From a bacterium (GTDB taxonomy: Bacteria > Armatimonadota > UBA5829), in the NCBI GenBank assembly GCA_021371935.1, contig JAJFVF010000007.1, positions 62,001 to 126,000 on the forward strand: DNA of 64,000 bases, given 5' to 3'. The first letter of the stretch is position 1, and each line of letters opens with the position of its first letter. Of this stretch, positions 1-64,000 are shown piece after piece. A program made the translations under genes and the position numbers. Below the pieces are notes generated by a model, which saw nothing but the letters and a program-made list of their open reading frames with translations, was not told the origin of the DNA and searched no databases.

Positions 1-2
1 AC

Positions 3-1142
3 CGCAGAGGATGCCCATTGATTGCTGTCGACATTCCGTCAGGAATAGATGCGGACACAGGCAGACCTCTTGGACCGCCGTTAGGCAAGGAACATATCGG
101 CGAAAGCGCAGTTCGAGCGGATATGACGGTTACTCTTGCACTTCCGAAGATAGGTATGGTGAGTTCAGCCGAATGCGCTGAGTATGTGGGCGAACTGGTG
201 ACGGCGGATATAAGTATTCCCGATGAAGCCGTTCTGAGTTCTAATGAGTTTCAGACATGGATGCTGGAGGGAAGCCCATTATTTATCAGCGGCAGACCTT
301 TTGGCGCGCATAAGGGCGATATGGGGCATCTGGCGATTGTTGCCGGTTCAGTCGGCATGACCGGCGCCGCGACTCTTGCCGCAATGGGAGCGCTCAGGAT
401 CGGGACTGGGCTTGTAACAGTAGCCGTGCCGGAGTCGCTCAATGATATTATAGAAGTAAAGCTCACGGAGGCTATGACTATCCCTGTGCCCGAGGGCAAA
501 TCCCGCGCATTCGGGATGGCATCGCTTGATAATGTCCTTGAGATAATTGAGAAGCGTGATGCAGTGGTGATCGGACCGGGATTCGGCAGGGACGAAGACA
601 CCATAGCTTTTACACTGGAGCTAATTAAGAATCTGGATAAGCCTGCAATAATAGATGCGGATGCGCTGTTTGCGATTTCCAGGGATTTGAGCGTCGTAAA
701 AAATTGTAAAGCGCCGCTAGTGTTGACACCGCATCCGGGTGAGATGGCGACGTTGTCAGGAACGTCTGTGGACAAAGTGCAGTCAAATAGAATAGAGGCT
801 GCACGAACATTTGCGCGAGAATATGGCGTGACGCTTGTCCTAAAGGGCGCTCGCACTATAATCGCCGAACCTGACGGGATGGCGTTCATAAATATGTCCG
901 GCACGCCCGGCATGGCTACTGGCGGCACGGGCGATGTTTTGTCCGGCATGATAGGCGGACTGCTTGCCCGTGAGCCGGATATGTTGACTTGGATGCAGGC
1001 GTGCAGCGCAGTTTACATTCATGGCAGGGCAGGGGAGTTGGCGGCTGAGAAGCTCGGAGAAGATGCCATGCTTGCCTCCGACTTGGCAGACAATATAGGC
1101 GCAGCCATCATGCAAGAATTGGACGAATCAGAAAAGGAGTGA
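3..1142 (+). CDS. nnrD: Bifunctional NAD(P)HX epimerase/dehydratase, 5' end missing
   Basis: Repairs damaged NAD(P)H hydrates: the N-terminal NnrE part epimerises NAD(P)HX and the C-terminal ribokinase-like NnrD part dehydrates it using ADP or ATP. The reading frame is open from base 3, before any start, so the gene begins upstream of the window. The end of the NnrE domain is visible (VDIPSGIDADTG), followed by the NnrD domain with HKGDMGHLAIVAGS, IGPGFGRD, IDADALFAI, LTPHPGEMA and the nucleotide-binding GTPGMATGGTGDVLSG. The fusion order E-D is the usual one in bacteria. The next gene follows after 6 bases and may be co-transcribed, but its function looks unrelated. Confidence 0.93.
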   Translation, partial: RRGCPLIAVDIPSGIDADTGRPLGPPLGKEHIGESAVRADMTVTLALPKIGMVSSAECAEYVGELVTADISIPDEAVLSSNEFQTWMLEGSPLFISGRPFGAHKGDMGHLAIVAGSVGMTGAATLAAMGALRIGTGLVTVAVPESLNDIIEVKLTEAMTIPVPEGKSRAFGMASLDNVLEIIEKRDAVVIGPGFGRDEDTIAFTLELIKNLDKPAIIDADALFAISRDLSVVKNCKAPLVLTPHPGEMATLSGTSVDKVQSNRIEAARTFAREYGVTLVLKGARTIIAEPDGMAFINMSGTPGMATGGTGDVLSGMIGGLLAREPDMLTWMQACSAVYIHGRAGELAAEKLGEDAMLASDLADNIGAAIMQELDESEKE

Positions 1143-1148
1143 CGAGCC

Positions 1149-2408
1149 ATTAACATTTCAAAGAAAGTCCTCATCTGTATTTTATTGCTTATTATGAGCG
1201 CATGTGCAGCATGCGCCGCTGTAAAGGTCAATGTCGCAAAAAAAGGCAGCTATGTCTACTGGCTGACCTGCAAAAATGCCCTCGGCGAGACTCAGACAAC
1301 ACTGCCAGAAGTCTTCAAGGGCAAAGGCACCAATCTGGACGCTAAGGATCTGCCGGTCAAATTCACGGATGGCAAGCTCTTTGTGATGGACAAGAAGACC
1401 GGCAACATGGTGATAGTGGACTACGCAGCGCCCAAGGACGAAAAGTCTGCCAAGCCGATAAACCTCAAGTCTGACGATTTCCAGTATGTCCGCAATGTCA
1501 GGCTCAGGATAGTGACCCAGGACGGTGCGCCTGTAGCGCGCGGGATCGTCCATATCACGGATGGAATGGGCACCGAGATGAGCGCGGTGCTCACACCTGC
1601 CGACGAGGGATATGTGATATTTAAGAATGTGGCGACTGGCGAGATCAGCGTAAAGGTGGACGCCGAGGGTCTGACCAAGACCAAGGATTCGGACATCGAG
1701 CTTCCCGAAAAACGCGACAGCCTCGGCTTTGAGAGGAATGTAAAAGTCATGGGCGATGTGGATACACTGCCTGTAGAGCCAAGCACAACCACTAAAGGCA
1801 ATGCACAGCCTGCAACTGCGAAGCCTGGGCCGGGGTCGTATATTCTGCCGAGTATTGTCGGGGTAATCTTCATTGCGATCATAATCGTTGTGTTCTATTC
1901 CATATTCAAGTCCAAGGGGATCACTGCAGGCGAAGCGCTCAAGAAAATGGGTGTTGAGCTGCCTGGCGATCAAGCGGCAAATGTGCCCGCTCCCGAACCG
2001 CAGGATTCAGTCGACCCGAATATATGCCAGTTCTGCGGTCAGAAAAAAGATGCCAACGGCAACTGTGCATGCACCATTACTGCCGGAGCATCGCCATTCG
2101 GCGGGCAGTCTCAATCGGCTGGTCCAAGATTGATAGGAACGCAGGGCGCATATGCAGGCAGAATTTTCGATATACCGGAGGGCAGTGTAATCATTGGGCG
2201 CGAATCATCAAACCAGATTGCTCTGACAGATGACAGCACGGCTTCCAGGCGGCATGCCGCAATCACATCTGCAAACGGTGAGTATACGATTCGTGATGAG
2301 GGTAGTTCCAACGGCACGTTCGTCAACGGTGCTCGTATTACTGAGCAGAAGCTGACCCCTGGTGATGAAATTCAGATCGGCGGGTCTAAGTTTAGGTTTG
2401 AATGTTAG
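1149..2408 (+). CDS. Exported/membrane FHA-domain protein with zinc ribbon
   Basis: Phosphothreonine-binding FHA protein, probably anchored in the membrane. From the ATT at 1149 the N-terminus reads NISKK followed by a hydrophobic stretch and a CAA-type cleavage region, a normal signal peptide; an AGGAG lies 9 bases before this ATT. Downstream TTG (1185) or ATG (1194) starts would lose the charged part of the signal. A second hydrophobic helix follows near residues 230-250 (ILPSIVGVIFIAIIIVVFYS), then a four-cysteine ribbon (CQFCG..DANGNCAC) and a C-terminal FHA domain with GRE, SRRHA and SSNGTFVNG. The same ribbon occurs in the next gene. First member of a signalling module with the downstream VWA, phosphatase and kinase genes. 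The partner phosphoprotein is unknown. Confidence 0.82.
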   Translation: MNISKKVLICILLLIMSACAACAAVKVNVAKKGSYVYWLTCKNALGETQTTLPEVFKGKGTNLDAKDLPVKFTDGKLFVMDKKTGNMVIVDYAAPKDEKSAKPINLKSDDFQYVRNVRLRIVTQDGAPVARGIVHITDGMGTEMSAVLTPADEGYVIFKNVATGEISVKVDAEGLTKTKDSDIELPEKRDSLGFERNVKVMGDVDTLPVEPSTTTKGNAQPATAKPGPGSYILPSIVGVIFIAIIIVVFYSIFKSKGITAGEALKKMGVELPGDQAANVPAPEPQDSVDPNICQFCGQKKDANGNCACTITAGASPFGGQSQSAGPRLIGTQGAYAGRIFDIPEGSVIIGRESSNQIALTDDSTASRRHAAITSANGEYTIRDEGSSNGTFVNGARITEQKLTPGDEIQIGGSKFRFEC

Positions 2409-2651
2409 ACAACACTAAACAATAATTAGTTTAGCGTTCGGGCGCGATATCTGATCGCGCTCGAAAGAGGATATCGCGATTTGAAATCGCGGAGTTCTTT
2501 TTCGGACCGGATCGGATATCCGGTCCGAACTGAGGGTCAAAATTCTGCTTCATGGGATAAGATTTAGTTATGGGTTGTGAGTTGGCGAGTTATGAGTTGA
2601 ATTCGCGCTAACCCACAACTCATAACACATAACTCATAACAGGTTTTTTCA
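2409..2651. repeat. Intergenic hairpins between two FHA genes
   Basis: No gene is visible here. The stretch holds several perfect or near-perfect hairpins: GCGCGAT/ATCGCGC with loop ATCTG (about 2441-2459), CGCGAT/ATCGCG with loop TTGAA, and TTCGGACCGGAT/ATCCGGTCCGAA with loop CGGAT (about 2501-2529). A further inverted pair (GTTATGGGTTGTGAG against CCCACAACTCATAAC) lies at about 2568-2640, just ahead of the next start. The first hairpin recurs imperfectly near 14552. They may be repeats, a terminator or leader structures. Confidence 0.6.
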
Positions 2652-4190
2652 ATGTTAAGGATAGTCAGATACACATTTGCAGGGATGCTTGGGGCGATAA
2701 TCGCGTGGGCCTTGATGGAGCCAACGCCTCTGATGCCGGATGATGGCGGCTCGATAGGTTATGGCTCAATTGTCGCAATCGGCCTGATATCGGGTCTTGT
2801 AATCGGTTTGATGCTTGGTATTGCCGAGGGTTTATCGGGCCTGTCGCCGAGGGATGCGGTGAAAAGTGCTGTGCTGGGGGCTGTAGTCGGAGCGGCAGGC
2901 GGCATGGTCGGCCTGGCTATGGGTAATGCGTTTTATAACGGCATGTATCAGCTTGCGGGAGCTGGCGCACCGGCGCAGCAGTTGCCGTCCGATATACCTG
3001 CACAGGCACGGCCAGCATCGTCTATGATGCCTGGACCGCTCTCATTCGTGTTGCTGCTGATCGGCAGAGGATTCGGATGGGCGCTTATAGGCATGTTCAT
3101 CGGCCTCTCCCAGGGAATTGCGACATTTTCGACAAAGAAGATGGTCAATGGAGCTATCGGCGGCATTATAGGTGGCGGCATAGGCGGATCGGTCTTTGAG
3201 ATACTCGCATGGCTGAACCGCGGCGGCGCGGCAAACTTCCCTCCGGGGATGATCCGTTTTATCAGTTTCGCTATAACCGGCGGCGCAATCGGCCTCTTTA
3301 TCGGCTTTATCGAGGAAGTGGCCAAGCGGGCATGGCTGGTTCGCTTGGTGGGTCGAAATGAGGGTAAAGAATACTCTCTATATAAGCAAATCACGACTAT
3401 CGGCCGCAGCGAACTCGCGGACATACCAGTTTTCACAGACCCTGACGTCTCAGAACGCCATGCTTCAGTCGGTGTTGAGGGCGGTCGATATTATGTAGAG
3501 GATTTGGGCTCGACCTACGGGACGAAAGTGGACGGCCAGAGCATATCGAAAAATGTCCTCCGAGATGGTGACGTGATCGAGATAGGCAAAACGAAATTTC
3601 TCTTCCATGACAAAGCCAGCGCGCCGAAGTATGTGCAGTCCGCTCCGCCGATGGTTGACAATGTCCAGATACCGAACTCGGATCGCATCTGCCCGTTCTG
3701 CGGGGCGATAAAGGATGCAAACGGCAACTGCGAGTGCACTGTGGGTGCTCAGCCGCCTGTCCAGAATATGCAGCAGACGATGCAACAGACAGTGCACCAG
3801 CCCGTTCAACAGCCGACAATCCAGCCTCAGGGACAGCCACATTTCTTTGGCGAGCCTGACCAGGCTTCCGCGCAGTTTCCGCAGCCGTCTGATCCGCCAC
3901 AGGGTGCAAGGCTTACTGCCATATCGGGTCCTTATTCCGGCAATACATATATGTTGGGATCAGGTCAGACTGAGATAGGCCGCGATGCAGCCAAACCGAT
4001 CGGTCTGCCCAACGACAACACTGTCTCGCGCAATCACGCGCGCATTGCGCAGGAAGTGACCTGCTATGTTATCTACGATTCGGGCAGCACCAACGGGACT
4101 TTTGTGAACGGCAATCGTGTCCAGCGCCAGGAGCTTAAACCGGGCGATCTGGTCCAGATAGGCAACAGCAAATTTAGATTTGATATTTAG
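2652..4190 (+). CDS. Membrane protein with two FHA domains and a zinc ribbon
   Basis: 512 aa. The N-terminal ~220 residues are glycine/alanine-rich with about five to six hydrophobic segments, including repeated GAVVGAAGGMVG and GGIIGGGIGG-like stretches. FHA1 spans about residues 230-318 (GRSELAD, SERHA, GSTYGTKVDG). A ribbon CPFCG..DANGNCEC lies at about 346-361, then a Gln/Pro-rich linker and FHA2 at about 418-512 (GRDAA, SRNHARI, GSTNGTFVNG). Both FHA domains keep the Arg/Ser/His/Asn residues expected for phosphothreonine binding. The ribbon and terminal FHA are near-copies of those in the preceding gene, so the two are paralogues fused to different membrane parts. Likely reads phosphorylation by the kinase at the end of the cluster (inference). 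Confidence 0.85.
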   Translation: MLRIVRYTFAGMLGAIIAWALMEPTPLMPDDGGSIGYGSIVAIGLISGLVIGLMLGIAEGLSGLSPRDAVKSAVLGAVVGAAGGMVGLAMGNAFYNGMYQLAGAGAPAQQLPSDIPAQARPASSMMPGPLSFVLLLIGRGFGWALIGMFIGLSQGIATFSTKKMVNGAIGGIIGGGIGGSVFEILAWLNRGGAANFPPGMIRFISFAITGGAIGLFIGFIEEVAKRAWLVRLVGRNEGKEYSLYKQITTIGRSELADIPVFTDPDVSERHASVGVEGGRYYVEDLGSTYGTKVDGQSISKNVLRDGDVIEIGKTKFLFHDKASAPKYVQSAPPMVDNVQIPNSDRICPFCGAIKDANGNCECTVGAQPPVQNMQQTMQQTVHQPVQQPTIQPQGQPHFFGEPDQASAQFPQPSDPPQGARLTAISGPYSGNTYMLGSGQTEIGRDAAKPIGLPNDNTVSRNHARIAQEVTCYVIYDSGSTNGTFVNGNRVQRQELKPGDLVQIGNSKFRFDI

Positions 4191-4253
4191 TAATTTTTAT
4201 TGATTATTGCTTCTGTATGTTGAGGAGCAGGCAGGATAATTGAGGACACAGAT

Positions 4254-5609
4254 ATGGATGACAGTACAAAAATGATCTTTCCTGACGATCCGAATAAGAC
4301 CCGCATCGGCGGTGTGGATCCCAATGCCACACAGATGTCCGGCGGTGGATGGGATGCCAACCGGACTGCAATGGCATCGAATATGGCGGCTGTGAGTGTC
4401 GAGTGCATTCCGGGTAATACGTATGCGCTTGCCACTGGTGAGTCACGCGAGCATCTGCTTGCCAAGATAACCGCCAGCGGCGCTGCGATGGGTTCACGGA
4501 TGCCTATCAATATTTGCCTGATTCTCGACCGCAGCGGCTCCATGGAGGGTCCGCCGATGGACTATATGAAGCAGGCATGCGGTTATGTGGTCGATTTGCT
4601 GGAGCCTAACGACGTGCTATCGGTCGTGACATTTGCCGAAACAGCACAGGTTCTTATGCCTGCGCGGCGTGTAGTAAACAAGGCTCTTATCAAGGAGCAC
4701 ATCAACCGTCTGGACGTGGGCAATACTACAAACCTTTATGATGGGATCGCTCTGGGCTGCAGCCAGATCGCGTCTATTCCGGCGCAGGGATATGTCACTC
4801 GCGCGCTGCTATTTACGGACGGCGAGCCTACTGAGGGCAACAAAGACTTTCAATCTATCGTAGGCCAGGTAGCCGAGCAAAAGAGCAGGGGGATCACGGT
4901 CACTGCCCTGGGTTTCGGCAGCGAGTATAACGAAGAACTGCTTGCTTCCATTGCAAAGCGCAGCGGCGGAAATTATTACTATATCACTCGCCCGGAGCTG
5001 ATCCCTGAGGTCTTCCGCAAAGAGCTGGAGACATTGATGATGATAGTCGCGCGGAACGTAAAGATGCGCGTGCAGATGTCGCGATGGGTGCAGGTGCGGC
5101 AGATATACAACAAGCTGCCGACATTCGGCCACCGCTCGGCGGAGGTAGGTCTTGCCGATCTCGAACGTGGGGACACCACCAGCGCCGTAATTGAGCTTGA
5201 CCTGGGACCCAGGCCGGGAGGCAAATACAGGGTTGCAAAGATCGAAGTTATCTACGACGACTCCATGACCGGCCGTACAGAGACTGTCTCATGCGATGCC
5301 GTATTGGAGTTCACTGCCGATCAGAACCTAATAGCTGCCAACGTGAACCCATTGGTCCAGCGTGAGATAGAGGTTGCCGAAGCGTCGAGGAATTTGGAGA
5401 AGACGGTAATGGGCATGCGTACCCAGCAGATTGCTCCCACGGAAGCCATGCATGAACTCGAAAAGACCAGGATGCTCCTAGCCCAGCAGGGAAGGACTCT
5501 GCAGGCTCAAGAAATTCAGCAGGCCATCGACTCGATCAAACAAGGCTCCGGCGCTGAAAAGACTCTCGTCGGCACAATTATCAACCTCGACCGGGGGAAA
5601 ACGAAATGA
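4254..5609 (+). CDS. VWA-domain protein (TerY-like)
   Basis: 451 aa cytoplasmic protein with a von Willebrand factor A domain. The metal-dependent adhesion site is intact: LDRSGSMEG near residue 91, TNLYDGI near 160 and FTDGEPTEG near 185. A C-terminal beta-rich region plus a helical tail (from about residue 365) follow, as in VWA proteins of the inter-alpha-trypsin/YfbK type. The short N-terminal segment contains repeated threonines in acidic context (NKTRIGG, NATQMSG), candidates for phosphorylation and FHA binding; the next FHA protein has similar NKTQIAG and NATQFAA segments. Its stop overlaps the next start by ATGA, so the two are translationally coupled. Confidence 0.85.
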   Translation: MDDSTKMIFPDDPNKTRIGGVDPNATQMSGGGWDANRTAMASNMAAVSVECIPGNTYALATGESREHLLAKITASGAAMGSRMPINICLILDRSGSMEGPPMDYMKQACGYVVDLLEPNDVLSVVTFAETAQVLMPARRVVNKALIKEHINRLDVGNTTNLYDGIALGCSQIASIPAQGYVTRALLFTDGEPTEGNKDFQSIVGQVAEQKSRGITVTALGFGSEYNEELLASIAKRSGGNYYYITRPELIPEVFRKELETLMMIVARNVKMRVQMSRWVQVRQIYNKLPTFGHRSAEVGLADLERGDTTSAVIELDLGPRPGGKYRVAKIEVIYDDSMTGRTETVSCDAVLEFTADQNLIAANVNPLVQREIEVAEASRNLEKTVMGMRTQQIAPTEAMHELEKTRMLLAQQGRTLQAQEIQQAIDSIKQGSGAEKTLVGTIINLDRGKTK

Positions 5610-6637
5610 ACGAGACAATGCGTTGGGATCATAACAATAACAAGTGGGAGGGTGAGGCTCCTGCCAAGTCAGATTTTGCGCAGAACAAATGGGAGGGCGA
5701 GGCTCCTGCCGAGCCGGGTTTCGATCAGAACAAAACCCAAATCGCAGGCGCGACTCAGATGGTTATGGAGCCGGAGACCAATGCTACTCAGTTCGCCGCC
5801 AATGTGACCTGCCCCGTGTGCGAGACACCTAACCCGCCTTCGGAGACATACTGCATAGACTGTGGTTTTATGCTCAGCAGCGCGCCTGTGGCACTTGAGG
5901 ATATGCCCGAGCCTGAGGATTTGGGCAAACTCGTAACACCTGACGGCACACGTGAGTTCGTTCTTAAATCTGGTGAGAACAGCGTCGGGCGAGAGAACGC
6001 AGATATTCTGCTTACGCACAATACCGTTTCACGCAGGCATGCAAAGATAACCGTGCAGGATGGTCATGTGTGTGTGACCGACTTCGGCAGCACCAACGGT
6101 ACTTTTGTCGACGGCAGGCGGCTCACAGGCGATGAGGCTGTCGAGATAAAAGATGGAGCCGAGCTGATGTTCGGCAGTATGACCGTCAAATTCCAGGCTC
6201 CTTTAGCGCCTATAGAAGAGGCATCTGAAGAATCTGCCCTAGAGTCTGAAGAAGAAACTGAGCAGGAGAATGTCGAATCATCGGCAGTCGAGCCTGATGT
6301 GGAACCTGAAACCGAAGTAGAGAGTGCCGAAGGTGAACCAGCGCCTGTAGGCAAGCTCATCGCCAATGATGGGTCGATGAGTTTCGATATTGCAAATGGA
6401 GAGAACACCATAGGCCGCCGCGATGGCGATAACACAATCGTTATATCCGACCCATACATCTCAGGCCGCCATGCCGATTTGCATGCTGAAAATGGGCTGT
6501 TTATTGTCACCGATGTCGGCAGCACGAATGGGACGTCCGTTAACGGTGTCAGGCTCCAGCCGAACGAACCAAAAGATATACTCGACGGCGATGAGATCAC
6601 AATCGGCCAAAAGGTCTTTAGAATAGAGGTGGCCTGA
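5606..6637 (+). CDS. Soluble double-FHA protein with zinc ribbon
   Basis: 343 aa. N-terminal repeat segment (WEGEAPA twice, residues about 13-37) and Thr-rich motifs, then a zinc ribbon with CPVC and CIDC (about residues 68-85), FHA1 at about 108-195 (GRENAD, SRRHAKI, GSTNGTFVDG), an acidic Glu-rich linker and FHA2 at about 248-343 (GRRDGD, SGRHADL, GSTNGTSVNG). No membrane segment is visible, unlike the two FHA proteins upstream. The gene overlaps its VWA neighbour by 4 bases and the following phosphatase by one base (TGATG). The N-terminal repeat looks like an inserted dispersed DNA repeat that stayed in frame. Confidence 0.87.
   Translation: MNETMRWDHNNNKWEGEAPAKSDFAQNKWEGEAPAEPGFDQNKTQIAGATQMVMEPETNATQFAANVTCPVCETPNPPSETYCIDCGFMLSSAPVALEDMPEPEDLGKLVTPDGTREFVLKSGENSVGRENADILLTHNTVSRRHAKITVQDGHVCVTDFGSTNGTFVDGRRLTGDEAVEIKDGAELMFGSMTVKFQAPLAPIEEASEESALESEEETEQENVESSAVEPDVEPETEVESAEGEPAPVGKLIANDGSMSFDIANGENTIGRRDGDNTIVISDPYISGRHADLHAENGLFIVTDVGSTNGTSVNGVRLQPNEPKDILDGDEITIGQKVFRIEVA
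5644..5715 (+). repeat. Two in-frame copies of a GGCTCCTGCC dispersed repeat
   Basis: Two near-identical copies, about 5644-5669 and 5689-5714, of the unit GTGGGAGGGYGAGGCTCCTGCC, about 45 bases apart, translated as WEGEAPA. Repeats of the form GAGGCTCCTGCC are familiar intergenic repeats in several bacterial phyla; here they lie inside a coding sequence. Confidence 0.6.
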
Positions 6638-7536
6638 TGAGTGACGAGTGCCGTGAGATAACGGCAAAAATAAACACTGCCGAGCTTATCGAAAAGTGGC
6701 AGGAGCGCGCAGAGAATGCGCGTGATATTCAGGTCATCACTCTGCTTGGCGCAAAGACCGACCTTGGCCGGGTGCGTGAGAACAACGAAGACAAGTTCGA
6801 GTTTTTCCAACCGGACGACCCTGATGTCCTGGCGATCAAGGGATCGTTTTATGCCGTTGCGGACGGCATGGGCGGCCACAATGCTGGTCAGATTGCAAGC
6901 GAACTTGCCCTCAAAACTGTCATAAAGGCATATTATGCGGACTCTTCACCCGTAATTGAGGAGTCTCTGCGTGCATCTTTGCAGCAGGCGAATGCACTCA
7001 TATTCGATGCCGGCCGCGCAATAGTCGAACGCTCGGGGATGGGCACAACCATGACTGCTCTGGTTATTCGCGGTGAAGAGGCATTTATTGCGCAGGTGGG
7101 TGACAGCCGCCTCTATAGGCTTCGCGATGGAAAAATCGAGCAGCTCACTGAGGATCATTCATGGGTCAACGAGCAGGTGAAACGCGGTGGCCTCAGCCCC
7201 GAAGAGGCCGAAATGTCGCCGTTTCGCAATGTAATCACGCGCTCGCTGGGGAACGCTCCGAATGTTGATGTCGATATCTATACTGAGGAACTCAAAGTAG
7301 GGGATAAATTCTTACTTTGTTCGGACGGTCTTTCGGGCGATGTCAAAGCCGATGAGATGGCGGATGCAATGAAAAAGAGCTGTCCGTCTCAGGCAGCCCA
7401 AGATTTGATCGAGCTTGCACTGGAGCGCGGTGGACGCGACAACACGACCGTCCTCATACTCGAAATCGTCGAAATAGTAAAGGGCAAGTGCCCGCCCAAA
7501 CGCAAGGGCTTGGGCGCTATCTTTACGCGGGGTTGA
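6637..7536 (+). CDS. PP2C-family Ser/Thr phosphatase
   Basis: 299 aa metal-dependent protein phosphatase (PPM/PP2C, Stp/PstP type) that removes phosphate from Ser/Thr. Motifs in order: TDLGRVRENNEDKF, VADGMGGHNAGQIAS, GMGTTMTALVI, AQVGDSRLYRLRDG, LTEDHSWV, LGNAP, LLCSDGLSGDV and GGRDNTTVLIL. All the metal-binding aspartates are present. An extra N-terminal ~35 residues (coiled, ending ENARDIQVITLLG) precede the catalytic domain. It sits between an FHA gene (one-base overlap) and the kinase gene (6-base gap), so kinase and phosphatase are probably made together and act in opposition. Confidence 0.94.
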   Translation: MSDECREITAKINTAELIEKWQERAENARDIQVITLLGAKTDLGRVRENNEDKFEFFQPDDPDVLAIKGSFYAVADGMGGHNAGQIASELALKTVIKAYYADSSPVIEESLRASLQQANALIFDAGRAIVERSGMGTTMTALVIRGEEAFIAQVGDSRLYRLRDGKIEQLTEDHSWVNEQVKRGGLSPEEAEMSPFRNVITRSLGNAPNVDVDIYTEELKVGDKFLLCSDGLSGDVKADEMADAMKKSCPSQAAQDLIELALERGGRDNTTVLILEIVEIVKGKCPPKRKGLGAIFTRG

Positions 7537-7542
7537 TGCATA

Positions 7543-9231
7543 TTGTCCACCTCATCTACAAACACTCTCGGCAAATACCAGATCATCAGGGAGATTGCGC
7601 GCTCAAACGATATCGTCTATGAGGCGCTGGACCCGTCAATAAACAGGCACGTAGCCCTGAAGGAACTCTGCATACCGCCGAATGTCACCGGCGCGCAAAA
7701 GCGTGAACGCATAGAGCGCTTCCTGCGTGAGGGCAGGGCTGCGGGTAAACTGGCACACCCGAACATCGTCACGATCTATGATGTCGGCAAGGACAACGAC
7801 CGCTATTACATCGCGATGGAGTTTCTCACAGGTCAGACGCTGCGCGATATGCTTCAAGCGGGTGGGGCGCTGTCGATAAGTGATGCGGTGAACTATACTC
7901 TGCAGCTTTGCGATGCGCTTTCATATGCCCATGCAAACGGCGTGGTCCACCGGGATATCAAGCCGGACAATGTCCAGGTTCTTCCCGGCGGGCATATTAA
8001 GCTTACGGACTTCGGGATTGCACGCATGATGGGTGAGTCGTCGATCACTCAGGACGGCCAGGTCTTCGGCACACCGAGCTATATGTCGCCTGAACAGGTC
8101 GCGGGCAAGAAACTCGACACCCGCTCTGACATATTTTCGGTGGGTGTGATGCTCTATGAGATGATAGCGGGCAAGAAGCCATTTTCGGGCGACAGCGTGG
8201 TCACCATCACATATAACATAGTCAATATGGAGGCTCCGCCTCCTCCAGGTGCGCCGCCGTATCTGGTCGGGATTATCCGCAAGGCTATGGCAAAGGATGT
8301 CAATGCCCGGTATCAGAGCATAGACCAAATGGCTGACGACCTGCGTGAACAAAAATCGAGCGGAGCATTTCTGCCCGACCCGACTTCAGTGCCAGCTTGG
8401 CCTCCGCAGCAGGTTGGTGGCGTTACGCCTGACCCATTCGGCCAGCCGCCTTCTGTGCCTGTGACGCCGTATGGTACGCCCGTGCCGTCAACGAGCGCAG
8501 GCGCTGATCCATCGTCCATTCCCGATCCGTTTGCGCAGAACGCGCCCATGCAGGCACAGATGCCTCCGTCGGCTCCGCCTGCGCCTGTTATGAGCGCGGA
8601 GACACGCAATTTCCTGGGTGTGTTCATGCTTGTGATCGCGCTGGTGGGGATGCTTTTCTTTGCAGTGTGGGCGGTGAACTTGGCCTATAGCAGCTATCGC
8701 ACCAGCATGACGTCGGATACGGCACTCAAATACCTCAATCAAGGCGACAAGCTCTATAAGGCCGGAAACCAAAGTGGCGCGGTCCAGCAGTGGATGAATG
8801 CAGTCCGTGTGTCGCCGGACTCCGATTATGCCAAAAAAGCGCGCGAACGCATATACACAGTTGAGGTTGCTGTTGCTCGGGGATATTATGAAACGCGCAA
8901 TATCTCCTCTCTCAAAGACACTGCCAAAACGCTGATCGAGGCGAGCCCGAACCGTCCAGAAGGGTATTTTTACAGCGCTGCGGCGGGGTATTTTGAGGGC
9001 GACATGGATAGGGCGAAGTCTGACTATGCCAAGGCTATCCAATGCGGCGGCAATGATTCATATGCTCAGGCTGCCCGCACCAACCTCGGCACTATCTACA
9101 TAACCGAAGGCGACAAGTTTGCTGCGGCGGGTCAGAAAGACCAGGCTATCTCGTCATATGAGAATGCCAAGAAGTATGGCGACTCGAACATATTGCAGGC
9201 GGCTCAGGACAGAATAACACGTTTGCAGTAA
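7543..9231 (+). CDS. Transmembrane Ser/Thr protein kinase with external TPR region
   Basis: 562 aa PknB-type kinase. The catalytic Lys (VALKE, K40), HRDIKPDN (about 135-142), DFG (about 156-158) and GTPSYMSPEQ activation-segment motif are intact. The glycine-rich loop is not: where GxGxxG is expected the protein reads EIARSNDIVYEA. After the kinase domain come a Pro-rich linker (about 275-350), one membrane helix (about 356-380) and an extracytoplasmic C-terminal region with TPR-like helices. The start is TTG at 7543, six bases after the phosphatase stop. With PP2C, VWA and FHA neighbours it forms a phosphosignalling unit. Confidence 0.92.
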   Translation: MSTSSTNTLGKYQIIREIARSNDIVYEALDPSINRHVALKELCIPPNVTGAQKRERIERFLREGRAAGKLAHPNIVTIYDVGKDNDRYYIAMEFLTGQTLRDMLQAGGALSISDAVNYTLQLCDALSYAHANGVVHRDIKPDNVQVLPGGHIKLTDFGIARMMGESSITQDGQVFGTPSYMSPEQVAGKKLDTRSDIFSVGVMLYEMIAGKKPFSGDSVVTITYNIVNMEAPPPPGAPPYLVGIIRKAMAKDVNARYQSIDQMADDLREQKSSGAFLPDPTSVPAWPPQQVGGVTPDPFGQPPSVPVTPYGTPVPSTSAGADPSSIPDPFAQNAPMQAQMPPSAPPAPVMSAETRNFLGVFMLVIALVGMLFFAVWAVNLAYSSYRTSMTSDTALKYLNQGDKLYKAGNQSGAVQQWMNAVRVSPDSDYAKKARERIYTVEVAVARGYYETRNISSLKDTAKTLIEASPNRPEGYFYSAAAGYFEGDMDRAKSDYAKAIQCGGNDSYAQAARTNLGTIYITEGDKFAAAGQKDQAISSYENAKKYGDSNILQAAQDRITRLQ

Positions 9232-9266
9232 CTGAGAGCATGACTGCTCACTATATTTGTCGTGAT

Positions 9267-9394
9267 GGGTAGGGATCTCCGAATCCCTACCCTAAAGCCA
9301 GTGCCGGATCTCCGAATCCGGCTTCTTGATGTAAGATTTTGGGGTTCGGAGACCCCATTCTGGCCATAAGGTGACGATTCAGAGATCGTCACCT
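9267..9394. repeat. Four perfect hairpins sharing one loop sequence
   Basis: Four hairpins in a row: 9267-9292 (stem GGGTAGGGAT), 9303-9322 (stem GCCGGAT), 9340-9357 (stem TGGGGT) and 9369-9394 (stem AGGTGACGAT). The stems differ completely but pair perfectly. The six-base loops are CTCCGA, CTCCGA, TCGGAG (its reverse complement) and TCAGAG (one change). Lies between the kinase gene and the next CDS; could also terminate transcription. Confidence 0.75.
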
Positions 9395-9503
9395 ATCCGT
9401 TTTTCATATTTTCCTTATTCGTATGTTTGCCCTGCAGTGACCGGGAACTTGCGGCTTTGCGCTGCGTAAAATATACTACAGCTATATTATGAGGTGAAAT
9501 CCA

Positions 9504-10868
9504 CTGCGAAAGTTAATTCCGCTTATGTTTTGTATGCTCTGTCTTTCAGCCAATTCAACCAGTGCCGATGAATTTCGCGGCGGGTGGGTCACTGCCTGGA
9601 ACAAGGGTCTGTTCACTCCATCCGAGGCCGATGCCACCATCGCAGCCGCCAAAAAAGCAGGGCTGAATACGCTGTTTGTCCAGGTCAGGAAGGTGGGGGA
9701 TGCTTATTACGACTCTTCCATCGAGCCTCGGGGTGAGAATATAGCTCCCGGTTTCGACCCGTTGGCATATATGGTCGAAAAGGGTCATGCCAACGGCATT
9801 CGCATCCACGCATGGGTCAATGTCTGCCGCGTGTGGCGGGAAAAGACTCTTCCGACAGACCCATCGCATATCGTAAATCGCCATCCGGACTGGCTCAACA
9901 AAGAGTATGACGGCAACATGCATGCAGACGATGGGATGTTTATGGACCCGGGTGTGCCCGATGCACGCGAATACACTGCCGATCTGATAGCCGATATAGC
10001 CAAACGTTACGATTTGGATGGCATCCACCTGGATTATATCAGGTATTCGGGGACCGCATGGGGATATTCAGACATCGCTCTTGCCCGGTATAAGGCTGAG
10101 AATGGCACGCAGTGCAGACCCAAACCCGATGACCCGAAATGGCTGCGCTGGAGGATGGATCAGGTGACTGAGTTGGTGAGTGTGATCCGTTCACGTGTTC
10201 ATGCCGTCAAGCCGAACCTCACAATTACCGCTGCAACCATAGCCTGGGGAGACTGCATGCCGACCTTTACGGACAATGCGGCCTGCAAGCGGACCTGTCA
10301 GAATTGGTGCAATTGGTTAAACGGCGGGCTGATAGATGCTGCCGTGCCTATGAACTATCGCAGGGAAAACAAAGCCGATATGGCCGCTCAGTTCAGGCTC
10401 TGGCTGAAGGGTTTTGCCAAATGGGGAAACGGCAGGCCGACCTATGTGGGCGTCGATTTGCACAACAACAGCACATCGAATATCCTCCGCCAGATAGCCG
10501 CGGTCAGAAAAGCCGGTCTGCAGGGCTATGTGCTGTTTTCGTTTAATGATTTTCCAGTCAGAGACGCGATAGTAGCGGCTCTGGCAAAGCAGTCGGGCGT
10601 ATCATCAAATGAAGAATGCTCCACAAGTGCCGGGTTCTTCGATAAAGGTATCCGGTGCGCTGAGGCCAATCAGTTGGGCATGGCCAAGGTCTACCTCAAA
10701 AAGTCAATCGAGATGGATCAGAATAATGCAGAGGCTCACTTCCGACTCGGGCGAGTATATCTGCGCGAGAAAAACTACACTATGGCTAAACAGGAGTTTG
10801 ATACCACTCTCACGCTCGACCCGTCGCACGAGGGCGCAAAAGTCGAACTCGAATCTATAGCACTTTAA
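9504..10868 (+). CDS. Exported GHL10-family glycoside-hydrolase-like protein with TPR tail
   Basis: Glycosyl hydrolase-like 10 (DUF187) family. Begins after the signal region with FRGGWVTAWNKG and shows the family core: NTLFVQVRKVGDAYY, HAWVNVCRVW, DLDGIHLDYIRYSG, and AAVPMNY-like. The C-terminal ~70 residues form one to two TPR repeats (AEAHFRLGRVYLREKNY). The only ATG near the front (9525) has no ribosome site; a CTG at 9504 lies 8 bases after AGGTG and would give a proper signal peptide starting LRKLIPLMF, so I choose CTG, with ATG 9525 as the alternative. Substrate unknown; GHL10 enzymes are predicted to act on polysaccharides or peptidoglycan-like glycans outside the cell. Confidence 0.85.
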   Translation: MRKLIPLMFCMLCLSANSTSADEFRGGWVTAWNKGLFTPSEADATIAAAKKAGLNTLFVQVRKVGDAYYDSSIEPRGENIAPGFDPLAYMVEKGHANGIRIHAWVNVCRVWREKTLPTDPSHIVNRHPDWLNKEYDGNMHADDGMFMDPGVPDAREYTADLIADIAKRYDLDGIHLDYIRYSGTAWGYSDIALARYKAENGTQCRPKPDDPKWLRWRMDQVTELVSVIRSRVHAVKPNLTITAATIAWGDCMPTFTDNAACKRTCQNWCNWLNGGLIDAAVPMNYRRENKADMAAQFRLWLKGFAKWGNGRPTYVGVDLHNNSTSNILRQIAAVRKAGLQGYVLFSFNDFPVRDAIVAALAKQSGVSSNEECSTSAGFFDKGIRCAEANQLGMAKVYLKKSIEMDQNNAEAHFRLGRVYLREKNYTMAKQEFDTTLTLDPSHEGAKVELESIAL

Positions 10869-10893
10869 CAGACGATATCCAGAAAATACGATG

Positions 10894-10920
10894 GTCGGGG
10901 TTATTCTTGCCCCCGACCGA
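10894..10920 (+). terminator. Hairpin terminator after GHL10 gene
   Basis: GGTCGGGG pairs with CCCCGACC around a TTATTCTTGC loop, 26 bases after the GHL10 stop. No strong T-run follows, so strength is uncertain. Confidence 0.5.
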
Positions 10921-11054
10921 TCTTCCTAGGCATTCTTGCCCATAAACAACCCCTGATTTTTAACTAAGATGCGAAGGTTTTCTTAAGGCAAATGTCTAAG
11001 AGTTTCATTGGTAGAATTGTGCAGTCGTGCAAACCGCAATGAGGAGGCTTGACT

Positions 11055-12635
11055 ATGCCTAAGGTTCTTGTCAGCGACAAGCTGGCCAAAGAAGGTATCG
11101 ATATTCTAAAGCAAGTTGCCGATGTTGATGTAAACACCGGCCTGTCGGAAGACGAGCTTTGTAAAATTATAGGTGATTATGACGGCCTGGTAATCCGCAG
11201 CGGCACCACAGTCACCGCGAAAATTCTGGAGTCGGCAAAGAAACTCAAGATCATTGGCCGCGCTGGAGTTGGGGTCGATAATGTGGACGTTCCGGTCGCC
11301 ACTGAAAAGGGCGTGATCGTGGTCAACAGCCCCGGAGGCAACACGATAGCTGCCGCCGAGCTTACTGTCGCCATGCTCCTTGCGCTGTCACGAAATATCC
11401 CGCAGGCATACTCTTCCATGACCCAGAAGGAGTGGAACCGCAGTAAGTATGTCGGCAATGAGGTCTACAAAAAGACACTGAGCATTCTGGGTCTGGGCAA
11501 GATAGGTCAGGAAGTGGCAAAGCGCTGCCAGTCATTTGGGATGAAAGTGATCGCGTATGATCCGTTCATCAGCGCTGAAGCAGCCGAATCTCTTGGTGTT
11601 GAACTCGTCGAACTCGAAGATTGTCTCAAGCGCGGTGATTACATCTCGCTGCACCTGCCGAAGAATAAAGACACTCTAGGTATGATTGGTGCGAAGCAAT
11701 TCGAGATGATGAAAGATGGAGTGCGCATTGTCAACTGTGCTCGCGGCGGAATCATCGACGATGCTGCGCTTGCCGATGCTTTGAAGAGCGGCAAATGTGC
11801 CGGAGCCGCGCTGGACGTATATATTTCCGAGCCGCCGGACTTTGCAAACGAACTTTTCTCGCTGCCGAATGTGGTGACCACTCCGCACCTCGGCGCATCG
11901 ACAAAAGAAGCACAGACGAATGTTGCCATTGATGTGGCCGAACAGATTGTGGACGTCTTCCAGGGCAGGTCGGCAAGGAGTGCAGTAAATATGCCGGCGC
12001 TTTCATCAGAGGTGCTGGCGGCAGTTGCGCCGTTCCTGCCGCTTGCGGAGAAGATGGCTTCTTTGGCGGTGCAGACGATTGAAGGTAGGCCGTCGCAGAT
12101 CACGATCAAATATGGCGGTGAGCTTGCCTCATATGAAGTGGGTCCCATCACTCGAAGCGTGCTGGTCGGGCTGTTGAGACCGGCTTTGGGAGAGAGTGTC
12201 AACTCAGTCAATGCTCCTCTGATGGCGAAACAGAGAGGGCTGGACGTGGTCGAAAGCAAATCACCCGAAGGCGGGGAATATGCATCTCTGCTCACGATCA
12301 GCATGAAAACTGATAAGGGCATCTATGAAGTCGGCGGCACGCTCTTCGGGGCCAAAGACTTGCGCGTGGTGAAGATGGGCGACTATCCGATGGACCTGAT
12401 CCCCGAAGGCGTTGTGCTGGTTTCAAGGCACACAGACAAGCCGGGAGTTATCGGCAACGTTGGTACTCTCCTGGGCAATGAGGGTATAAACATCGCAAGC
12501 ATGTTCGTAGGGCGCAAGAAACCCGGTGAGACCGCGATAATGGTCCTGAATGTGGACTCGGAAATCCCTGCAAAGGTGTTGGAAAAAATCTTAAAAATAG
12601 AAGGAATCGAAACTATAAAGCAGGTAAATCTATAG
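11055..12635 (+). CDS. serA: D-3-phosphoglycerate dehydrogenase
   Basis: 526 aa, the long form of SerA, first enzyme of serine synthesis: oxidises 3-phosphoglycerate to 3-phosphohydroxypyruvate with NAD. N-terminal substrate domain (MPKVLVSDKLAKEGIDIL), NAD-binding fold with GLGKIGQEVAKR near residues 145-156, catalytic Arg/Glu/His regions (NCARGGIIDD; TPHLGASTKEAQ), then the ASB domain and a C-terminal ACT domain (HTDKPGVIGNVGTLLG), which usually gives serine feedback. The ATG at 11055 has GGAGG seven bases upstream, better than the TTG at 11049. Stands alone, with terminators on both sides. Confidence 0.97.
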   Translation: MPKVLVSDKLAKEGIDILKQVADVDVNTGLSEDELCKIIGDYDGLVIRSGTTVTAKILESAKKLKIIGRAGVGVDNVDVPVATEKGVIVVNSPGGNTIAAAELTVAMLLALSRNIPQAYSSMTQKEWNRSKYVGNEVYKKTLSILGLGKIGQEVAKRCQSFGMKVIAYDPFISAEAAESLGVELVELEDCLKRGDYISLHLPKNKDTLGMIGAKQFEMMKDGVRIVNCARGGIIDDAALADALKSGKCAGAALDVYISEPPDFANELFSLPNVVTTPHLGASTKEAQTNVAIDVAEQIVDVFQGRSARSAVNMPALSSEVLAAVAPFLPLAEKMASLAVQTIEGRPSQITIKYGGELASYEVGPITRSVLVGLLRPALGESVNSVNAPLMAKQRGLDVVESKSPEGGEYASLLTISMKTDKGIYEVGGTLFGAKDLRVVKMGDYPMDLIPEGVVLVSRHTDKPGVIGNVGTLLGNEGINIASMFVGRKKPGETAIMVLNVDSEIPAKVLEKILKIEGIETIKQVNL

Positions 12636-12668
12636 CATAGACACCGAACAACCGAACCGTAATAGATC

Positions 12669-12698
12669 GGCTCGCCCCGGCAAGATGGGGGCGAGCCA
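12669..12698 (+). terminator. Rho-independent-like terminator after serA
   Basis: GGCTCGCCCC pairs with GGGGCGAGCC around GGCAAGAT, followed by ATAGTTTT. It ends only a few bases before the MFS reading frame opens. Confidence 0.7.
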
Positions 12699-12703
12699 TA
12701 GTT

Positions 12704-13918
12704 TTGAGGTTAGTTGTGTTCCTGCAAAACAGGGTGCCGCCGAAGGTGCGGGATTCTTATAAGAAAGATGCCTGGACAGGCATTTTGGGTTCCGTTATGT
12801 CGGGGCTTACAGTCCCCTTCATCGCAATCATCGCTCGCGAACAGCTCAAGGCGAGCATATTTGAGATAGGCATAATTTCGGCTGTGCCCACCGCTGGCAG
12901 CATCCTCTCGCTCTACTGGGCCCATATGATGAAAGGCCGGTCTGCAATGAAGTTTGCAGTCTGGCCGGGTATTATCTGTAGAACTCTGCTCCTGCTGGTA
13001 TTCTTCACGACAGATTCCTGGTCGTTTGTCACGATCATCTCATTATTCTGGATCATCAGCACAATCCCCGGTCCCGCATATTCCGTGCTTATGAAGGAGA
13101 TATATCCTGACAGCGACCGCGTTCGGATCATGTCCTATGTGCGCGTGTGCATTGTCATTACAACCATAATTGTCGCCGCAATTGCCGGACCTGTACTAAA
13201 GGTCATAAGCTATCGATATGTCTTTCCGGTTGCTGGGATTTTCGGGATAATTTCCGCATTGTGTTTTTATCGAATATCCAGTTCGGCGGTCATCACCGGG
13301 TCATCTGAGAGTTTTTTGCATATGATAGTCGATGCGGTACGGGCGCTGCGACAGGACCATGCATACAGATGGTTTTGCGGCGGCGTGTTTATATTCGGCG
13401 CTGCGAATTTGTTTGCCATACCCATATACTCGATCTACCAAGTGGATGTGCTGCATGTCGATACTCGCTGGGCGTCCGTATACACGGTAATAGGTCTGGT
13501 AGTGGCAACGGGAGCCTATTTCTATTGGGGACCGTATGTCGATAGAAAAAGACCTGCTGCGGTATCGAGCATCTGCACGTTTCTGTTTTGCATCATTCCG
13601 ATCAACTATCTGTTTGCCACGCAGACCTGGATGCTGATACCCACATGCATAATCGGTGGGGTCGCAAATGCCGGGCTTGAGCTGGCGTATTTCAACAGCA
13701 TTTTGCACTATGCTCCCGCCGACAAAGTGACGTTATATCAGGGTGTTTTCGCCAGTCTGATGGGAATCCGCGGCATCAGTGTGCCATTCATCAGTGCGGC
13801 GCTGGTGCAGGGTGACATAATTTCGATGCATACGGTGTTTATTGTTTCTATGTTGGTGATGGTCTTGGGTGCCTGTGCTCAGGTATACGGCATGCACAGG
13901 TATGAGAGACAAAGATGA
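12704..13918 (+). CDS. Major facilitator superfamily transporter
   Basis: About 400 aa with 10-12 hydrophobic helices typical of MFS permeases; an arginine/lysine-rich loop follows helix 2 (HMMKGRSAMKF). The conserved MFS motif A is not clear and the substrate cannot be told. The frame opens with TTG at 12704, just six bases after a terminator hairpin and with no good ribosome site; a downstream GTG (12734) or the start near PPKVRDSYKKDAW may be the true one. A 34-base hairpin follows the stop and separates it from the convergent KGG gene. Confidence 0.85.
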   Translation: MRLVVFLQNRVPPKVRDSYKKDAWTGILGSVMSGLTVPFIAIIAREQLKASIFEIGIISAVPTAGSILSLYWAHMMKGRSAMKFAVWPGIICRTLLLLVFFTTDSWSFVTIISLFWIISTIPGPAYSVLMKEIYPDSDRVRIMSYVRVCIVITTIIVAAIAGPVLKVISYRYVFPVAGIFGIISALCFYRISSSAVITGSSESFLHMIVDAVRALRQDHAYRWFCGGVFIFGAANLFAIPIYSIYQVDVLHVDTRWASVYTVIGLVVATGAYFYWGPYVDRKRPAAVSSICTFLFCIIPINYLFATQTWMLIPTCIIGGVANAGLELAYFNSILHYAPADKVTLYQGVFASLMGIRGISVPFISAALVQGDIISMHTVFIVSMLVMVLGACAQVYGMHRYERQR

Positions 13919-13950
13919 AGAGCGCACGATAGACGATTCGATGCGCTCTT
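13918..13950. terminator. Bidirectional terminator between convergent genes
   Basis: AAGAGCGC at 13918-13925 pairs with GCGCTCTT at 13943-13950; the A- and T-rich edges allow it to serve the MFS gene on + and the KGG gene on -. Confidence 0.55.
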
Positions 13951-13980
13951 CAAGACGTCTTCAATGATCCGGACATAGAG

Positions 13981-14313
13981 CTATTTCTTTTTCTGTTGTT
14001 TTTGCTCTTGTGCCATCTTCTCTTTCATTCTTGTGCTGCGCATTTCTCCGCCACGGCGTCCGATTTCGGCGTAGAATTCTGACCCGCGTTCCTGTTTTAC
14101 TGTTTCTCCACCCTTCTTGCCAATTTCTCGATAGAATTGCGGTCCATATTTCTTTTTGACTGCTTCACCGCCTTTACGTCCGGCCTGTTTGGCGAGTTCA
14201 GGGTTTGCGGCGAACCCGCCTGATTGATCGTGTTCATGTGAGCCGCGATGAGCCTCCGAAATTTTCTTTGCGCCGACAGATCCGCGTCGTGGTCCTGGTT
14301 TTTCTTCGGCCAT
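13981..14313 (-). CDS. KGG-repeat stress protein
   Basis: 110 aa, highly charged, with three to four repeats of the GRKGGE/GKKGGE/GRRGGE type spaced by YGPQFYREI and GSEFYAEI, the con-10/GsiB-like KGG pattern. Such proteins are hydrophilic, probably disordered, and are made under general stress, desiccation or sporulation in other organisms. Start chosen at 14313 because GGAGGAGG lies seven bases upstream. The C-terminus is Lys/Gln-rich. Single gene. Confidence 0.88.
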   Translation of the reverse strand: MAEEKPGPRRGSVGAKKISEAHRGSHEHDQSGGFAANPELAKQAGRKGGEAVKKKYGPQFYREIGKKGGETVKQERGSEFYAEIGRRGGEMRSTRMKEKMAQEQKQQKKK

Positions 14314-14839
14314 GAGGACACCTCCTCCTAAAATGTTGTAACTCGGCATCGAGAACAAAAGTCGAGTGTTGCCGGAATTGTCACAGATACACGAGTATCC
14401 GCCTGAGAGATACCCAAATATACCTATATAAAAAACAGATTGTTATGATTATGGATTATTATAGTCGCGATTGTCAACAGTAACAACACAACGTCCGATT
14501 GTCGAGCAATATATTGCTTAGATGGAAGTGAGATGTGAGAAGTGAGATGTGAAATGTATGTTCGGACGCGATATCTGATCGCTTCCGAAGCAGATACTTG
14601 CAATATCGGATTGCGGAAACCGACAGCAAAACAGCAGTCATTTCAAATGCAGTTCATCGGATAATATCAAGTCATTCCGAACGAATGTGAGGAATCTGCT
14701 GTGAACCATACGTTGATATTTCAGAACCGCTGAGGCGCTGAAACATATTGAGACGCTGAAGACTACACACCGTTTGTAGGCTGATTATCTCTTGGCTGAA
14801 TCGGCATGTGCGGATATATGAAACCTGAATTGCTCTCCG
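14314..14839. other. Gene-free stretch with repeat remnants
   Basis: No gene is supported here. It contains the KGG leader, short direct repeats (GTGAGATGTGA near 14529-14550), a copy of the hairpin seen near 2441 (TTCGGACGCGATATCTG near 14552) and a fragment of the form TCATTCCGAAC..GAGGAATCTG (14672-14700) resembling a common dispersed bacterial repeat. An AT-rich segment around 14405-14470 may hold the KGG promoter on the minus strand. Confidence 0.4.
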
Positions 14840-17926
<3,087 letters not shown>

Positions 17927-18020
17927 TCAGTCTTCAGTTTTTTCGGAGGAACATTCTCACGAAACGCACCTCCATATAGCAAAATGTATCGGGACAAGGA
18001 TGTCTCGATACAACAAAACA

Positions 18021-18056
18021 ACAATAATCAATATTAAATACAAAATACCAAATTAA
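18021..18056 (-). repeat. AT-rich dispersed motif
   Basis: On the minus strand this reads TTTGGTATTTTGTATT then TATTGATTATTGTT, matching the element at about 56711-56740 on the plus strand. Function unknown. Confidence 0.4.
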
Positions 18057-18066
18057 AAATTAATGG

Positions 18067-18140
18067 TGGTTCCGGGGCCTGGAGTCGAACCAAGACTCAC
18101 GGCTCCAAAGGCCGTTGTTCTGCCATTGAACTACCCCGGA
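18067..18140 (-). tRNA. tRNA-Gln(TTG), CCA encoded
   Basis: On the minus strand the acceptor TCCGGGG pairs with CCCCGGA, followed by discriminator A and CCA. The D arm is GTTC..GAAC, the anticodon stem ACGGC/GCCGT closes loop CTTTGGA (anticodon TTG), and the T arm has TTCGACTCC. 74 bases including CCA. All stems pair. Confidence 0.95.
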
Positions 18141-18232
18141 TCACCGGCTTTATTATAATGGCTATTTACCCTATAGTCAAACTTACCACTTAGGCATTTG
18201 CAAAAGCATGTCATATAATCAGAGAGTTGAGA

Positions 18233-18437
18233 TGGGGGCTTTGCCCCCAATCTTCCAACCAAGGGCGCTGCCCTTGGATCCCGCCAGGAGCCAAGTGGCC
18301 CCTGGACCCCCATAGCGAAGTTGGATACCCCCTGCAGGGGGTATCCAACTTCGGGTCAGAAGGTCAAGGAAACCGGGTTTCCTTGCAGAGTCCAGAGACA
18401 GAGTCTCTGGTCAGGAGTTTGAGGGTGAAACCCTCAA
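18233..18437. repeat. Array of seven consecutive hairpins
   Basis: Seven back-to-back inverted repeats in 205 bases: 18233-18249 (TGGGGGC/GCCCCCA), 18259-18277 (CCAAGGGC/GCCCTTGG), 18284-18305, 18316-18353 (a perfect 38-base palindrome centred on CTGCAG), 18365-18385 (CAAGGAAACC/GGTTTCCTTG), 18392-18410 (CCAGAGAC/GTCTCTGG) and 18419-18437 (TTGAGGGT/ACCCTCAA). No coding signal. Lies between tRNA-Gln and the nusA promoter. Confidence 0.8.
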
Positions 18438-18475
18438 TACAAATTCTGTAGATTTGACATACACTCGTATTGGTC

Positions 18476-18504
18476 TTGCAAAAGGCAGTGGCGTCTGATA
18501 TACT
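18476..18504 (+). promoter_or_regulatory. Promoter of the nusA cluster
   Basis: TTGCAA at 18476-18481 and TATACT at 18499-18504 with a 17-base spacer, followed by a 90-base leader to nusA. Confidence 0.65.
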
Positions 18505-18529
18505 GTATTAGAACTGGTTGGCGACGTTG

Positions 18530-18556
18530 TAAGAGTGGGAGTTTCGCCCACTCTTT
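18530..18556 (+). promoter_or_regulatory. Leader hairpin ahead of nusA
   Basis: AAGAGTGGG pairs with CCCACTCTT and is followed by TTT; a terminator-like stem in the transcript leader, about 36 bases before the nusA start. It could act as an attenuator, which would fit autoregulation by NusA (inference). Confidence 0.55.
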
Positions 18557-18591
18557 TGCGTTTGCCAAGGTATCAGGAGAAAAAACAGCTA

Positions 18592-19728
18592 ATGAATGCA
18601 GATTTCCTGGATGCTCTCCGACAAATCGAAAGAGAGAAAGAGATACCTCTCGAGGTATTGCTTTCAGCTATAGAATCCGCGCTCGAGACCGCGTATAAGA
18701 AGAATTACGCGACCACGGGTGATATACGTGTGCGCGTCAGCTCGTCAAAGGGCGGTTTTCACGTCTACTGCGAAAAAGACGTGGTCGAGAACGTCGTAAA
18801 CGAACACACCGATATCACTCTCGATGAAGCGCGTCAATATGACCCGGATGTAAAAATCGGGGAATCGATCGAGATCGAGGTCACACCGGAGAACTTCGGC
18901 AGGATAGCTGCACAGACTGCGAAGCAGGTTGTGGTCCAGAGGATCCGTGAAGCCGAGCGTGAGAGAGTATATGAGGAGTTCGGCGACAGGGTCGGCGAGG
19001 TGCTCACATGCACTGTCAGCCGCCGCGAGCAGAGGAATGTGTTCGTCAATCTGGGCAAGATCGAAGCATTGCTGCCGCCTGCCGAACAGGTCTCCAATGA
19101 GCCATACAGGTTTAATGACAGGCTGAAGGTATATGTGCTGGAGGTCAGACGCACACCCAAGGGTCCACAGGTCGTTGTGTCGCGGACACACCCCAGCCTG
19201 ATAAGGCGGCTCTTTGAGTTTGAAGTGCCTGAGATATCCGAGGGGATCGTCGAGATCAAGTCGGTCGCGCGTGAGCCTGGCGCTCGAACTAAAGTCGCAG
19301 TCAGTTCCAATGACGAAAAGGTCGATGCTATGGGCGCATGTGTAGGTCACAGAGGTGCCCGAGTGCAGTCGATCGTCAACGAACTGTATGGTGAAAAGAT
19401 TGATATCGTTCGTTGGAACGAGAATATTGAGAAATTTATCGGCGAGGCGCTCTCTCCGGCCAAGTCGATTTCTGTGAAGTGTGATGAGGAGAGCAAGACT
19501 GCTCTGGTCATAATGCCGGACAGCCAGCTTTCACTTGCGATAGGCAAGTCCGGCCAGAATGTTCGGCTTGCAGCCAGGCTCACCGGTTGGCGGATAGATA
19601 TTCGCAGTGAGTCTCAACTGGCCAAGGCTGAGCTTACGGGCGAGGGACTGGAAGATGAGTCGGCAGTGGTTGCCGAGCCTGATTTGCAAGAGCAGGTGGA
19701 TGAGCCTGAGGGAGTTGCCGAAGAATAA
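18592..19728 (+). CDS. nusA: Transcription termination/antitermination factor NusA
   Basis: 378 aa. Binds RNA polymerase and nascent RNA to control pausing and termination. Domain order: RNAP-binding N-terminal domain ([20 protein letters not shown]), S1 domain (about 130-200, [28 protein letters not shown]), KH1 (RSIRRLF..) and KH2 ([20 protein letters not shown]), then a short acidic tail; no C-terminal acidic repeats, as in most non-proteobacterial NusA. ATG at 18592 has AGGAGA 11 bases upstream. First gene of the cluster; the usual rimP is not in front of it. Confidence 0.96.
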
Positions 19729-19992
19729 ATGGCAAGTCATGAGCGCAAGGTTCCGATCAGGACTTGTGTGTCTTGCCGCGAATCTTCCGAAAAGAAGCGG
19801 CTCATAAGGATTGTTCGCACCTCTGCAGGCGACGTTGTAATTGATCCAAGCGGCAAGATGCCGGGCAGGGGAGCATATTTGTGCGGGGCAGTCGAGTGCA
19901 CAAGGTCGGCCATTAAGGCAAATAAACTTGCTAGAGCGCTCAGGTGTGAGATTCCTGAGCGCTTAAAGGAAGAACTAAGCAATTTACGCTAA
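19729..19992 (+). CDS. ylxR: YlxR/RnpM RNA-binding protein
   Basis: 87 aa YlxR family (DUF448). Shows the family start RTCVSCRESSEKKRLIRIVR, a central GRGAYLC loop and a helical tail. YlxR (RnpM) binds RNA and in Bacillus-type bacteria modulates RNase P. Its ATG directly follows the nusA stop (TAA-ATG), so it is co-translated with nusA. Confidence 0.93.
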   Translation: MASHERKVPIRTCVSCRESSEKKRLIRIVRTSAGDVVIDPSGKMPGRGAYLCGAVECTRSAIKANKLARALRCEIPERLKEELSNLR

Positions 19993-19995
19993 GTG

Positions 19996-20039
19996 AATTG
20001 CACTTCTCAGCATAGAATCCGTATATGTTATAGTGCAAT
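19996..20039. promoter_or_regulatory. Inverted repeat between ylxR and infB
   Basis: ATTGCACT and AGTGCAAT form an 8-base inverted repeat about 27 bases apart just after ylxR. TTGCAC with TATATG 18 bases on could be a weak promoter for infB. The rest of the 278-base gap to infB shows nothing clear. Confidence 0.3.
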
Positions 20040-20270
20040 CTCTAATACAAGTTTTGGGCGTAATTTACTTAGACAAACTGGTGGAAGAAGAGCAATGACG
20101 GGAAATATCGTGATGATGGGGATATGGTCTATGGAAGCTGAATAACACTGACATTTCGTGTTCTTTAGTCATTAATCCACTCTTATCCTCGCGGCTTCCC
20201 CTCTCGTTGCCATATTATCATTCTTCTTATTTCTTACATCTAATAACACTAAATCGGAGGTGGACAAAAT

Positions 20271-22220
20271 ATGAGCGAGATCAAAGTGCATCAACTCGCA
20301 AAGGACCTGGGGATCAACAATAGCGACCTGCTCGCCGTCCTGAAGGATTTGGGCGTAGAGGCCGCAAGTGGGTCTGCGGTCCTCGACGCCTCCACAGCCC
20401 AGACTGTTAAGGAGATGATATCCCAGGATAAGGGTGTCATTGCTCAGGCCAAAACGGTTGAAATACCTCAGTCGCTCTCCGTCAGAGAATTGGCGGATGC
20501 GCTTTCAGTAAATGCAGCCGATGTTCAAAAACGGCTTGTCGAGATGGGCATTCTTGCGAGTGTGAACCAGCAGATCGGCGCGGATGTGGCAGGCAAGGTG
20601 GCGGAGAAGTGGGGATACTCGGTCAAGGTCGTCGCTAAAAAGGAAGCCCGTGAGCAGAAACCGGCTAAACTGGCACCTCAGCCCAAGTCAAAGCATGCAA
20701 GCAAGATGCTGCCGAGGCCGCCTGTAATCACGGTTATGGGGCATGTTGACCATGGCAAGACCACTCTGCTCGATGCGATACGCCGCACAAACGTCACGGA
20801 GCAGGAGTTCGGCGGGATCACGCAGCATATCGGCGCATATCAGGTTGATTGGAAAGGAAAGAAGATCACTTTCCTGGATACTCCGGGTCATGCAGCGTTT
20901 ACAGCAATGAGGGCCAGGGGCGCAAGCGTGACGGATATAGCCGTATTGGTTGTTGCGGCAGATGATGCTGTTATGCCTCAGACGGTTGAAGCGATCGACC
21001 ATGCCAAGGCGGCCAATGTGCCGATAATCGTGGCCATAAATAAGATAGACAAGCCTGAAGCTAATATTGAGCGCACCATGCAGCAGCTTATGGAGCACGA
21101 ACTGATGCCCGAGGAATGGGGCGGCGACACAATTGTCGTGAAGACAGCCGCCAAGCAGGGTCAGGGTATCGATGAACTGCTTGAGATGATACTGCTTGTC
21201 GCGGAGATGGGGGATCTTCAGGCGGAGGTATCTGCAAGCAAGGTGCAGGGCAGCGTGATCGAGGCTCAGGTCGATCCGCATAGAGGACCTGTCGCCACTG
21301 TCCTTATCCAGCGCGGCACACTCAAAATTGGAGCTTCGGTGGTTGCGGGTGAGGCATATGGCAAGATCAAAGCCATGTTCGATGACAAAGGCGAGCGCAT
21401 CACAAAGGCGACCCCTTCCACTCCTGTTGAGATTCTGGGTCTATCGACTGCTCCTCAGGCCGGTGACAAGCTTGAGTCCGCCAAGGACGACAAAGAAGCC
21501 CGGTCCATTGCGGAAAAACGTGTTGCGGAAGCACGTCAGGAGCGTATTACTGCTACCAGCAAAATCACACTCGAAGACCTCTATAAACATATTCAAGAGG
21601 GCATGGTAAAGAAGCTCGGTGTTGTCCTGAAGGCCGACGTGCAGGGCTCCGAAGAAGCTGTCAGGCAGTCACTGCTCAAAATTGAGCATGAAGAAGTCCG
21701 CGTTGAGATAATCCACTCCAGCGTTGGAAACATAAATGAGTCCGACATACTGCTGGCGACGGCGTCAAATGCAATCGTAATAGGTTTCAATGTTAAGGTA
21801 TTGCCCGATGCGGCAAGAATGGCTGAGGCGGAGCATGTCGAGATCAGGACATACAACGTCATCTATGAGCTTACCAAGGATGTAAGAGGCGCTATGGCTG
21901 GTTTGCTTGAGCCGGTCTTTGAAGAGGTCAAATTGGGTGAGGCCGAAGTCAGAGCCACATTCCGCATACCCAACCAGGGTCTTGTTGCAGGCTGTTATGT
22001 GACAGACGGGCGTGTGGTGCGAAACGAAGGCGTCAGAGTCCGTCGGGACAATGAAGTGGTATATGAGGGCAAACTCGACTCACTGCGCCACATCAAAGAT
22101 GAAGTCAAAGAGATGGCTCAGGGTTATGAGTGCGGTATCAGGACCGATGGCTTCAATGACTATCAGGTAGGCGATATCATAGAGGCATTTACAAAGAAAC
22201 AGATCGCGCGCGCCATTTAG
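20271..22220 (+). CDS. infB: Translation initiation factor IF-2
   Basis: 649 aa, a short IF-2 that brings initiator tRNA to the 30S subunit and hydrolyses GTP on subunit joining. Two IF2-N modules ([40 protein letters not shown]) and only a short linker precede the G domain: G1 GHVDHGKT near residue 159, DTPGHAAF and NKID. Domains II-IV follow, ending [21 protein letters not shown]. The ATG has GGAGGTGG at an ideal distance. A hairpin terminator follows. Confidence 0.97.
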
Positions 22221-22246
22221 TGATTGATTTTTTATATTTGATATTT

Positions 22247-22275
22247 TGCCCGGCGTCCGATGGGCATGCCGGGCA
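22247..22275 (+). terminator. Hairpin terminator after infB
   Basis: TGCCCGGC (22247-22254) pairs with GCCGGGCA (22268-22275), followed by TTTTG. It would allow partial termination between infB and the downstream DUF503 gene. Confidence 0.6.
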
Positions 22276-22295
22276 TTTTGAATTTGGTGAGTGAT

Positions 22296-22577
22296 ATGGT
22301 TATAGGGATTCTCACTGTTGACCTGTCCGTTCCCGGCAGCGACACGCTCAAGGACAAACGCCAGGTCATCAAGAGCCTGCTGGACACGATCCGCAATAAA
22401 TTTAACATATCTGCCGCCGAAGTTGGCCATCTCGATTCGCACAGGCGTGCCGAGCTCGCATTTGCATGCGTGAGCAATGAGCAGCAGTTGGTCAACAGCA
22501 TGCTCAACAAGATCATGGACCTGATCGAGTCCAACCCACTGTGCGAAGTGGTCGAATCCGATTTACAGTTCGTATAA
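22296..22577 (+). CDS. DUF503 (YlxP-like) protein
   Basis: 93 aa, YlxP/DUF503 family: MVIGILTVDLSVPGSDTLKDKR at the start and LLDTIRNKFNISAAEVG in the middle are typical. The function is unknown; the gene nearly always lies between infB and rbfA, as here. ATG at 22296 is preferred over the upstream frame opening because GGTGAG precedes it and the family begins here. Confidence 0.9.
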   Translation: MVIGILTVDLSVPGSDTLKDKRQVIKSLLDTIRNKFNISAAEVGHLDSHRRAELAFACVSNEQQLVNSMLNKIMDLIESNPLCEVVESDLQFV

Positions 22578-22606
22578 AATCCGGTCTCGAAAGGAGGCCA
22601 TATATA

Positions 22607-22963
22607 ATGACTACACGCCAGGAAAAAATACAAGGTCTTCTCAAAGAGGAGATAAGTGATATACTCCGCCGTGAGTTCAAAGACCCCCGTTTAGGGTTTG
22701 TGACAGTTACCGACGCCGAGATCACGCCTGATTTGCGGCACGCGCGGGTGTTCGTCAGCGTATTAGGAACAGATGAGGAACGCAGCGCGAATATGGCAAT
22801 ATTAAAAAAGGGCGAGCACTTTGTGCGCCAGGCATTGGGCAAACGTATTCACATGAAGACTCTGCCCGAAATCGAGTTTAAGCTCGACACATCCGTTGAC
22901 AAGGGCATCAGGATATTCGAGCTTTTGGAAGAAATCAAGCATGATAGCGAAGAACACTCTTAG
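22607..22963 (+). CDS. rbfA: 30S ribosome-binding factor RbfA
   Basis: 118 aa single KH-like domain. Needed for maturation of the 16S rRNA 5' end and cold adaptation. Family motifs: EEISDILRREFKDPRLGFVTVTD, AKVFVSV-like ARVFVSVLG, and LPEIEFKLDTSVDKGIRI. Start at 22607 with AAGGAGG seven to eight bases upstream. Its end overlaps the start of the DHH phosphoesterase by 23 bases. Confidence 0.96.
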   Translation: MTTRQEKIQGLLKEEISDILRREFKDPRLGFVTVTDAEITPDLRHARVFVSVLGTDEERSANMAILKKGEHFVRQALGKRIHMKTLPEIEFKLDTSVDKGIRIFELLEEIKHDSEEHS

Positions 22964-23912
22964 AGACGCTTGGACGCGCCTTACAAAAGGCACCTCTTTC
23001 GTTCTTGCATGCCACCAGCGTCCCGACGGCGATACACTCGGCAGTGCGCTCGCTCTGGCGCATATTCTCCGGCGGATCGGTAAGGACGTAGTCGTCCTTT
23101 CCGAGGACGGTGTGCCGGACAATTACCAATTCATTCCCGAGTCAGACAGTGTGCTTACCCAGACAGACAGGCGCGACTTCGACATAGGCGTGCTCGTAGA
23201 CAGTGAGGGTCTCAAGCGCATTGGGACGGCTAGCGAGGCCATCTCCAGCGCAAAGCAGACTGCCTGCATCGACCATCATGTTCCAAACGGCGAGTTCGGC
23301 GATATACGTGTGGTCGACAGAAGCCTCAGCTCGACTGCAGAAGTTATGGCTGAATTTTTCGACGCAAATGATGTCGAGATCGACAAGACGGCTGCCACAC
23401 AACTCCTTACCGGCCTGATAGCTGACACAGGCGCATTCAGGTTCGCAAACACGACAGCCAGGACGTTCGAGATAGCGGCGCACCTGCAGTCACTCGGCGC
23501 ACAGCCCTCTGTCATTGCGCGTGAAGTGTATGAAAGCAGACCGTTGAGATCGGCAAAACTTTTGGGCAGGGCGCTGACATCACTTGAGACCGATGAGTCC
23601 GGGCAGGTGGTCTGGGCGTCAATCACCCGCAAAGACCTAGACGACCTCGGAGCAACCGATGCCGACACTGACTCCATAGTAAACCATGTCACGGCCGTCA
23701 AGGGTCCGAAAGTAGCCATTCTTTTCCGCGAGACGAAACCGAATTCGATCAGGATAAGCCTGCGCTCGCGTGACGGTGTTGATGTGAACCGGATAGCAAA
23801 GGTATTCGACGGCGGCGGGCATGTTGCGGCGGCGGGCTGCCATTATGATGGCTCGCTCGAAGATGCAAAAAAAGCGATTGTGGCTGAGGTCTTGAAATGG
23901 ACGGGGTCGTAA
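22941..23912 (+). CDS. nrnA: DHH-family nanoRNase/pAp phosphatase
   Basis: 323 aa NrnA-type phosphoesterase that degrades short RNA and 3'-phosphoadenosine 5'-phosphate. DHH domain: HQRPDGDTLGSALAL, VLVDSE, CIDHHVPN and GLIADTGAFRFANT supply the manganese ligands. DHHA1 domain at the C-terminus with GGGHVAAAGC. ATG at 22941 lies inside the end of rbfA; the truB start lies inside its end, so all three are coupled. Confidence 0.94.
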   Translation: MIAKNTLRDAWTRLTKGTSFVLACHQRPDGDTLGSALALAHILRRIGKDVVVLSEDGVPDNYQFIPESDSVLTQTDRRDFDIGVLVDSEGLKRIGTASEAISSAKQTACIDHHVPNGEFGDIRVVDRSLSSTAEVMAEFFDANDVEIDKTAATQLLTGLIADTGAFRFANTTARTFEIAAHLQSLGAQPSVIAREVYESRPLRSAKLLGRALTSLETDESGQVVWASITRKDLDDLGATDADTDSIVNHVTAVKGPKVAILFRETKPNSIRISLRSRDGVDVNRIAKVFDGGGHVAAAGCHYDGSLEDAKKAIVAEVLKWTGS

Positions 23913-24808
23913 ACATCCGCAAGACGAGCGGCCCGACTTCCCACGATGTTGTTTATGACATCCGGCGTATTTTCGGCCAGAAAAGGGTGGGGCACGCAGG
24001 AACTCTCGACCCTATGGCGACGGGTGTGCTTGTAGTCTGCCTCGGCAAGGCCACGCGATTTGTCGAATACCTCATGGGCACGACCAAAGAGTATATCGCA
24101 GAAATGGTTCTCGGTCAGTCCACGGATTCTGAAGACTCCACAGGCACCATAATATCAGAGACTGACGCATCTTCCGTGACCCGTGAAGCGTTGGAAAGTG
24201 CAATCAAGTCATTTGTCGGTGAGATCACACAAATTCCTCCGATGGTCTCTGCTGTCAAACATGAAGGCCAAAGATTATACAAACTTGCACGCCAGGGCAA
24301 AAGCGTCGAGCGTAAGGGACGCCAGGTAACCATCCATTCAATCGATCTGCTGGACTTCACTGCAGGTAAACTCGCGCAGGCTCGGATACGTGTAAAGTGC
24401 TCCAGCGGGACATACATCCGCACGCTCTGCTCCGATATTGGTGACACGCTAGGCTGCGGTGCGCATATGTCGGCGCTTGAGAGGACCAGGGTCGGCAGTT
24501 TTACTATCGAGAACGCAGTGACAATTGACCAGCTTTATACAGCTAAAGACGAAGGTCGCTTGGACAGTTTGGTCACTGATATCAACACGGCTCTTTGTGA
24601 GATGCCGTCTGTTACATTATCTGATCAAGGTGCGGATGACATCAGATATGGCCGGCCGGCTGTCATTGGCGATGAACATGAGACCGGCAAAACCGTGCGC
24701 GCTCTATCTTTCGACGGCGAGTTGTTGGCAATAGGTGAAGTGGTGGATTTGGACGGAAGCAGGGTCCTCAAGCCCAAGAAAGTGTTGTGTGTGATGGATA
24801 TGGACTAA
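23897..24808 (+). CDS. truB: tRNA pseudouridine-55 synthase
   Basis: 303 aa. Makes pseudouridine 55 in the T loop of tRNAs. Catalytic Asp is in GHAGTLDPMATGVL near residue 40; KPxGxTS-type start appears as RKTSGPTSHDVV. The C-terminal region carries a PUA-like fold. Overlaps nrnA by 16 bases. The usual follower ribF is missing; an alpha/beta hydrolase comes next instead. Confidence 0.96.
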   Translation: MDGVVNIRKTSGPTSHDVVYDIRRIFGQKRVGHAGTLDPMATGVLVVCLGKATRFVEYLMGTTKEYIAEMVLGQSTDSEDSTGTIISETDASSVTREALESAIKSFVGEITQIPPMVSAVKHEGQRLYKLARQGKSVERKGRQVTIHSIDLLDFTAGKLAQARIRVKCSSGTYIRTLCSDIGDTLGCGAHMSALERTRVGSFTIENAVTIDQLYTAKDEGRLDSLVTDINTALCEMPSVTLSDQGADDIRYGRPAVIGDEHETGKTVRALSFDGELLAIGEVVDLDGSRVLKPKKVLCVMDMD

Positions 24809-24811
24809 GAA

Positions 24812-25474
24812 ATGATGAAGATAGAAAGAATGCGCATACCAGCGGGAGGATACTATATTCCTGCTATTTTTATTATACCCAAAGATCCGTCGGCAAGTGT
24901 GGTGCTTGCTCACGGTTATGGCGGCTGCAAGGAAGAAGTGTTGGGGATTGCATGGAGGATTGCCGAGGCGGGTCTGAGAGTCTGCTCAATAGACTTGAGC
25001 GGGCATGGCGAGAACCCGAGTGACTTTGGTGTCGGAATCCTTGACGACATGGAAGCTGCAATCGCATACTGCCGCTCTTTTGGCAAAGTGGCTGCAGTGG
25101 GACATTCGCTTGGCGGCAGACTGGCGCTCATAAGCTCGGCGGATTATGCGATAGGTATCTCACCGGCAGCAGCGGACTGTTTCAGGGACCAGACATACAA
25201 AGTGCTCAAAGCCACACGCAGTTATCGTGTGTGCAACGGCTCCATGAGCGTGCTCAGGAGTGTTCTGAAAGATATTCCTACATGGAAACCGGACAATGCC
25301 GGGAATACACTGGTGTTGTTCGGGTCGAGAGATTTGCCTGAAATTTCTGCATTTTGCCGAGTTCTAAATTCACCTAAAATAGAGATAGAAAATGCCCTCC
25401 ACAGCGATATATTCACTCTGGAGACTACTTTTCGAGCTGTGGCGGAGCAGTTGAATGTCTGGTTTGCTAAATAG
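24812..25474 (+). CDS. Alpha/beta hydrolase
   Basis: 220 aa serine hydrolase. Oxyanion segment VVLAHGYGGCKEE (about residue 31), DLSGHGENP, nucleophile Ser in VGHSLGG (about residue 97). The later acid and His are plausible in VLFGSRDLPE and ALHSDIF. No signal peptide. Starts three bases after the truB stop, so probably the last gene of this transcript. Substrate unknown; esterase, lipase or acyl-transfer roles are possible. Confidence 0.85.
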   Translation: MMKIERMRIPAGGYYIPAIFIIPKDPSASVVLAHGYGGCKEEVLGIAWRIAEAGLRVCSIDLSGHGENPSDFGVGILDDMEAAIAYCRSFGKVAAVGHSLGGRLALISSADYAIGISPAAADCFRDQTYKVLKATRSYRVCNGSMSVLRSVLKDIPTWKPDNAGNTLVLFGSRDLPEISAFCRVLNSPKIEIENALHSDIFTLETTFRAVAEQLNVWFAK

Positions 25475-25601
25475 ACTGCTTTATGTGTGATTCCAGGATG
25501 TTGACGTTAATACGAGCGGCTAAAAAACATGCAAATATATATTGCTATTGGTGTATATAGATGTGATATTATAGTGAAAAATATCTGGGTGGAGAATATG
25601 T

Positions 25602-26429
25602 ATGGCACGAGATGATTTTCCGTCGGACACGAAAGATTTGTTAGCACACAGAGTTGGAATGCGTTGTTCAAATCCAAATTGCCGCAAGCCAACTAGCGGG
25701 CCACAAGATGATCCTGGTAAATCTATTAACGTTGGGGTGGCTGCCCATATTACGGCTGCTTCAACAAAAGGACCACGATATGATGTGCGTTTAAGCAAAG
25801 AGGAACGTTGTGCATCTGATAATGGAATCTGGTTGTGCCAAACATGTGCAAAGCTGATTGATAACGATGAATTGCGTTATACAGTTGGGCTTCTGCAAGA
25901 ATGGAAACGGCTTTCAGAAAAAGCAGCTCATATGGCAATCGAATGTAATTCAGAGGAATCAGTGTCTGGAATTACAGACAACGAAATTATAAACTTTTTC
26001 GCGGTATGTTTTGACAGACCTGCTTTTCAGGACGTGTTTATGCAAGAAGGCTCAATGGAGTCTTTTGATAGAGCAATATCAGATACAATTACAGCAATTA
26101 ACACAGGTTGCCTTCGCGCACGTGATGGAACTGTTTTAACTTGTGCAAAAGGAAAAGCTTTCCTTCAGAACGTCAAATGGCGTGATCGGATGGATGTAAT
26201 TGTGGATATGTTGCGAGCTATTCGATCCAGATACGAAGATGCATGTAAATCAGGCGCGATCCACTTAGGAAGTGAGCAAGATGGCTATAGCTTTTATTGT
26301 ATCAACGACCATGAGGTTGCATGTTGGATGGATAATACACGATTTCAAATACTAGAATTATTCTCAGAGATAGCACGAGAAGCTTGCGTAAAGCCGTTTG
26401 CCTTTCCACGATCACATCGGCGATGGTGA
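25602..26429 (+). CDS. HNH-type endonuclease-like protein
   Basis: 275 aa. The N-terminal ~110 residues form an HNH-like module: a CSNPNC pair near residue 22, AAHITAASTKGPRYD, EERCASDNGIWLCQTCAKLID and a following WKRLSEKAA helix, a pattern seen in nucleases of phage-defence loci. The C-terminal 160 residues are not recognised. The gene and its 100-base upstream region are visibly AT-richer than neighbours, with different codon use, which suggests transfer. Convergent with folP, only 16 bases away. Function is inferred from the motif only. Confidence 0.62.
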   Translation: MARDDFPSDTKDLLAHRVGMRCSNPNCRKPTSGPQDDPGKSINVGVAAHITAASTKGPRYDVRLSKEERCASDNGIWLCQTCAKLIDNDELRYTVGLLQEWKRLSEKAAHMAIECNSEESVSGITDNEIINFFAVCFDRPAFQDVFMQEGSMESFDRAISDTITAINTGCLRARDGTVLTCAKGKAFLQNVKWRDRMDVIVDMLRAIRSRYEDACKSGAIHLGSEQDGYSFYCINDHEVACWMDNTRFQILELFSEIAREACVKPFAFPRSHRRW

Positions 26430-26445
26430 AAGAGTATCATTTTTG

Positions 26446-27675
26446 CTACTTCCTCACAATCGCGTCTGACATCCTCGCCACACGTGCCATCTCTTTAACA
26501 TCGTGGACCCTCACAATATCCGCACCGTTCGCGATAGAGATAGCGACAGTTGCGGCAGTGCCCTCCAGACGTTCGTTGACGGGCAGATCACCCAGCACCT
26601 TGCCGATAGTGTTTTTGCGCGATGTGCCGACCAATATCGGGCGGCCTATGGATGTGAACTCACGCAGCCTGCGCATCAGCTCCAGGTTATGATCGACAGT
26701 CTTGCCGAAACCAATTCCTGGATCGACTATAATCATGCTCTCATCTACTCCTGCTTCGACAAGCGCACTCATTCGGTCACGCAGGAAGCCATGCACCTCG
26801 CCGAGCAGGTCGTCATATTGCGGGTCGATCTGCATATTCTTGGGCGAGCCTTTGATGTGCATGATGATTACCGGGCACTGCTTTTTTGCAAGCAGCGCGG
26901 GCATATCCGGGTCGAATGTGGCAGCACTGATGTCATTTACTATATGCGCCCCCGCGTCCAGTGCGGCTTCCGCGACCTCGGCCTTATATGTGTCTATGGA
27001 GATCGGCACATTGACCCTGGCGGCGATTTTGTTGATGACGGGGACCACGCGCACGATTTCTTCATCGGCGGTTATGGCGTCCGAACCCGGTCGGGTGGAC
27101 TCGCCGCCCACGTCTATGATATCCGCACCGTCTTCGACCATCTTTACGGCTGCATCGACAGCAGATTCCACGTCGGAAAATCGCCCGCCATCTGAAAATG
27201 AGTCCGGTGTGAGGTTGAGGATGCCCATCACCAGAGTCTTGGAGCCGATTTTGCTGAACATTTCGACGAGCTTTGAGTCTATGGCAAATGCAGATGTGGG
27301 CACGATGGGCGTGGTATCGAAGTGCCTTATCGCCGACTCGATCTCAGCGGCAATTTCCTTGCTGCCGAATCCCTGTTCCAGCAATGAGCGCAGGACATAG
27401 TGAAACTGCTTTCGCGTGCCCATCAGGATCATGTCGGAATTGGCGACCTTGGCCACTATGACATCTTTGTTGATGGCGGCATCTCCACCGGCGGATAAGA
27501 ACGCTTCTTTGAGGATATGTGCGATGGGGAGACGCACATTTTCCAGCTTGACCAGAAAGTGCTGCGCTTTAGGCAGCATATGCCGGATTCCGGCCTCTTC
27601 GGCTCCGACAAGCATAATCTCACGGTTTATCTCGGCGTCATTTGCAGGGCAGATTACTCGCGCTTTATGAGCCAT
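26446..27675 (-). CDS. folP: Dihydropteroate synthase with N-terminal extension
   Basis: 409 aa. Joins p-aminobenzoate to dihydropterin pyrophosphate in folate synthesis. The C-terminal ~265 residues are a standard DHPS TIM barrel: MGILNLTPDSFSDGG, DIIDVGGESTRPG, ISIDTYKAEVAEAAL, VNDISA, DPGIGFGKT, VGTSRKN, RLEGTAA and VRVHDV. The ~140-residue N-terminal part (from MAHKARVICPAND) is an extra domain also seen in DHPS of some Gram-positive-like and anaerobic bacteria; role unclear. Start set at 27675 because GAGGTGG lies just upstream. No other folate gene nearby. Confidence 0.93.
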   Translation of the reverse strand: MAHKARVICPANDAEINREIMLVGAEEAGIRHMLPKAQHFLVKLENVRLPIAHILKEAFLSAGGDAAINKDVIVAKVANSDMILMGTRKQFHYVLRSLLEQGFGSKEIAAEIESAIRHFDTTPIVPTSAFAIDSKLVEMFSKIGSKTLVMGILNLTPDSFSDGGRFSDVESAVDAAVKMVEDGADIIDVGGESTRPGSDAITADEEIVRVVPVINKIAARVNVPISIDTYKAEVAEAALDAGAHIVNDISAATFDPDMPALLAKKQCPVIIMHIKGSPKNMQIDPQYDDLLGEVHGFLRDRMSALVEAGVDESMIIVDPGIGFGKTVDHNLELMRRLREFTSIGRPILVGTSRKNTIGKVLGDLPVNERLEGTAATVAISIANGADIVRVHDVKEMARVARMSDAIVRK

Positions 27676-27785
27676 AGTCACCACCTCAAGATACAATTCT
27701 GCAAATTGGCCCCACATTCCTGCTAATTATGCTTGGACCCGTGGCACGCGCTTTGCATAATATTAGATAGGACGGAGGAAAATAT

Positions 27786-27908
27786 ATGATAAAAGTGAGG
27801 ATTAGAATTAACCGTGCCAGGAAGAACGGCGATCCTGTCATTCAGAACGTCTGGACAAAAATGGCAAAGACACTCTCGTCCGTTTGGGATACCGGTAATT
27901 ACGAGTAA
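27786..27908 (+). CDS. Very small basic protein, 40 aa
   Basis: A 40-codon ORF starting MIKVRIRINRARKNGD and ending WDTGNYE. GGAGGA lies seven bases before the ATG, and a possible -10 (CATAATATT) lies upstream. It is basic and has no recognised family. The next bases form a hairpin repeat. Supported by ribosome site and lone position only; could be spurious. Confidence 0.4.
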   Translation: MIKVRIRINRARKNGDPVIQNVWTKMAKTLSSVWDTGNYE

Positions 27909-27980
27909 TAATCAACATAAAGTCAAAACGAACTGAGCGTGAAATCAGAATTTTTGAGCGTGGGCAGTTCGTTTTTACGC

Positions 27981-28041
27981 ATTATTCACAAGGAGTGTGA
28001 ATAATGCTCTCAGAGCTCATATTATGCGTTTCCCGCATAAT
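27981..28041. repeat. Double-hairpin repeat, copy 1
   Basis: Two hairpins, ATTATTCACA..TGTGAATAAT (27981-28005) and ATTATGCG..CGCATAAT (28021-28041). The same pair occurs in opposite orientation at 62923-62984, so it is a dispersed element. Confidence 0.6.
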
Positions 28042-28160
28042 ACGGGGTAGCGGTTTTATTTATATCTACAATTCCTTCCTCTCGCGAAAGTGCGAAAAGA
28101 CGAAAGCACGAAAAAATTGGTCATCAGCAAAGATATCCTCTCATAATTATAAGACAACAA

Positions 28161-28175
28161 CTTGCCCCAAATGTG
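28161..28175 (+). repeat. Left target site duplication of the casposon
   Basis: CTTGCCCCAAATGTG, identical to 41732-41746 directly after the right end. 15 bases is the length made by casposon Cas1 integrases (14-15). Confidence 0.93.
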
Positions 28176-28218
28176 GGGGTATAGAGATAAAGGCCGTTCG
28201 ACAACACTTCTGACACCA
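28176..28218 (+). repeat. Casposon left terminal inverted repeat
   Basis: 43 bases starting GGGGTATAGAGATAAAGGCC and ending CTTCTGACACCA. Matches the reverse complement of 41689-41731 at 41 of 43 positions; the two differences are after GGCC. Confidence 0.95.
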
Positions 28219-28458
28219 CCTTGGGGCTCAAGTCTATACCCCAAGAGAGTGCAGTGTAATCAATCGTAGTCAACAGTTTCGGCAACACCTGCCACCAGGG
28301 CTGTCCTATCTGCACAGCGTCATTCCGAATACTTCGCCAAAGCCACAGACTACCACAGAGAGGTCGGACGGTTGAGAAATGGATTCCCTGCTGGCTTATT
28401 CATAACTTTTCTGGCTCAGGTAGTTTAGTCATTCTCTACAAGTACCAAGCTATGTGAA
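28219..28458. other. Non-coding subterminal region of the casposon left end
   Basis: No gene. Contains TTGGGG (28221-28226) and CCCCAA (28239-28244) as an inverted pair, within which CTATACCCC (28234-28242) is an inverted copy of the first nine bases of the terminal repeat. This may be an extra integrase site or a hairpin. Confidence 0.5.
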
Positions 28459-29751
28459 TCATCGTCTTGGAGATGCATCAAATACGACAACACTCTCTCT
28501 TAACAGCGGATTCTTTCGATAATCATCCCCCAGCCGTTTTCGCCAATGATGGCTGGTTGTTCGTAAGTATCTAAGAACTCCGACTTCACGCAAATGCCAG
28601 CCTACTTTAGAACCAATATCCGCAATGATTAAGTCCACGGGAATCTCGACTCCAGCATATGCCGACGTTGCTACGACCAGCCAGAGACTCGCATCGACTC
28701 TTGCCAACGATCTAAGCTTCTGCAAAATGTGCTTAATGTCTTCAAAGTAAGCCGGTATCATAGGTAACACTTTGTCGTTCCATAGGTACTCAGCACGTTC
28801 CTCAATCTGCTTATAACTCTCGTTATATAGTGAGCCAAAATCAGTTTCTACAGCATGCTTCCAGTTGGCTTGTACGTGCGAACGAATCGTGCTCAGACGC
28901 AATGTGGTGAGTTCGGCATTGTTGCTTACAAATTTGCCAAGAAACAGTTCTGGGCGGTACACATCGGAATAGTCAAACGAGTTTAAGTATGGAGGAGAAG
29001 TCACGCACAACTTGAAGCCTTCTGGAATTGCGTTTGCCTCCATTAGACGGGAATCGCCCAATCTTATACTACTAGAAGCCGGTAGTGACAAACATGCTAA
29101 ATCGTCAGATATTTGAAAAATGCGTTTACCATATGCTCGTAAGAATGTATCATGTCCGAAGCGTCGATACTTCCAGTCACGTCTATACCGAAGACATTTA
29201 CCATCCTTGATAGCGTTACAGCTATCCATAGCTGCACCTATCAGAGCAAGCCTACAAATATCTCCTACCGGCTTATCCAATTCTTCGGAGGCATTCCATC
29301 CACCTTCAAAGGCTCTGAGGACTTCGGCATTAAAGAGCCATTTCGGTTTCTTTGATGCCTCAGAAAATGTTGATATTCCCTCCAGAGGGGATTCCATTCC
29401 CCGTTCTGCTTTGTAAAACACATGATGACTAGCTGCTTCTAATTCCACTGGGCTTACATTTAGCAACTTAGTTTGGGACACAAATGCAAGAAATGGGTTT
29501 ACTTCAAGGCTTGTGGAGTCTATGCCTGTCTCTGAGGCAACTAAAGGCACCGTGCCACTGCCGCAAAATGGATCAACAACGACATCGCCGCTCTTGCATT
29601 TCGCATGTTTGAGAGCTTCTCGCACAAGGAAAGGGGAAAAGGCTTCCTTTACAAAGTACCACCTGTGGCGCGCCAAGTCTACAGACCCAACAGCTCGTGA
29701 GTAGTCAAGGTCTCTCAAATGGTAGTCATCAACAATTTGCGGAATTATCAT
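28459..29751 (-). CDS. DNA methyltransferase (N4-cytosine/N6-adenine type)
   Basis: 430 aa AdoMet-dependent DNA methylase. Motif I is DPFCGSGTVPL (residues 60-70) and the catalytic motif IV is TSPPY (251-255), with ~180 residues between, probably including the target-recognition part. The S-P-P-Y form points to exocyclic amino methylation, more often N4-cytosine. Motif order I then IV is unlike most DPFxGSGT (beta-class) enzymes, where it is reversed. Its start overlaps the nuclease stop by ATGA. Last gene of the cargo operon; likely protects host DNA from the upstream nuclease (inference). Confidence 0.88.
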   Translation of the reverse strand: MIIPQIVDDYHLRDLDYSRAVGSVDLARHRWYFVKEAFSPFLVREALKHAKCKSGDVVVDPFCGSGTVPLVASETGIDSTSLEVNPFLAFVSQTKLLNVSPVELEAASHHVFYKAERGMESPLEGISTFSEASKKPKWLFNAEVLRAFEGGWNASEELDKPVGDICRLALIGAAMDSCNAIKDGKCLRYRRDWKYRRFGHDTFLRAYGKRIFQISDDLACLSLPASSSIRLGDSRLMEANAIPEGFKLCVTSPPYLNSFDYSDVYRPELFLGKFVSNNAELTTLRLSTIRSHVQANWKHAVETDFGSLYNESYKQIEERAEYLWNDKVLPMIPAYFEDIKHILQKLRSLARVDASLWLVVATSAYAGVEIPVDLIIADIGSKVGWHLREVGVLRYLRTTSHHWRKRLGDDYRKNPLLRESVVVFDASPRR

Positions 29752-30758
29752 CTTTGCTTTGGCTCCAAATACAAACGAATCGGAGGAGCAAAGTCATCTC
29801 GAATCTTATGATACTCCGGGCTAAAAACGATCTCTCGCCCAGAATACTCAAGGTGGTTCCTTGCACCGCGACGAGCATCGAATACCACTAGATACCCTCG
29901 TGTCCAATGAAGAGGATTTCGGCGGCAGTGCCTTTCAAGGTAATCATCCAGTTGATTAGCACCTTCACGCGCCCTTGCATCAGTATATGTAACGGAATCT
30001 CGTCCATCACTGTGCTTGGATTTACCTAACCATTTGATTTCAACTAAGGCGGTGCGATTACAAAACATCCATTTGAGCCTCAAGTCAACAGGCTTTGGTG
30101 TAATAGCGTCAACATTCTCCTCGGGATTTACCTCAACATCGCGGATGCGCCCGTCAAGAAAGCTATAGAGCGAATCCCTCATATGATCTTCAGGCCCATT
30201 CCTTAGAAACAGGCGGTCTTGGTCATGCCAGATTTCAGACAATAGAGTACATGTAGACCGCCGTGCCTTCTTAGCATAATAATGCTCAAGTGCATCCCGC
30301 ACGTCTTTGAACATCGGCAAGTAACCCGAGCCTAACTCACAAGGGAATACAGAGCTGTGACCATTTGCAAAGAAGTGTTCACCCGCATTAGTGTATTTAT
30401 AGACGATGGAACTCCGAGAAAGGTCGTCGACACTCGGAACATAATCATCCCACAAGAGGAAACGACCATTTGGGAGAGCTTGCAGTGTAAATGGTGAGCG
30501 GGCATCGACCATGTTCGAGAGCAATGTAGCATCAGCCACATCCCGTGGCACCCGGCCATCGAATGCCAGGGGTTCATTATTTAGACTGGCGAAGATAACT
30601 ATCGGGCTAGCGCATATTTCCGGATCAACATATTCATATATGCGATGCAAAGCTTCCAGCAAGTCTTCGTAGATAGCAATCCCGTTATCGCCGCACTCCT
30701 TATAGATCATGAGTATCCAGTGACCACGAGCAAATTGGAGCAACCCTTGTTTATTCAC
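29748..30758 (-). CDS. PD-(D/E)XK nuclease-like protein
   Basis: 336 aa, GTG start. The C-terminal half shows a PD-(D/E)XK core: acidic helix PEDHMRDSL near 189-197, PVDLRL with D225, and ALVEIKW with E240 and K242, followed by a helix with Gln (GANQLDDYL) and the strand GYLVVFDAR. This is the pattern of restriction-type endonucleases. The N-terminal ~150 residues look like a winged-helix/adaptor region (YKYTNAGEHFFANG) and are not recognised. It overlaps the methyltransferase gene by 4 bases and follows the small middle gene after 21 bases. Predicted DNA-cleaving effector. Confidence 0.75.
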   Translation of the reverse strand: MNKQGLLQFARGHWILMIYKECGDNGIAIYEDLLEALHRIYEYVDPEICASPIVIFASLNNEPLAFDGRVPRDVADATLLSNMVDARSPFTLQALPNGRFLLWDDYVPSVDDLSRSSIVYKYTNAGEHFFANGHSSVFPCELGSGYLPMFKDVRDALEHYYAKKARRSTCTLLSEIWHDQDRLFLRNGPEDHMRDSLYSFLDGRIRDVEVNPEENVDAITPKPVDLRLKWMFCNRTALVEIKWLGKSKHSDGRDSVTYTDARAREGANQLDDYLERHCRRNPLHWTRGYLVVFDARRGARNHLEYSGREIVFSPEYHKIRDDFAPPIRLYLEPKQR

Positions 30759-30779
30759 ACCCGCAAACTCCCCATCATC

Positions 30780-31382
30780 CTAACTTGCATACTTCTTACC
30801 ACCAGAACACTCAAGCATATAGCTCAACCAAATAACGGCAGGAACCGCAAGATCATGAACATCAACACCAATGGCTTCGCTTATTGCAGCAAACTCATCA
30901 TACATCTCACTCACTCGCCCATCCGGAAGCAAGTAGCGGGTCGAGTTGAGGTGAATTGCGTTATGCAAAAACGTCTCTTGAGATACAGCTGTTTTTATGA
31001 GTCCTGGCGGCAATGACATAGTGCTGGAACAAGCTCCGTCAATAAACTCCTCGCGTGTGTGTAGTGTAGATAGAGTAATCAACGATTGGAGCATCTTCAT
31101 ACCTGCATCTGTAATCAAGAAACCAATCTCGTTGTCATGCGCCAACAGACCGAGTCTCTCCATCTCATCGATCACTTCTGCAATCGCCTGGCTAAACGGT
31201 GAGCCAGTAGGCGAGCTGATGAACTTATATTGCCATTCACTTGCTGGACACTTCCGATAAAGCGAAAGAAGGCAAGATAAGTATGCAAACAGGTGGAATT
31301 CACCCACGCTGACATTTCCGTATCTGTCTTGCAGACGAACTCCAATGGCTAGACAATCAAACGTGGCATACGGATTAAGCAC
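30780..31382 (-). CDS. Small middle component of an ABC-ATPase defence operon (predicted)
   Basis: 200 aa, GTG start. Starts MLNPYATFDCLAIGVRLQD; residues 60-130 resemble a winged helix (FSQAIAEVIDEMERLGLLAHDNEIGFLITDAGMKML is its central helix-wing stretch in pieces). No catalytic motif. The start overlaps the ATPase stop by 8 bases, so translation is coupled. Size, winged-helix-like content and position between an ABC ATPase and a nuclease match the middle components of ABC-three-component systems and the small subunit of Lamassu operons. Family assignment is inference. Confidence 0.6.
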   Translation of the reverse strand: MLNPYATFDCLAIGVRLQDRYGNVSVGEFHLFAYLSCLLSLYRKCPASEWQYKFISSPTGSPFSQAIAEVIDEMERLGLLAHDNEIGFLITDAGMKMLQSLITLSTLHTREEFIDGACSSTMSLPPGLIKTAVSQETFLHNAIHLNSTRYLLPDGRVSEMYDEFAAISEAIGVDVHDLAVPAVIWLSYMLECSGGKKYAS

Positions 31383-33378
31383 CGAGACTCACCTCATGCT
31401 TTGCGAATGCTGCGTCGATCTCCGTGTATGCATCTTTGAAAGCTTCTTCTTCCGCTATCTGTACGTCTGATAGTTCCGTCCACGATGTCATTGGCGAGAA
31501 CTCCATCTTTTCTCTCCCGCACCGCTGTGCCAATGACTGGATCAGTCGCGAGGTGTTGATGTTTGCGGTCATTATTATGTGATGACCATTGCTAACGTAA
31601 ATAGCAAACATGTCACCAGCACGTTTCTCATAGGCGATATCCAGTGAGCCTTCAGGAGTATCAATGAACAGGCTGGAGGTAGATGCAGGGTCTGCCATAT
31701 ACTGTGACAAAGCCATTCTTAGAGCTATATCAACAAAGAAACGCTGACTTTCCGACAATTGGTGTGGTTGCCGACGCTCTGATCCTGTGATCTCCAAGAC
31801 CAAGTTGAGCTCCGGTGACGAACGCGGCGTTTCCAGTCGAACATCTAGATCAAGTCCTAAAAAATGTCCGGCCAAATTCTTGAATAACGGCACGAATTCC
31901 ATCTCTGCCGCTGTGTACTTGCTCTCAAGTTCATGCTGGAGTTTGGCAAGCTCTCGTCGCTTCTCATCCCTACGGGCATACCAGTTCAGTTTGTTCTTTA
32001 TTAACAGAGCCATTTGCTGTCTGTACTTTTCCAGAACGACATCCAAATCGCTAGGCTGTCCGTCAGACCGGTTCAATTGCTGCAGAGCATCCTCGTTTGC
32101 ACGTTCAAATCCACACAATTCCTCAACGGCACTCTTCAAATCCGCCAACGCCGCCTCCTGTTCTAGTTGCAGGCGTTGTTTCTTTTGGACTAGTGAATCG
32201 AGTTCTTTTTGAGCGTTACCTATCTCCGTATCGATATTCTGCAAGTGAACTAGTAAATCCGCACCGTCAGCACCATCAACATTCTCATTATTGCATAGCG
32301 GGCAGATATTGGACTTGGACCGAACCTCTATCGCACGCACTATAGATTCCCCTTCAGCGCCACACAATTCACAGCGACCTTTGCCAATTGATAGACGTAT
32401 CAAGGGATGATGCTGCACATTAGAATGAATGTTGAAATGCTGATTGAAGACTACCTCATACTCGGTTCGCAGAGACATATGACGTGCGCTCAATCCTTGG
32501 AATTTCAGATCGGCGTCACCGATTTGGTCTTTTAATCCATCAACAATACGCTGCCTTGCATCTATCAGATCAAGAAGTTCGCGATGCTTTTCTGCAAGGT
32601 CAGGATCAGGACTCTCATCATTTGGATTCACTTCTTTCTCTAGTTCACCAATCTTGTTGCGTAATTCCGTAGCTCTCCAGCTATCGTGGCGAGCTTTTGA
32701 GTCGAAATCCCTTTCTTCACGCCTGAGTAAATCTGCCCGTTTTGCAACATTCTGATCCATTGCAAAGGCAATATATAGAACCTGCTCCAGAACACGCTGA
32801 TGCCAAAAAAGCAAATGCCTGCTTTCGTCAAAAGTTAAGAGGTAGTTCTGTAAGAAAACTAGCTGTGCATAGCTTGCTAATCCCGTGTCTTCGGTAATCG
32901 ACTCGGCATAGCGTTCGTGTCTTTCGCCGGGGGAGAGCAGCGAAGTATCAACGCAGACGGTAGCGACAGAATCAGACACTTCATATATAAGAAGTTCACG
33001 CAGTTCTGTTGGCTCAAACAAGCCCCTCGTAATTCTGTACATGCGGCTTCCGACACTAAGCTCAACGGTTACTTCTGCAGCTTTTCTATCAGGTTCACTT
33101 ATACGGCCCGAGAAATAATCACCCGCGTAACTAAGGCTGGAGGCGTAGCTCTCTTCAACTGACTGGAATTTCGGGTTTGGCTCACAAACTACTCCTGTGA
33201 TTGCATAGTTGATAGCAGATAGGAAAGTGGATTTCCCCAGCCCGTTTGCTCCAGCCAGACAAAACACCCCTTCTGGAAATGTCAGCTCTATGACTGGTGC
33301 AGACTTGTATAGCGAAAATTTTTCGAGTCTCACCTTTGTCACTCGCGGGAATCGCAATTTCATCTCAACATCTGGCAT
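31375..33378 (-). CDS. Rad50/SMC-like ABC ATPase with zinc-hook cysteines
   Basis: 667 aa. Walker A GANGLGKST at residues 43-51, Q-loop region FLQNYLLTFDE, coiled coil on both sides of a CELC/CPLC cysteine pair set (about residues 335-360, zinc-hook-like), ABC signature LSESQRFFVDIAL near 538 and Walker B SSLFIDTPEGSLD near 567. This is the Rad50/RecF/SMC class with a short coiled coil, as in LmuB and ABC-3C ATPases. AAGGGGA precedes the ATG. Head of the operon that continues with the middle protein, nuclease and methyltransferase. Probably senses or loads on DNA ends or foreign DNA and controls the nuclease (inference). Confidence 0.87.
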   Translation of the reverse strand: MPDVEMKLRFPRVTKVRLEKFSLYKSAPVIELTFPEGVFCLAGANGLGKSTFLSAINYAITGVVCEPNPKFQSVEESYASSLSYAGDYFSGRISEPDRKAAEVTVELSVGSRMYRITRGLFEPTELRELLIYEVSDSVATVCVDTSLLSPGERHERYAESITEDTGLASYAQLVFLQNYLLTFDESRHLLFWHQRVLEQVLYIAFAMDQNVAKRADLLRREERDFDSKARHDSWRATELRNKIGELEKEVNPNDESPDPDLAEKHRELLDLIDARQRIVDGLKDQIGDADLKFQGLSARHMSLRTEYEVVFNQHFNIHSNVQHHPLIRLSIGKGRCELCGAEGESIVRAIEVRSKSNICPLCNNENVDGADGADLLVHLQNIDTEIGNAQKELDSLVQKKQRLQLEQEAALADLKSAVEELCGFERANEDALQQLNRSDGQPSDLDVVLEKYRQQMALLIKNKLNWYARRDEKRRELAKLQHELESKYTAAEMEFVPLFKNLAGHFLGLDLDVRLETPRSSPELNLVLEITGSERRQPHQLSESQRFFVDIALRMALSQYMADPASTSSLFIDTPEGSLDIAYEKRAGDMFAIYVSNGHHIIMTANINTSRLIQSLAQRCGREKMEFSPMTSWTELSDVQIAEEEAFKDAYTEIDAAFAKHEVSLGA

Positions 33379-33590
33379 TTACTGTTGTCCCCTTCGTTCC
33401 CCAACCAGCGCTGCAGTATCATTATCGGATGAGCGTACTTAGTATTCCTTAGCCACGCAAGCATAGTTATCCTGCTGCTTGGTCTACAGCGCTGAAGTGA
33501 CACACGCCAAATTCTTTCCTTAACAACGGTTTCAGAACTTTTAGCTTTGCGAATCACCCGAAGCTTATATTTGCTGATATCGGTTGGCAA
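33360..33590 (-). CDS. Possible small basic protein ahead of the ATPase
   Basis: 76 aa from a TTG start, with AGGAG about 15 bases upstream. It is Arg/Lys-rich (KYKLRVIRKAKSSETVVKE) and its stop lies 19 bases inside the ATPase gene, so coupling is possible. No family recognised. It may simply be a chance ORF in the leader. Confidence 0.28.
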   Translation of the reverse strand: MPTDISKYKLRVIRKAKSSETVVKERIWRVSLQRCRPSSRITMLAWLRNTKYAHPIMILQRWLGNEGDNSKCQMLR

Positions 33591-33687
33591 GTCACTTTAG
33601 CAAGGCTCCTGAACTGTGATCGAATCTCATCAATTGTTGCTTTCGGACGCCCTCGTGAGGGCACGGTCAGTTCTTCCAGTAACCACG

Positions 33688-34518
33688 TTATCCCTCGGCA
33701 GTCCTGCTTGTAGAATCAATGGCTTTCTTAACCTGAGTTTGCGGCATACCCAAGATGGCTGAGATACTCCTGATTGTTTCCCCCTGCTCATATAGCTCAC
33801 GGCACTTTTCGACATTCGAGACACGCTGGCTGGGTTCAACATACCACCAGTGGTACAAGACCGCTTTATTAGCAATGTCGTTAGCTGAAAGGGTGTCCTC
33901 TTCTGGGAACATCTGCTGTGCCATGAACTGACGCCTTGCATCGCTCTTGGCCTCGGTGAATCGCTCGTGTCGCGCCATCTGCTCAGCAAATTTGAACTGC
34001 CGGACACTTTCCTCAGAAGATCGGAGTCTCCTGTCATTGCGCAGAACAGCTTTTGCATCCTCTATTGCCGATGTGATGGCTGAGTCTACATCGTCGTACC
34101 AATGCTCTGCGGCGAAGAATTTGTGGATGACTCTTTCACCAAACCAGCATGCCATTGCGCAAGCGGTTTGGCCCGCATAATTGTCCCATTCACGCAAGCG
34201 TTCATGCAGACGTGTACGGAACCAGGCTCGTTCCGTATCACTCAGCCTGTCTGTTCGATACTCGTTCATCTCCATAGATTCCAGTTGTTCTATTGCCATG
34301 TCAATCTCGCGTTCCGGGTCGTAGCTAGGCCCACAAAGGTACAAGACCGATGCTTTAGCACGGACTGCGAAGTCAAGATATGACTTCCAACAAGTGTTGG
34401 GCCAAACTGCTATGACGCGCAGTTTGTCCAAATCCGGCATTGCCGGAAAGACCACAATGTCCAAAGCCTCCGCTGCTTCCTTAATCTCCTCGAAAACATT
34501 ACCATTGCTTTCTGCCAT
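33688..34518 (-). CDS. HTH protein of unknown function
   Basis: 276 aa. The C-terminal ~45 residues form a resolvase-type helix-turn-helix (CRELYEQGETIRSISAILG). The N-terminal 230 residues are helical, Trp/Tyr-rich and charged, with no known family; VVFPAMPDLDKLRVIAVWP near the start could be a Rossmann-like strand-helix unit. Start at 34518 is chosen because AAGGA is spaced 9 bases before that ATG. Divergent from the XRE gene and upstream of the cargo operon; a regulator or target-recognition role is possible. Confidence 0.65.
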   Translation of the reverse strand: MAESNGNVFEEIKEAAEALDIVVFPAMPDLDKLRVIAVWPNTCWKSYLDFAVRAKASVLYLCGPSYDPEREIDMAIEQLESMEMNEYRTDRLSDTERAWFRTRLHERLREWDNYAGQTACAMACWFGERVIHKFFAAEHWYDDVDSAITSAIEDAKAVLRNDRRLRSSEESVRQFKFAEQMARHERFTEAKSDARRQFMAQQMFPEEDTLSANDIANKAVLYHWWYVEPSQRVSNVEKCRELYEQGETIRSISAILGMPQTQVKKAIDSTSRTAEG

Positions 34519-34653
34519 AACTACCATCCTTTCTTGGATACACACAGTTCAGTTCAGACAGTAATGTCATTCCACAAACCCAACTATGTAGTAGTACCAT
34601 CGTCCGCATGCTTTGCGATAATGACACAGATTATCGGAACAGGTGATGAGAGT

Positions 34654-34953
34654 ATGCCACGAGGTTCTCCGCGCTTACGGACTCCAGATAAGAAGATGAA
34701 TCAGCTTGGTCTGCGCGTAAAGAACCGCCGCCACTCCCTGAAGCTGACACAAGATGCGCTGTGCGCGATACTTGCTCGTGTCACAAACGGCGGGTGGATT
34801 CCCGCTCAGGGAGACATATACCGTATTGAAAACGGGTCACGCATTGTCTCCGATGTGGAGATTTTCGCGTTAGCTGAAGCACTTGAGTGCTCACCCGTCT
34901 GGCTCCTGATCGGAGAGCGAGACGATCTCCTCCCGCACCCACTTGATGACTGA
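34654..34953 (+). CDS. XRE-family transcriptional regulator
   Basis: 99 aa from the ATG at 34654 (AGGTGATGAG just upstream). Lambda-repressor-type HTH: LGLRVKNRRHSLKLTQDALC, IYRIENGSRIVSDVEIFALAEALECSPVWLL. Divergent from the HTH gene to its left, which places it to control the cargo operon or the casposon genes. Its 3' end overlaps the 3' end of cas1 by 63 bases on the other strand, so convergent transcription could limit Cas1 expression. Confidence 0.85.
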   Translation: MPRGSPRLRTPDKKMNQLGLRVKNRRHSLKLTQDALCAILARVTNGGWIPAQGDIYRIENGSRIVSDVEIFALAEALECSPVWLLIGERDDLLPHPLDD

Positions 34954-36237
34954 TTGGACTTTCGCTTCGCTAACACATATCGCCGCTATCCTCCTTGCCA
35001 TCTCAGGATTTAGGCGACATATCCCTTTCGCAGTCAGTATGAAGTCGCTGGGAGTGAAGGTGTTCATACGCAATAGTTCGAGTATTACCCTGTCAACCAA
35101 TGCCCGGAGTGGTTCCATAAGGTCGTATACCAGAGCCACACGGCCCGGTCTGCTCGCATGCAGATAGCCTATTGCGGGGTCAAACCCGGCTGATGTGGCG
35201 GCTATGCGTATCTGACTTTCGAGGACGCCATAGGCATAGTTTAGAAGCGCGTTCGCCGGGTGAGTGGCGTTGCGGTTTGTGCCGCTGACAAGCGACTGCC
35301 GACCTCCTACCATAAGCCAGTCCATCGGTATGGGATGACGGCCCGTTCCTTTCCAACGCATAGGTAGGGATTGCCATACATCAAAGTAGGAAACAGCGGC
35401 CCTGGCTTCTATCATTCGGAGGGTTTCTACATCGGGAACCGGCCCGGCTAACTCCTCCAGACATCGGTCTATCTTTTCCAGTGCCCGCTTCTTCAGTTTG
35501 CTGTCGGGGAAGATGTCCAATGTGGACTTGGAAGCGGCAATCTTGAGCTGTATAAGTTGAATAGCGAGCTTCAGACCAATGCCGTTAGATTGTGCCGCGA
35601 GCTGTAACTGCCGGAGTCCGAAGTCCGCACTCAGGCTGTCGCCACCGATGCAGGTAACCACTTCCCCCTGCCAGTTCAGAGCGACAAGCGGAATCCGCTG
35701 CTCACAGAGCCATTGCATAACGCTCAAGCTGATGTAGCCGTCAACGTCAAGCAATACAATCCGTGAGGGAAGAGACTTTCTGCTGGGATAGAACCGCCAT
35801 TCCCGGCGGGTCTGGGGGTAGTGAGTGAATCCGTCACGAACAACCAAGGCCCCGCGTTCAGTTTTGAGTTGAACACCGTGCCCGGTCAGGATTAGCGGCT
35901 TGGAATCAGGCTGGTGCTTGGGCTTTGATTTGAGGCTGAAGCAGTCTCGCTCGTCAAGCCAGAATCGAGACCGGGCAAGCCACAGTTCACCATCGCTCAC
36001 CTGTTCCCGGTCATAGTCGTCGGCAGTTCTGGTTCCGTGCTTCTCCGCCCAATACTGGTCTCGGCGGGTGTGAAGTTTGGTCTTTACGTGTTCGCGCCAG
36101 TACTGATTCCAGCATTCGCGATTGCAGAACTTCTGCGTGGATTTTAGACCGATCAGGGGTTTCCCACATTGGGGACACCTTGACGGGTCAGTGAGGGTTG
36201 CACATTCGTGAGAATGTGCGCTATACTCTTTTTGCAT
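34891..36237 (-). CDS. cas1: Cas1 integrase (casposase) with N-terminal zinc finger
   Basis: 448 aa. Residues ~115-425 are Cas1: beta-sandwich, then catalytic domain with MIEARAAVSYF (E277), HPANALLNYAYGVLESQI, FDPAIGYLHAS (H360) and VYDLMEPLRALVD (D372, E375). The metal-binding E/H/D triad is complete. The N-terminal 50 residues hold a four-cysteine finger (CPQC, C21/C24, with C38 and C42 in FCNREC), unusual for CRISPR Cas1; a basic linker (50-110) follows. As the only integrase in the element it should cut the terminal repeats and join them to the target, making the 15-base duplication. No Cas2 is encoded, as expected for casposons. Confidence 0.93.
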   Translation of the reverse strand: MQKEYSAHSHECATLTDPSRCPQCGKPLIGLKSTQKFCNRECWNQYWREHVKTKLHTRRDQYWAEKHGTRTADDYDREQVSDGELWLARSRFWLDERDCFSLKSKPKHQPDSKPLILTGHGVQLKTERGALVVRDGFTHYPQTRREWRFYPSRKSLPSRIVLLDVDGYISLSVMQWLCEQRIPLVALNWQGEVVTCIGGDSLSADFGLRQLQLAAQSNGIGLKLAIQLIQLKIAASKSTLDIFPDSKLKKRALEKIDRCLEELAGPVPDVETLRMIEARAAVSYFDVWQSLPMRWKGTGRHPIPMDWLMVGGRQSLVSGTNRNATHPANALLNYAYGVLESQIRIAATSAGFDPAIGYLHASRPGRVALVYDLMEPLRALVDRVILELLRMNTFTPSDFILTAKGICRLNPEMARRIAAICVSEAKVQSVIKWVREEIVSLSDQEPDG

Positions 36238-36264
36238 GCGGAAGTATCCTTTCCGTGTGTCACG

Positions 36265-36293
36265 CCCCCGGACTGTTCGAGCAGTCGCGGGGG
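36265..36293 (-). promoter_or_regulatory. Hairpin between the HTH gene and cas1
   Basis: CCCCC..GACTG pairs with CAGTC..GGGGG around TTCGAG, in the 66-base gap upstream of cas1. It could terminate the preceding gene or restrain cas1. Confidence 0.5.
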
Positions 36294-36303
36294 TATCTAA
36301 TAT

Positions 36304-37263
36304 TTACTCTGCATTATGTGTGCCAGACTCGCGTTTTGCGTTCATTTTCCTGGCATTTTCTACAACCTCATCTATGTTACAGCCAAGCCCGGACTTACGA
36401 AGTCGAAGCATAAAAAGAGCACCTATACAAAGCCCGAAGCTGTCTAGCTCTATATGCTCAATGATCGGCATGCCGGGCAAGTCTTGCTTCTTCAGGCCGT
36501 CGTTCAGATTAGGCAACGCACCGAAAATGGCTAGGAAGTCCGAACGTGCTCTTTCCAACTCTTGTTCCGCAGCCTCGTCCAATGCCTTCACGAGAGCACT
36601 TACCGATATGTGTTTCTTCTTGGCAAGCTCAACCAAGTTTTCCTGCATATCAGGCATCCATCGCCCGACTTCTGGAATCTTGGTCTTTTCCATCCAATCT
36701 ATGCCCATACCAGTAGGGAAAGTCTGAGCTAGGCCCAGTTCATCGGTATCCGAATAGTTGCGGCTAAACACCGGACACCCTCCAAACACAAGCTGAAAAA
36801 TGGCTGTTATTACAGATTCCACTTCAGCGGCGCGTTTGAGTCGCTTCTTCATCGACTTGCCCAATTCAGTGCGCCGGAATGAGGGTAGCGCCTTGGCAGT
36901 CAAATTCTCGGCATTGTCCAGAGCGTCATTGCCCGGTTGCTGGAGTGTCTCCAGCAATCCAAGAACCAGTTTCTTCAGATCAGCTTTCAACTTGTCCGTA
37001 GGGATGGAGTAGCCCTCCAACCACAACTCCAACCGGGCTTGAGAGAATGACCTCTTGCGGTCGAGTTTGCGCTTTGTAGCAAGCATTTGTCTCATGGCGC
37101 ATGCCGGATACTCTGAGCATGTTCCCTTGCCTTTTCCAAGAGGAATGACGTGTGATTGAGGGATAAGGGCGGACTTTTGCCAACGTTCCCGTTGCCATTC
37201 CGAAACGCCGTGTTCTGCGGCAAACTGCTTCACTTCATCTGCGGGAATCCATTGAGTTTCCAT
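36304..37263 (-). CDS. Casposon protein with N-terminal HTH (MerR-like)
   Basis: 319 aa. The first ~80 residues look like a MerR/excisionase-type winged helix (WIPADEVKQFAAEHGVSEWQ, then SEYPACAMRQML and ARLELWLEGYSIP). The remainder is helical with charged patches and no recognised family. A TATAAT (37270-37275 on the minus strand) ends seven bases before the ATG, so the mRNA may be leaderless. Lies upstream of cas1 in the same direction and may regulate transposition or help form the integration complex. Confidence 0.65.
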   Translation of the reverse strand: METQWIPADEVKQFAAEHGVSEWQRERWQKSALIPQSHVIPLGKGKGTCSEYPACAMRQMLATKRKLDRKRSFSQARLELWLEGYSIPTDKLKADLKKLVLGLLETLQQPGNDALDNAENLTAKALPSFRRTELGKSMKKRLKRAAEVESVITAIFQLVFGGCPVFSRNYSDTDELGLAQTFPTGMGIDWMEKTKIPEVGRWMPDMQENLVELAKKKHISVSALVKALDEAAEQELERARSDFLAIFGALPNLNDGLKKQDLPGMPIIEHIELDSFGLCIGALFMLRLRKSGLGCNIDEVVENARKMNAKRESGTHNAE

Positions 37264-37321
37264 TCCTCAATTATACATCCATACACCAGTGCGCGAAACT
37301 GCCTGTTTCCTGAATTCCGCG

Positions 37322-37346
37322 TGTGATATGCTCCCTTCAAATCACA
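37322..37346. promoter_or_regulatory. Operator-like inverted repeat before the PolB operon
   Basis: TGTGAT (37322-37327) and ATCACA (37341-37346), 13 bases apart, overlap a possible -10 (TATGCT, 37327-37332) and end five bases before the AGGAGG ribosome site. A likely binding site for one of the element's HTH proteins. Confidence 0.4.
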
Positions 37347-37363
37347 TACAAGGAGGCGCACGA

Positions 37364-37942
37364 ATGCCAAGACAACGTGACTACAAAGCAGAGTATGCAA
37401 GCAGAATTGCCCAAGGGTTGGCTAAAGGGCTGACTCGCGGGCAGGCACGGGGACACCCGGAAGCGGGCAAAGTCCTAGCCTCAGCGAAACCAACGGCAGG
37501 TTACAACCCCAAGCTGGAAGAAGCGGTTAAGCATTTTCGGCGGGGGGAATCACTGAGTTCCGCCGCCAAGTCCGCCCACGTTTCCGCCGAACGATTGAGC
37601 AGCTACGTAGCTTCGGAAGGAATCGCCACAAAGACGGGCGGACGCTGGCGGCTGGGGGCTGATGACCGAATACGCCCGCCAATTGGCATCTTCAGCGAGG
37701 GACAGGAGATCGAGGTTACTGTCAAGGGTTACGAGCAGGCGAAACTCGCCAGCGACTACCTGAACGCAGTCAAGCGGTTCATCACCACCAATGACCCTTC
37801 CCACCTTGACCTGTACCGTGGGCAGTCAATAGTTGATGTTCATGGAAAACGCCATGTGTTCGAGACGGATGAAAACACGCTGTATAGGCTGAACGAGTCC
37901 GGCGATCAGCCATACGAGAGTATGTACCGGATGGTTCAGTGA
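37364..37942 (+). CDS. Casposon HTH protein with RGQARGHP motif
   Basis: 192 aa from the ATG at 37364 (AAGGAGG 8 bases upstream). Begins MPRQRDYKAEYASRIAQG and has TRGQARGHPEAGK, a motif seen in proteins of mobile elements. A helix-turn-helix follows (AVKHFRRGESLSSAAKSAHV). The C-terminal half (GIFSEGQEIEVTVKGYEQAK) is a small beta/alpha domain of unknown role. First gene of the + strand operon with HNH and PolB. Confidence 0.7.
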   Translation: MPRQRDYKAEYASRIAQGLAKGLTRGQARGHPEAGKVLASAKPTAGYNPKLEEAVKHFRRGESLSSAAKSAHVSAERLSSYVASEGIATKTGGRWRLGADDRIRPPIGIFSEGQEIEVTVKGYEQAKLASDYLNAVKRFITTNDPSHLDLYRGQSIVDVHGKRHVFETDENTLYRLNESGDQPYESMYRMVQ

Positions 37943-37957
37943 GAGGAGGTCAACACA

Positions 37958-38452
37958 ATGGAACCATTCTACGATTCGAGTGATTACGAAGTGCGCCGCC
38001 AGAACGACTATGAACGTCTGGAAATTAGAGACCCTGCGTGCAGTAAGTGCAGCGAAACCCATCCTGCCGCATTGACGGGTAAAAACCCCGACATTCTCTG
38101 CATCGAACACCAGTGCATGGAACAGGAGAGATCACCCGTGCAGAAGCATCACCCAAGCGGACATCACAACGACCCGGCATTCACCGTTAGCATACCCGCC
38201 AACGATCATGCCACCTTGACCGACCTACAGAGAGATTGGCCCATTAACACGTTACGCAATCCTCATGGAAGCCCATTGCGGAAAGCAGCGGCAGCCGTGC
38301 GCGGGTTTCTTGACGTGCTCAGGCTAATCATAGACCGCATATTTGGTTGGGTTCCCGATTATCTTGAGTCGTTGGACAACAAGCTCACGATTCGCATAGG
38401 CCCCGAGTGGTGGAACACCCTCGGTTATGAAGGAGAAAGCACATCATGTTAA
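37958..38452 (+). CDS. HNH endonuclease of the casposon
   Basis: 164 aa. Zinc-binding C28xxC31 and C48/C53, then the nuclease core KHHPSGHHNDP (H64, H65, N71) and PANDHATL (H84), a variant H-N-H with the spacing of HNH enzymes of mobile elements. A helical C-terminal tail follows (LRKAAAAVRGFLDVLRLI). Small HNH nucleases are a recurrent casposon gene. Ribosome site AGGAGG precedes it and its stop overlaps the PolB start by 7 bases, so it is coupled to the polymerase. Confidence 0.75.
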   Translation: MEPFYDSSDYEVRRQNDYERLEIRDPACSKCSETHPAALTGKNPDILCIEHQCMEQERSPVQKHHPSGHHNDPAFTVSIPANDHATLTDLQRDWPINTLRNPHGSPLRKAAAAVRGFLDVLRLIIDRIFGWVPDYLESLDNKLTIRIGPEWWNTLGYEGESTSC

Positions 38453-41400
38453 GTAACAGCAAGTCACCCCTACAAATTGCCCTGCGTGCATACGCAAGGC
38501 CGATGAAGCAAGCGCAGAAACACCCCAAGAGGGATTCCACAATTGGATTCTCAGAATACCGCTTAGTGTTCGACACTGAAACGACCGTAGGTACTTCACA
38601 GCGGTTTCGCGTCGGTTCCTACCAGGTCTACAAGGGAACCCGACTTCGCACAAAGGGGTTCTTCCACGACCCGCAGGCATTCTCGTCAGATGAGTTTGAC
38701 CTGCTTACAGAGTATGCCTCGCAGTATCGTTACGACGTGCTCACGAAGGATGAGTTCATCTGGAAGGTATTCCTGCGGTATGTCTATGAACTGCACGCCC
38801 TGTGCATCGGCTTCAACCTGCCGTTCGACATAGCCCGGATAGCCCGGCGTCATAACACTGCAAAGAAACGCGGAATGCGCGGAGGGTTCAGTTTCTGTCT
38901 GAGCGAGAATAGGGCTTGGCCTTACATTGTCGTAAAGCACCTGAACAGCCGTATGGCGCGTATCAAGTTCGCAGTGCCGTGGAAGCAGAAAACCCCAAGA
39001 AGTAGGCGCAATAAAGGAGACAGCGTGCCTGCACATCCCGGCTACTTCGTGGACGTGCGGACACTGGCAAGCGCACTGCTCAGCGGGTCATGGTCGTTAG
39101 AAACACTCGCAGACCATCTGGAGACAAAACACCGCAAATTGGAAACCGGCGAACACGGCGAAAGCCTTACGGCGCGTTACCTTGAATACCTTGCCCAAGA
39201 TGTTCAGGCGACCTGGGAGTGCTTTGAGAAGTTGCATGCGAGATATGTGGGCTACGGATTGGCAAACACTCTCGTCAACCACATCTACAGCGAAGCCAGT
39301 TTGGGAAAGGCTTACCTGCGACAGATGGGCATACGGCCCTGGGAGGAGGTACAGCCGGGCTTTCCGCCTGAACAGACCGGCATTATAATGAGCACGTACT
39401 ATGGCGGGCGTTCAGAAGTCCACGTCCGCCGCGAAATTACGAGGGTTGTCTACTGCGACTTCCTTTCAATGTACCCGACAGTTTGCACCCTCATGCACTT
39501 GTGGTCGTTCGTGACAGCTCAAGGAATCGAGTGGTTTGATTCGACTGAAGAAGCACGTACTCTACTCGATTCTATTGATGCAGCCGACCTGCGGAACCCG
39601 GAAGTGTGGAAGAGCCTGGCCGTGTTTGTGAGAGTTCAGCCGGATGATGATGTGCTTCCCGTTCGTGCCAAGTACAACAAGAAACAACATGAGCCGAAAC
39701 AGGCACAATACTCCATCGGCGTGAACCATCTGGAATCTAACGAACCGGTGTGGTATACCCTTGCCGATTGTATCCAATCGAAGATTCTTACCGGGTGCAG
39801 TCCGAAGGTGCTGCAAGCTGTAGGCTTCCGACCGCTAGGCGTACAGCAGGACTTGCACCCCATAGCGATAGCCGGTAACCCAGAGTTCGTTGTCAATCCG
39901 ATAGAGCAGGACTTCTACAAACGGCTTATCGAAATGCGCAGTGGAATCAAGGCGAAAATGAAGTCATGCCCGCAAGAGGACAAACCAAGGCTGGACACCG
40001 AACAACAGGCTATAAAGCTGTGCGCAAATGCCACGAGCTACGGCATATTCATGCAGTTGAATGTTAACGAAAGAGCCAAGCGGGAACAACTGGCATGCTT
40101 CGGTAACACCGGCGAATGCTTCCCAGTCGAACTGCGGAATGTGGAGGAACCCGGCGAGTTCTTCCATCCCTTGCTTGGAACACTCATAACAGGTGCAGCC
40201 CGGCTTATGCTTGCGATTGCGGAAAGACTCATACAAGACGCCGGGCTGACTTGGGCGTTCTGTGACACCGACAGCATGGCATTAGCCAAGCCGGGCGATA
40301 TGCCGGATGAAGAGTTCCAGAAGCGTGTAGCACGGATTGTCGATTGGTTCACGCCGCTGAATCCTTACGACGCACCGAAGGATAAGCAGCCGGATTCCAT
40401 CCTGAAGGTCGAAGATGAGAACTACCGGCTTGACAGCAGTGGACAGGTAACCAAGGAACCGGAACCGTTGTACTGCTTTGCTGTATCCGCGAAGAGATAC
40501 GCACTCTTCAACATCGGCCCCGGCAGCTTACCAATCATCCGCAAGGCATCGGCTCATGGGCTTGGGCATTTGCTTCCGCCCTACGGGGAGAAAGACGCAC
40601 CGGATAGCATACCTAAGCCGCAGGTTCGACTAGACAAGATGGGAGTGGAACGCTGGCAGTATGATCTATGGTATAGAATCGTTCAGGCCGCATTGGAAGG
40701 ACACCCCGCCCAAGTCTGTTATAATGATATGCCCGGATTCGACAAGCCTGCGGCTACACGCTATGCGGCTACAACCCCAGTTCTACTGAAGTGGTTCGAG
40801 GAGCACAACGCCGCCCTGCCGTATGAGGAACGGGTCAAACCGTTTGGCTTCGTGACGATCTTCCACCCGAAGCGCCAACCTCATAAGAAGGCAGGAGCAT
40901 CGTCTCACCTTCGCGTAGTTGCACCCTACGACAAAGACCCGGCTAAGGCCGCACAGAACTGCTTTGACTGCATCACCGGCAACCACATAGCCATAGAGCA
41001 ATTGCAGACCTATCGTGAAGCCATAGCTCAGTATCATCTACACTGTGAAGCCAAGTTCGACAATGGCGATTACACCAATTCCGGCATGACCTATCGAAAG
41101 CACGTCATAGTATCCGGTACTGAGTGCATCGGCAAGGAAGCCAACCGCTGGGAAGAACAAGCGTACCTTGGAGTAGACCCGGAGGAACAAATCATCTACG
41201 GCATATCGGCTCAGGAGTTTACCGCCCAGTACCTGCCAGTTCTTGACGAGTGCAGAAAGCACGGCGTTCGTAAGGTAGCGACTGCATCGGGCATAGATGC
41301 GGCCCGAGTATCGCGGCTATTGGTGGGCAACGCAAGAATGACGGCTCGGATAGTGAAGAAGTTGCAATCGGCACTGGTGAGGCTTGCGGATAAGACACGG

Positions 41401-41604
41401 CAGGACGCAGCAGAAGCGAAATCCCTATTCTCTGCAGTGAAATCGCACTGTGCATCGGAAGACATATCAATAAGGGAGTTCGCCCGGCGTGCCGAGGTGG
41501 ACCACGGAAATCTTCTCAAAGCGTTGACCGGGAAACGGAAGGTGAGCAAAGTCATGCTGTCGAAGCTGGAATCCTATCTACGGGCTGCAGACGATTCGCA
41601 TTGA
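38446..41604 (+). CDS. polB: Family B DNA polymerase of the casposon
   Basis: 1052 aa. 3'-5' exonuclease motifs: FDTET (D43, E45), NLPFD (N124, D128) and YLAQD (Y248, D252). Polymerase motif A DFLSMYP (D338), motif B KLCANATSYG near 523, motif C CDTDS near 605. All catalytic acids are present. The thumb region is followed by two HTH-like units at the C-terminus (KVATASGIDAARVSRLL; ISIREFARRAEVDHGNLLKA), unusual for PolB. No terminal-protein insertions (TPR1/2) of protein-primed enzymes were recognised. Expected to copy the element during transposition. Confidence 0.9.
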   Translation: MLSNSKSPLQIALRAYARPMKQAQKHPKRDSTIGFSEYRLVFDTETTVGTSQRFRVGSYQVYKGTRLRTKGFFHDPQAFSSDEFDLLTEYASQYRYDVLTKDEFIWKVFLRYVYELHALCIGFNLPFDIARIARRHNTAKKRGMRGGFSFCLSENRAWPYIVVKHLNSRMARIKFAVPWKQKTPRSRRNKGDSVPAHPGYFVDVRTLASALLSGSWSLETLADHLETKHRKLETGEHGESLTARYLEYLAQDVQATWECFEKLHARYVGYGLANTLVNHIYSEASLGKAYLRQMGIRPWEEVQPGFPPEQTGIIMSTYYGGRSEVHVRREITRVVYCDFLSMYPTVCTLMHLWSFVTAQGIEWFDSTEEARTLLDSIDAADLRNPEVWKSLAVFVRVQPDDDVLPVRAKYNKKQHEPKQAQYSIGVNHLESNEPVWYTLADCIQSKILTGCSPKVLQAVGFRPLGVQQDLHPIAIAGNPEFVVNPIEQDFYKRLIEMRSGIKAKMKSCPQEDKPRLDTEQQAIKLCANATSYGIFMQLNVNERAKREQLACFGNTGECFPVELRNVEEPGEFFHPLLGTLITGAARLMLAIAERLIQDAGLTWAFCDTDSMALAKPGDMPDEEFQKRVARIVDWFTPLNPYDAPKDKQPDSILKVEDENYRLDSSGQVTKEPEPLYCFAVSAKRYALFNIGPGSLPIIRKASAHGLGHLLPPYGEKDAPDSIPKPQVRLDKMGVERWQYDLWYRIVQAALEGHPAQVCYNDMPGFDKPAATRYAATTPVLLKWFEEHNAALPYEERVKPFGFVTIFHPKRQPHKKAGASSHLRVVAPYDKDPAKAAQNCFDCITGNHIAIEQLQTYREAIAQYHLHCEAKFDNGDYTNSGMTYRKHVIVSGTECIGKEANRWEEQAYLGVDPEEQIIYGISAQEFTAQYLPVLDECRKHGVRKVATASGIDAARVSRLLVGNARMTARIVKKLQSALVRLADKTRQDAAEAKSLFSAVKSHCASEDISIREFARRAEVDHGNLLKALTGKRKVSKVMLSKLESYLRAADDSH

Positions 41605-41628
41605 GGTGAACCAGGCACACAGCAATAT

Positions 41629-41652
41629 GGGCCGGGCTGTCAAGTTCGGCCC
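41629..41652 (+). terminator. Hairpin after polB
   Basis: GGGCCG (41629-41634) pairs with CGGCCC (41647-41652), 25 bases after the polB stop and inside the right end of the casposon. No T-run. Confidence 0.45.
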
Positions 41653-41688
41653 TTGCTATCTCTGGTAACCCTACGAATGGCGGCAGTA

Positions 41689-41731
41689 TGGTGTCAGAAG
41701 TGTTGTCGGATGGCCTTTATCTCTATACCCC
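41689..41731 (-). repeat. Casposon right terminal inverted repeat
   Basis: Inverted partner of 28176-28218, 41 of 43 bases alike; ends CTCTATACCCC at 41731 directly before the target duplication. Confidence 0.95.
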
Positions 41732-41746
41732 CTTGCCCCAAATGTG
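41732..41746 (+). repeat. Right target site duplication of the casposon
   Basis: CTTGCCCCAAATGTG, identical to 28161-28175. The reconstructed empty site is GACAACAA, this sequence once, then ATGAACATGCC. The remaining ~200 bases to the next gene are AT-rich leader with no recognised site. Confidence 0.93.
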
Positions 41747-41953
41747 ATGAACATGCCATGATATTTCAGCTAAATGTTGTTCGCGGGCTGTGAATAGCGC
41801 AAAGCTGTGGCATGTCGCTAATATCACCCCCCCTACTCAATATATGTGTAATTATTCAACAATATTGCTTGACAACCCCACGCCTATATGCTAAATTACG
41901 AACAATCATCGAATGGCATGAAAATTGCAAATTGGGTATGTGAGGAGAATCGG

Positions 41954-44900
41954 ATGACAAGGAGATGTTTGGGCGCAGTTCTTGTAGTTCTACTCTTATT
42001 TGGGTCTGTCTCATTGTTTGCATCGACCCAGCAGACATTGACAACTGATTGTGTTCGCAGCGCAATTACTCAGCCGGATGGCACAACGGTTCGTCTTCCT
42101 GCTGTCTTTGTTGAAAAGGTGAGTGGGGATTATGCTTTTGTTCGAGACACATGCAGCACAAGCCCGCAAATAGCTCTGTCTGTCTACCTCAAGACATTTA
42201 TAGTACAAAATGGCTGGACGCTGAATATTACGGGTAATATGGCGACAGTCGGCGCTTACCGCGTGCTCGTGGCGCAGGACATTTCGGTATATACAGACTC
42301 CGATGGCAAGGAGTTCAGTTTTCCCATCCCGATCAAAGATGAAGATGACTGGCCATATACAAAAGATGCTAAAGTCGGAATATCGATAATGGATAGCGAT
42401 CCGACTCTTCCACCCGTGCCGGAGTCCGAACCGGTTGAATCCGAGCCATTAACTCCTGAGGAAGGAACTATCGCGTATGTGAAACTCAACGGCGATGAAG
42501 TTGATATCACAGGCAAGCTGGTCACGGCTGTCTATTATGATAACGGCTTGGTTTCATTCTTCTATATCCAGGAGCCTTTTACGGGCGGTAATGGAATAAA
42601 AGTCGTGCCGCAGGTGTCGGTCCCAATCGAGCCTGGAAATATCGTTGCGATCAAAGGCAGTCTGATAAGCGGAGAACTATCCGGCGAAGCGTATATCAGC
42701 GCGGCCAGAATAAAGTGTACGGGTTCGATGAAACGACCTGGTCCGGCAGGGCTGATAGGCCGGTCTACCGCAGGCGGCGAGTTCGGAGAACAACCCGCAC
42801 TATATCTGGACACTTCCAACGTATCCGCTTCCGGCGGGTTGAGCGCAGTCGGAACGCGCGTGAGAGTATGGGGTATTGTGCTCGATACCACGACAGAAAA
42901 TGGCCATGCAGTCTGCTGGATTGATGACGGTTCAGCGCTTGCGACTACATCGCATACCGGCTTGAAAGTGGTCTACTGGAACCTTAGTGATGCTCCGGGC
43001 AGTCAAACATACGTTGAGGGCGTGACGGGCGTTCTGGGAGCCGAAATGGCTGACGGCAAGCCGGTTCCCGTTGTGCGCGTGCCTGATAGTTCCATGGACG
43101 GGATACCGAACTGCGTGAAGTATGTCACGCCGGGTGGTGTCGATATCGGAAGCTGGACAAACTGTTACAGTTCTATTCAGTCGGCTATTGAAGCTGCGAG
43201 TGCAGAAAATCAGATGTGTGAGGTTTGGGTGGCTGCTGGAACTTACAGCGAATACATCAATATTTTGGGTGATGTAGCAGTATATGGCGGGTTTGCGGGA
43301 GGCGAATCTCTTCGCGAGGAGCGCAACTGGGCGCTTCATGAGACAATTTTGGATGGGACCGTATTACAATATGGTGACTTTGTTGCATTTCAAGGTCAAT
43401 CGCGAGAGACAAGGTTGGATGGCTTCATTATCCAGTATTCAAAAGGGGCAGGCATATCCTGTGGTGAAGGGTATTGTGTCATCGCAAACAATACGATCAG
43501 AAACAATTCGGGGAACGGCATATACATCTACGATGGTTATCAACTGGTTTACAGTAACAAAATATCCGGCAACACAGCCGGATTCGGCGGCGGAGTGTAT
43601 TGTTCAGGGGGTGGTGCGCAACTGCTGAATAATGACGTTTCTTCAAATGTTGCCAGCCAAAATGGGGGTGGTGTGTATATTTATGGTTCAAGCGCACAGA
43701 TATTATCAAACAGTATAACTGATAATACGGCAAGCTCATCGAGTGGAGGAGGAATCTGCTGTTATGGCAGCAATCCAATCATATCAGGCAACACCATACA
43801 AAATAATACTAGTGCAGATTATGGCGGTGGGATATATTTTACAAGTGAACCCAACAAAATTACAAGAGTTTCTAGCAATGTGATTATAGAAAATACATGC
43901 GCAACGGCTGGGGCAGGTATCTATTGCGATGACAGTGCATGCGATATTATCAACAATACAATTGCATGGAATGGCAGCAGTGGAGTGGGCGATGGTATAT
44001 TCCTTACCGGTACATCCTACACCTATAAAGTAATAAACAATATAGTAGCCAATAATCAGGGTGCAGGCATAAAAGGCGTGTCGGGCATAAACATCACTCT
44101 CAACAACAATGACAGTTTTGGGCATGGTCAATACAACTATGTTGATGTGGGAACGGTTGACAACTCGAATATCTCCGTCGATCCTTCGTTTGAGATCACA
44201 CCTGCTCACAATATACATCTTCAGGAAACCTCACAGTGCATAAACGTCGGGTTGAATAGTGTTGTGAATGTAGGAGATGTGGACATAGACGGCCAAGCCC
44301 GTATTATGGATAACACGGTGGATATAGGCGCAGATGAGGTAACTGGGTGTATTTCGCATATCGTAATCTTAAGTCCCGCGCTTTCATGGGCGTTTACCGG
44401 GTCTGTTGTATGCCTAAATGCGGCTCTAACTTTTCCTGTTGGCGGAGTGCGAGTGAATTTTTCAATCGACGCCGGCCAGATTGTCTCTATTTCTCCCGGT
44501 GGTTATATTGATCCGGGTGGTCAGTCGGGATACGGGTTTAGCGATTCAAATGGAGTCGTCAATATCTATATAACCCGTGCTGATGTGGGTGATGTTAATG
44601 TAACTGCCTATGTCTCACAGTGCGGGGGTATATCCGAGGATGAGGCTAAAGTATGTTTCTATGATCCGAATACTCCTTCCGATGTTGTGTTTGTCGTGGA
44701 TCGTTCCGGTTCCATGCAGGGACATGAGGCATCAGCAAGTATTGAGTCGTTTGTGCGAGATGTCTACTCTGCCATTCCTGACCCCCGGTTCGGCGCGGTT
44801 ATGTTCAACGAAGGAACGCCCATATCTCGGTCTATCAGCCTGTTTACGGGTGAAGATGCGGTTGATGCGTTTTGCGAATGGGTCAATTCATTTAGTGCAG

Positions 44901-45292
44901 AGGGCGAAACAGATGCAAATATTGATGCACTGAACCTTGCTGCACAGGATCTGGAAGACAACTTATCTACTTCCAGACGGCGGTTTGTAGTTTATGTGAC
45001 TGATGCCGGTGAGGAAGCCTGTGATAGTGCGACAGAGCGCCTGCAACTGGTGCAGCGGCTTGATGCGCTTACAGCTACTAAAGGCAGCGGGGTATTTGTA
45101 TCGCTGTGGGAAGATCCATATTCGATCCCTCGACCTTTGTATGATTTCTACAGCTTCGGCTTTACTAACGACCCAGCTTATCTATCTCTTGCAGTGAACG
45201 GCGCATTCGATAGTATCGACTGGAATAATCAGAATCCCGCATCACGCTATCTGTTTGACAACCTTAAGAACAGGGTTCTATATGGATTATAA
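41954..45292 (+). CDS. Large exported beta-helix plus VWA protein
   Basis: 1112 aa. ATG at 41954 has GAGGAGA upstream and gives a clear signal peptide (MTRRCLGAVLVVLLLFGSVS). Residues ~170-380 hold two OB-like modules, the second with RVRVWGIV and CWIDDGSA, also seen in the protein at 51551. Residues ~400-770 form a right-handed parallel beta-helix with repeats such as GNTIRNNSGNGIYI and GGGVYIYGSSAQIL. A Big/Ig-like region follows, then a C-terminal VWA domain with VFVVDRSGSMQG. No PEP-CTERM tail of its own; the next gene has one. Probable surface or secreted adhesion/polysaccharide protein. Confidence 0.85.
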   Translation: MTRRCLGAVLVVLLLFGSVSLFASTQQTLTTDCVRSAITQPDGTTVRLPAVFVEKVSGDYAFVRDTCSTSPQIALSVYLKTFIVQNGWTLNITGNMATVGAYRVLVAQDISVYTDSDGKEFSFPIPIKDEDDWPYTKDAKVGISIMDSDPTLPPVPESEPVESEPLTPEEGTIAYVKLNGDEVDITGKLVTAVYYDNGLVSFFYIQEPFTGGNGIKVVPQVSVPIEPGNIVAIKGSLISGELSGEAYISAARIKCTGSMKRPGPAGLIGRSTAGGEFGEQPALYLDTSNVSASGGLSAVGTRVRVWGIVLDTTTENGHAVCWIDDGSALATTSHTGLKVVYWNLSDAPGSQTYVEGVTGVLGAEMADGKPVPVVRVPDSSMDGIPNCVKYVTPGGVDIGSWTNCYSSIQSAIEAASAENQMCEVWVAAGTYSEYINILGDVAVYGGFAGGESLREERNWALHETILDGTVLQYGDFVAFQGQSRETRLDGFIIQYSKGAGISCGEGYCVIANNTIRNNSGNGIYIYDGYQLVYSNKISGNTAGFGGGVYCSGGGAQLLNNDVSSNVASQNGGGVYIYGSSAQILSNSITDNTASSSSGGGICCYGSNPIISGNTIQNNTSADYGGGIYFTSEPNKITRVSSNVIIENTCATAGAGIYCDDSACDIINNTIAWNGSSGVGDGIFLTGTSYTYKVINNIVANNQGAGIKGVSGINITLNNNDSFGHGQYNYVDVGTVDNSNISVDPSFEITPAHNIHLQETSQCINVGLNSVVNVGDVDIDGQARIMDNTVDIGADEVTGCISHIVILSPALSWAFTGSVVCLNAALTFPVGGVRVNFSIDAGQIVSISPGGYIDPGGQSGYGFSDSNGVVNIYITRADVGDVNVTAYVSQCGGISEDEAKVCFYDPNTPSDVVFVVDRSGSMQGHEASASIESFVRDVYSAIPDPRFGAVMFNEGTPISRSISLFTGEDAVDAFCEWVNSFSAEGETDANIDALNLAAQDLEDNLSTSRRRFVVYVTDAGEEACDSATERLQLVQRLDALTATKGSGVFVSLWEDPYSIPRPLYDFYSFGFTNDPAYLSLAVNGAFDSIDWNNQNPASRYLFDNLKNRVLYGL

Positions 45293-45311
45293 CCGTTTAA
45301 GGAGGAAATCT

Positions 45312-45959
45312 ATGCACCGATATATCTTGATAATTGCATTATTGATATTGCCTAACGCTGGATTCAGCAGCGTTTCTGACTGGCAATGGAGCTTCTCGCA
45401 TTCCCGCTTCTTCGGCACCTCGACAGGTGCTAATGATGGTTATGATGGGCTAGACATCCTTACTCCCGAAAACTGGTCAGGTTGCCTTATCGGGTTTTAC
45501 CATCAACTGGGCGTGAGTGGCTGGACTGGTACAACTGGTTTCTACGTAAATGACATTCGTGCTCCATTAGGGATGACTCCCGGCACTTCCAAGACGTGGC
45601 GAATATATCTCTGGGCTGACCCGGACTATCCAAGCCAATCCATTGGTCTATCCTGGTTTCCAAGCAGCGGCATATCCCAAGAAGTCCTGGACACAATAGA
45701 ATTCCGTATGACCTATATCCGTTCTGCAGTGGGCGTCAGTGACGCTCATACGGTAGGAGAGTATTGGATACTAAATGACTATCCGGATGGAGGTGGCACT
45801 GGGAGTTTCACGACCTGCCATGTAGAAAACGGCCTAGATGGCTACATATTCGATCTCACCGCAACGGTCATCCCCGAACCTTCCGGCCTCCTCGCTCTTG
45901 TGTGCGGATTGGCTGGAATCAGCGGGATTGCCTGGAGGCGGAACAAGCGCAAATATTGA
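45312..45959 (+). CDS. PEP-CTERM exported protein
   Basis: 215 aa with signal peptide (MHRYILIIALLILPNAGFSS) and C-terminal sorting tail VIPEPSGLLALVCGLAGISG followed by WRRNKRKY. Such tails are cut by exosortase during export to the cell surface, often linked to exopolysaccharide. The mature part is Trp/Tyr/Gly-rich (DWQWSFSHSRFFGTSTGAND). AAGGAGG precedes the ATG; only 19 bases separate it from the VWA gene. The last residues (RKY) and stop come from the duplication joint at 45949. Confidence 0.88.
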   Translation: MHRYILIIALLILPNAGFSSVSDWQWSFSHSRFFGTSTGANDGYDGLDILTPENWSGCLIGFYHQLGVSGWTGTTGFYVNDIRAPLGMTPGTSKTWRIYLWADPDYPSQSIGLSWFPSSGISQEVLDTIEFRMTYIRSAVGVSDAHTVGEYWILNDYPDGGGTGSFTTCHVENGLDGYIFDLTATVIPEPSGLLALVCGLAGISGIAWRRNKRKY

Positions 45960-46304
45960 TGCACTAAACCTTGCTGCAACTCATCTACTTCCCGCAGGCG
46001 GTTTGTAGTTTATATGACTGATGCCGGTGAGGAAGCCTGTGATAGTGCGACAGAGCGCCTGCAACTGGTGCAGCGGCTTGATGCGCTTACCGCTACTAAA
46101 GGCGGTGGGGTATTTGTATCGCTCTGGGAAGCACCTGATAGTACAAGGCTATATGATTTCTACAATTCAAGCTTTACCAATGATCCAAACTACCTATATC
46201 TCGCGGTAAATGGCGGGTTGGATCAAATAAATTGGTATGCTACAACTCCAGAAGATAGATATCAGTTCAATAACTTAAAGAACAGAATTCTATACGGGCT
46301 ATGA
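45949..46304 (+). pseudogene. Duplicated VWA C-terminal fragment
   Basis: A copy of the last ~125 codons of the beta-helix/VWA gene (44915-45292). The beginning is frame-disrupted by a deletion (GCTGCA-ACTCATC); an open frame from 46014 keeps TDAGEEACDSATERLQLVQR to the end, ~96 codons. It has no signal peptide or metal site, and no clear ribosome site, so is probably non-functional. Confidence 0.75.
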
Positions 46305-46316
46305 AAGGATAATAAT

Positions 46317-46988
46317 ATGTGCAGAATACACATGATTCATTTCGTGCTGGCTATATCTGTTGTTCTTAGTTCTTCAGCATATTGCAGTTCAGATAATTGG
46401 CAATGGCAATTTATGAACCGCGCTTACTTTGGAACAAATATAAATGCATCTGACGGTTTTGATTCATTGGATATCATGTATGACCAATCGCAGCAATACC
46501 ACATTGCTGTGTATCACGAGTATGATCTTGATGGTTGGTCGGGAAGCACGGGATACTATTCTTACGACATACGTTCACCGCTAGAGCAAAGCGTAGGCGC
46601 ATCAAAGACATGGATTATTTACCTGTGGGGCAGTACAAGCATTCCAGAAGAAGCATGGTATCTATCATTGCCTTGGACATTCAGTGGAGACATTTCTCAG
46701 GCTTCTTTTGATACGATTAGCTTCAGTCTCACATATGTTCGACCTGCAATAGGTGTGACGGGTGAGTGGACGCCTCCACTTGGCTACTCGCCGCCAGTAG
46801 GAACAACGATATCATTAAATGATTACACAGAGGGCAACTGGCTTTTCCCTATTTACCGCACGGAACAGGGCTTGGATGGTTACATTTTTTCTCTCACCGC
46901 AACAGTCATCCCCGAACCCTCCGGCTTCTTTGCTTTACTAGGAAGTTTGGCATGTATGGGCGGAATAGCCTGGCGGCGGAGAAGATAA
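46317..46988 (+). CDS. PEP-CTERM exported protein, paralogue of 45312
   Basis: 223 aa. Signal peptide (HMIHFVLAISVVLSSSAYC), mature domain alike to the gene at 45312 (NWQWQFMNRAYFGTNINASD, WSGSTGYYSYDIRSPL), and tail VIPEPSGFFALLGSLACMGG plus AWRRRR. The second product of the tandem duplication, considerably diverged. AAAGGAT lies before the ATG. Confidence 0.88.
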   Translation: MCRIHMIHFVLAISVVLSSSAYCSSDNWQWQFMNRAYFGTNINASDGFDSLDIMYDQSQQYHIAVYHEYDLDGWSGSTGYYSYDIRSPLEQSVGASKTWIIYLWGSTSIPEEAWYLSLPWTFSGDISQASFDTISFSLTYVRPAIGVTGEWTPPLGYSPPVGTTISLNDYTEGNWLFPIYRTEQGLDGYIFSLTATVIPEPSGFFALLGSLACMGGIAWRRRR

Positions 46989-47010
46989 GTGTTGGTATAG
47001 AGGAACGATA

Positions 47011-47634
47011 ATGAAAACTTTACGCATTATTCTGGCTGCAGTAATGATTATGACCTTATGTCATATGGCACAGGCTTACACATTGACATTTGATGACGTG
47101 CCGACAGGTGTATCTCCTGGAACCTATTACTTGGCAACTTATGGCATAAGTCTTGAATTTCCTAACGTTCAGATTGAATGTCACAGTGGGTCGGACTGGG
47201 GACCACCGCATTCAGAAAATAATGTCCTTGTGGCATCTAATAGTTTCCAGGGTAGTAAATTTACCTTCATATTTAAGTGGGCTGATATTGGTCATATGAA
47301 TGACCCTATGTATTATGTCAACTCGGTGGGTGCGTATTTCTGTACTCAGCAGGACGTAGTCTTACAGATGGTCGGTTATGACAGTGATTTGGAGCACCCT
47401 GTTGCCAGCGCGTATATAGGTGCAACCGGAGAGTCCTGGAAGAATAGGTATGTCGAGATTTCTTCTTCAGGTAATATCAATGCGGTTGTATTTTATTCCA
47501 TCAGCACAGATGCATTTCATAAATTTTGTATGGACGACCTGACTGTTGATCCAGTTCCCGAACCCTCCGGTATTCTTGCCATTCTTGGTGGTGTTGCAAC
47601 CCTTGGCGGAATAGCCTGGCGGCGTAGAAGATAA
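47011..47634 (+). CDS. PEP-CTERM exported protein, second family
   Basis: 207 aa. Signal MKTLRIILAAVMIMTLCHMA, then YTLTFDDVPTGV and a jelly-roll-like domain with DVVLQMVGYD; tail PVPEPSGILAILGGVATLGG plus AWRRRR. Unrelated to the two upstream PEP-CTERM proteins except for the tail. 22 bases after the previous stop; next gene is a near-copy. Confidence 0.88.
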   Translation: MKTLRIILAAVMIMTLCHMAQAYTLTFDDVPTGVSPGTYYLATYGISLEFPNVQIECHSGSDWGPPHSENNVLVASNSFQGSKFTFIFKWADIGHMNDPMYYVNSVGAYFCTQQDVVLQMVGYDSDLEHPVASAYIGATGESWKNRYVEISSSGNINAVVFYSISTDAFHKFCMDDLTVDPVPEPSGILAILGGVATLGGIAWRRRR

Positions 47635-47656
47635 GTGTTGGTATAGAGGAACGATA

Positions 47657-48283
47657 ATGAAAACTTTACGCATTATTCTGGCTGTAGTAATGATTATGAC
47701 CTTATGTTATGTGGCACAGGCTTACACATTGACATTTGATGATGTGCCGAGGGGTGTAGAACCTGAAGTCTATTATTCAGATACTTATGGCATAGGTATA
47801 GAATTTCCCAACGTTCTGATCTCATATCACGTGGGGTCAGATTGGGGACCACCACATTCAGAAAATAATGTCCTTGTTGCATCGAATAGTTTCCAAGGCA
47901 GCAAAATCACCTTCATGTTTAAGCGGCCTGATAGTGGTCATACGAGCTATCAACCTTATTCTGTCTACTCGGTGGGTGCGTATTTTTGTACTCAGCAGGA
48001 TGTAGTCTTACAGATGGTCGGTTACGACGGTGATTTGGAACACCCTGTTGCAAGCGCATATATAGGTGCAACCGGAGAGTCCTGGAAGAATAGGTATGTC
48101 GAGATTTCTTCTTCAGGTGATATCGGTATGTTTGTGCTTTATTCCATCAGCACAGATGCATTCCATAAATTTTGTATGGATGACCTGAATGTCGATCCTG
48201 TTCCCGAACCCTCCGGCTTCTTTGCTTTACTAGGAAGTTTGGCATGTATGGGCGGGATTGCCTGGAGGCGGCGGCGTGCATAA
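47657..48283 (+). CDS. PEP-CTERM exported protein, tandem copy
   Basis: 208 aa, ~80% like the gene at 47011 including its 25-base leader (period 646 bp). The sorting tail differs: PEPSGFFALLGSLACMGG, identical at DNA level over ~53 bases to the tail of the gene at 46317 rather than to its sister, and the last bases (GGGATTGCCTGGAGGCGG) match the 45312 gene. The stop overlaps a small ORF (TAATG). Confidence 0.88.
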   Translation: MKTLRIILAVVMIMTLCYVAQAYTLTFDDVPRGVEPEVYYSDTYGIGIEFPNVLISYHVGSDWGPPHSENNVLVASNSFQGSKITFMFKRPDSGHTSYQPYSVYSVGAYFCTQQDVVLQMVGYDGDLEHPVASAYIGATGESWKNRYVEISSSGDIGMFVLYSISTDAFHKFCMDDLNVDPVPEPSGFFALLGSLACMGGIAWRRRRA

Positions 48284-48477
48284 TGGATAAGGATCAGACA
48301 AGCAATCTCATAGATAAACAAGCGGAGAATGAGGAGCCAAAACGGGGACCGGAGGGAGTACCGGAGTCATATAACCTGCATCGCATGCAATCGAGCGGAA
48401 CAGTCCGCGAATCAATCAGAGACTGGCCCAGTGATGGTCCCTGCGATCCTTTCAGAAGGAGGTCGGACGACGACTGA
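48283..48477 (+). CDS. Small acidic ORF coupled to the PEP-CTERM gene
   Basis: 64 aa, MDKDQTSNLIDKQAENEEPK to PFRRRSDDD. Starts within the stop of the previous gene (TAATG), which supports coupled translation. Hydrophilic, no known family. It may be a remnant. Confidence 0.38.
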   Translation: MDKDQTSNLIDKQAENEEPKRGPEGVPESYNLHRMQSSGTVRESIRDWPSDGPCDPFRRRSDDD

Positions 48478-48573
48478 ATTTTTTGAACAACGTTTTTGGC
48501 TGCAAATCGCGTGTTTTTTCGGGTTGGGTCGGTATCCAGCCCGATTGATTTATTACAATTCCTCTTACTGCTA

Positions 48574-48602
48574 TTGACGCCTGCTCCCAAAGCTAGTAAC
48601 AT
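48574..48602 (+). promoter_or_regulatory. groES promoter
   Basis: TTGACG (48574-48579), 17-base spacer, TAACAT (48597-48602). The transcription start would fall on the CIRCE element. Confidence 0.7.
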
Positions 48603-48608
48603 GCATAC

Positions 48609-48635
48609 TTGGCACTCGATAGCGTCGAGTGCTAA
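48609..48635 (+). promoter_or_regulatory. CIRCE operator (HrcA site)
   Basis: TTGGCACTC (48609-48617), nine-base spacer, GAGTGCTAA (48627-48635); one change from the CIRCE consensus TTAGCACTC-N9-GAGTGCTAA. Predicts HrcA control of groESL. Confidence 0.95.
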
Positions 48636-48695
48636 ACATGAGCAATACTCAATCTAAATTACTCAATACTATATTAAATGGGGGGTTTTGAGTTT

Positions 48696-48989
48696 ATGCT
48701 TAAGCCTTTAGGTGACAGGATTATTGCGAAGGCTCTCGATGCTGAGAAAGTGACGGCGGGCGGAATCGTGCTGCCGGACAGCGCCAAGGAGAAGCCTCAG
48801 GAAGCTGAAGTCGTGGCGGTCGGACCGGGAACCCAGCTCGAATCGGGTAAGGTTGCGCCGATGGACGTCAAGGTTGGCGACAAGATCATTTATGGTAAAT
48901 ACGCCGGGACGGAAGTCAAGGTCGGCGGTGAGGAGTATGTCATTCTCCGCCAGGAAGATGTGCTGGCTATTATGGAAGGCAAGAAATAA
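48696..48989 (+). CDS. groES: Co-chaperonin GroES
   Basis: 97 aa, caps the GroEL cavity. MLKPLGDRIIAKALDAEKVTAG, mobile loop GGIVLPDSAKEKP and the roof strand are all present. ATG at 48696 is used rather than the upstream frame opening at 48678 because the family begins here. Regulated by the upstream CIRCE; groEL follows after 18 bases. Confidence 0.97.
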   Translation: MLKPLGDRIIAKALDAEKVTAGGIVLPDSAKEKPQEAEVVAVGPGTQLESGKVAPMDVKVGDKIIYGKYAGTEVKVGGEEYVILRQEDVLAIMEGKK

Positions 48990-49007
48990 TCGGAGGGGAG
49001 TGAATAT

Positions 49008-50663
49008 ATGGCAGCAAAAGAACTGAAATTCAGCGAGGAAGCCAGACGAGATATGGAGCGCGGTATAAATGCGCTTGCAGACGCCGTGGGCGGTACACTC
49101 GGTCCGAGGGGCCGATATGCCATGATCGAAAAGAAGTTCGGCAGCCCCAGCGTTATAAATGATGGTGTGACCATCGCAAAAGAGATTGAAGTAGAAAACA
49201 GGTTTGAGAACGTGGGCGCGCAGCTTGTGCGAGAAGTCGCATCCAAGACGAACGATGTGGCGGGCGACGGAACGACCACTGCGACTGTCCTCGCACAGTC
49301 TATAGCCCATGAGGGCTTCATGAACGTTGCAGCGGGTGCAAACCCGATGGCGCTCAAGCGTGGTATAGAGAAGGCCGTGGCGGTGGCGGTTGATGAGATC
49401 AAGAAGATAAGCATTCCGGTCGAGGAGAAGGCTGCGATCACCCAGGTCGCGAGTATTTCGGCTAATGATTCGACCATAGGCGAGATAGTTGCCGATGCTA
49501 TGGAAAAGGTCGGCAAGGACGGCGTAATTACGGTCGAGGAGTCCAAGAGCACAGATACCGTGCTGGAATGGGTTGAGGGGATGCAGTTCGACAAGGGCTA
49601 CATTTCTCCGTATATGGTCACCGATGCCGAGCGCATGGAGGCCGTCTACGAGGAGCCGATGATCCTGCTCTATGAGAAGAAGATATCAGCCATTGCCGAT
49701 ATCGTCCCGATCCTTGAGAAGGTGATCCAGATGGGCAAGCCTCTCGTTATTATTGCCGAGGATCTCGAGGGCGAAGCGCTGGCGACACTGGTCGTAAACA
49801 AGCTCAGAGGCACGCTGAATGTCGCGGCAGTGAAGGCTCCGGGGTTCGGCGACAGGCGCAAGGCCATGATGGGCGATATCGCAATCCTTACCGGCGGCAC
49901 ATTCATCACTGAAGACCTCGGGATCAAACTTGAAAACGTCGACCTTTCTATGCTGGGTCAGGCGGCCAAGGTCCATATCACAAAAGAGAAGACCACTATC
50001 GTCGAGGGCAAGGGCAGCCACGATGCAGTCAAGGGTCGAATTGCTCAGATCAAGGCAGAGATCGAAAAGACCGATTCCAACTATGATCGCGAAAAGCTCC
50101 AGGAGAGGCTTGCCAAGCTCTCCGGCGGCGTTGCAGTGGTCAGAGTCGGTGCTGCGACCGAGACCGAGCTTAAGGAAAAGAAAGCCCGCATTGAGGATGC
50201 TCTTTCAGCGACTCGTGCAGCGGTCGAAGAGGGGATAGTCCCCGGCGGCGGCACAACACTCATTAACCTTATCCCTGCGCTCGAGAAGATTAAGGTCGAG
50301 GGTGACGAGGCTGTGGGTGTGAAGATTATCCGCAAGGCGCTTGAAGAGCCTACAAGACGGATTGCAGCCAATGCAGGTGCTGAGGGCTCGGTGATTGTGC
50401 AGAAGGTGATGGCGTCCAAGCCGGGTGTCGGCTATAACGCAGTCACAGGCGAGTATGAGGACATGATAAAGGCGGGAATTGTCGATCCTGCCAAAGTCAC
50501 TCGTACTGCTCTCGAAAATGCTTCCAGTATAGCTTCTCTGCTTCTTACAACAGAGGCAGTTATTACAGAGAAGCCCGAACCCAAGAGTGCTGCTCCCGCG
50601 ATGCCGGGAGGCGGCGGTGGAATGCCGGGAATGGGCGGCATGCCCGGAATGGGAATGATGTAG
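49008..50663 (+). CDS. groEL: Chaperonin GroEL
   Basis: 551 aa 60-kDa chaperonin. [31 protein letters not shown] (ATP site, with the catalytic Asp in GDGTTT), apical [12 protein letters not shown] and [10 protein letters not shown] are intact. C-terminus is Gly/Met-rich ([13 protein letters not shown]), the usual disordered tail. GGAGGGG precedes the ATG. Operon with groES; terminator follows. Confidence 0.98.
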
Positions 50664-51003
50664 AAATAGCCCAGACGCTAATTAGATAGGGGGCACTGAA
50701 CTGCAATGATTCAGTGTCCCCTGATTTGTTTACATGTAAACACTCTGATATCCCCAATCTATAAAGCCATTAGAATCCTCTCCATCCAATGAAGCCAAGC
50801 TTGCTGAAGTCGAATTCACTATTGTCACGCCCTGTATAGATATGCGGGTCTAAATTTAAGGTGTAGATACCGGTGCAAATACCCGATTGTCAAATATATA
50901 CATTCTTCATTGCAGTCATGTGATATACTACTATAAGCAAACAGCCGAGTTAGTTAATAACACTGGGTTACTGCTTCATCGTTATCGAATACTGGAGGCT
51001 AAA
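50664..51003. other. Intergenic region after groEL
   Basis: Contains the groEL terminator at 50689-50721; the remaining ~280 bases are AT-rich with no recognised gene. TATACT near 50927 may be the -10 of the following gene. Confidence 0.4.
50689..50730 (+). terminator. groEL terminator
   Basis: GGGG-CACTGAA pairs with TTCAGTG-CCCC (50689-50721), followed by TGATTTGTTT. Confidence 0.8.
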
Positions 51004-51522
51004 ATGACAAATAGAATCGCTTATTTATTATGTGTGTGCCTGATATGTTCCGTGATGATTTCGTCAATGGCACCGGCTCAGACACGAACCACTCCCGTTG
51101 AGGTTGCAAACACTCCCACTGTGGAAATTTCTACGACCAACAACCTGGTTCAGACCCAGGCAAAATCTTTGAAAGTATCGCCTCTGTCCACATCGCTTAC
51201 AATCGCTGCAAATAGTTCAGTTTATATTCCTGACGTGGACTGCAGCGGTTACAAAGAGGCGAGGGTAATGATGTATTCCAGCATGGCGTACACTGTTGCA
51301 CAGGAAGTGTCCTTGACGTTTTATTATGATGCAATTTCAGTGGGAATCACTCCATGGTGGAGTTCGGGGAGCCAAAATCAACTTGGCTTTCAGCCTATAT
51401 GTAGCTCATTCTGCGCCATCATACCTGTTATGGGAAATGTTCTAAAGATCAAGCTGACTAACAGCTCTGATTCTGCGATTACAATCAATCCCAGTTCCTG
51501 CTGGGTGTATCTGGTCAACTAG
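51004..51522 (+). CDS. Exported protein of unknown function
   Basis: 172 aa with a signal peptide (RIAYLLCVCLICSVMISSMA, cleavage near PAQT). The mature part is beta-rich with no recognised family (DVDCSGYKEARVMMYSSMAY). ATG at 51004 has GGAGG six bases upstream; the longer frame from 50887 lacks one. 28 bases before the next exported-protein gene, likely an operon. Confidence 0.75.
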   Translation: MTNRIAYLLCVCLICSVMISSMAPAQTRTTPVEVANTPTVEISTTNNLVQTQAKSLKVSPLSTSLTIAANSSVYIPDVDCSGYKEARVMMYSSMAYTVAQEVSLTFYYDAISVGITPWWSSGSQNQLGFQPICSSFCAIIPVMGNVLKIKLTNSSDSAITINPSSCWVYLVN

Positions 51523-51550
51523 ATCGAGTATTAAGCCAGGGGAGTACGTT

Positions 51551-52804
51551 ATGAGATCAGTAATTACGATGGTGCTCACGCTTAATATGCTGGTGGGAGC
51601 AGTCATATGCGATGCCGCAACCTATTTGGACCCGATGCCATTCAACAATGCCATTTCTGGTTTTGGTTTCAAGAAAACATTCAATCTGGATTCTCTTGTG
51701 TCTGGGACAACGGTCACATCCTGCGGCATGGTGAGCATTGGCAGTAATGGCCTCGCTTCCGATGGCGAGACCTCGCTGACACTTATGCCCATCGCGACCG
51801 ATGACTACTCCACATATTCGTCTCCGATATCGATTGGAGTATCAGGCTCAGAAAACCAGTTTCTTGCCGGTAACAGCGACCGGATTATATTTACTTTTTC
51901 GCGTCCGGTGCATGCTTTTGGACTGTATCTGATAGGCAATCCCAGCCCTACGGGCGATCCGGCAATACCGTTTTGGAAGATGCATGTGTCCAATTCATCA
52001 GGATACGATGCCTACAGCGCCACTGATCCACTCACTACGCTCAGCGAAGGTAATGATGCATATTTCCTGGGTGTCGTATCTACTGGAGACCCGTTTACGC
52101 AAGTCAACCTCTATTCGGACAATGATTCAGCCGCTGTGTACAGTTTCAATGTTGACAACATTACCATAGCGGCGGATGTGCCGGTTGTCACTCCTGTCGA
52201 GGCTAAATCTGTCGCATCCGGTGATGTCGTGATACCGGATGTGATAGTGACGAGAGTCCATTCTGACAGGTTCAATGTAGAGACGTCCAACAGAGTCGCG
52301 GGAATGGCTGTTATCGGCGATGGAACGTCGCGTGATAAAGCTGTTTCGATCTTTGGGACGGTCCAAAGCACGAGTGATGATGAGCGCGTGATACAACTGG
52401 TGCAGTTGATAAGCGAGGAAGATTCTGCTGCCCCAGCGCCGCTCGGCATAGATGGCAAGTATGCCGGTGGTGCTTCAATGGGACTGCAGACCGGATGCGT
52501 GGGCAGTGCCGGTCTTAACAATATTGGCCTGGATGTGGTTGTATGGGGCAGGGTGACCGCTTACGACGAAAGTATTCAGCATACATGGATCACAGTTGAT
52601 GACGGCTCCGGTCGAGACAGTGGAATGGGTTCACTGGGAGTCAAAGTCGAAGGCCCGGCCATATGGGGCAACGGCAAGTATGTCGGTGAGATAGTGAGAG
52701 TACAGGGATCAAGTTCTATATTTAAAGTCGGTTCCGAGCATTATCCATTGATCCGTGTGGCGGAATGGAGTGATATTGAAACTCTATACTATCCTCCGCA
52801 ATAA
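51551..52804 (+). CDS. Exported protein with OB-like repeat module
   Basis: 417 aa, signal peptide (VITMVLTLNMLVGAVICDA). Residues ~20-210 resemble a jelly-roll/PEP-CTERM-type beta sandwich (SRPVHAFGLYLIGNPS; YSFNVDNITIA). Residues ~215-410 are two OB-like units; the second (GLDVVVWGRVTAYD, WITVDDGSG) matches the module of the large beta-helix protein. No PEP-CTERM tail. Surface or secreted role likely. Confidence 0.8.
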   Translation: MRSVITMVLTLNMLVGAVICDAATYLDPMPFNNAISGFGFKKTFNLDSLVSGTTVTSCGMVSIGSNGLASDGETSLTLMPIATDDYSTYSSPISIGVSGSENQFLAGNSDRIIFTFSRPVHAFGLYLIGNPSPTGDPAIPFWKMHVSNSSGYDAYSATDPLTTLSEGNDAYFLGVVSTGDPFTQVNLYSDNDSAAVYSFNVDNITIAADVPVVTPVEAKSVASGDVVIPDVIVTRVHSDRFNVETSNRVAGMAVIGDGTSRDKAVSIFGTVQSTSDDERVIQLVQLISEEDSAAPAPLGIDGKYAGGASMGLQTGCVGSAGLNNIGLDVVVWGRVTAYDESIQHTWITVDDGSGRDSGMGSLGVKVEGPAIWGNGKYVGEIVRVQGSSSIFKVGSEHYPLIRVAEWSDIETLYYPPQ

Positions 52805-52844
52805 CCAGATGCAGGCTTGGTTTGCCCGTGTACGCAATATAGGT

Positions 52845-52890
52845 AGGCACTGAATCTGGATTTTGTAATGATTCAGTGCCTTCTTACTAC
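52845..52890 (+). terminator. Terminator after 51551 gene
   Basis: AGGCACTGAATC pairs with GATTCAGTGCCT (52845-52882), followed by TCTTACT. Stem shares CACTGAA with the groEL terminator. Serves the plus-strand gene; the convergent gene stops at 52905. Confidence 0.7.
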
Positions 52891-52904
52891 GCCACAATCT
52901 TCTT

Positions 52905-53780
52905 TTAGTTTAGCGGCATATAGAAGAATACCTCATCAAAAGTGCTATGTTCGCCCCATGACTCGGTAATACCATTTGGGAGACGTCCATACTCAGTAAA
53001 CCCAAGTTTTCGATAGACTGTTTCCGCAGTCGTGCCGCCGCGAACGGATATGCATATGGTGTTTTTGCCATTCTTCGCTGCCAGTGCTTTACATTCCTCG
53101 AATAAACTCCGCGCGATACCCATGCGTTGGAAACCGGGGTTTACGACTACATCATGAAGTGTGCAGATATGAGACCTTAAGGGATGCTCATCGAATGCTA
53201 TATACATTGTGGCGATGACATGTCCGTCTACTTCTGCCACCAGCGGAAGCGCCTTGTCTTCGGAATAAGCCCACAGATTGCCGGCAACACGGTCTTCGAC
53301 CTCATTTAGTGTATTTCGAGAATACACATTTTCCCATAGGTCCTGGGCGTCTTCCGTTTGAACAATACGGATGGTTGTTCGATCTTGCATGTTTAAGCCT
53401 CCATTTGCTACGTCAACTAATACTGGGTCAATTTGGCGGTTGATTTCTCGTTGTTTGTGGATGCGATATCGTGTCGGCGAACACCCGAAATGGCGTTGAA
53501 ATGCCTTATAAAACCCTGCCTGCGTCTCGAAACCATAATCGAGGGCTATGTCATAGAGTCTTCGTTCATGCGCTAACTCATTGACCGCATGACGCAAACG
53601 CTGCAGCCGGATATATTCCATTACCGGCATGCCGATGCAGTCTCGAAACACATGACACAGATGCCATTTAGAAAAACCCACTATTTCTGATAATGTTGAT
53701 ATCGAGATTTCTTCTGTTAGGTGCGCATCGATATATTCGATTACTTGTTTGATTTCCGCATTAATTTCCAACGCATTCAC
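52905..53780 (-). CDS. AraC-type HTH fused to GNAT acetyltransferase
   Basis: 291 aa. Residues 1-110: two helix-turn-helices of AraC/XylS (ISISTLSEIVGFSKWHLCHVF; LYDIALDYGFETQAGFYKAF). Residues ~135-290: GNAT fold with DVVVNPGFQRMGIARSLFEEC, the acetyl-CoA loop Q/RxxGxA type, and ETVYRKLGFTEYG. Fusions of AraC or effector HTH to an acetyltransferase are known but uncommon. Divergent from the ArsR/SdpI pair. Target molecule unknown. Confidence 0.9.
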   Translation of the reverse strand: MNALEINAEIKQVIEYIDAHLTEEISISTLSEIVGFSKWHLCHVFRDCIGMPVMEYIRLQRLRHAVNELAHERRLYDIALDYGFETQAGFYKAFQRHFGCSPTRYRIHKQREINRQIDPVLVDVANGGLNMQDRTTIRIVQTEDAQDLWENVYSRNTLNEVEDRVAGNLWAYSEDKALPLVAEVDGHVIATMYIAFDEHPLRSHICTLHDVVVNPGFQRMGIARSLFEECKALAAKNGKNTICISVRGGTTAETVYRKLGFTEYGRLPNGITESWGEHSTFDEVFFYMPLN

Positions 53781-53904
53781 CTAAGCAATTTACTTTGTAA
53801 AGCCATCGTAGCACAATATTTCCTGTAGGACTTTTCCTGTTTTGCGATTTTTACCTTATATTGTATCAGGATCAGAAAAAAACAGGCATCTACATCACCA
53901 ACTC

Positions 53905-53952
53905 TTGACAAGCAGGGTTTTTGGGGATAATATTTAGATATTAGACTAAATA
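53905..53952 (+). promoter_or_regulatory. Promoter and operator of the sdpR-like gene
   Basis: TTGACA (53905-53910), 17-base spacer, TAATAT (53928-53933). TATTTAG (53931-53937) and CTAAATA (53946-53952) form a perfect inverted repeat over the start point, the expected site for autorepression. Confidence 0.7.
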
Positions 53953-53967
53953 ACAAATAGGTGCAAT

Positions 53968-54306
53968 ATGAGCAATGTATACAAAGCGCTTTCGGATCCT
54001 ACCAGGAGGAAGATTTTGCAGATGCTGCGCGAGCATGATATGACCGCCGGTGAGATAGCCGAGCATTTCGATATCACAAAACCCACGCTCTCAAGGCATT
54101 TTGCCATTCTCAAGGAGGCCGACCTGATCTATGGCGACAAAGTCCGCACGACGATTACTTATCATCTAAATGTATCCGTGCTGGAGGATGCATTGGTCAG
54201 CCTGCTGGATACATTCGACCTGCTTAGGCGCGATAGTAAGAACAAAGTCGAAATCAAATCTGATGGAGGGGCAAAACAATGGAAGACGAAACAACATCCG
54301 GCATGA
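53968..54306 (+). CDS. sdpR: ArsR-family repressor (SdpR type)
   Basis: 112 aa winged helix. SNVYKALSDPTRRKILQMLRE, TAGEIAEHFDITKPTLSRHF and ILKEADLIYGDK are the ArsR/SdpR core; no metal-binding cysteines. In Bacillus the SdpR repressor is sequestered by membrane SdpI, and here the same order is kept with a 28-base overlap to the sdpI-like gene. Confidence 0.9.
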   Translation: MSNVYKALSDPTRRKILQMLREHDMTAGEIAEHFDITKPTLSRHFAILKEADLIYGDKVRTTITYHLNVSVLEDALVSLLDTFDLLRRDSKNKVEIKSDGGAKQWKTKQHPA

Positions 54307-54947
54307 AGCAGGTGCTTACGGCAGGAGCATATATTCTCTTTATAATGCTGGTGCTTACTGTTGTTGGCTGGATCAATATCCCTGATGGTCAGAGGATTGT
54401 CACACACTGGAATATTAAAGGCCAACCCGACGCATATTCGAGCAAAGCGGTTGGGTTGTTGGGACTGCCTGTTGTTACACTGGTGCTGACTGGAATATTT
54501 GTCTTGCTTGCCAGAATCGAACGCCTCTCTTTTGTTAAGACGATTATATGGATAGCTGCCATGATGCCGCTTGTTGTATTGCAGGGATTGACTGTCTGGG
54601 TCACACTTGGCCGGAAAGCGGATGTGAGTGCAATTTTGTGGGGAACATTCGGCTTGCTTCTCATTGTGATCGGCAACTACTTTCCAAAGCTGCGCCAGAA
54701 CCGAATATCCGGGATCAGGACGCCCTGGACTCTTTCCAGTGAGCTTTCATGGAACAAGACTCATCGTATAGGCGGCAAACTGACCGTACTATACGGCCTA
54801 TTGATCCTGCTATGCGCTTTTTTTCTTGATTCCGTGGCTTTACTCTATGTGATTATCGCTGCAGGGCTGCCATGGGTTCTATTTCTGTTCATATACTCAT
54901 ACGTGATCTGGAAAGGTGACCCAGGGCGTTCGCCATCGTCTATATGA
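54279..54947 (+). CDS. sdpI: SdpI-family membrane protein
   Basis: 222 aa with six hydrophobic segments. An N-terminal DUF1648-like part (GWINIPDGQRIVTHWNIKGQ) and the SdpI signature GNYFPKLRQNRISGIRTPWT followed by SWNKTHR. SdpI gives immunity to a killing peptide and signals to SdpR in Bacillus. No toxin gene (sdpC) is nearby, so here it may answer to a foreign toxin or to membrane stress. Confidence 0.9.
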   Translation: MEDETTSGMKQVLTAGAYILFIMLVLTVVGWINIPDGQRIVTHWNIKGQPDAYSSKAVGLLGLPVVTLVLTGIFVLLARIERLSFVKTIIWIAAMMPLVVLQGLTVWVTLGRKADVSAILWGTFGLLLIVIGNYFPKLRQNRISGIRTPWTLSSELSWNKTHRIGGKLTVLYGLLILLCAFFLDSVALLYVIIAAGLPWVLFLFIYSYVIWKGDPGRSPSSI

Positions 54948-54987
54948 CCTGCTTGCACATCCGGCCGCATTGGCTTAGCATGTATAT

Positions 54988-56619
54988 ATGGATTTATACG
55001 AAATGGCCAAGGCAAGGCTGGCGCGTGAAAAGGGTGGGCTGACCATCGACAGAGCCGCCGCTGTCAGGTTTGCTCTGGCTTTCCCGAATGAATATCGTGT
55101 GGCGATGGCATCGCTTGGCTATCAGCTCGTCTATCGGATGATAAACGAACTGCCCAATGCCTCTTGTGAACGTGTGTTTTTGCCGGATAAGGTCGACCTC
55201 AAAGAGTATGTACGGACAAAAACAGAGCTGTTAACTCTGGAGAGCCTCTCGCCGCTTTCTGAGTTCGATGTGGTCGGTTTTTCGATCTCATTCGAGATGG
55301 ACTGTCTCAACATCCTCAGAATTCTCAAGCTGTCGAATCTTCCCATTAAGTGCGCTGACCGTGATGACTATGATCCGGTAATAATTGCTGGTGGACCATG
55401 CGCCACGTTTAACCCCGAACCTCTTGCGGACTTCATCGATGCATTCGTGATAGGCGACGCTGAGAATGTTCTGTCCGATCTGGTCGACGTGTTGGAGCGT
55501 GGACGGGATAAGCCTCGCAGTGACATGTTGCAAGAGCTTGCGACGGTTGCTGGGGTTTATGTGCCGTCTTTAGGCAATAGAGCTGTGCGGCAGATTGCAA
55601 TGGATTTGAACTCACACCCGTGTGCGTCTGTCATACGCACCGACGAGGCCGGGTTCGGCGACACCGAGCTTGTCGAGATTGCCAGGGGCTGCGGCAGGAA
55701 GTGCAGGTTTTGCGTGGCGGGACATATCACTCGTCCTCCCCGTCAGAGAGATATTCGTAATGAGTGCAGAGGCTTCGATAAGGTCGGCCTTGTGGGAGCG
55801 GCTGTCTTCGATCATCCCGACGCCATGGGGATATGCGAGTCGATAGTGGCCTCCGACGGGCAATTCAGCACATCTTCCATCAGACTTGAGACTGTGACAG
55901 ATGAGATTGCCTCACTTATGGCGGCATCGGGTCAAAGAACACTCACAATCGCGCCGGAAGCCGGCAGTGCCAAACTGCGCCGTGTGATAAACAAAAACGC
56001 GACTGACGGTCAGATATTTTCCGCCGTATCGTCGGCTTATGCGGCGGGTATCAACCGTGTGAAGCTTTACTTCATGATCGGCCTGCCCACAGAGACGAAT
56101 GAAGATATCAGCGCAATCATAGACTTGGTCAGCCGGCTTGCAAATGAGTTTTCGACTGTCAATTTTCAGGTCTCGGCAAGCAGTTTCGTGCCTAAGCCAT
56201 GGACACCGTTTCAGTGGCATGCAATGGAATGCGAGAGTGTGCTCAAAAAGAGATACGCGATGCTCAGAGCCGGAATATCGTCGATCAAGGGAGCGAGTTT
56301 CAGTGGTGAAAGCCCGAGGCTGGCGACAATACAGGGATATCTTGCGCGAGGTGACAGACGAATGGGCGCTGTGCTTGAAGCGGCATTGGCCAACGATGGT
56401 GACTATCCGGCAGCACTGCGTGAGACCGGCATCGATATTGTTGAGTATATCTACACGGATCGGACTTTTGACGAAAAGCTGCCATGGGAGAATAATATAG
56501 ATAACCGCCTGAGCAGGGATTATCTGTGGAATGAATATCAGAAAGCTCTAGGTGAGCAAATAACGGCTCAGTGTGATGTTGGCACATGCAAATTATGCGG
56601 CGCATGCAGCAAGATTTAG
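54988..56619 (+). CDS. Radical SAM protein with B12-binding-like N-domain
   Basis: 543 aa. N-terminal Rossmann-like B12-binding type region (FALAFPNEYRVAMASLGYQL; GFSISFEMD; IIAGGPCATFNPEPLADF), then the radical SAM core with CGRKCRFC (Cys set CxxxCxxC near residue 232) and TIAPEAGSAKLRRVINK. Matches the uncharacterised family often next to or fused with a DUF2344 protein before ribonuclease G or ribosomal genes. Two C-terminal cysteine pairs (CDVGTCKLCGAC) could bind a second iron-sulphur cluster. Reaction unknown. Confidence 0.85.
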   Translation: MDLYEMAKARLAREKGGLTIDRAAAVRFALAFPNEYRVAMASLGYQLVYRMINELPNASCERVFLPDKVDLKEYVRTKTELLTLESLSPLSEFDVVGFSISFEMDCLNILRILKLSNLPIKCADRDDYDPVIIAGGPCATFNPEPLADFIDAFVIGDAENVLSDLVDVLERGRDKPRSDMLQELATVAGVYVPSLGNRAVRQIAMDLNSHPCASVIRTDEAGFGDTELVEIARGCGRKCRFCVAGHITRPPRQRDIRNECRGFDKVGLVGAAVFDHPDAMGICESIVASDGQFSTSSIRLETVTDEIASLMAASGQRTLTIAPEAGSAKLRRVINKNATDGQIFSAVSSAYAAGINRVKLYFMIGLPTETNEDISAIIDLVSRLANEFSTVNFQVSASSFVPKPWTPFQWHAMECESVLKKRYAMLRAGISSIKGASFSGESPRLATIQGYLARGDRRMGAVLEAALANDGDYPAALRETGIDIVEYIYTDRTFDEKLPWENNIDNRLSRDYLWNEYQKALGEQITAQCDVGTCKLCGACSKI

Positions 56620-56630
56620 TAATTAGTATA

Positions 56631-56740
56631 TTGTATTGATTATTGTCTTAGGCACGCCGATCTGCTCCCTCTCCTGGGGGAGAGGGTTGGAGTGAGGGCG
56701 CTATCTGATTTAGTATTTGGTATTTTGTATTGATTATTGT
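56631..56740. repeat. REP-like hairpin flanked by 16-base direct repeats
   Basis: TTGTATTGATTATTGT at 56631-56646 and 56725-56740 flank a segment with the hairpin CTCCCTCTCC..GGGGGAGAGGG (56664-56688) and GGAGTGAGGG. Similar CTCCCTCTCC/GGAGAGGG repeats are widespread intergenic elements. Confidence 0.5.
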
Positions 56741-56767
56741 AGTAATTGTAGTAAAGGTAATGGGTGG

Positions 56768-57592
56768 ATGCGGCTTCCGAACTGGTATAGAGTAGAAGAG
56801 AACGGCTTGTGGTATTATCGCGCATGGAACCTGCACACGTCGCGTTTGGTCTCTCATGGTTTCAGCACGCGAATAGGCGGTGTCAGCCATGAGCCTTACA
56901 ACACGCTGAACCTGGGTCTGACTGTCGATGATGACCCGGAGGCCGTGCTGGCCAATAGACGGGCGTTTGCCGGTGTGCTGGGTCTCAACCCGGAGAAAAT
57001 AGTAGTGCCGAACCAGATACACTCGAATATTGTAAAGGTTGTGACTGAGACAGATGCTGGCGCCGGTGCTCTGGACCACTCGAGCGCGATAGCCGATGCC
57101 GATGCGCTTATCACAAATGTCCCGGACCTGCCTCTGGCGCTTCACTTTGCCGACTGTGTGTGCATATTCCTGCTCGACCCTGAAAACAGGGCGATTGGTG
57201 TGGTTCATGCGGGATGGAGGGGCACTGCGGCGAATATAGTGACCGAGGCAGTCAAGGCAATGGAATATGAATACGGCACGCAGGCAGGTGATATACAAGC
57301 GGCTATTTCCCCATCGATCGGAAGAAACTGCTTTGTTGTGGGCAAAGATGTGGCTGAAGAAATTTTCAAGGCGTTTCCGCACGACGACCGCATTCTCTCT
57401 CAATCCTCGACCGATAAGTGGTTTGTCGACCTCAAGAACGCGAATTTTATACTTCTGAGGCGATCTGGTGTGCCTGCTGCGAACATAGCAATCAGCCAGG
57501 AATGCACATCATGCAACTCGGAAGATTTCTATAGCTATCGCCGAGACGGCAAAACAGGCCGGATGGGTGGCTGGATGAGCCTGCTCGGTTAA
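56768..57592 (+). CDS. pgeF: PgeF/YfiH laccase-domain protein
   Basis: 274 aa, COG1496 family. Copper/zinc ligands: NQIHSNIV, FADCVCIFL and GVVHAGWRG. Family members were called polyphenol oxidases but act on purine nucleosides or edit muropeptides (PgeF). The C-terminal CTSCNSEDFYSYRRDG is typical. Start at ATG 56768 (GGTGG before it) rather than the frame opening at 56717. In many genomes this gene precedes yggS, as here. Confidence 0.9.
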   Translation: MRLPNWYRVEENGLWYYRAWNLHTSRLVSHGFSTRIGGVSHEPYNTLNLGLTVDDDPEAVLANRRAFAGVLGLNPEKIVVPNQIHSNIVKVVTETDAGAGALDHSSAIADADALITNVPDLPLALHFADCVCIFLLDPENRAIGVVHAGWRGTAANIVTEAVKAMEYEYGTQAGDIQAAISPSIGRNCFVVGKDVAEEIFKAFPHDDRILSQSSTDKWFVDLKNANFILLRRSGVPAANIAISQECTSCNSEDFYSYRRDGKTGRMGGWMSLLG

Positions 57593-57605
57593 GGTGGAAC
57601 TCACA

Positions 57606-57691
57606 TGTCATTCCCAGCTTGACTGGGAATCCAGTAACTTGCATTACGACTAACGCTAGGAGTCTGGGTTCCCGCTTTCGCGGGAATGACA
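57606..57691. repeat. 86-bp palindromic mini-element
   Basis: Ends TGTCATTCCC and GGGAATGACA are inverted repeats. Inside are hairpins ATTCCCAG/CTGGGAAT and TTCCCGC/GCGGGAA. Resembles the widespread ATTCCCGC..GCGGGAAT repeat family. Confidence 0.6.
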
Positions 57692-57776
57692 CAGGCTTGC
57701 TTACATTAGTGAGGGGTGCATCCAGTACTACTGGGCAAGTAAAAGATAGACACGCAAATTTTATACAATTTTTTAC

Positions 57777-57804
57777 TTGACATAGCAGGAATTAAATGTA
57801 ATAC
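57777..57804 (+). promoter_or_regulatory. Promoter of the yggS-sepF-proC-divIVA cluster
   Basis: TTGACA (57777-57782), 16-base spacer, TAATAC (57799-57804). Confidence 0.65.
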
Positions 57805-57877
57805 TATTCAACAAGTAAATGTCTGGTTCCTGGTAATCATGTGATTACTTGAAGACAGCAGTTCGTAATGGCGAAAC

Positions 57878-58552
57878 ATGTCTCTTATTGAAAACAATCT
57901 TCGACTGGTCAGAGACCGCATAGACAGTGCGGCGAGAAGGGCTGGTCGAAGTGGAAGTGATGTTACTCTGGTGGTCGTGACCAAGACCCGGAGTATTGAT
58001 GAGATCAGGCAGGCCGTAGAGTGCGGTGCAACGGACATAGGTGAAAACTATGTCCAAGAATCAGAAGAAAAGTTTAGCACTCTCGGCAAAGTTGCGAAGT
58101 GGCATATGATAGGCCACCTGCAGAGAAACAAGGCCCGTCATGTGGTCGAGTTTGCAGACCTGATCCACAGCGTCGATAATGAGGCGCTGGCAAAAGAGAT
58201 TGGTCGAAGAGCTGAGGCGATTGGGCGAATCATAGATGTGTTGATCGAGGTCAATATATCCGGCGAAGAGTCCAAGTTCGGTGTCGAACCGGATGAAGCG
58301 CTGAGGCTGGCAGAAAGAATTGCTGAGATAACCGGAATACGGCTTTGTGGTCTGATGGGGATGGCTCCATTTTTGCCAGACGCGGAGGGCACTAGGCCAT
58401 ATTTTAGAAAGCTGAAACAGGCTTGGGATAAGCTGCCGGATGAGCAGCGTCTCTATCTCTCGATGGGAATGACGCATGACTTTGAGATTGCGGTCGAGGA
58501 AGGCTCGAACATGGTGCGTATCGGCACGGCCATATTCGGTCCGAGAGCATAG
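57878..58552 (+). CDS. yggS: PLP homeostasis protein (YggS/PLPBP)
   Basis: 224 aa alanine-racemase-like TIM barrel that binds pyridoxal phosphate. VVVTKTRS carries the Schiff-base Lys; IGENYVQE, WHMIGHLQRNK and SMGMTHDFEIAVEEGSNMVR are family motifs. Linked to B6 and amino acid balance, and next to sepF in Gram-positives and cyanobacteria as here. Confidence 0.95.
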   Translation: MSLIENNLRLVRDRIDSAARRAGRSGSDVTLVVVTKTRSIDEIRQAVECGATDIGENYVQESEEKFSTLGKVAKWHMIGHLQRNKARHVVEFADLIHSVDNEALAKEIGRRAEAIGRIIDVLIEVNISGEESKFGVEPDEALRLAERIAEITGIRLCGLMGMAPFLPDAEGTRPYFRKLKQAWDKLPDEQRLYLSMGMTHDFEIAVEEGSNMVRIGTAIFGPRA

Positions 58553-58659
58553 AGCGGTCCAATAAGAAGTAATAACACAATTGAATTCAGTCACGGATAG
58601 GAGTGACGCCCAGCACCCGACCTGGCTGGTATAAAAACCAGAATGGGAGGGTTACTGTA

Positions 58660-59109
58660 GTGAGAACAGCTCCGCAAGAAGATTTTGACGAACAGCCGAG
58701 AGGGCTGTGGGGTCGAATTAAAGACAAGATCGGTTGGGGTGAATACGACGAGGACGAACTGGAGTATGTGGACGAGCCGGACGGAAGGCGCAAAGCCACT
58801 ATGGTCAGAGTTCACTCCTCACGGATAAACCGGGTTTCGGTGTGGTTGTCCGTGCAATCGTTTGAGAATGCGCAGCAGGCGGCTGACGGCCTCAAAGAGG
58901 GTCACCAACAGATCGTCAATATGGAAAAGGCCTCACCCGAGGTATGCGCGAGAGTGATCGATTTCCTGAGCGGTGTTATCTATGCTCTGGACGGCTATAT
59001 CGAGAGGGTTGGGGAAAAGGTATATCTGTTTACTCCCAGCAACTATGTGATTGAAGTCGAGAACGGTGGACCGAGCAAGAAGGTCCAAAGTCCGTTCCAC
59101 GATAATTAG
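58660..59109 (+). CDS. sepF: Cell division protein SepF
   Basis: 149 aa. Links FtsZ to the membrane. N-terminal acidic linker after GLWGRIKDKIGW and the C-terminal SepF domain (RVHSSRINRVSVW..; VCARVIDFLSGVIYALDGYI; LFTPSNYVIEV). GTG at 58660 has GGGAGG well spaced; an in-frame GTG at 58603 would add 19 residues but overlaps its ribosome site. Members of this family start with an amphipathic helix, here GLWGRIKDKI. Confidence 0.92.
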   Translation: MRTAPQEDFDEQPRGLWGRIKDKIGWGEYDEDELEYVDEPDGRRKATMVRVHSSRINRVSVWLSVQSFENAQQAADGLKEGHQQIVNMEKASPEVCARVIDFLSGVIYALDGYIERVGEKVYLFTPSNYVIEVENGGPSKKVQSPFHDN

Positions 59110-59112
59110 CAG

Positions 59113-59150
59113 TGATGGGACTCGGGAAATCGCCGGGTCCCTGTTTTATT
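59113..59150 (+). terminator. Hairpin after sepF
   Basis: GGGACTCGGG pairs with CCGGGTCCC around AAATCG, followed by TGTTTTATTTT. Confidence 0.7.
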
Positions 59151-59220
59151 TTGAGTGGAAAGCTGATAGTGGAAAGTGGAAAGCCCGGAGGATGTTGCTT
59201 TTCACTTTAGGAGAATTGTA

Positions 59221-60036
59221 ATGGCATCGGAGAGGATCGGAAAACTGGCAATAATAGGCGCGGGAGCAATGGGTGGCGCATTTGCGAAAGGAGTCATATC
59301 GGCTGGGCTGTTTTCGCCCAATGATGTGACGATGGCCGATATCAGCAAAACCCGGCTGGATTATGTCTCCGGCGAGTGGGGAGTCAATACCACTACAGAT
59401 ATCTCCGCAGCCATTGCCGACGCCGACATTGTGCTGTTCGCCTTGAAGCCGGGTGTACTCTTGGAAACACTGCCGGAACTGGCAAAAGCAGTCAAAGACG
59501 GCCAGCTTATTATCTCCATAGCCGCCGGTGTCAGGTTGGAGTCTATCGAGTCTGAGATGCCCAGGGGTACTGCCGTGGTGCGGACTATGCCCAATACCCC
59601 ATGCCTGATCGGCGCGGGCGCTATTGGCTTTGCCAGAGGGCGTTTTGCCGGTGATGAGAATGTGGCTCTTGCAAAGAGATTGTTTGATGCGGTCGGGATT
59701 GCATTTGAAGTGCCTGAGAAGATGCTTGATGCGGTTACCGGCCTGAGCGGGAGCGGTCCGGCATATGTCTATGTGATGATAGAGGCTATGGCCGATGCAG
59801 GAGTGAGAGTAGGGCTGCCGAGAAACATTGCGCTGCAGTTGTCTGCACAGACCGTTTTCGGTTCGGCCAAGATGGTGCTTGAGTCGGGTGAGCACCCGAT
59901 GAAACTCAAGGATCAGGTGACAAGCCCAGGCGGGACCACGATAGCAGGGATGGACGCTCTGGACAAGAACGGCTTCAGAACTGCTCTTATGGAAGCCGTG
60001 AAGGCCGCTACAAAGCGTTCCGAGGAGTTGGCATAA
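59221..60036 (+). CDS. proC: Pyrroline-5-carboxylate reductase
   Basis: 271 aa. Last step of proline synthesis, reduces pyrroline-5-carboxylate with NAD(P)H. IGAGAMGGAFAKG, MPNTPCLIGAG, LSGSGPAYVYVM and VTSPGGTTIAG are the family motifs. ATG at 59221 follows AGGAGA. Located in a division gene cluster, a common order in Terrabacteria. Confidence 0.96.
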   Translation: MASERIGKLAIIGAGAMGGAFAKGVISAGLFSPNDVTMADISKTRLDYVSGEWGVNTTTDISAAIADADIVLFALKPGVLLETLPELAKAVKDGQLIISIAAGVRLESIESEMPRGTAVVRTMPNTPCLIGAGAIGFARGRFAGDENVALAKRLFDAVGIAFEVPEKMLDAVTGLSGSGPAYVYVMIEAMADAGVRVGLPRNIALQLSAQTVFGSAKMVLESGEHPMKLKDQVTSPGGTTIAGMDALDKNGFRTALMEAVKAATKRSEELA

Positions 60037-60133
60037 GCCTTTTGTGGGCAGGAATGCCCGCGGAGATAGGCCAGGGGTAAGAATCCCCTCGACCATCGGA
60101 GACCAATGACCGACGACCGATAGGAGAAACATT

Positions 60134-60607
60134 ATGTCAATCACACCAGTAGACATATTACATACAGAGTTCAAGACCGCGTTCAAGGGCTATAACAAGG
60201 CTCAGGTGGATGAGTTTGTCTGCTCGGTCAGGCAGGCTCTTGAGGAAGCGCTTAAGGATAAAAATGAGCTTGCACGCAGGCTGGACACGCTTCAGGAAGA
60301 AGTGGAGCGCATCCGCAAGATCGAGTCTGCTATGACTGATGCGCTCACTGTTGCGCAAAAGAGCGCGGATGAGGTCCGCAGCAGTGCTCATAAGCAGGCT
60401 GAGCTGATCCTTAAAGAGGCTGAGCAATCTCGTGTCCAGATGACTGTGGAGGCTCAGAAGGAAGCGGAGAAGTATAGAGCAGATGTCGAACTGATCCAGG
60501 CGACCCGTGACAGGTTCGAGTCCGAGCTTAGGGGGATGCTCACTTCATATCTCGAATGGCTCGACAGACGAAAGTCGGGTGAACAAGCTAAGAGCGAGGT
60601 CGCTTGA
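60134..60607 (+). CDS. divIVA: DivIVA-family cell division protein
   Basis: 157 aa. Membrane-curvature-sensing N-terminal domain (ITPVDILHTEFKTAFKGYNKAQVDEF) and a long coiled coil (residues ~35-150). Organises poles and septum in Gram-positive-type bacteria. The YggT gene usually found between proC/sepF and divIVA is absent. Confidence 0.93.
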   Translation: MSITPVDILHTEFKTAFKGYNKAQVDEFVCSVRQALEEALKDKNELARRLDTLQEEVERIRKIESAMTDALTVAQKSADEVRSSAHKQAELILKEAEQSRVQMTVEAQKEAEKYRADVELIQATRDRFESELRGMLTSYLEWLDRRKSGEQAKSEVA

Positions 60608-61588
60608 TTGAGTTCCGACCAGGCAGAAGCAAGCACGAGTAAGCGATGGGGCATTATCCTTGTGCTGGTAATAATTGCTGCATGCCTGATTGGTATTCAA
60701 ATCGCAGACATAAGCGTCGGCACCCATGGCGGCTCGCAGGCTCAACTAAAACCGCATTCCCAGAAGATCCTTATATATGTGGGTGCTCTGTTTGTCACAT
60801 GCGCGTTTTTCGGCATTGTGCTGGCCATTTCTTTTTTTATCAATAATTACAATTCACTCAAAAATGCCCAGCCGCACAATGTTTCTTCGTCCTTATTGAT
60901 CCGTGTTTTTCTTGTGTATCTGATCGGGAGTTTTGTGCTTGAGAGCATTGCCTCGGCATGCGTATCGATCAGTGGCCTTGACTCGTCAGGTGAGACTGGA
61001 AATCTGATATTCCTGGCCTTGCATGCTCTGGCGATCCTCGCAGCCTGTGCTCTCGGGCTGAGTGCGCTGGCAAAAATGACCGGCTGTGACGACAATGTAT
61101 TTGTGGCGATTGGCCTCAAGCCGCTGCCTTTGAAAGATGCGTTCAAGTGGGGGCTGGGGACGTATATTGCGGTTCTACCGTTTTTTGGCGTAGCTGCATA
61201 TATCAGTCAACTGCTGGATAACACTGTATTTCGTGGAATAAAGACGCCCGAGCATCCGCTTGTCCCCTACTTTACAGGTGGTGGTGGCGGATCATTTGCT
61301 ATTATTCTGATATTGGGTGCGCTGGTTGCCCCTTTGGTTGAGGAAGTCTTCTTTCGTGGAGTATTGTATGGAATGCTGAGGAGTTGGATGCGCGTGTGGG
61401 GTGCGGCGGCATTTTCTGCGGCTATTTTTGCGTTCGGCCATCCACTTCCTGAGTATTTTCTGCCGATATTTGTTTTAGGGGCAGCCTTTGCGCTTGTGCG
61501 CGAACGAACCGGCTCTCTCATGCCCTCGATGATAGCTCATGCGATTCACAACGGGTCTGCAATAATCCTGATGCGATTGCTTTATTGA
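60608..61588 (+). CDS. CPBP-family intramembrane metalloprotease
   Basis: 326 aa, about eight hydrophobic segments. Abi/CAAX-protease motifs: EEVFFRGVLYGML (Glu pair), FAFGHPLPEYF (His) and HAIHNGSA (His). A TTG start follows the divIVA stop directly. Known roles include CAAX processing, bacteriocin immunity and stress; not determinable here. Confidence 0.88.
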   Translation: MSSDQAEASTSKRWGIILVLVIIAACLIGIQIADISVGTHGGSQAQLKPHSQKILIYVGALFVTCAFFGIVLAISFFINNYNSLKNAQPHNVSSSLLIRVFLVYLIGSFVLESIASACVSISGLDSSGETGNLIFLALHALAILAACALGLSALAKMTGCDDNVFVAIGLKPLPLKDAFKWGLGTYIAVLPFFGVAAYISQLLDNTVFRGIKTPEHPLVPYFTGGGGGSFAIILILGALVAPLVEEVFFRGVLYGMLRSWMRVWGAAAFSAAIFAFGHPLPEYFLPIFVLGAAFALVRERTGSLMPSMIAHAIHNGSAIILMRLLY

Positions 61589-61662
61589 CAAAATTTTGGA
61601 ACTAGCTGTGTGTTGAGTTCGTTATAGTATAGGTGGATTCCGTAGGGGGTGGTATAAGGTCA

Positions 61663-61692
61663 TTGACCGACTGAACTTGTTTGTAGTATTAT
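61663..61692 (+). promoter_or_regulatory. Promoter of the parvulin gene
   Basis: TTGACC (61663-61668), 18-base spacer, TATTAT (61687-61692). Confidence 0.5.
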
Positions 61693-61727
61693 CACGTAAT
61701 CGAAAAGTATTGAAAGGAGCTATATAA

Positions 61728-62822
61728 ATGCGTAATAGGATGCTGATTGTGGCAATGGCGCTGGTTATATTAGCGTCGGCCACGACCATGGTTTTTGCTG
61801 CCGATGCGGCGAAGCCATTCGACACTGATGCGGCGCTTGCGAAATATGGGGCAATGCCGAACGACACCGTACTGGCAACTGTGAACGGTGCGCCGATTAC
61901 CAAGGGCGAGTTGACAAAGATGCTGTGGTCATGGAGTGCGCCAAACCATCTCCAGTTTTTGATAAACCAGAAAATGGTGTGGCAGGCTGCAAATAAGGCT
62001 GGCGTGACGATATCACCGGCTGAAATGAAGGTAAAGATCGATGAGCTGATCAAAAAGAGCGGCGCTCCTAACCTGGACTATATTCTGGCTCAGTCCGGCC
62101 AGACTCGCCAGCAGTTTTTGGCTATGCGCAAGCTTTCTTTTCTTGCTGAGAAGATTGTTGCAAAGACTATAACGGTCACGGATGCCGAGTATGCGGAATA
62201 TGCCAAGGCTCAGCATATTTTAGTCAGATTCCCGTCGGATGAAAAAGACAAGACAAAGGCTGAAGAGATAGCCAAAGCCAAAGCTGATGAAATTTATGCA
62301 AAGGCGAAAGCCGGCGAAGATTTTGCAAAGCTTGCCGATGAATATTCCGATGATCCTGCAAACAGCCGCGATGGTGTTAAGCATGGTGGTTATCTGGATT
62401 GGTTTACGCGTGGACGTATGGTCCCTGATTTCGAGAAGACCGCATTTGCAATGAAACCGGGCGAAATCAGTGAGCCTGTTAAGACATTCTATGGCTATCA
62501 TATCATCAAACTTATCAAGCTCGGCAAGGATGCTACAGATGCTGAGAAGCAAGAACTCAAGAAGATGATTATTGAGAACAAGACTCCTATGGAGTTGGGG
62601 AGTTGGTATCAGAAGATTTTGGGCGAAACAAAGATCGTCAACAAGATCGCTCCTGACAGCATGAAGCCCAAGCCTCAGGTAGCTCCACAGGCAAAGCCGA
62701 AGCGACCAGCTGCAAAAGTGGCCCCCAGGTCGACAAATCCGCCTCTAGAAAAGCCTGCTCCTGCCGAAGAGAGTGGGGAGAACATTGAGACTCCTCCGCC
62801 TCCGCCGGTACCTGCACAGTAA
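61728..62822 (+). CDS. Exported parvulin-type peptidyl-prolyl isomerase
   Basis: 364 aa foldase of the PrsA/SurA type. Signal peptide (LIVAMALVILASATTMVFA), SurA-like N-domain (VNGAPITKGELTKML), parvulin domain about residues 160-275 (AQHILVRF; GEDFAKLADEYSDDPAN; GGYLDWFTRGRMVPDFEK; YGYHIIKL) and a Pro/Lys-rich tail. Helps fold exported proteins, fitting the many secreted proteins nearby. AAAGGAG precedes the ATG; terminator follows. Confidence 0.93.
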   Translation: MRNRMLIVAMALVILASATTMVFAADAAKPFDTDAALAKYGAMPNDTVLATVNGAPITKGELTKMLWSWSAPNHLQFLINQKMVWQAANKAGVTISPAEMKVKIDELIKKSGAPNLDYILAQSGQTRQQFLAMRKLSFLAEKIVAKTITVTDAEYAEYAKAQHILVRFPSDEKDKTKAEEIAKAKADEIYAKAKAGEDFAKLADEYSDDPANSRDGVKHGGYLDWFTRGRMVPDFEKTAFAMKPGEISEPVKTFYGYHIIKLIKLGKDATDAEKQELKKMIIENKTPMELGSWYQKILGETKIVNKIAPDSMKPKPQVAPQAKPKRPAAKVAPRSTNPPLEKPAPAEESGENIETPPPPPVPAQ

Positions 62823-62849
62823 ATAAGAACGAGTTGTTCGATTAGAATA

Positions 62850-62881
62850 AAAGAGCCGTGGAGATTATCTCCACGGCTCTT
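62850..62881 (+). terminator. Terminator after the parvulin gene
   Basis: AAGAGCCGTGGAGA pairs perfectly with TCTCCACGGCTCTT around TTA. Confidence 0.85.
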
Positions 62882-62922
62882 GACATATGCTGGTGGTTAC
62901 AGGAAAATATCTTTTAGCCTGT

Positions 62923-62984
62923 ATTATGCGCTTCCCGCATAATACAGGGCTCCGATAGCATTATTCACGCTTCTCGTGAATATT
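62923..62984. repeat. Double-hairpin repeat, copy 2
   Basis: ATTATGCG..CGCATAAT (62923-62943) and ATTATTCACG..CGTGAATATT (62960-62984). Inverted copy of 27981-28041. Confidence 0.6.
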
Positions 62985-63016
62985 GCAGGCTAGTGAATAT
63001 GTGCTTGGAGGCTTGA

Positions 63017-64000
63017 TTGGCTGTGGATAAGGTAAATGTCGGTATAGTGGGATATGCTTTTATGGGCAAGGCGCACAGTGTTGGTTATCGCGACTGCGCA
63101 TTTGCCTTTCCTGATGTGAAGGCAGTGCCCGTTATGAAAGAGATATGCGGTATTGGCGAGCAGGCCGTTAAAGAAGCTGCACTTCGTTATGGCTGGGAGC
63201 GCTGGAGTTGTGATTACGAGCATGTGGTCACGTCAAAAGACATTGACCTGGTCGATATATCCACGGGCAATGACACACATAAAGAGATCGCCATAGCCGC
63301 GGCGCAAAACGGCAAACACATATTTTGCGAGAAGCCGATGGCTATGAATGTGGCGGAGTGCAGACAGATGGTGGATGCGGTCGAGAAGGCCGGCGTGATC
63401 CACATGATAGACTTCAACTATCGCCGTGTGCCCGCTGTTGCTCTGGCCAGGCAAATGATAGATGAAGGAATGATCGGCACGCCGTATCACTTCAGGGCGG
63501 TATATCTGCAGGATTGGATCATGGACCCGAATTTTCCTCTCGTCTGGCGCCTGCAGAAAGATAAATCAGGCTCGGGTGCACATGGCGACCTGAGCGCTCA
63601 TATAATAGACTTGGCGCGATATCTGTGTGGTGAATTCGACTCTGTATGTGGTCTTATGAAGACATTTATCAAGAATCGTCCTGTGCCGGATGAGCCGGGC
63701 AAGATGGGCGAGGTAACTGTCGATGACGCCACCATGTTTTTGGCGAAGTTTGCGAACGGCGCGGTCGGTACATTCGAGGCGTCCCGCTTTGCCGGAGGTC
63801 ACCGCAACGGTAACCAGTTTGAGATCAACGGCAGCAAAGGCAGCATCAGGTTCAATCTTGAGCGCTTGAACGAACTAGAGTATTTCGACCTGAGCGACAA
63901 GCCGAAATATCAGGGCTGGAAGACTATTCTGGTCACTGAGGCCGACCATCCTTATATCAGAGGCTGGTGGCCGAGCGGGCATATAATCGGCTGGCAGCAT
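63017..64000 (+). CDS. Gfo/Idh/MocA-family oxidoreductase, 3' end missing
   Basis: At least 328 aa, runs off the window. N-terminal Rossmann NAD(P)-binding fold (VNVGIVGYAFMGKAHSVGY), FCEKPMAMN with the catalytic Lys of the EKP motif, and C-terminal sheet (GAHGDLSAHIIDLARYLCG). Oxidises or reduces a sugar or inositol. TTG at 63017 has GGAGG five bases upstream; GTG 63023 is an alternative. Upstream repeat and terminator isolate it from the parvulin gene. Confidence 0.93.
   Translation, partial: MAVDKVNVGIVGYAFMGKAHSVGYRDCAFAFPDVKAVPVMKEICGIGEQAVKEAALRYGWERWSCDYEHVVTSKDIDLVDISTGNDTHKEIAIAAAQNGKHIFCEKPMAMNVAECRQMVDAVEKAGVIHMIDFNYRRVPAVALARQMIDEGMIGTPYHFRAVYLQDWIMDPNFPLVWRLQKDKSGSGAHGDLSAHIIDLARYLCGEFDSVCGLMKTFIKNRPVPDEPGKMGEVTVDDATMFLAKFANGAVGTFEASRFAGGHRNGNQFEINGSKGSIRFNLERLNELEYFDLSDKPKYQGWKTILVTEADHPYIRGWWPSGHIIGWQH

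Follow-up and report, generated by a model that had tools for sequence, protein, structure and literature searches.

A REPIN-like double-hairpin repeat with a conserved loop and its candidate RAYT partner in an Armatimonadota genome

Four perfect hairpins are clustered at positions 9267-9394 of the 64,000-nt stretch of DNA analysed here (the window), and the question raised by this locus is what keeps a loop constant while the stems around it change. An earlier note, made from the sequence alone, described the four stems as unrelated and the loop CTCCGA (or its reverse complement) as common to all, and proposed either selection on an RNA or cruciform loop or a mechanism that copies only the loop. 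The stems are indeed perfect, yet they are not fully unrelated, given the two long ones are variants of one sequence and three of the four hairpins have the loop-closing triplet GAT/ATC. Likewise, three of the four loops are identical, and the fourth, CTCTGA, is one letter off.

In what follows, G000 denotes the genome carrying the window (the own genome, 3.54 Mb) and G004 its sister genome; C-numbers are contigs and L-numbers are examined stretches. The repeat family with the CTCCGA-type loop, to which the element at 9264-9397 belongs, is referred to as family A.

The element and its repeat family

The unit common to the loci consists of a GAT tag, a 10-bp hairpin, a CCA-containing linker of approximately 10 nt, and a short hairpin whose loop is of the same type. 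The parts of the window copy are presented in Table 1. As single-stranded DNA, the 134-nt segment has a predicted folding energy of -37 kcal/mol (z -8.6), and in the predicted fold the two CCA-bearing linkers pair together, enclosing both short hairpins.

Table 1. Features of the window element and of a related element (window coordinates; strand +, - or. for none; "rows" are those of the 50-row alignment)
Feature	Position	Strand	Evidence
Complete REPIN-like element: two double-hairpin units as an inverted dimer with GAT...ATC ends	9264..9397 (134 bp)	.	same ends in 13 G004 dimers, flanks mostly unrelated; fold
GAT tag, foot of hairpin 1, unit 1	9264..9266	+	column counts in 50 rows: G 41, A 37, T 50
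Hairpin 1, unit 1: 10-bp stem, loop CTCCGA; GGGTAGGGAT-ctccga-ATCCCTACCC	9267..9292	+	perfect hairpin; covariation
Linker TAAAGCCAGT with conserved CCA	9293..9302	+	50 rows: C 45, C 43, A 41; pairs with other linker in predicted fold
Hairpin 2, unit 1: 7-bp stem, loop CTCCGA; GCCGGAT-ctccga-ATCCGGC	9303..9322	+	perfect hairpin; covariation
Spacer separating the two inverted units	9323..9339	.	
Hairpin 2, unit 2: 6-bp stem, minus-strand loop CTCCGA; TGGGGT-tcggag-ACCCCA	9340..9357	-	hairpin cluster search
Hairpin 1, unit 2: 10-bp stem, minus-strand loop CTCTGA; AGGTGACGAT-tcagag-ATCGTCACCT	9369..9394	-	
GAT tag, unit 2 (plus strand: ATC)	9395..9397	-	common dimer ends
3' extension	9398..9437	+	also beside four G004 dimers; 172-176 nt matches reaching 9434-9437
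Related double-hairpin element, loops ATCYG / TTGAA	2437..2529	.	hairpin 1 2437-2465, hairpin 2 2475-2491, inverted hairpin 1 2501-2529

The sequence GGATCTCCGAATCC occurs 10 times in the own genome, including three pairs spaced 33 bases apart, and its reversed control does not occur. A covariance model (R2) built from 11 own-genome units, which match it by construction, gave 26 matches in the own genome at E <= 0.1, of which 18 are full-span at E < 1e-5. Single units were found as well as dimers. Of 16 unit loci examined, 13 do not overlap an open reading frame of at least 120 aa and three do. Family A therefore has the many intergenic palindromic copies that define a REP, though its copy number is low for one. 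Among 41 related genomes, the family is present at E <= 1e-4 in nine (own included), all of the same order, with 2 to 52 matches per genome. A known Rfam RNA was rejected as an identity for the repeat, given an Rfam search of the window returned a tRNA as its sole match.

Other hairpins were observed in the window. Those near 2441-2529, which the earlier note had described as having the same build with other loops, are real (Table 1). A cluster of perfect hairpins at 18259-18555, one with a 17-bp stem, lies close to a tRNA-Gln (18067-18140), and part of it has an 88% match in a G004 stretch (L168). The intergenic segment 2568-2645, directly before an FHA-domain gene, is rich in inverted and direct repeats of TATGAGTTGTG / CACAACTCATAA. 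A second double-hairpin family, apparently more abundant, has the form GCATTATTCACG-5 nt-CGTGAATAATGC plus CCGGATTATGCG-5 nt-CGCATAATCCGG and is found at window positions 27979-28042 and 62918-62982 and in L041, L045, L047, L049, L053 and L119; its stem is conserved and its loop varies, the reverse of family A, and no RAYT of its own was seen. Finally, paired ATTCCCGC-loop-GCGGGAAT / ATTCCCAG-loop-CTGGGAAT hairpins resembling CGTC-type REPs are present at L043:8926-9002, L044:2419-2496, L051:2854-2931 and L052:14456-14534, with a similar one at window 57610-57630.

Stem variation and differing positions of the dimer

In the 11 own-genome units, 96.7% of the pair cells are standard, and 28 cells have both bases changed, versus 10.1 in shuffled and 0-5 in slid controls. 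In an alignment of 42 units from eight genomes, made without structure, 95.1% of the cells are paired and 98 are double-change cells, versus 32.1 in shuffled and 1-26 in slid controls. Ten of 52 matches were excluded to obtain these 42 rows: two were duplicate views, and the other eight, which include both G001 matches, were truncated or weak.

Over 50 rows, the conserved positions are the GAT tag, the loop YTCCGA, the closing GAT/ATC, the linker CCA, and hairpin-1 stem columns 9-11, which lie outside the closing triplet and reach 1.4-1.9 bits. The hairpin-1 loop columns average approximately 1.6 bits, and the variable stem columns 8 and 12-14 have 0.8-1.2 bits; in hairpin 2, the variable stem columns are 44-46. 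As read from these alignments, the stems change in pairs yet are not wholly unrelated. A fixed loop with stems that change by compensation supports the proposal that selection acts on the loop when the strand is folded. As for the RNA or cruciform loop that was proposed, no finding favours RNA over single-stranded DNA as the selected molecule.

When 13 inverted dimers of G004 were aligned with the window, the common block was found to extend from GAT to ATC between mostly unrelated flanks, and in a subset of these dimers the similarity to the window copy continues 3' of this block for as many as 40 bases. The repeated entity in the window and in the 13 dimers is two inverted units, as in a REPIN or BIME. 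A mechanism copying only the loop is not supported, since the whole dimer of about 134 bp recurs with sharp ends and the stems diverge by paired substitutions.

The positions occupied in the two genomes differ. In G004, the interval from the orthologous kinase gene (89% identical in protein sequence) to the next gene aligns with the window site on both flanks, contains other hairpins, and has no family-A unit. Conversely, a G004 C26 unit is located inside an insertion of approximately 140 nt where the G000 C10 site is empty, and the G000 interval corresponding to a further G004 dimer, split over two contig ends, is without a dimer. Two sites are common to both genomes: G000 C4:62302 / G004 C15:31780, and G000 C13:107583 / G004 C39:114771. 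Judged by filled and empty sites and not by a caught event, this suggests family-A elements have moved. Two further differences were observed at such sites. At L146:3620-3860 (G004:C3), two direct copies of CGTTTATCATTGAC enclose a family-A dimer and approximately 65 nt more, and the matching G000 region has one copy of this sequence. At L143:2970-3700 (G004:C15), approximately 730 nt absent from G000 lie beside a shared family-A unit and read, by impression, like a minus-strand methyltransferase-type gene.

RAYT genes and their flanking loops

Three Y1-type genes, diverged from each other, were found in the own genome. Against the NCBIfam model NF047646 (REP-associated tyrosine transposase), they score 108.3, 104.3 and 84.7 bits, the cut-off being 80. 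The C19 gene (C19:139699-140238, 179 aa) has an intact reading frame and is bracketed by family-A units, one upstream (C19:139620-139688) and, in inverted orientation, one downstream (C19:140245-140313). The C19 locus is hence a RAYT flanked by its own repeat family, the arrangement of a REPtron, and provides the REP-type transposase the earlier note had suggested searching for. The C3 gene (L041:8850-9700) is flanked by double hairpins with loop ATTCYT, other copies of which, in the stretches examined, are mostly GAT-footed, and together they form a sister system with another loop. The C7 gene (L044:8200-8800) has copies of GGCTCGGCGGGAGC...TCGCCCTCCCA-like palindromes on either side. A similar palindrome was also observed at L058, approximately 1920-1990, where G004 has a family-A element.

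A search of 291 genomes of the phylum yielded 11 genes of the C19 clade (C19 included) in seven genomes, and no clade RAYT outside the class; within the class, relatives of the C19 protein have 38-47% identity to it. When genome contigs were scanned with the C19 RAYT, a single relative was found, located on a 5.4-kb contig from a Marinifilum MAG (L087). This contig may be a contaminant, given no RAYT relative was found at E <= 1e-50 in seven other genomes of the MAG's order. Across all 12 clade proteins (11 from the phylum and the one from the Marinifilum MAG), the HxH, Trp and Y.H.NP residues do not vary, and the nearest solved chain by sequence is that of TnpArep 4ER8 (E 4.8e-10). Judged by the family model for the three own-genome proteins, and by the HuH motif and the catalytic Tyr with its NP signature for the 12 clade proteins, these are RAYT/TnpAREP proteins, predicted to cleave a single strand at the repeat. 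A plain IS200/IS605 element was considered and rejected: the three Y1 genes are diverged, the motif is Y---NP and not Y---Q, and the IS200 model scores well under its cut-off.

The clade genes are flanked by inverted hairpin units whose loops differ by gene: CTCYGA at L114, TTCCGA at L119, ATCYG at L128 (G004), ATTCYT at L129, TCCC/TCT at L120, TGC/TGT at L117 and L126, TGY/TCT at L115 and L118, TCT/TCC at L116, RTRT/ATTT at L127, and ATAT/GTGT at the Marinifilum-labelled L087. The loop at L128 is the same as in the window element at 2437-2529, so the two clusters of the window look like two families of one kind.

For 11 genes, the edit distance between left and right hairpin-1 loops is 0.55, versus 2.7 when permuted (0 of 20000), an agreement that would be inflated if the sequences to the left and right of a gene are homologous to each other. 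Between hairpin 1 and hairpin 2 of a unit, it is 1.05 versus 2.54 when permuted (1 of 20000, 10 genes), and the two loops are not identical for L115, L116, L117, L120, L126 and L127. The loops were read by eye; L118 was left out for being a near copy of L115, L119 was entered without a second hairpin, and the L129 hairpins are less regular on the left than on the right. Only two genes have a YTCCGA loop, and they are sisters in the RAYT protein tree (support 90/89), though they come from separate families within the class. The same genomes also encode more distantly related RAYTs, whose palindromes are different and longer.

The change of loop from gene to gene within one protein clade, while stems drift, points to the loop as the specificity determinant.

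Interpretation and comparison with known systems

We consider it probable, at roughly three chances in four, that the four hairpins make up a single copy of a REPIN-like, non-autonomous mobile element, which is read and moved by a loop-recognising RAYT. Genome comparison shows the family itself, its compensatory stems, its fixed loop and ends, its differing positions in the sister genome, and its place on either side of a RAYT gene in the own genome. The RAYT, a HuH/Y1 single-strand endonuclease, would bind the folded single strand and recognise the 5' GAT tag together with the loop and the GAT/ATC pairs that close it. Much of the stem would need only to pair, so that stems could drift in pairs. 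The enzyme would then cut near the GAT ends and insert the element elsewhere, and sister RAYTs would read other loops. Such loop readout has a precedent in the group 3 RAYTs, which, as described in PMC8266576, depend on particular bases of the loop and are largely tolerant of changes in the stem.

An unlikely alternative is that the copies are orphan relics of an old REP family whose RAYT is now mostly lost, in which case the loop would be conserved by common ancestry and not by present recognition. This would agree with the eight other family-A genomes (of nine), in which no RAYT flanked by this loop was seen; the copies there may be relics or orphaned, or may be moved by another enzyme, by an unassembled gene or in trans. 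Several G004 contigs among C33, C37, C50, C59, C60 and C26 begin or end inside or beside family-A units, and copy number and cognate RAYTs in that genome may therefore be under-counted. However, the stems of the same copies diverged, often by two changes per pair, and the loop sites, where a single change would do, did not. Moreover, the many near-identical G004 dimers suggest recent spread, and the own genome has an intact RAYT reading frame between two units.

It is quite improbable that the hairpins are instead intrinsic terminators, or stabilise the mRNA 3' end of the upstream kinase transcript, with a common loop that is coincidental or serves RNA stability. The element is intergenic and lies just downstream of the plus-strand kinase gene ending at 9231, 9150-9600 contains three terminator-like matches versus 0.3 expected, the same slot in G004 is filled with other hairpins, and REPs elsewhere are thought to have such roles, according to PMC3733652. 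Nevertheless, copies of the repeat are found in both orientations at sites unrelated to each other, with fixed ends that lack a T run, its units are on both sides of a RAYT, and the CTCCGA loop, GAT tag and CCA linker are not needed by a terminator. A chance cluster can be dismissed: although short perfect hairpins with 6-nt loops are common (a mean of 50 per simulated window), the search for clusters (stem of 5 or more, 6-nt loops that differ from one another by at most one mismatch, within 110 nt) gave a largest cluster of 4 in the window, versus 1 in 291 and 2 in nine of 300 first-order Markov simulations and never more, and the recurrence of GGATCTCCGAATCC versus its reversed control agrees with this, so that random expectation, which the earlier note had named as what would refute its reading, does not account for the four hairpins.

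Returning to the mobile repeat read by a loop-recognising RAYT, a more general version of it is offered tentatively, at odds somewhat short of even. Each clade RAYT would recognise a private loop on the two tandem hairpins of its unit, with stem sequence largely irrelevant beyond pairing, and loops would switch as RAYTs diverge, so that several RAYT/repeat pairs could coexist in one genome without cross-talk. If true, the same build beside the Marinifilum-labelled RAYT would indicate a general type, perhaps that of the unexplained "atypical" structures of RAYT group 5. RAYT repeat choice has been tested biochemically for very few proteins, with three REPtron models in which both GTAG tag and hairpin are involved, as reported in PMC8266576; several natural RAYT/loop pairs are available here for a direct swap test.

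In comparison with known systems, family A and its RAYT are a REPIN-RAYT system in which the GTAG tag is absent, each unit has two hairpins and conservation is centred on the loop. Inverted REP pairs moved by RAYTs are termed REPINs (PMC3116915). Like the REPINs and BIMEs of Pseudomonas and enterobacteria, family A consists of small intergenic palindromic repeats with an inverted dimer as the mobile unit, and shares with them, as described in PMC3116915, a repeat-flanked RAYT gene and compensatory changes in the variable part. It differs in having two hairpins per half, a conserved core formed by the loop with its closing GAT/ATC, and GAT in place of GTAG/GTGG: the 5' GT[AG]G tag of canonical REPs is absent, the hairpin-1 foot being GAT in most of the 50 rows. 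Its copies are also fewer, with 2 to 52 matches per genome versus the more than 100 given as usual for REPs in PMC2817692. A search of open-licence literature returned no match for a conserved loop with variable stem in REPs, nor for this architecture, which is not proof of absence.

Two other systems share particular features. The group 3 (2.5) RAYT/REP systems of Stenotrophomonas and Marinomonas, as described in PMC8266576, are alike in short perfect palindromes, critical loop bases and a tolerant stem, and differ in the GTAG tag, one hairpin per REP and, in S. maltophilia, a 3-nt loop. The CGTC-tagged REPs of PMC3733652 are alike in few major loop types and CCA-like tails, and differ in tag and stem start; no dedicated transposase for them is reported in that paper.

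Subclass 2.6 of TnpAY1, which is RAYT group 5 of Bertels, is flanked by "atypical secondary structures" without the GT[AG]G tag, according to PMC6006769. Compared with its description there, the present proteins are 174-180 long for most rows versus 179, their Y motif is Y[IML]H.NP versus YIH[QN]NP, their HuH-to-Y gap is 68-79 versus a median of 82, both groups are without the GT[AG]G tag, and the 2.6 motifs NHIH and YIHNNP are present in the Marinifilum-labelled L087. The present clade, however, is mostly outside Bacteroidetes, and its hairpins are perfect and strong, whereas PMC6006769 calls the 2.6 structures weaker. An architecture definable as a tag and two hairpins with one loop type would escape searches based on GTAG.
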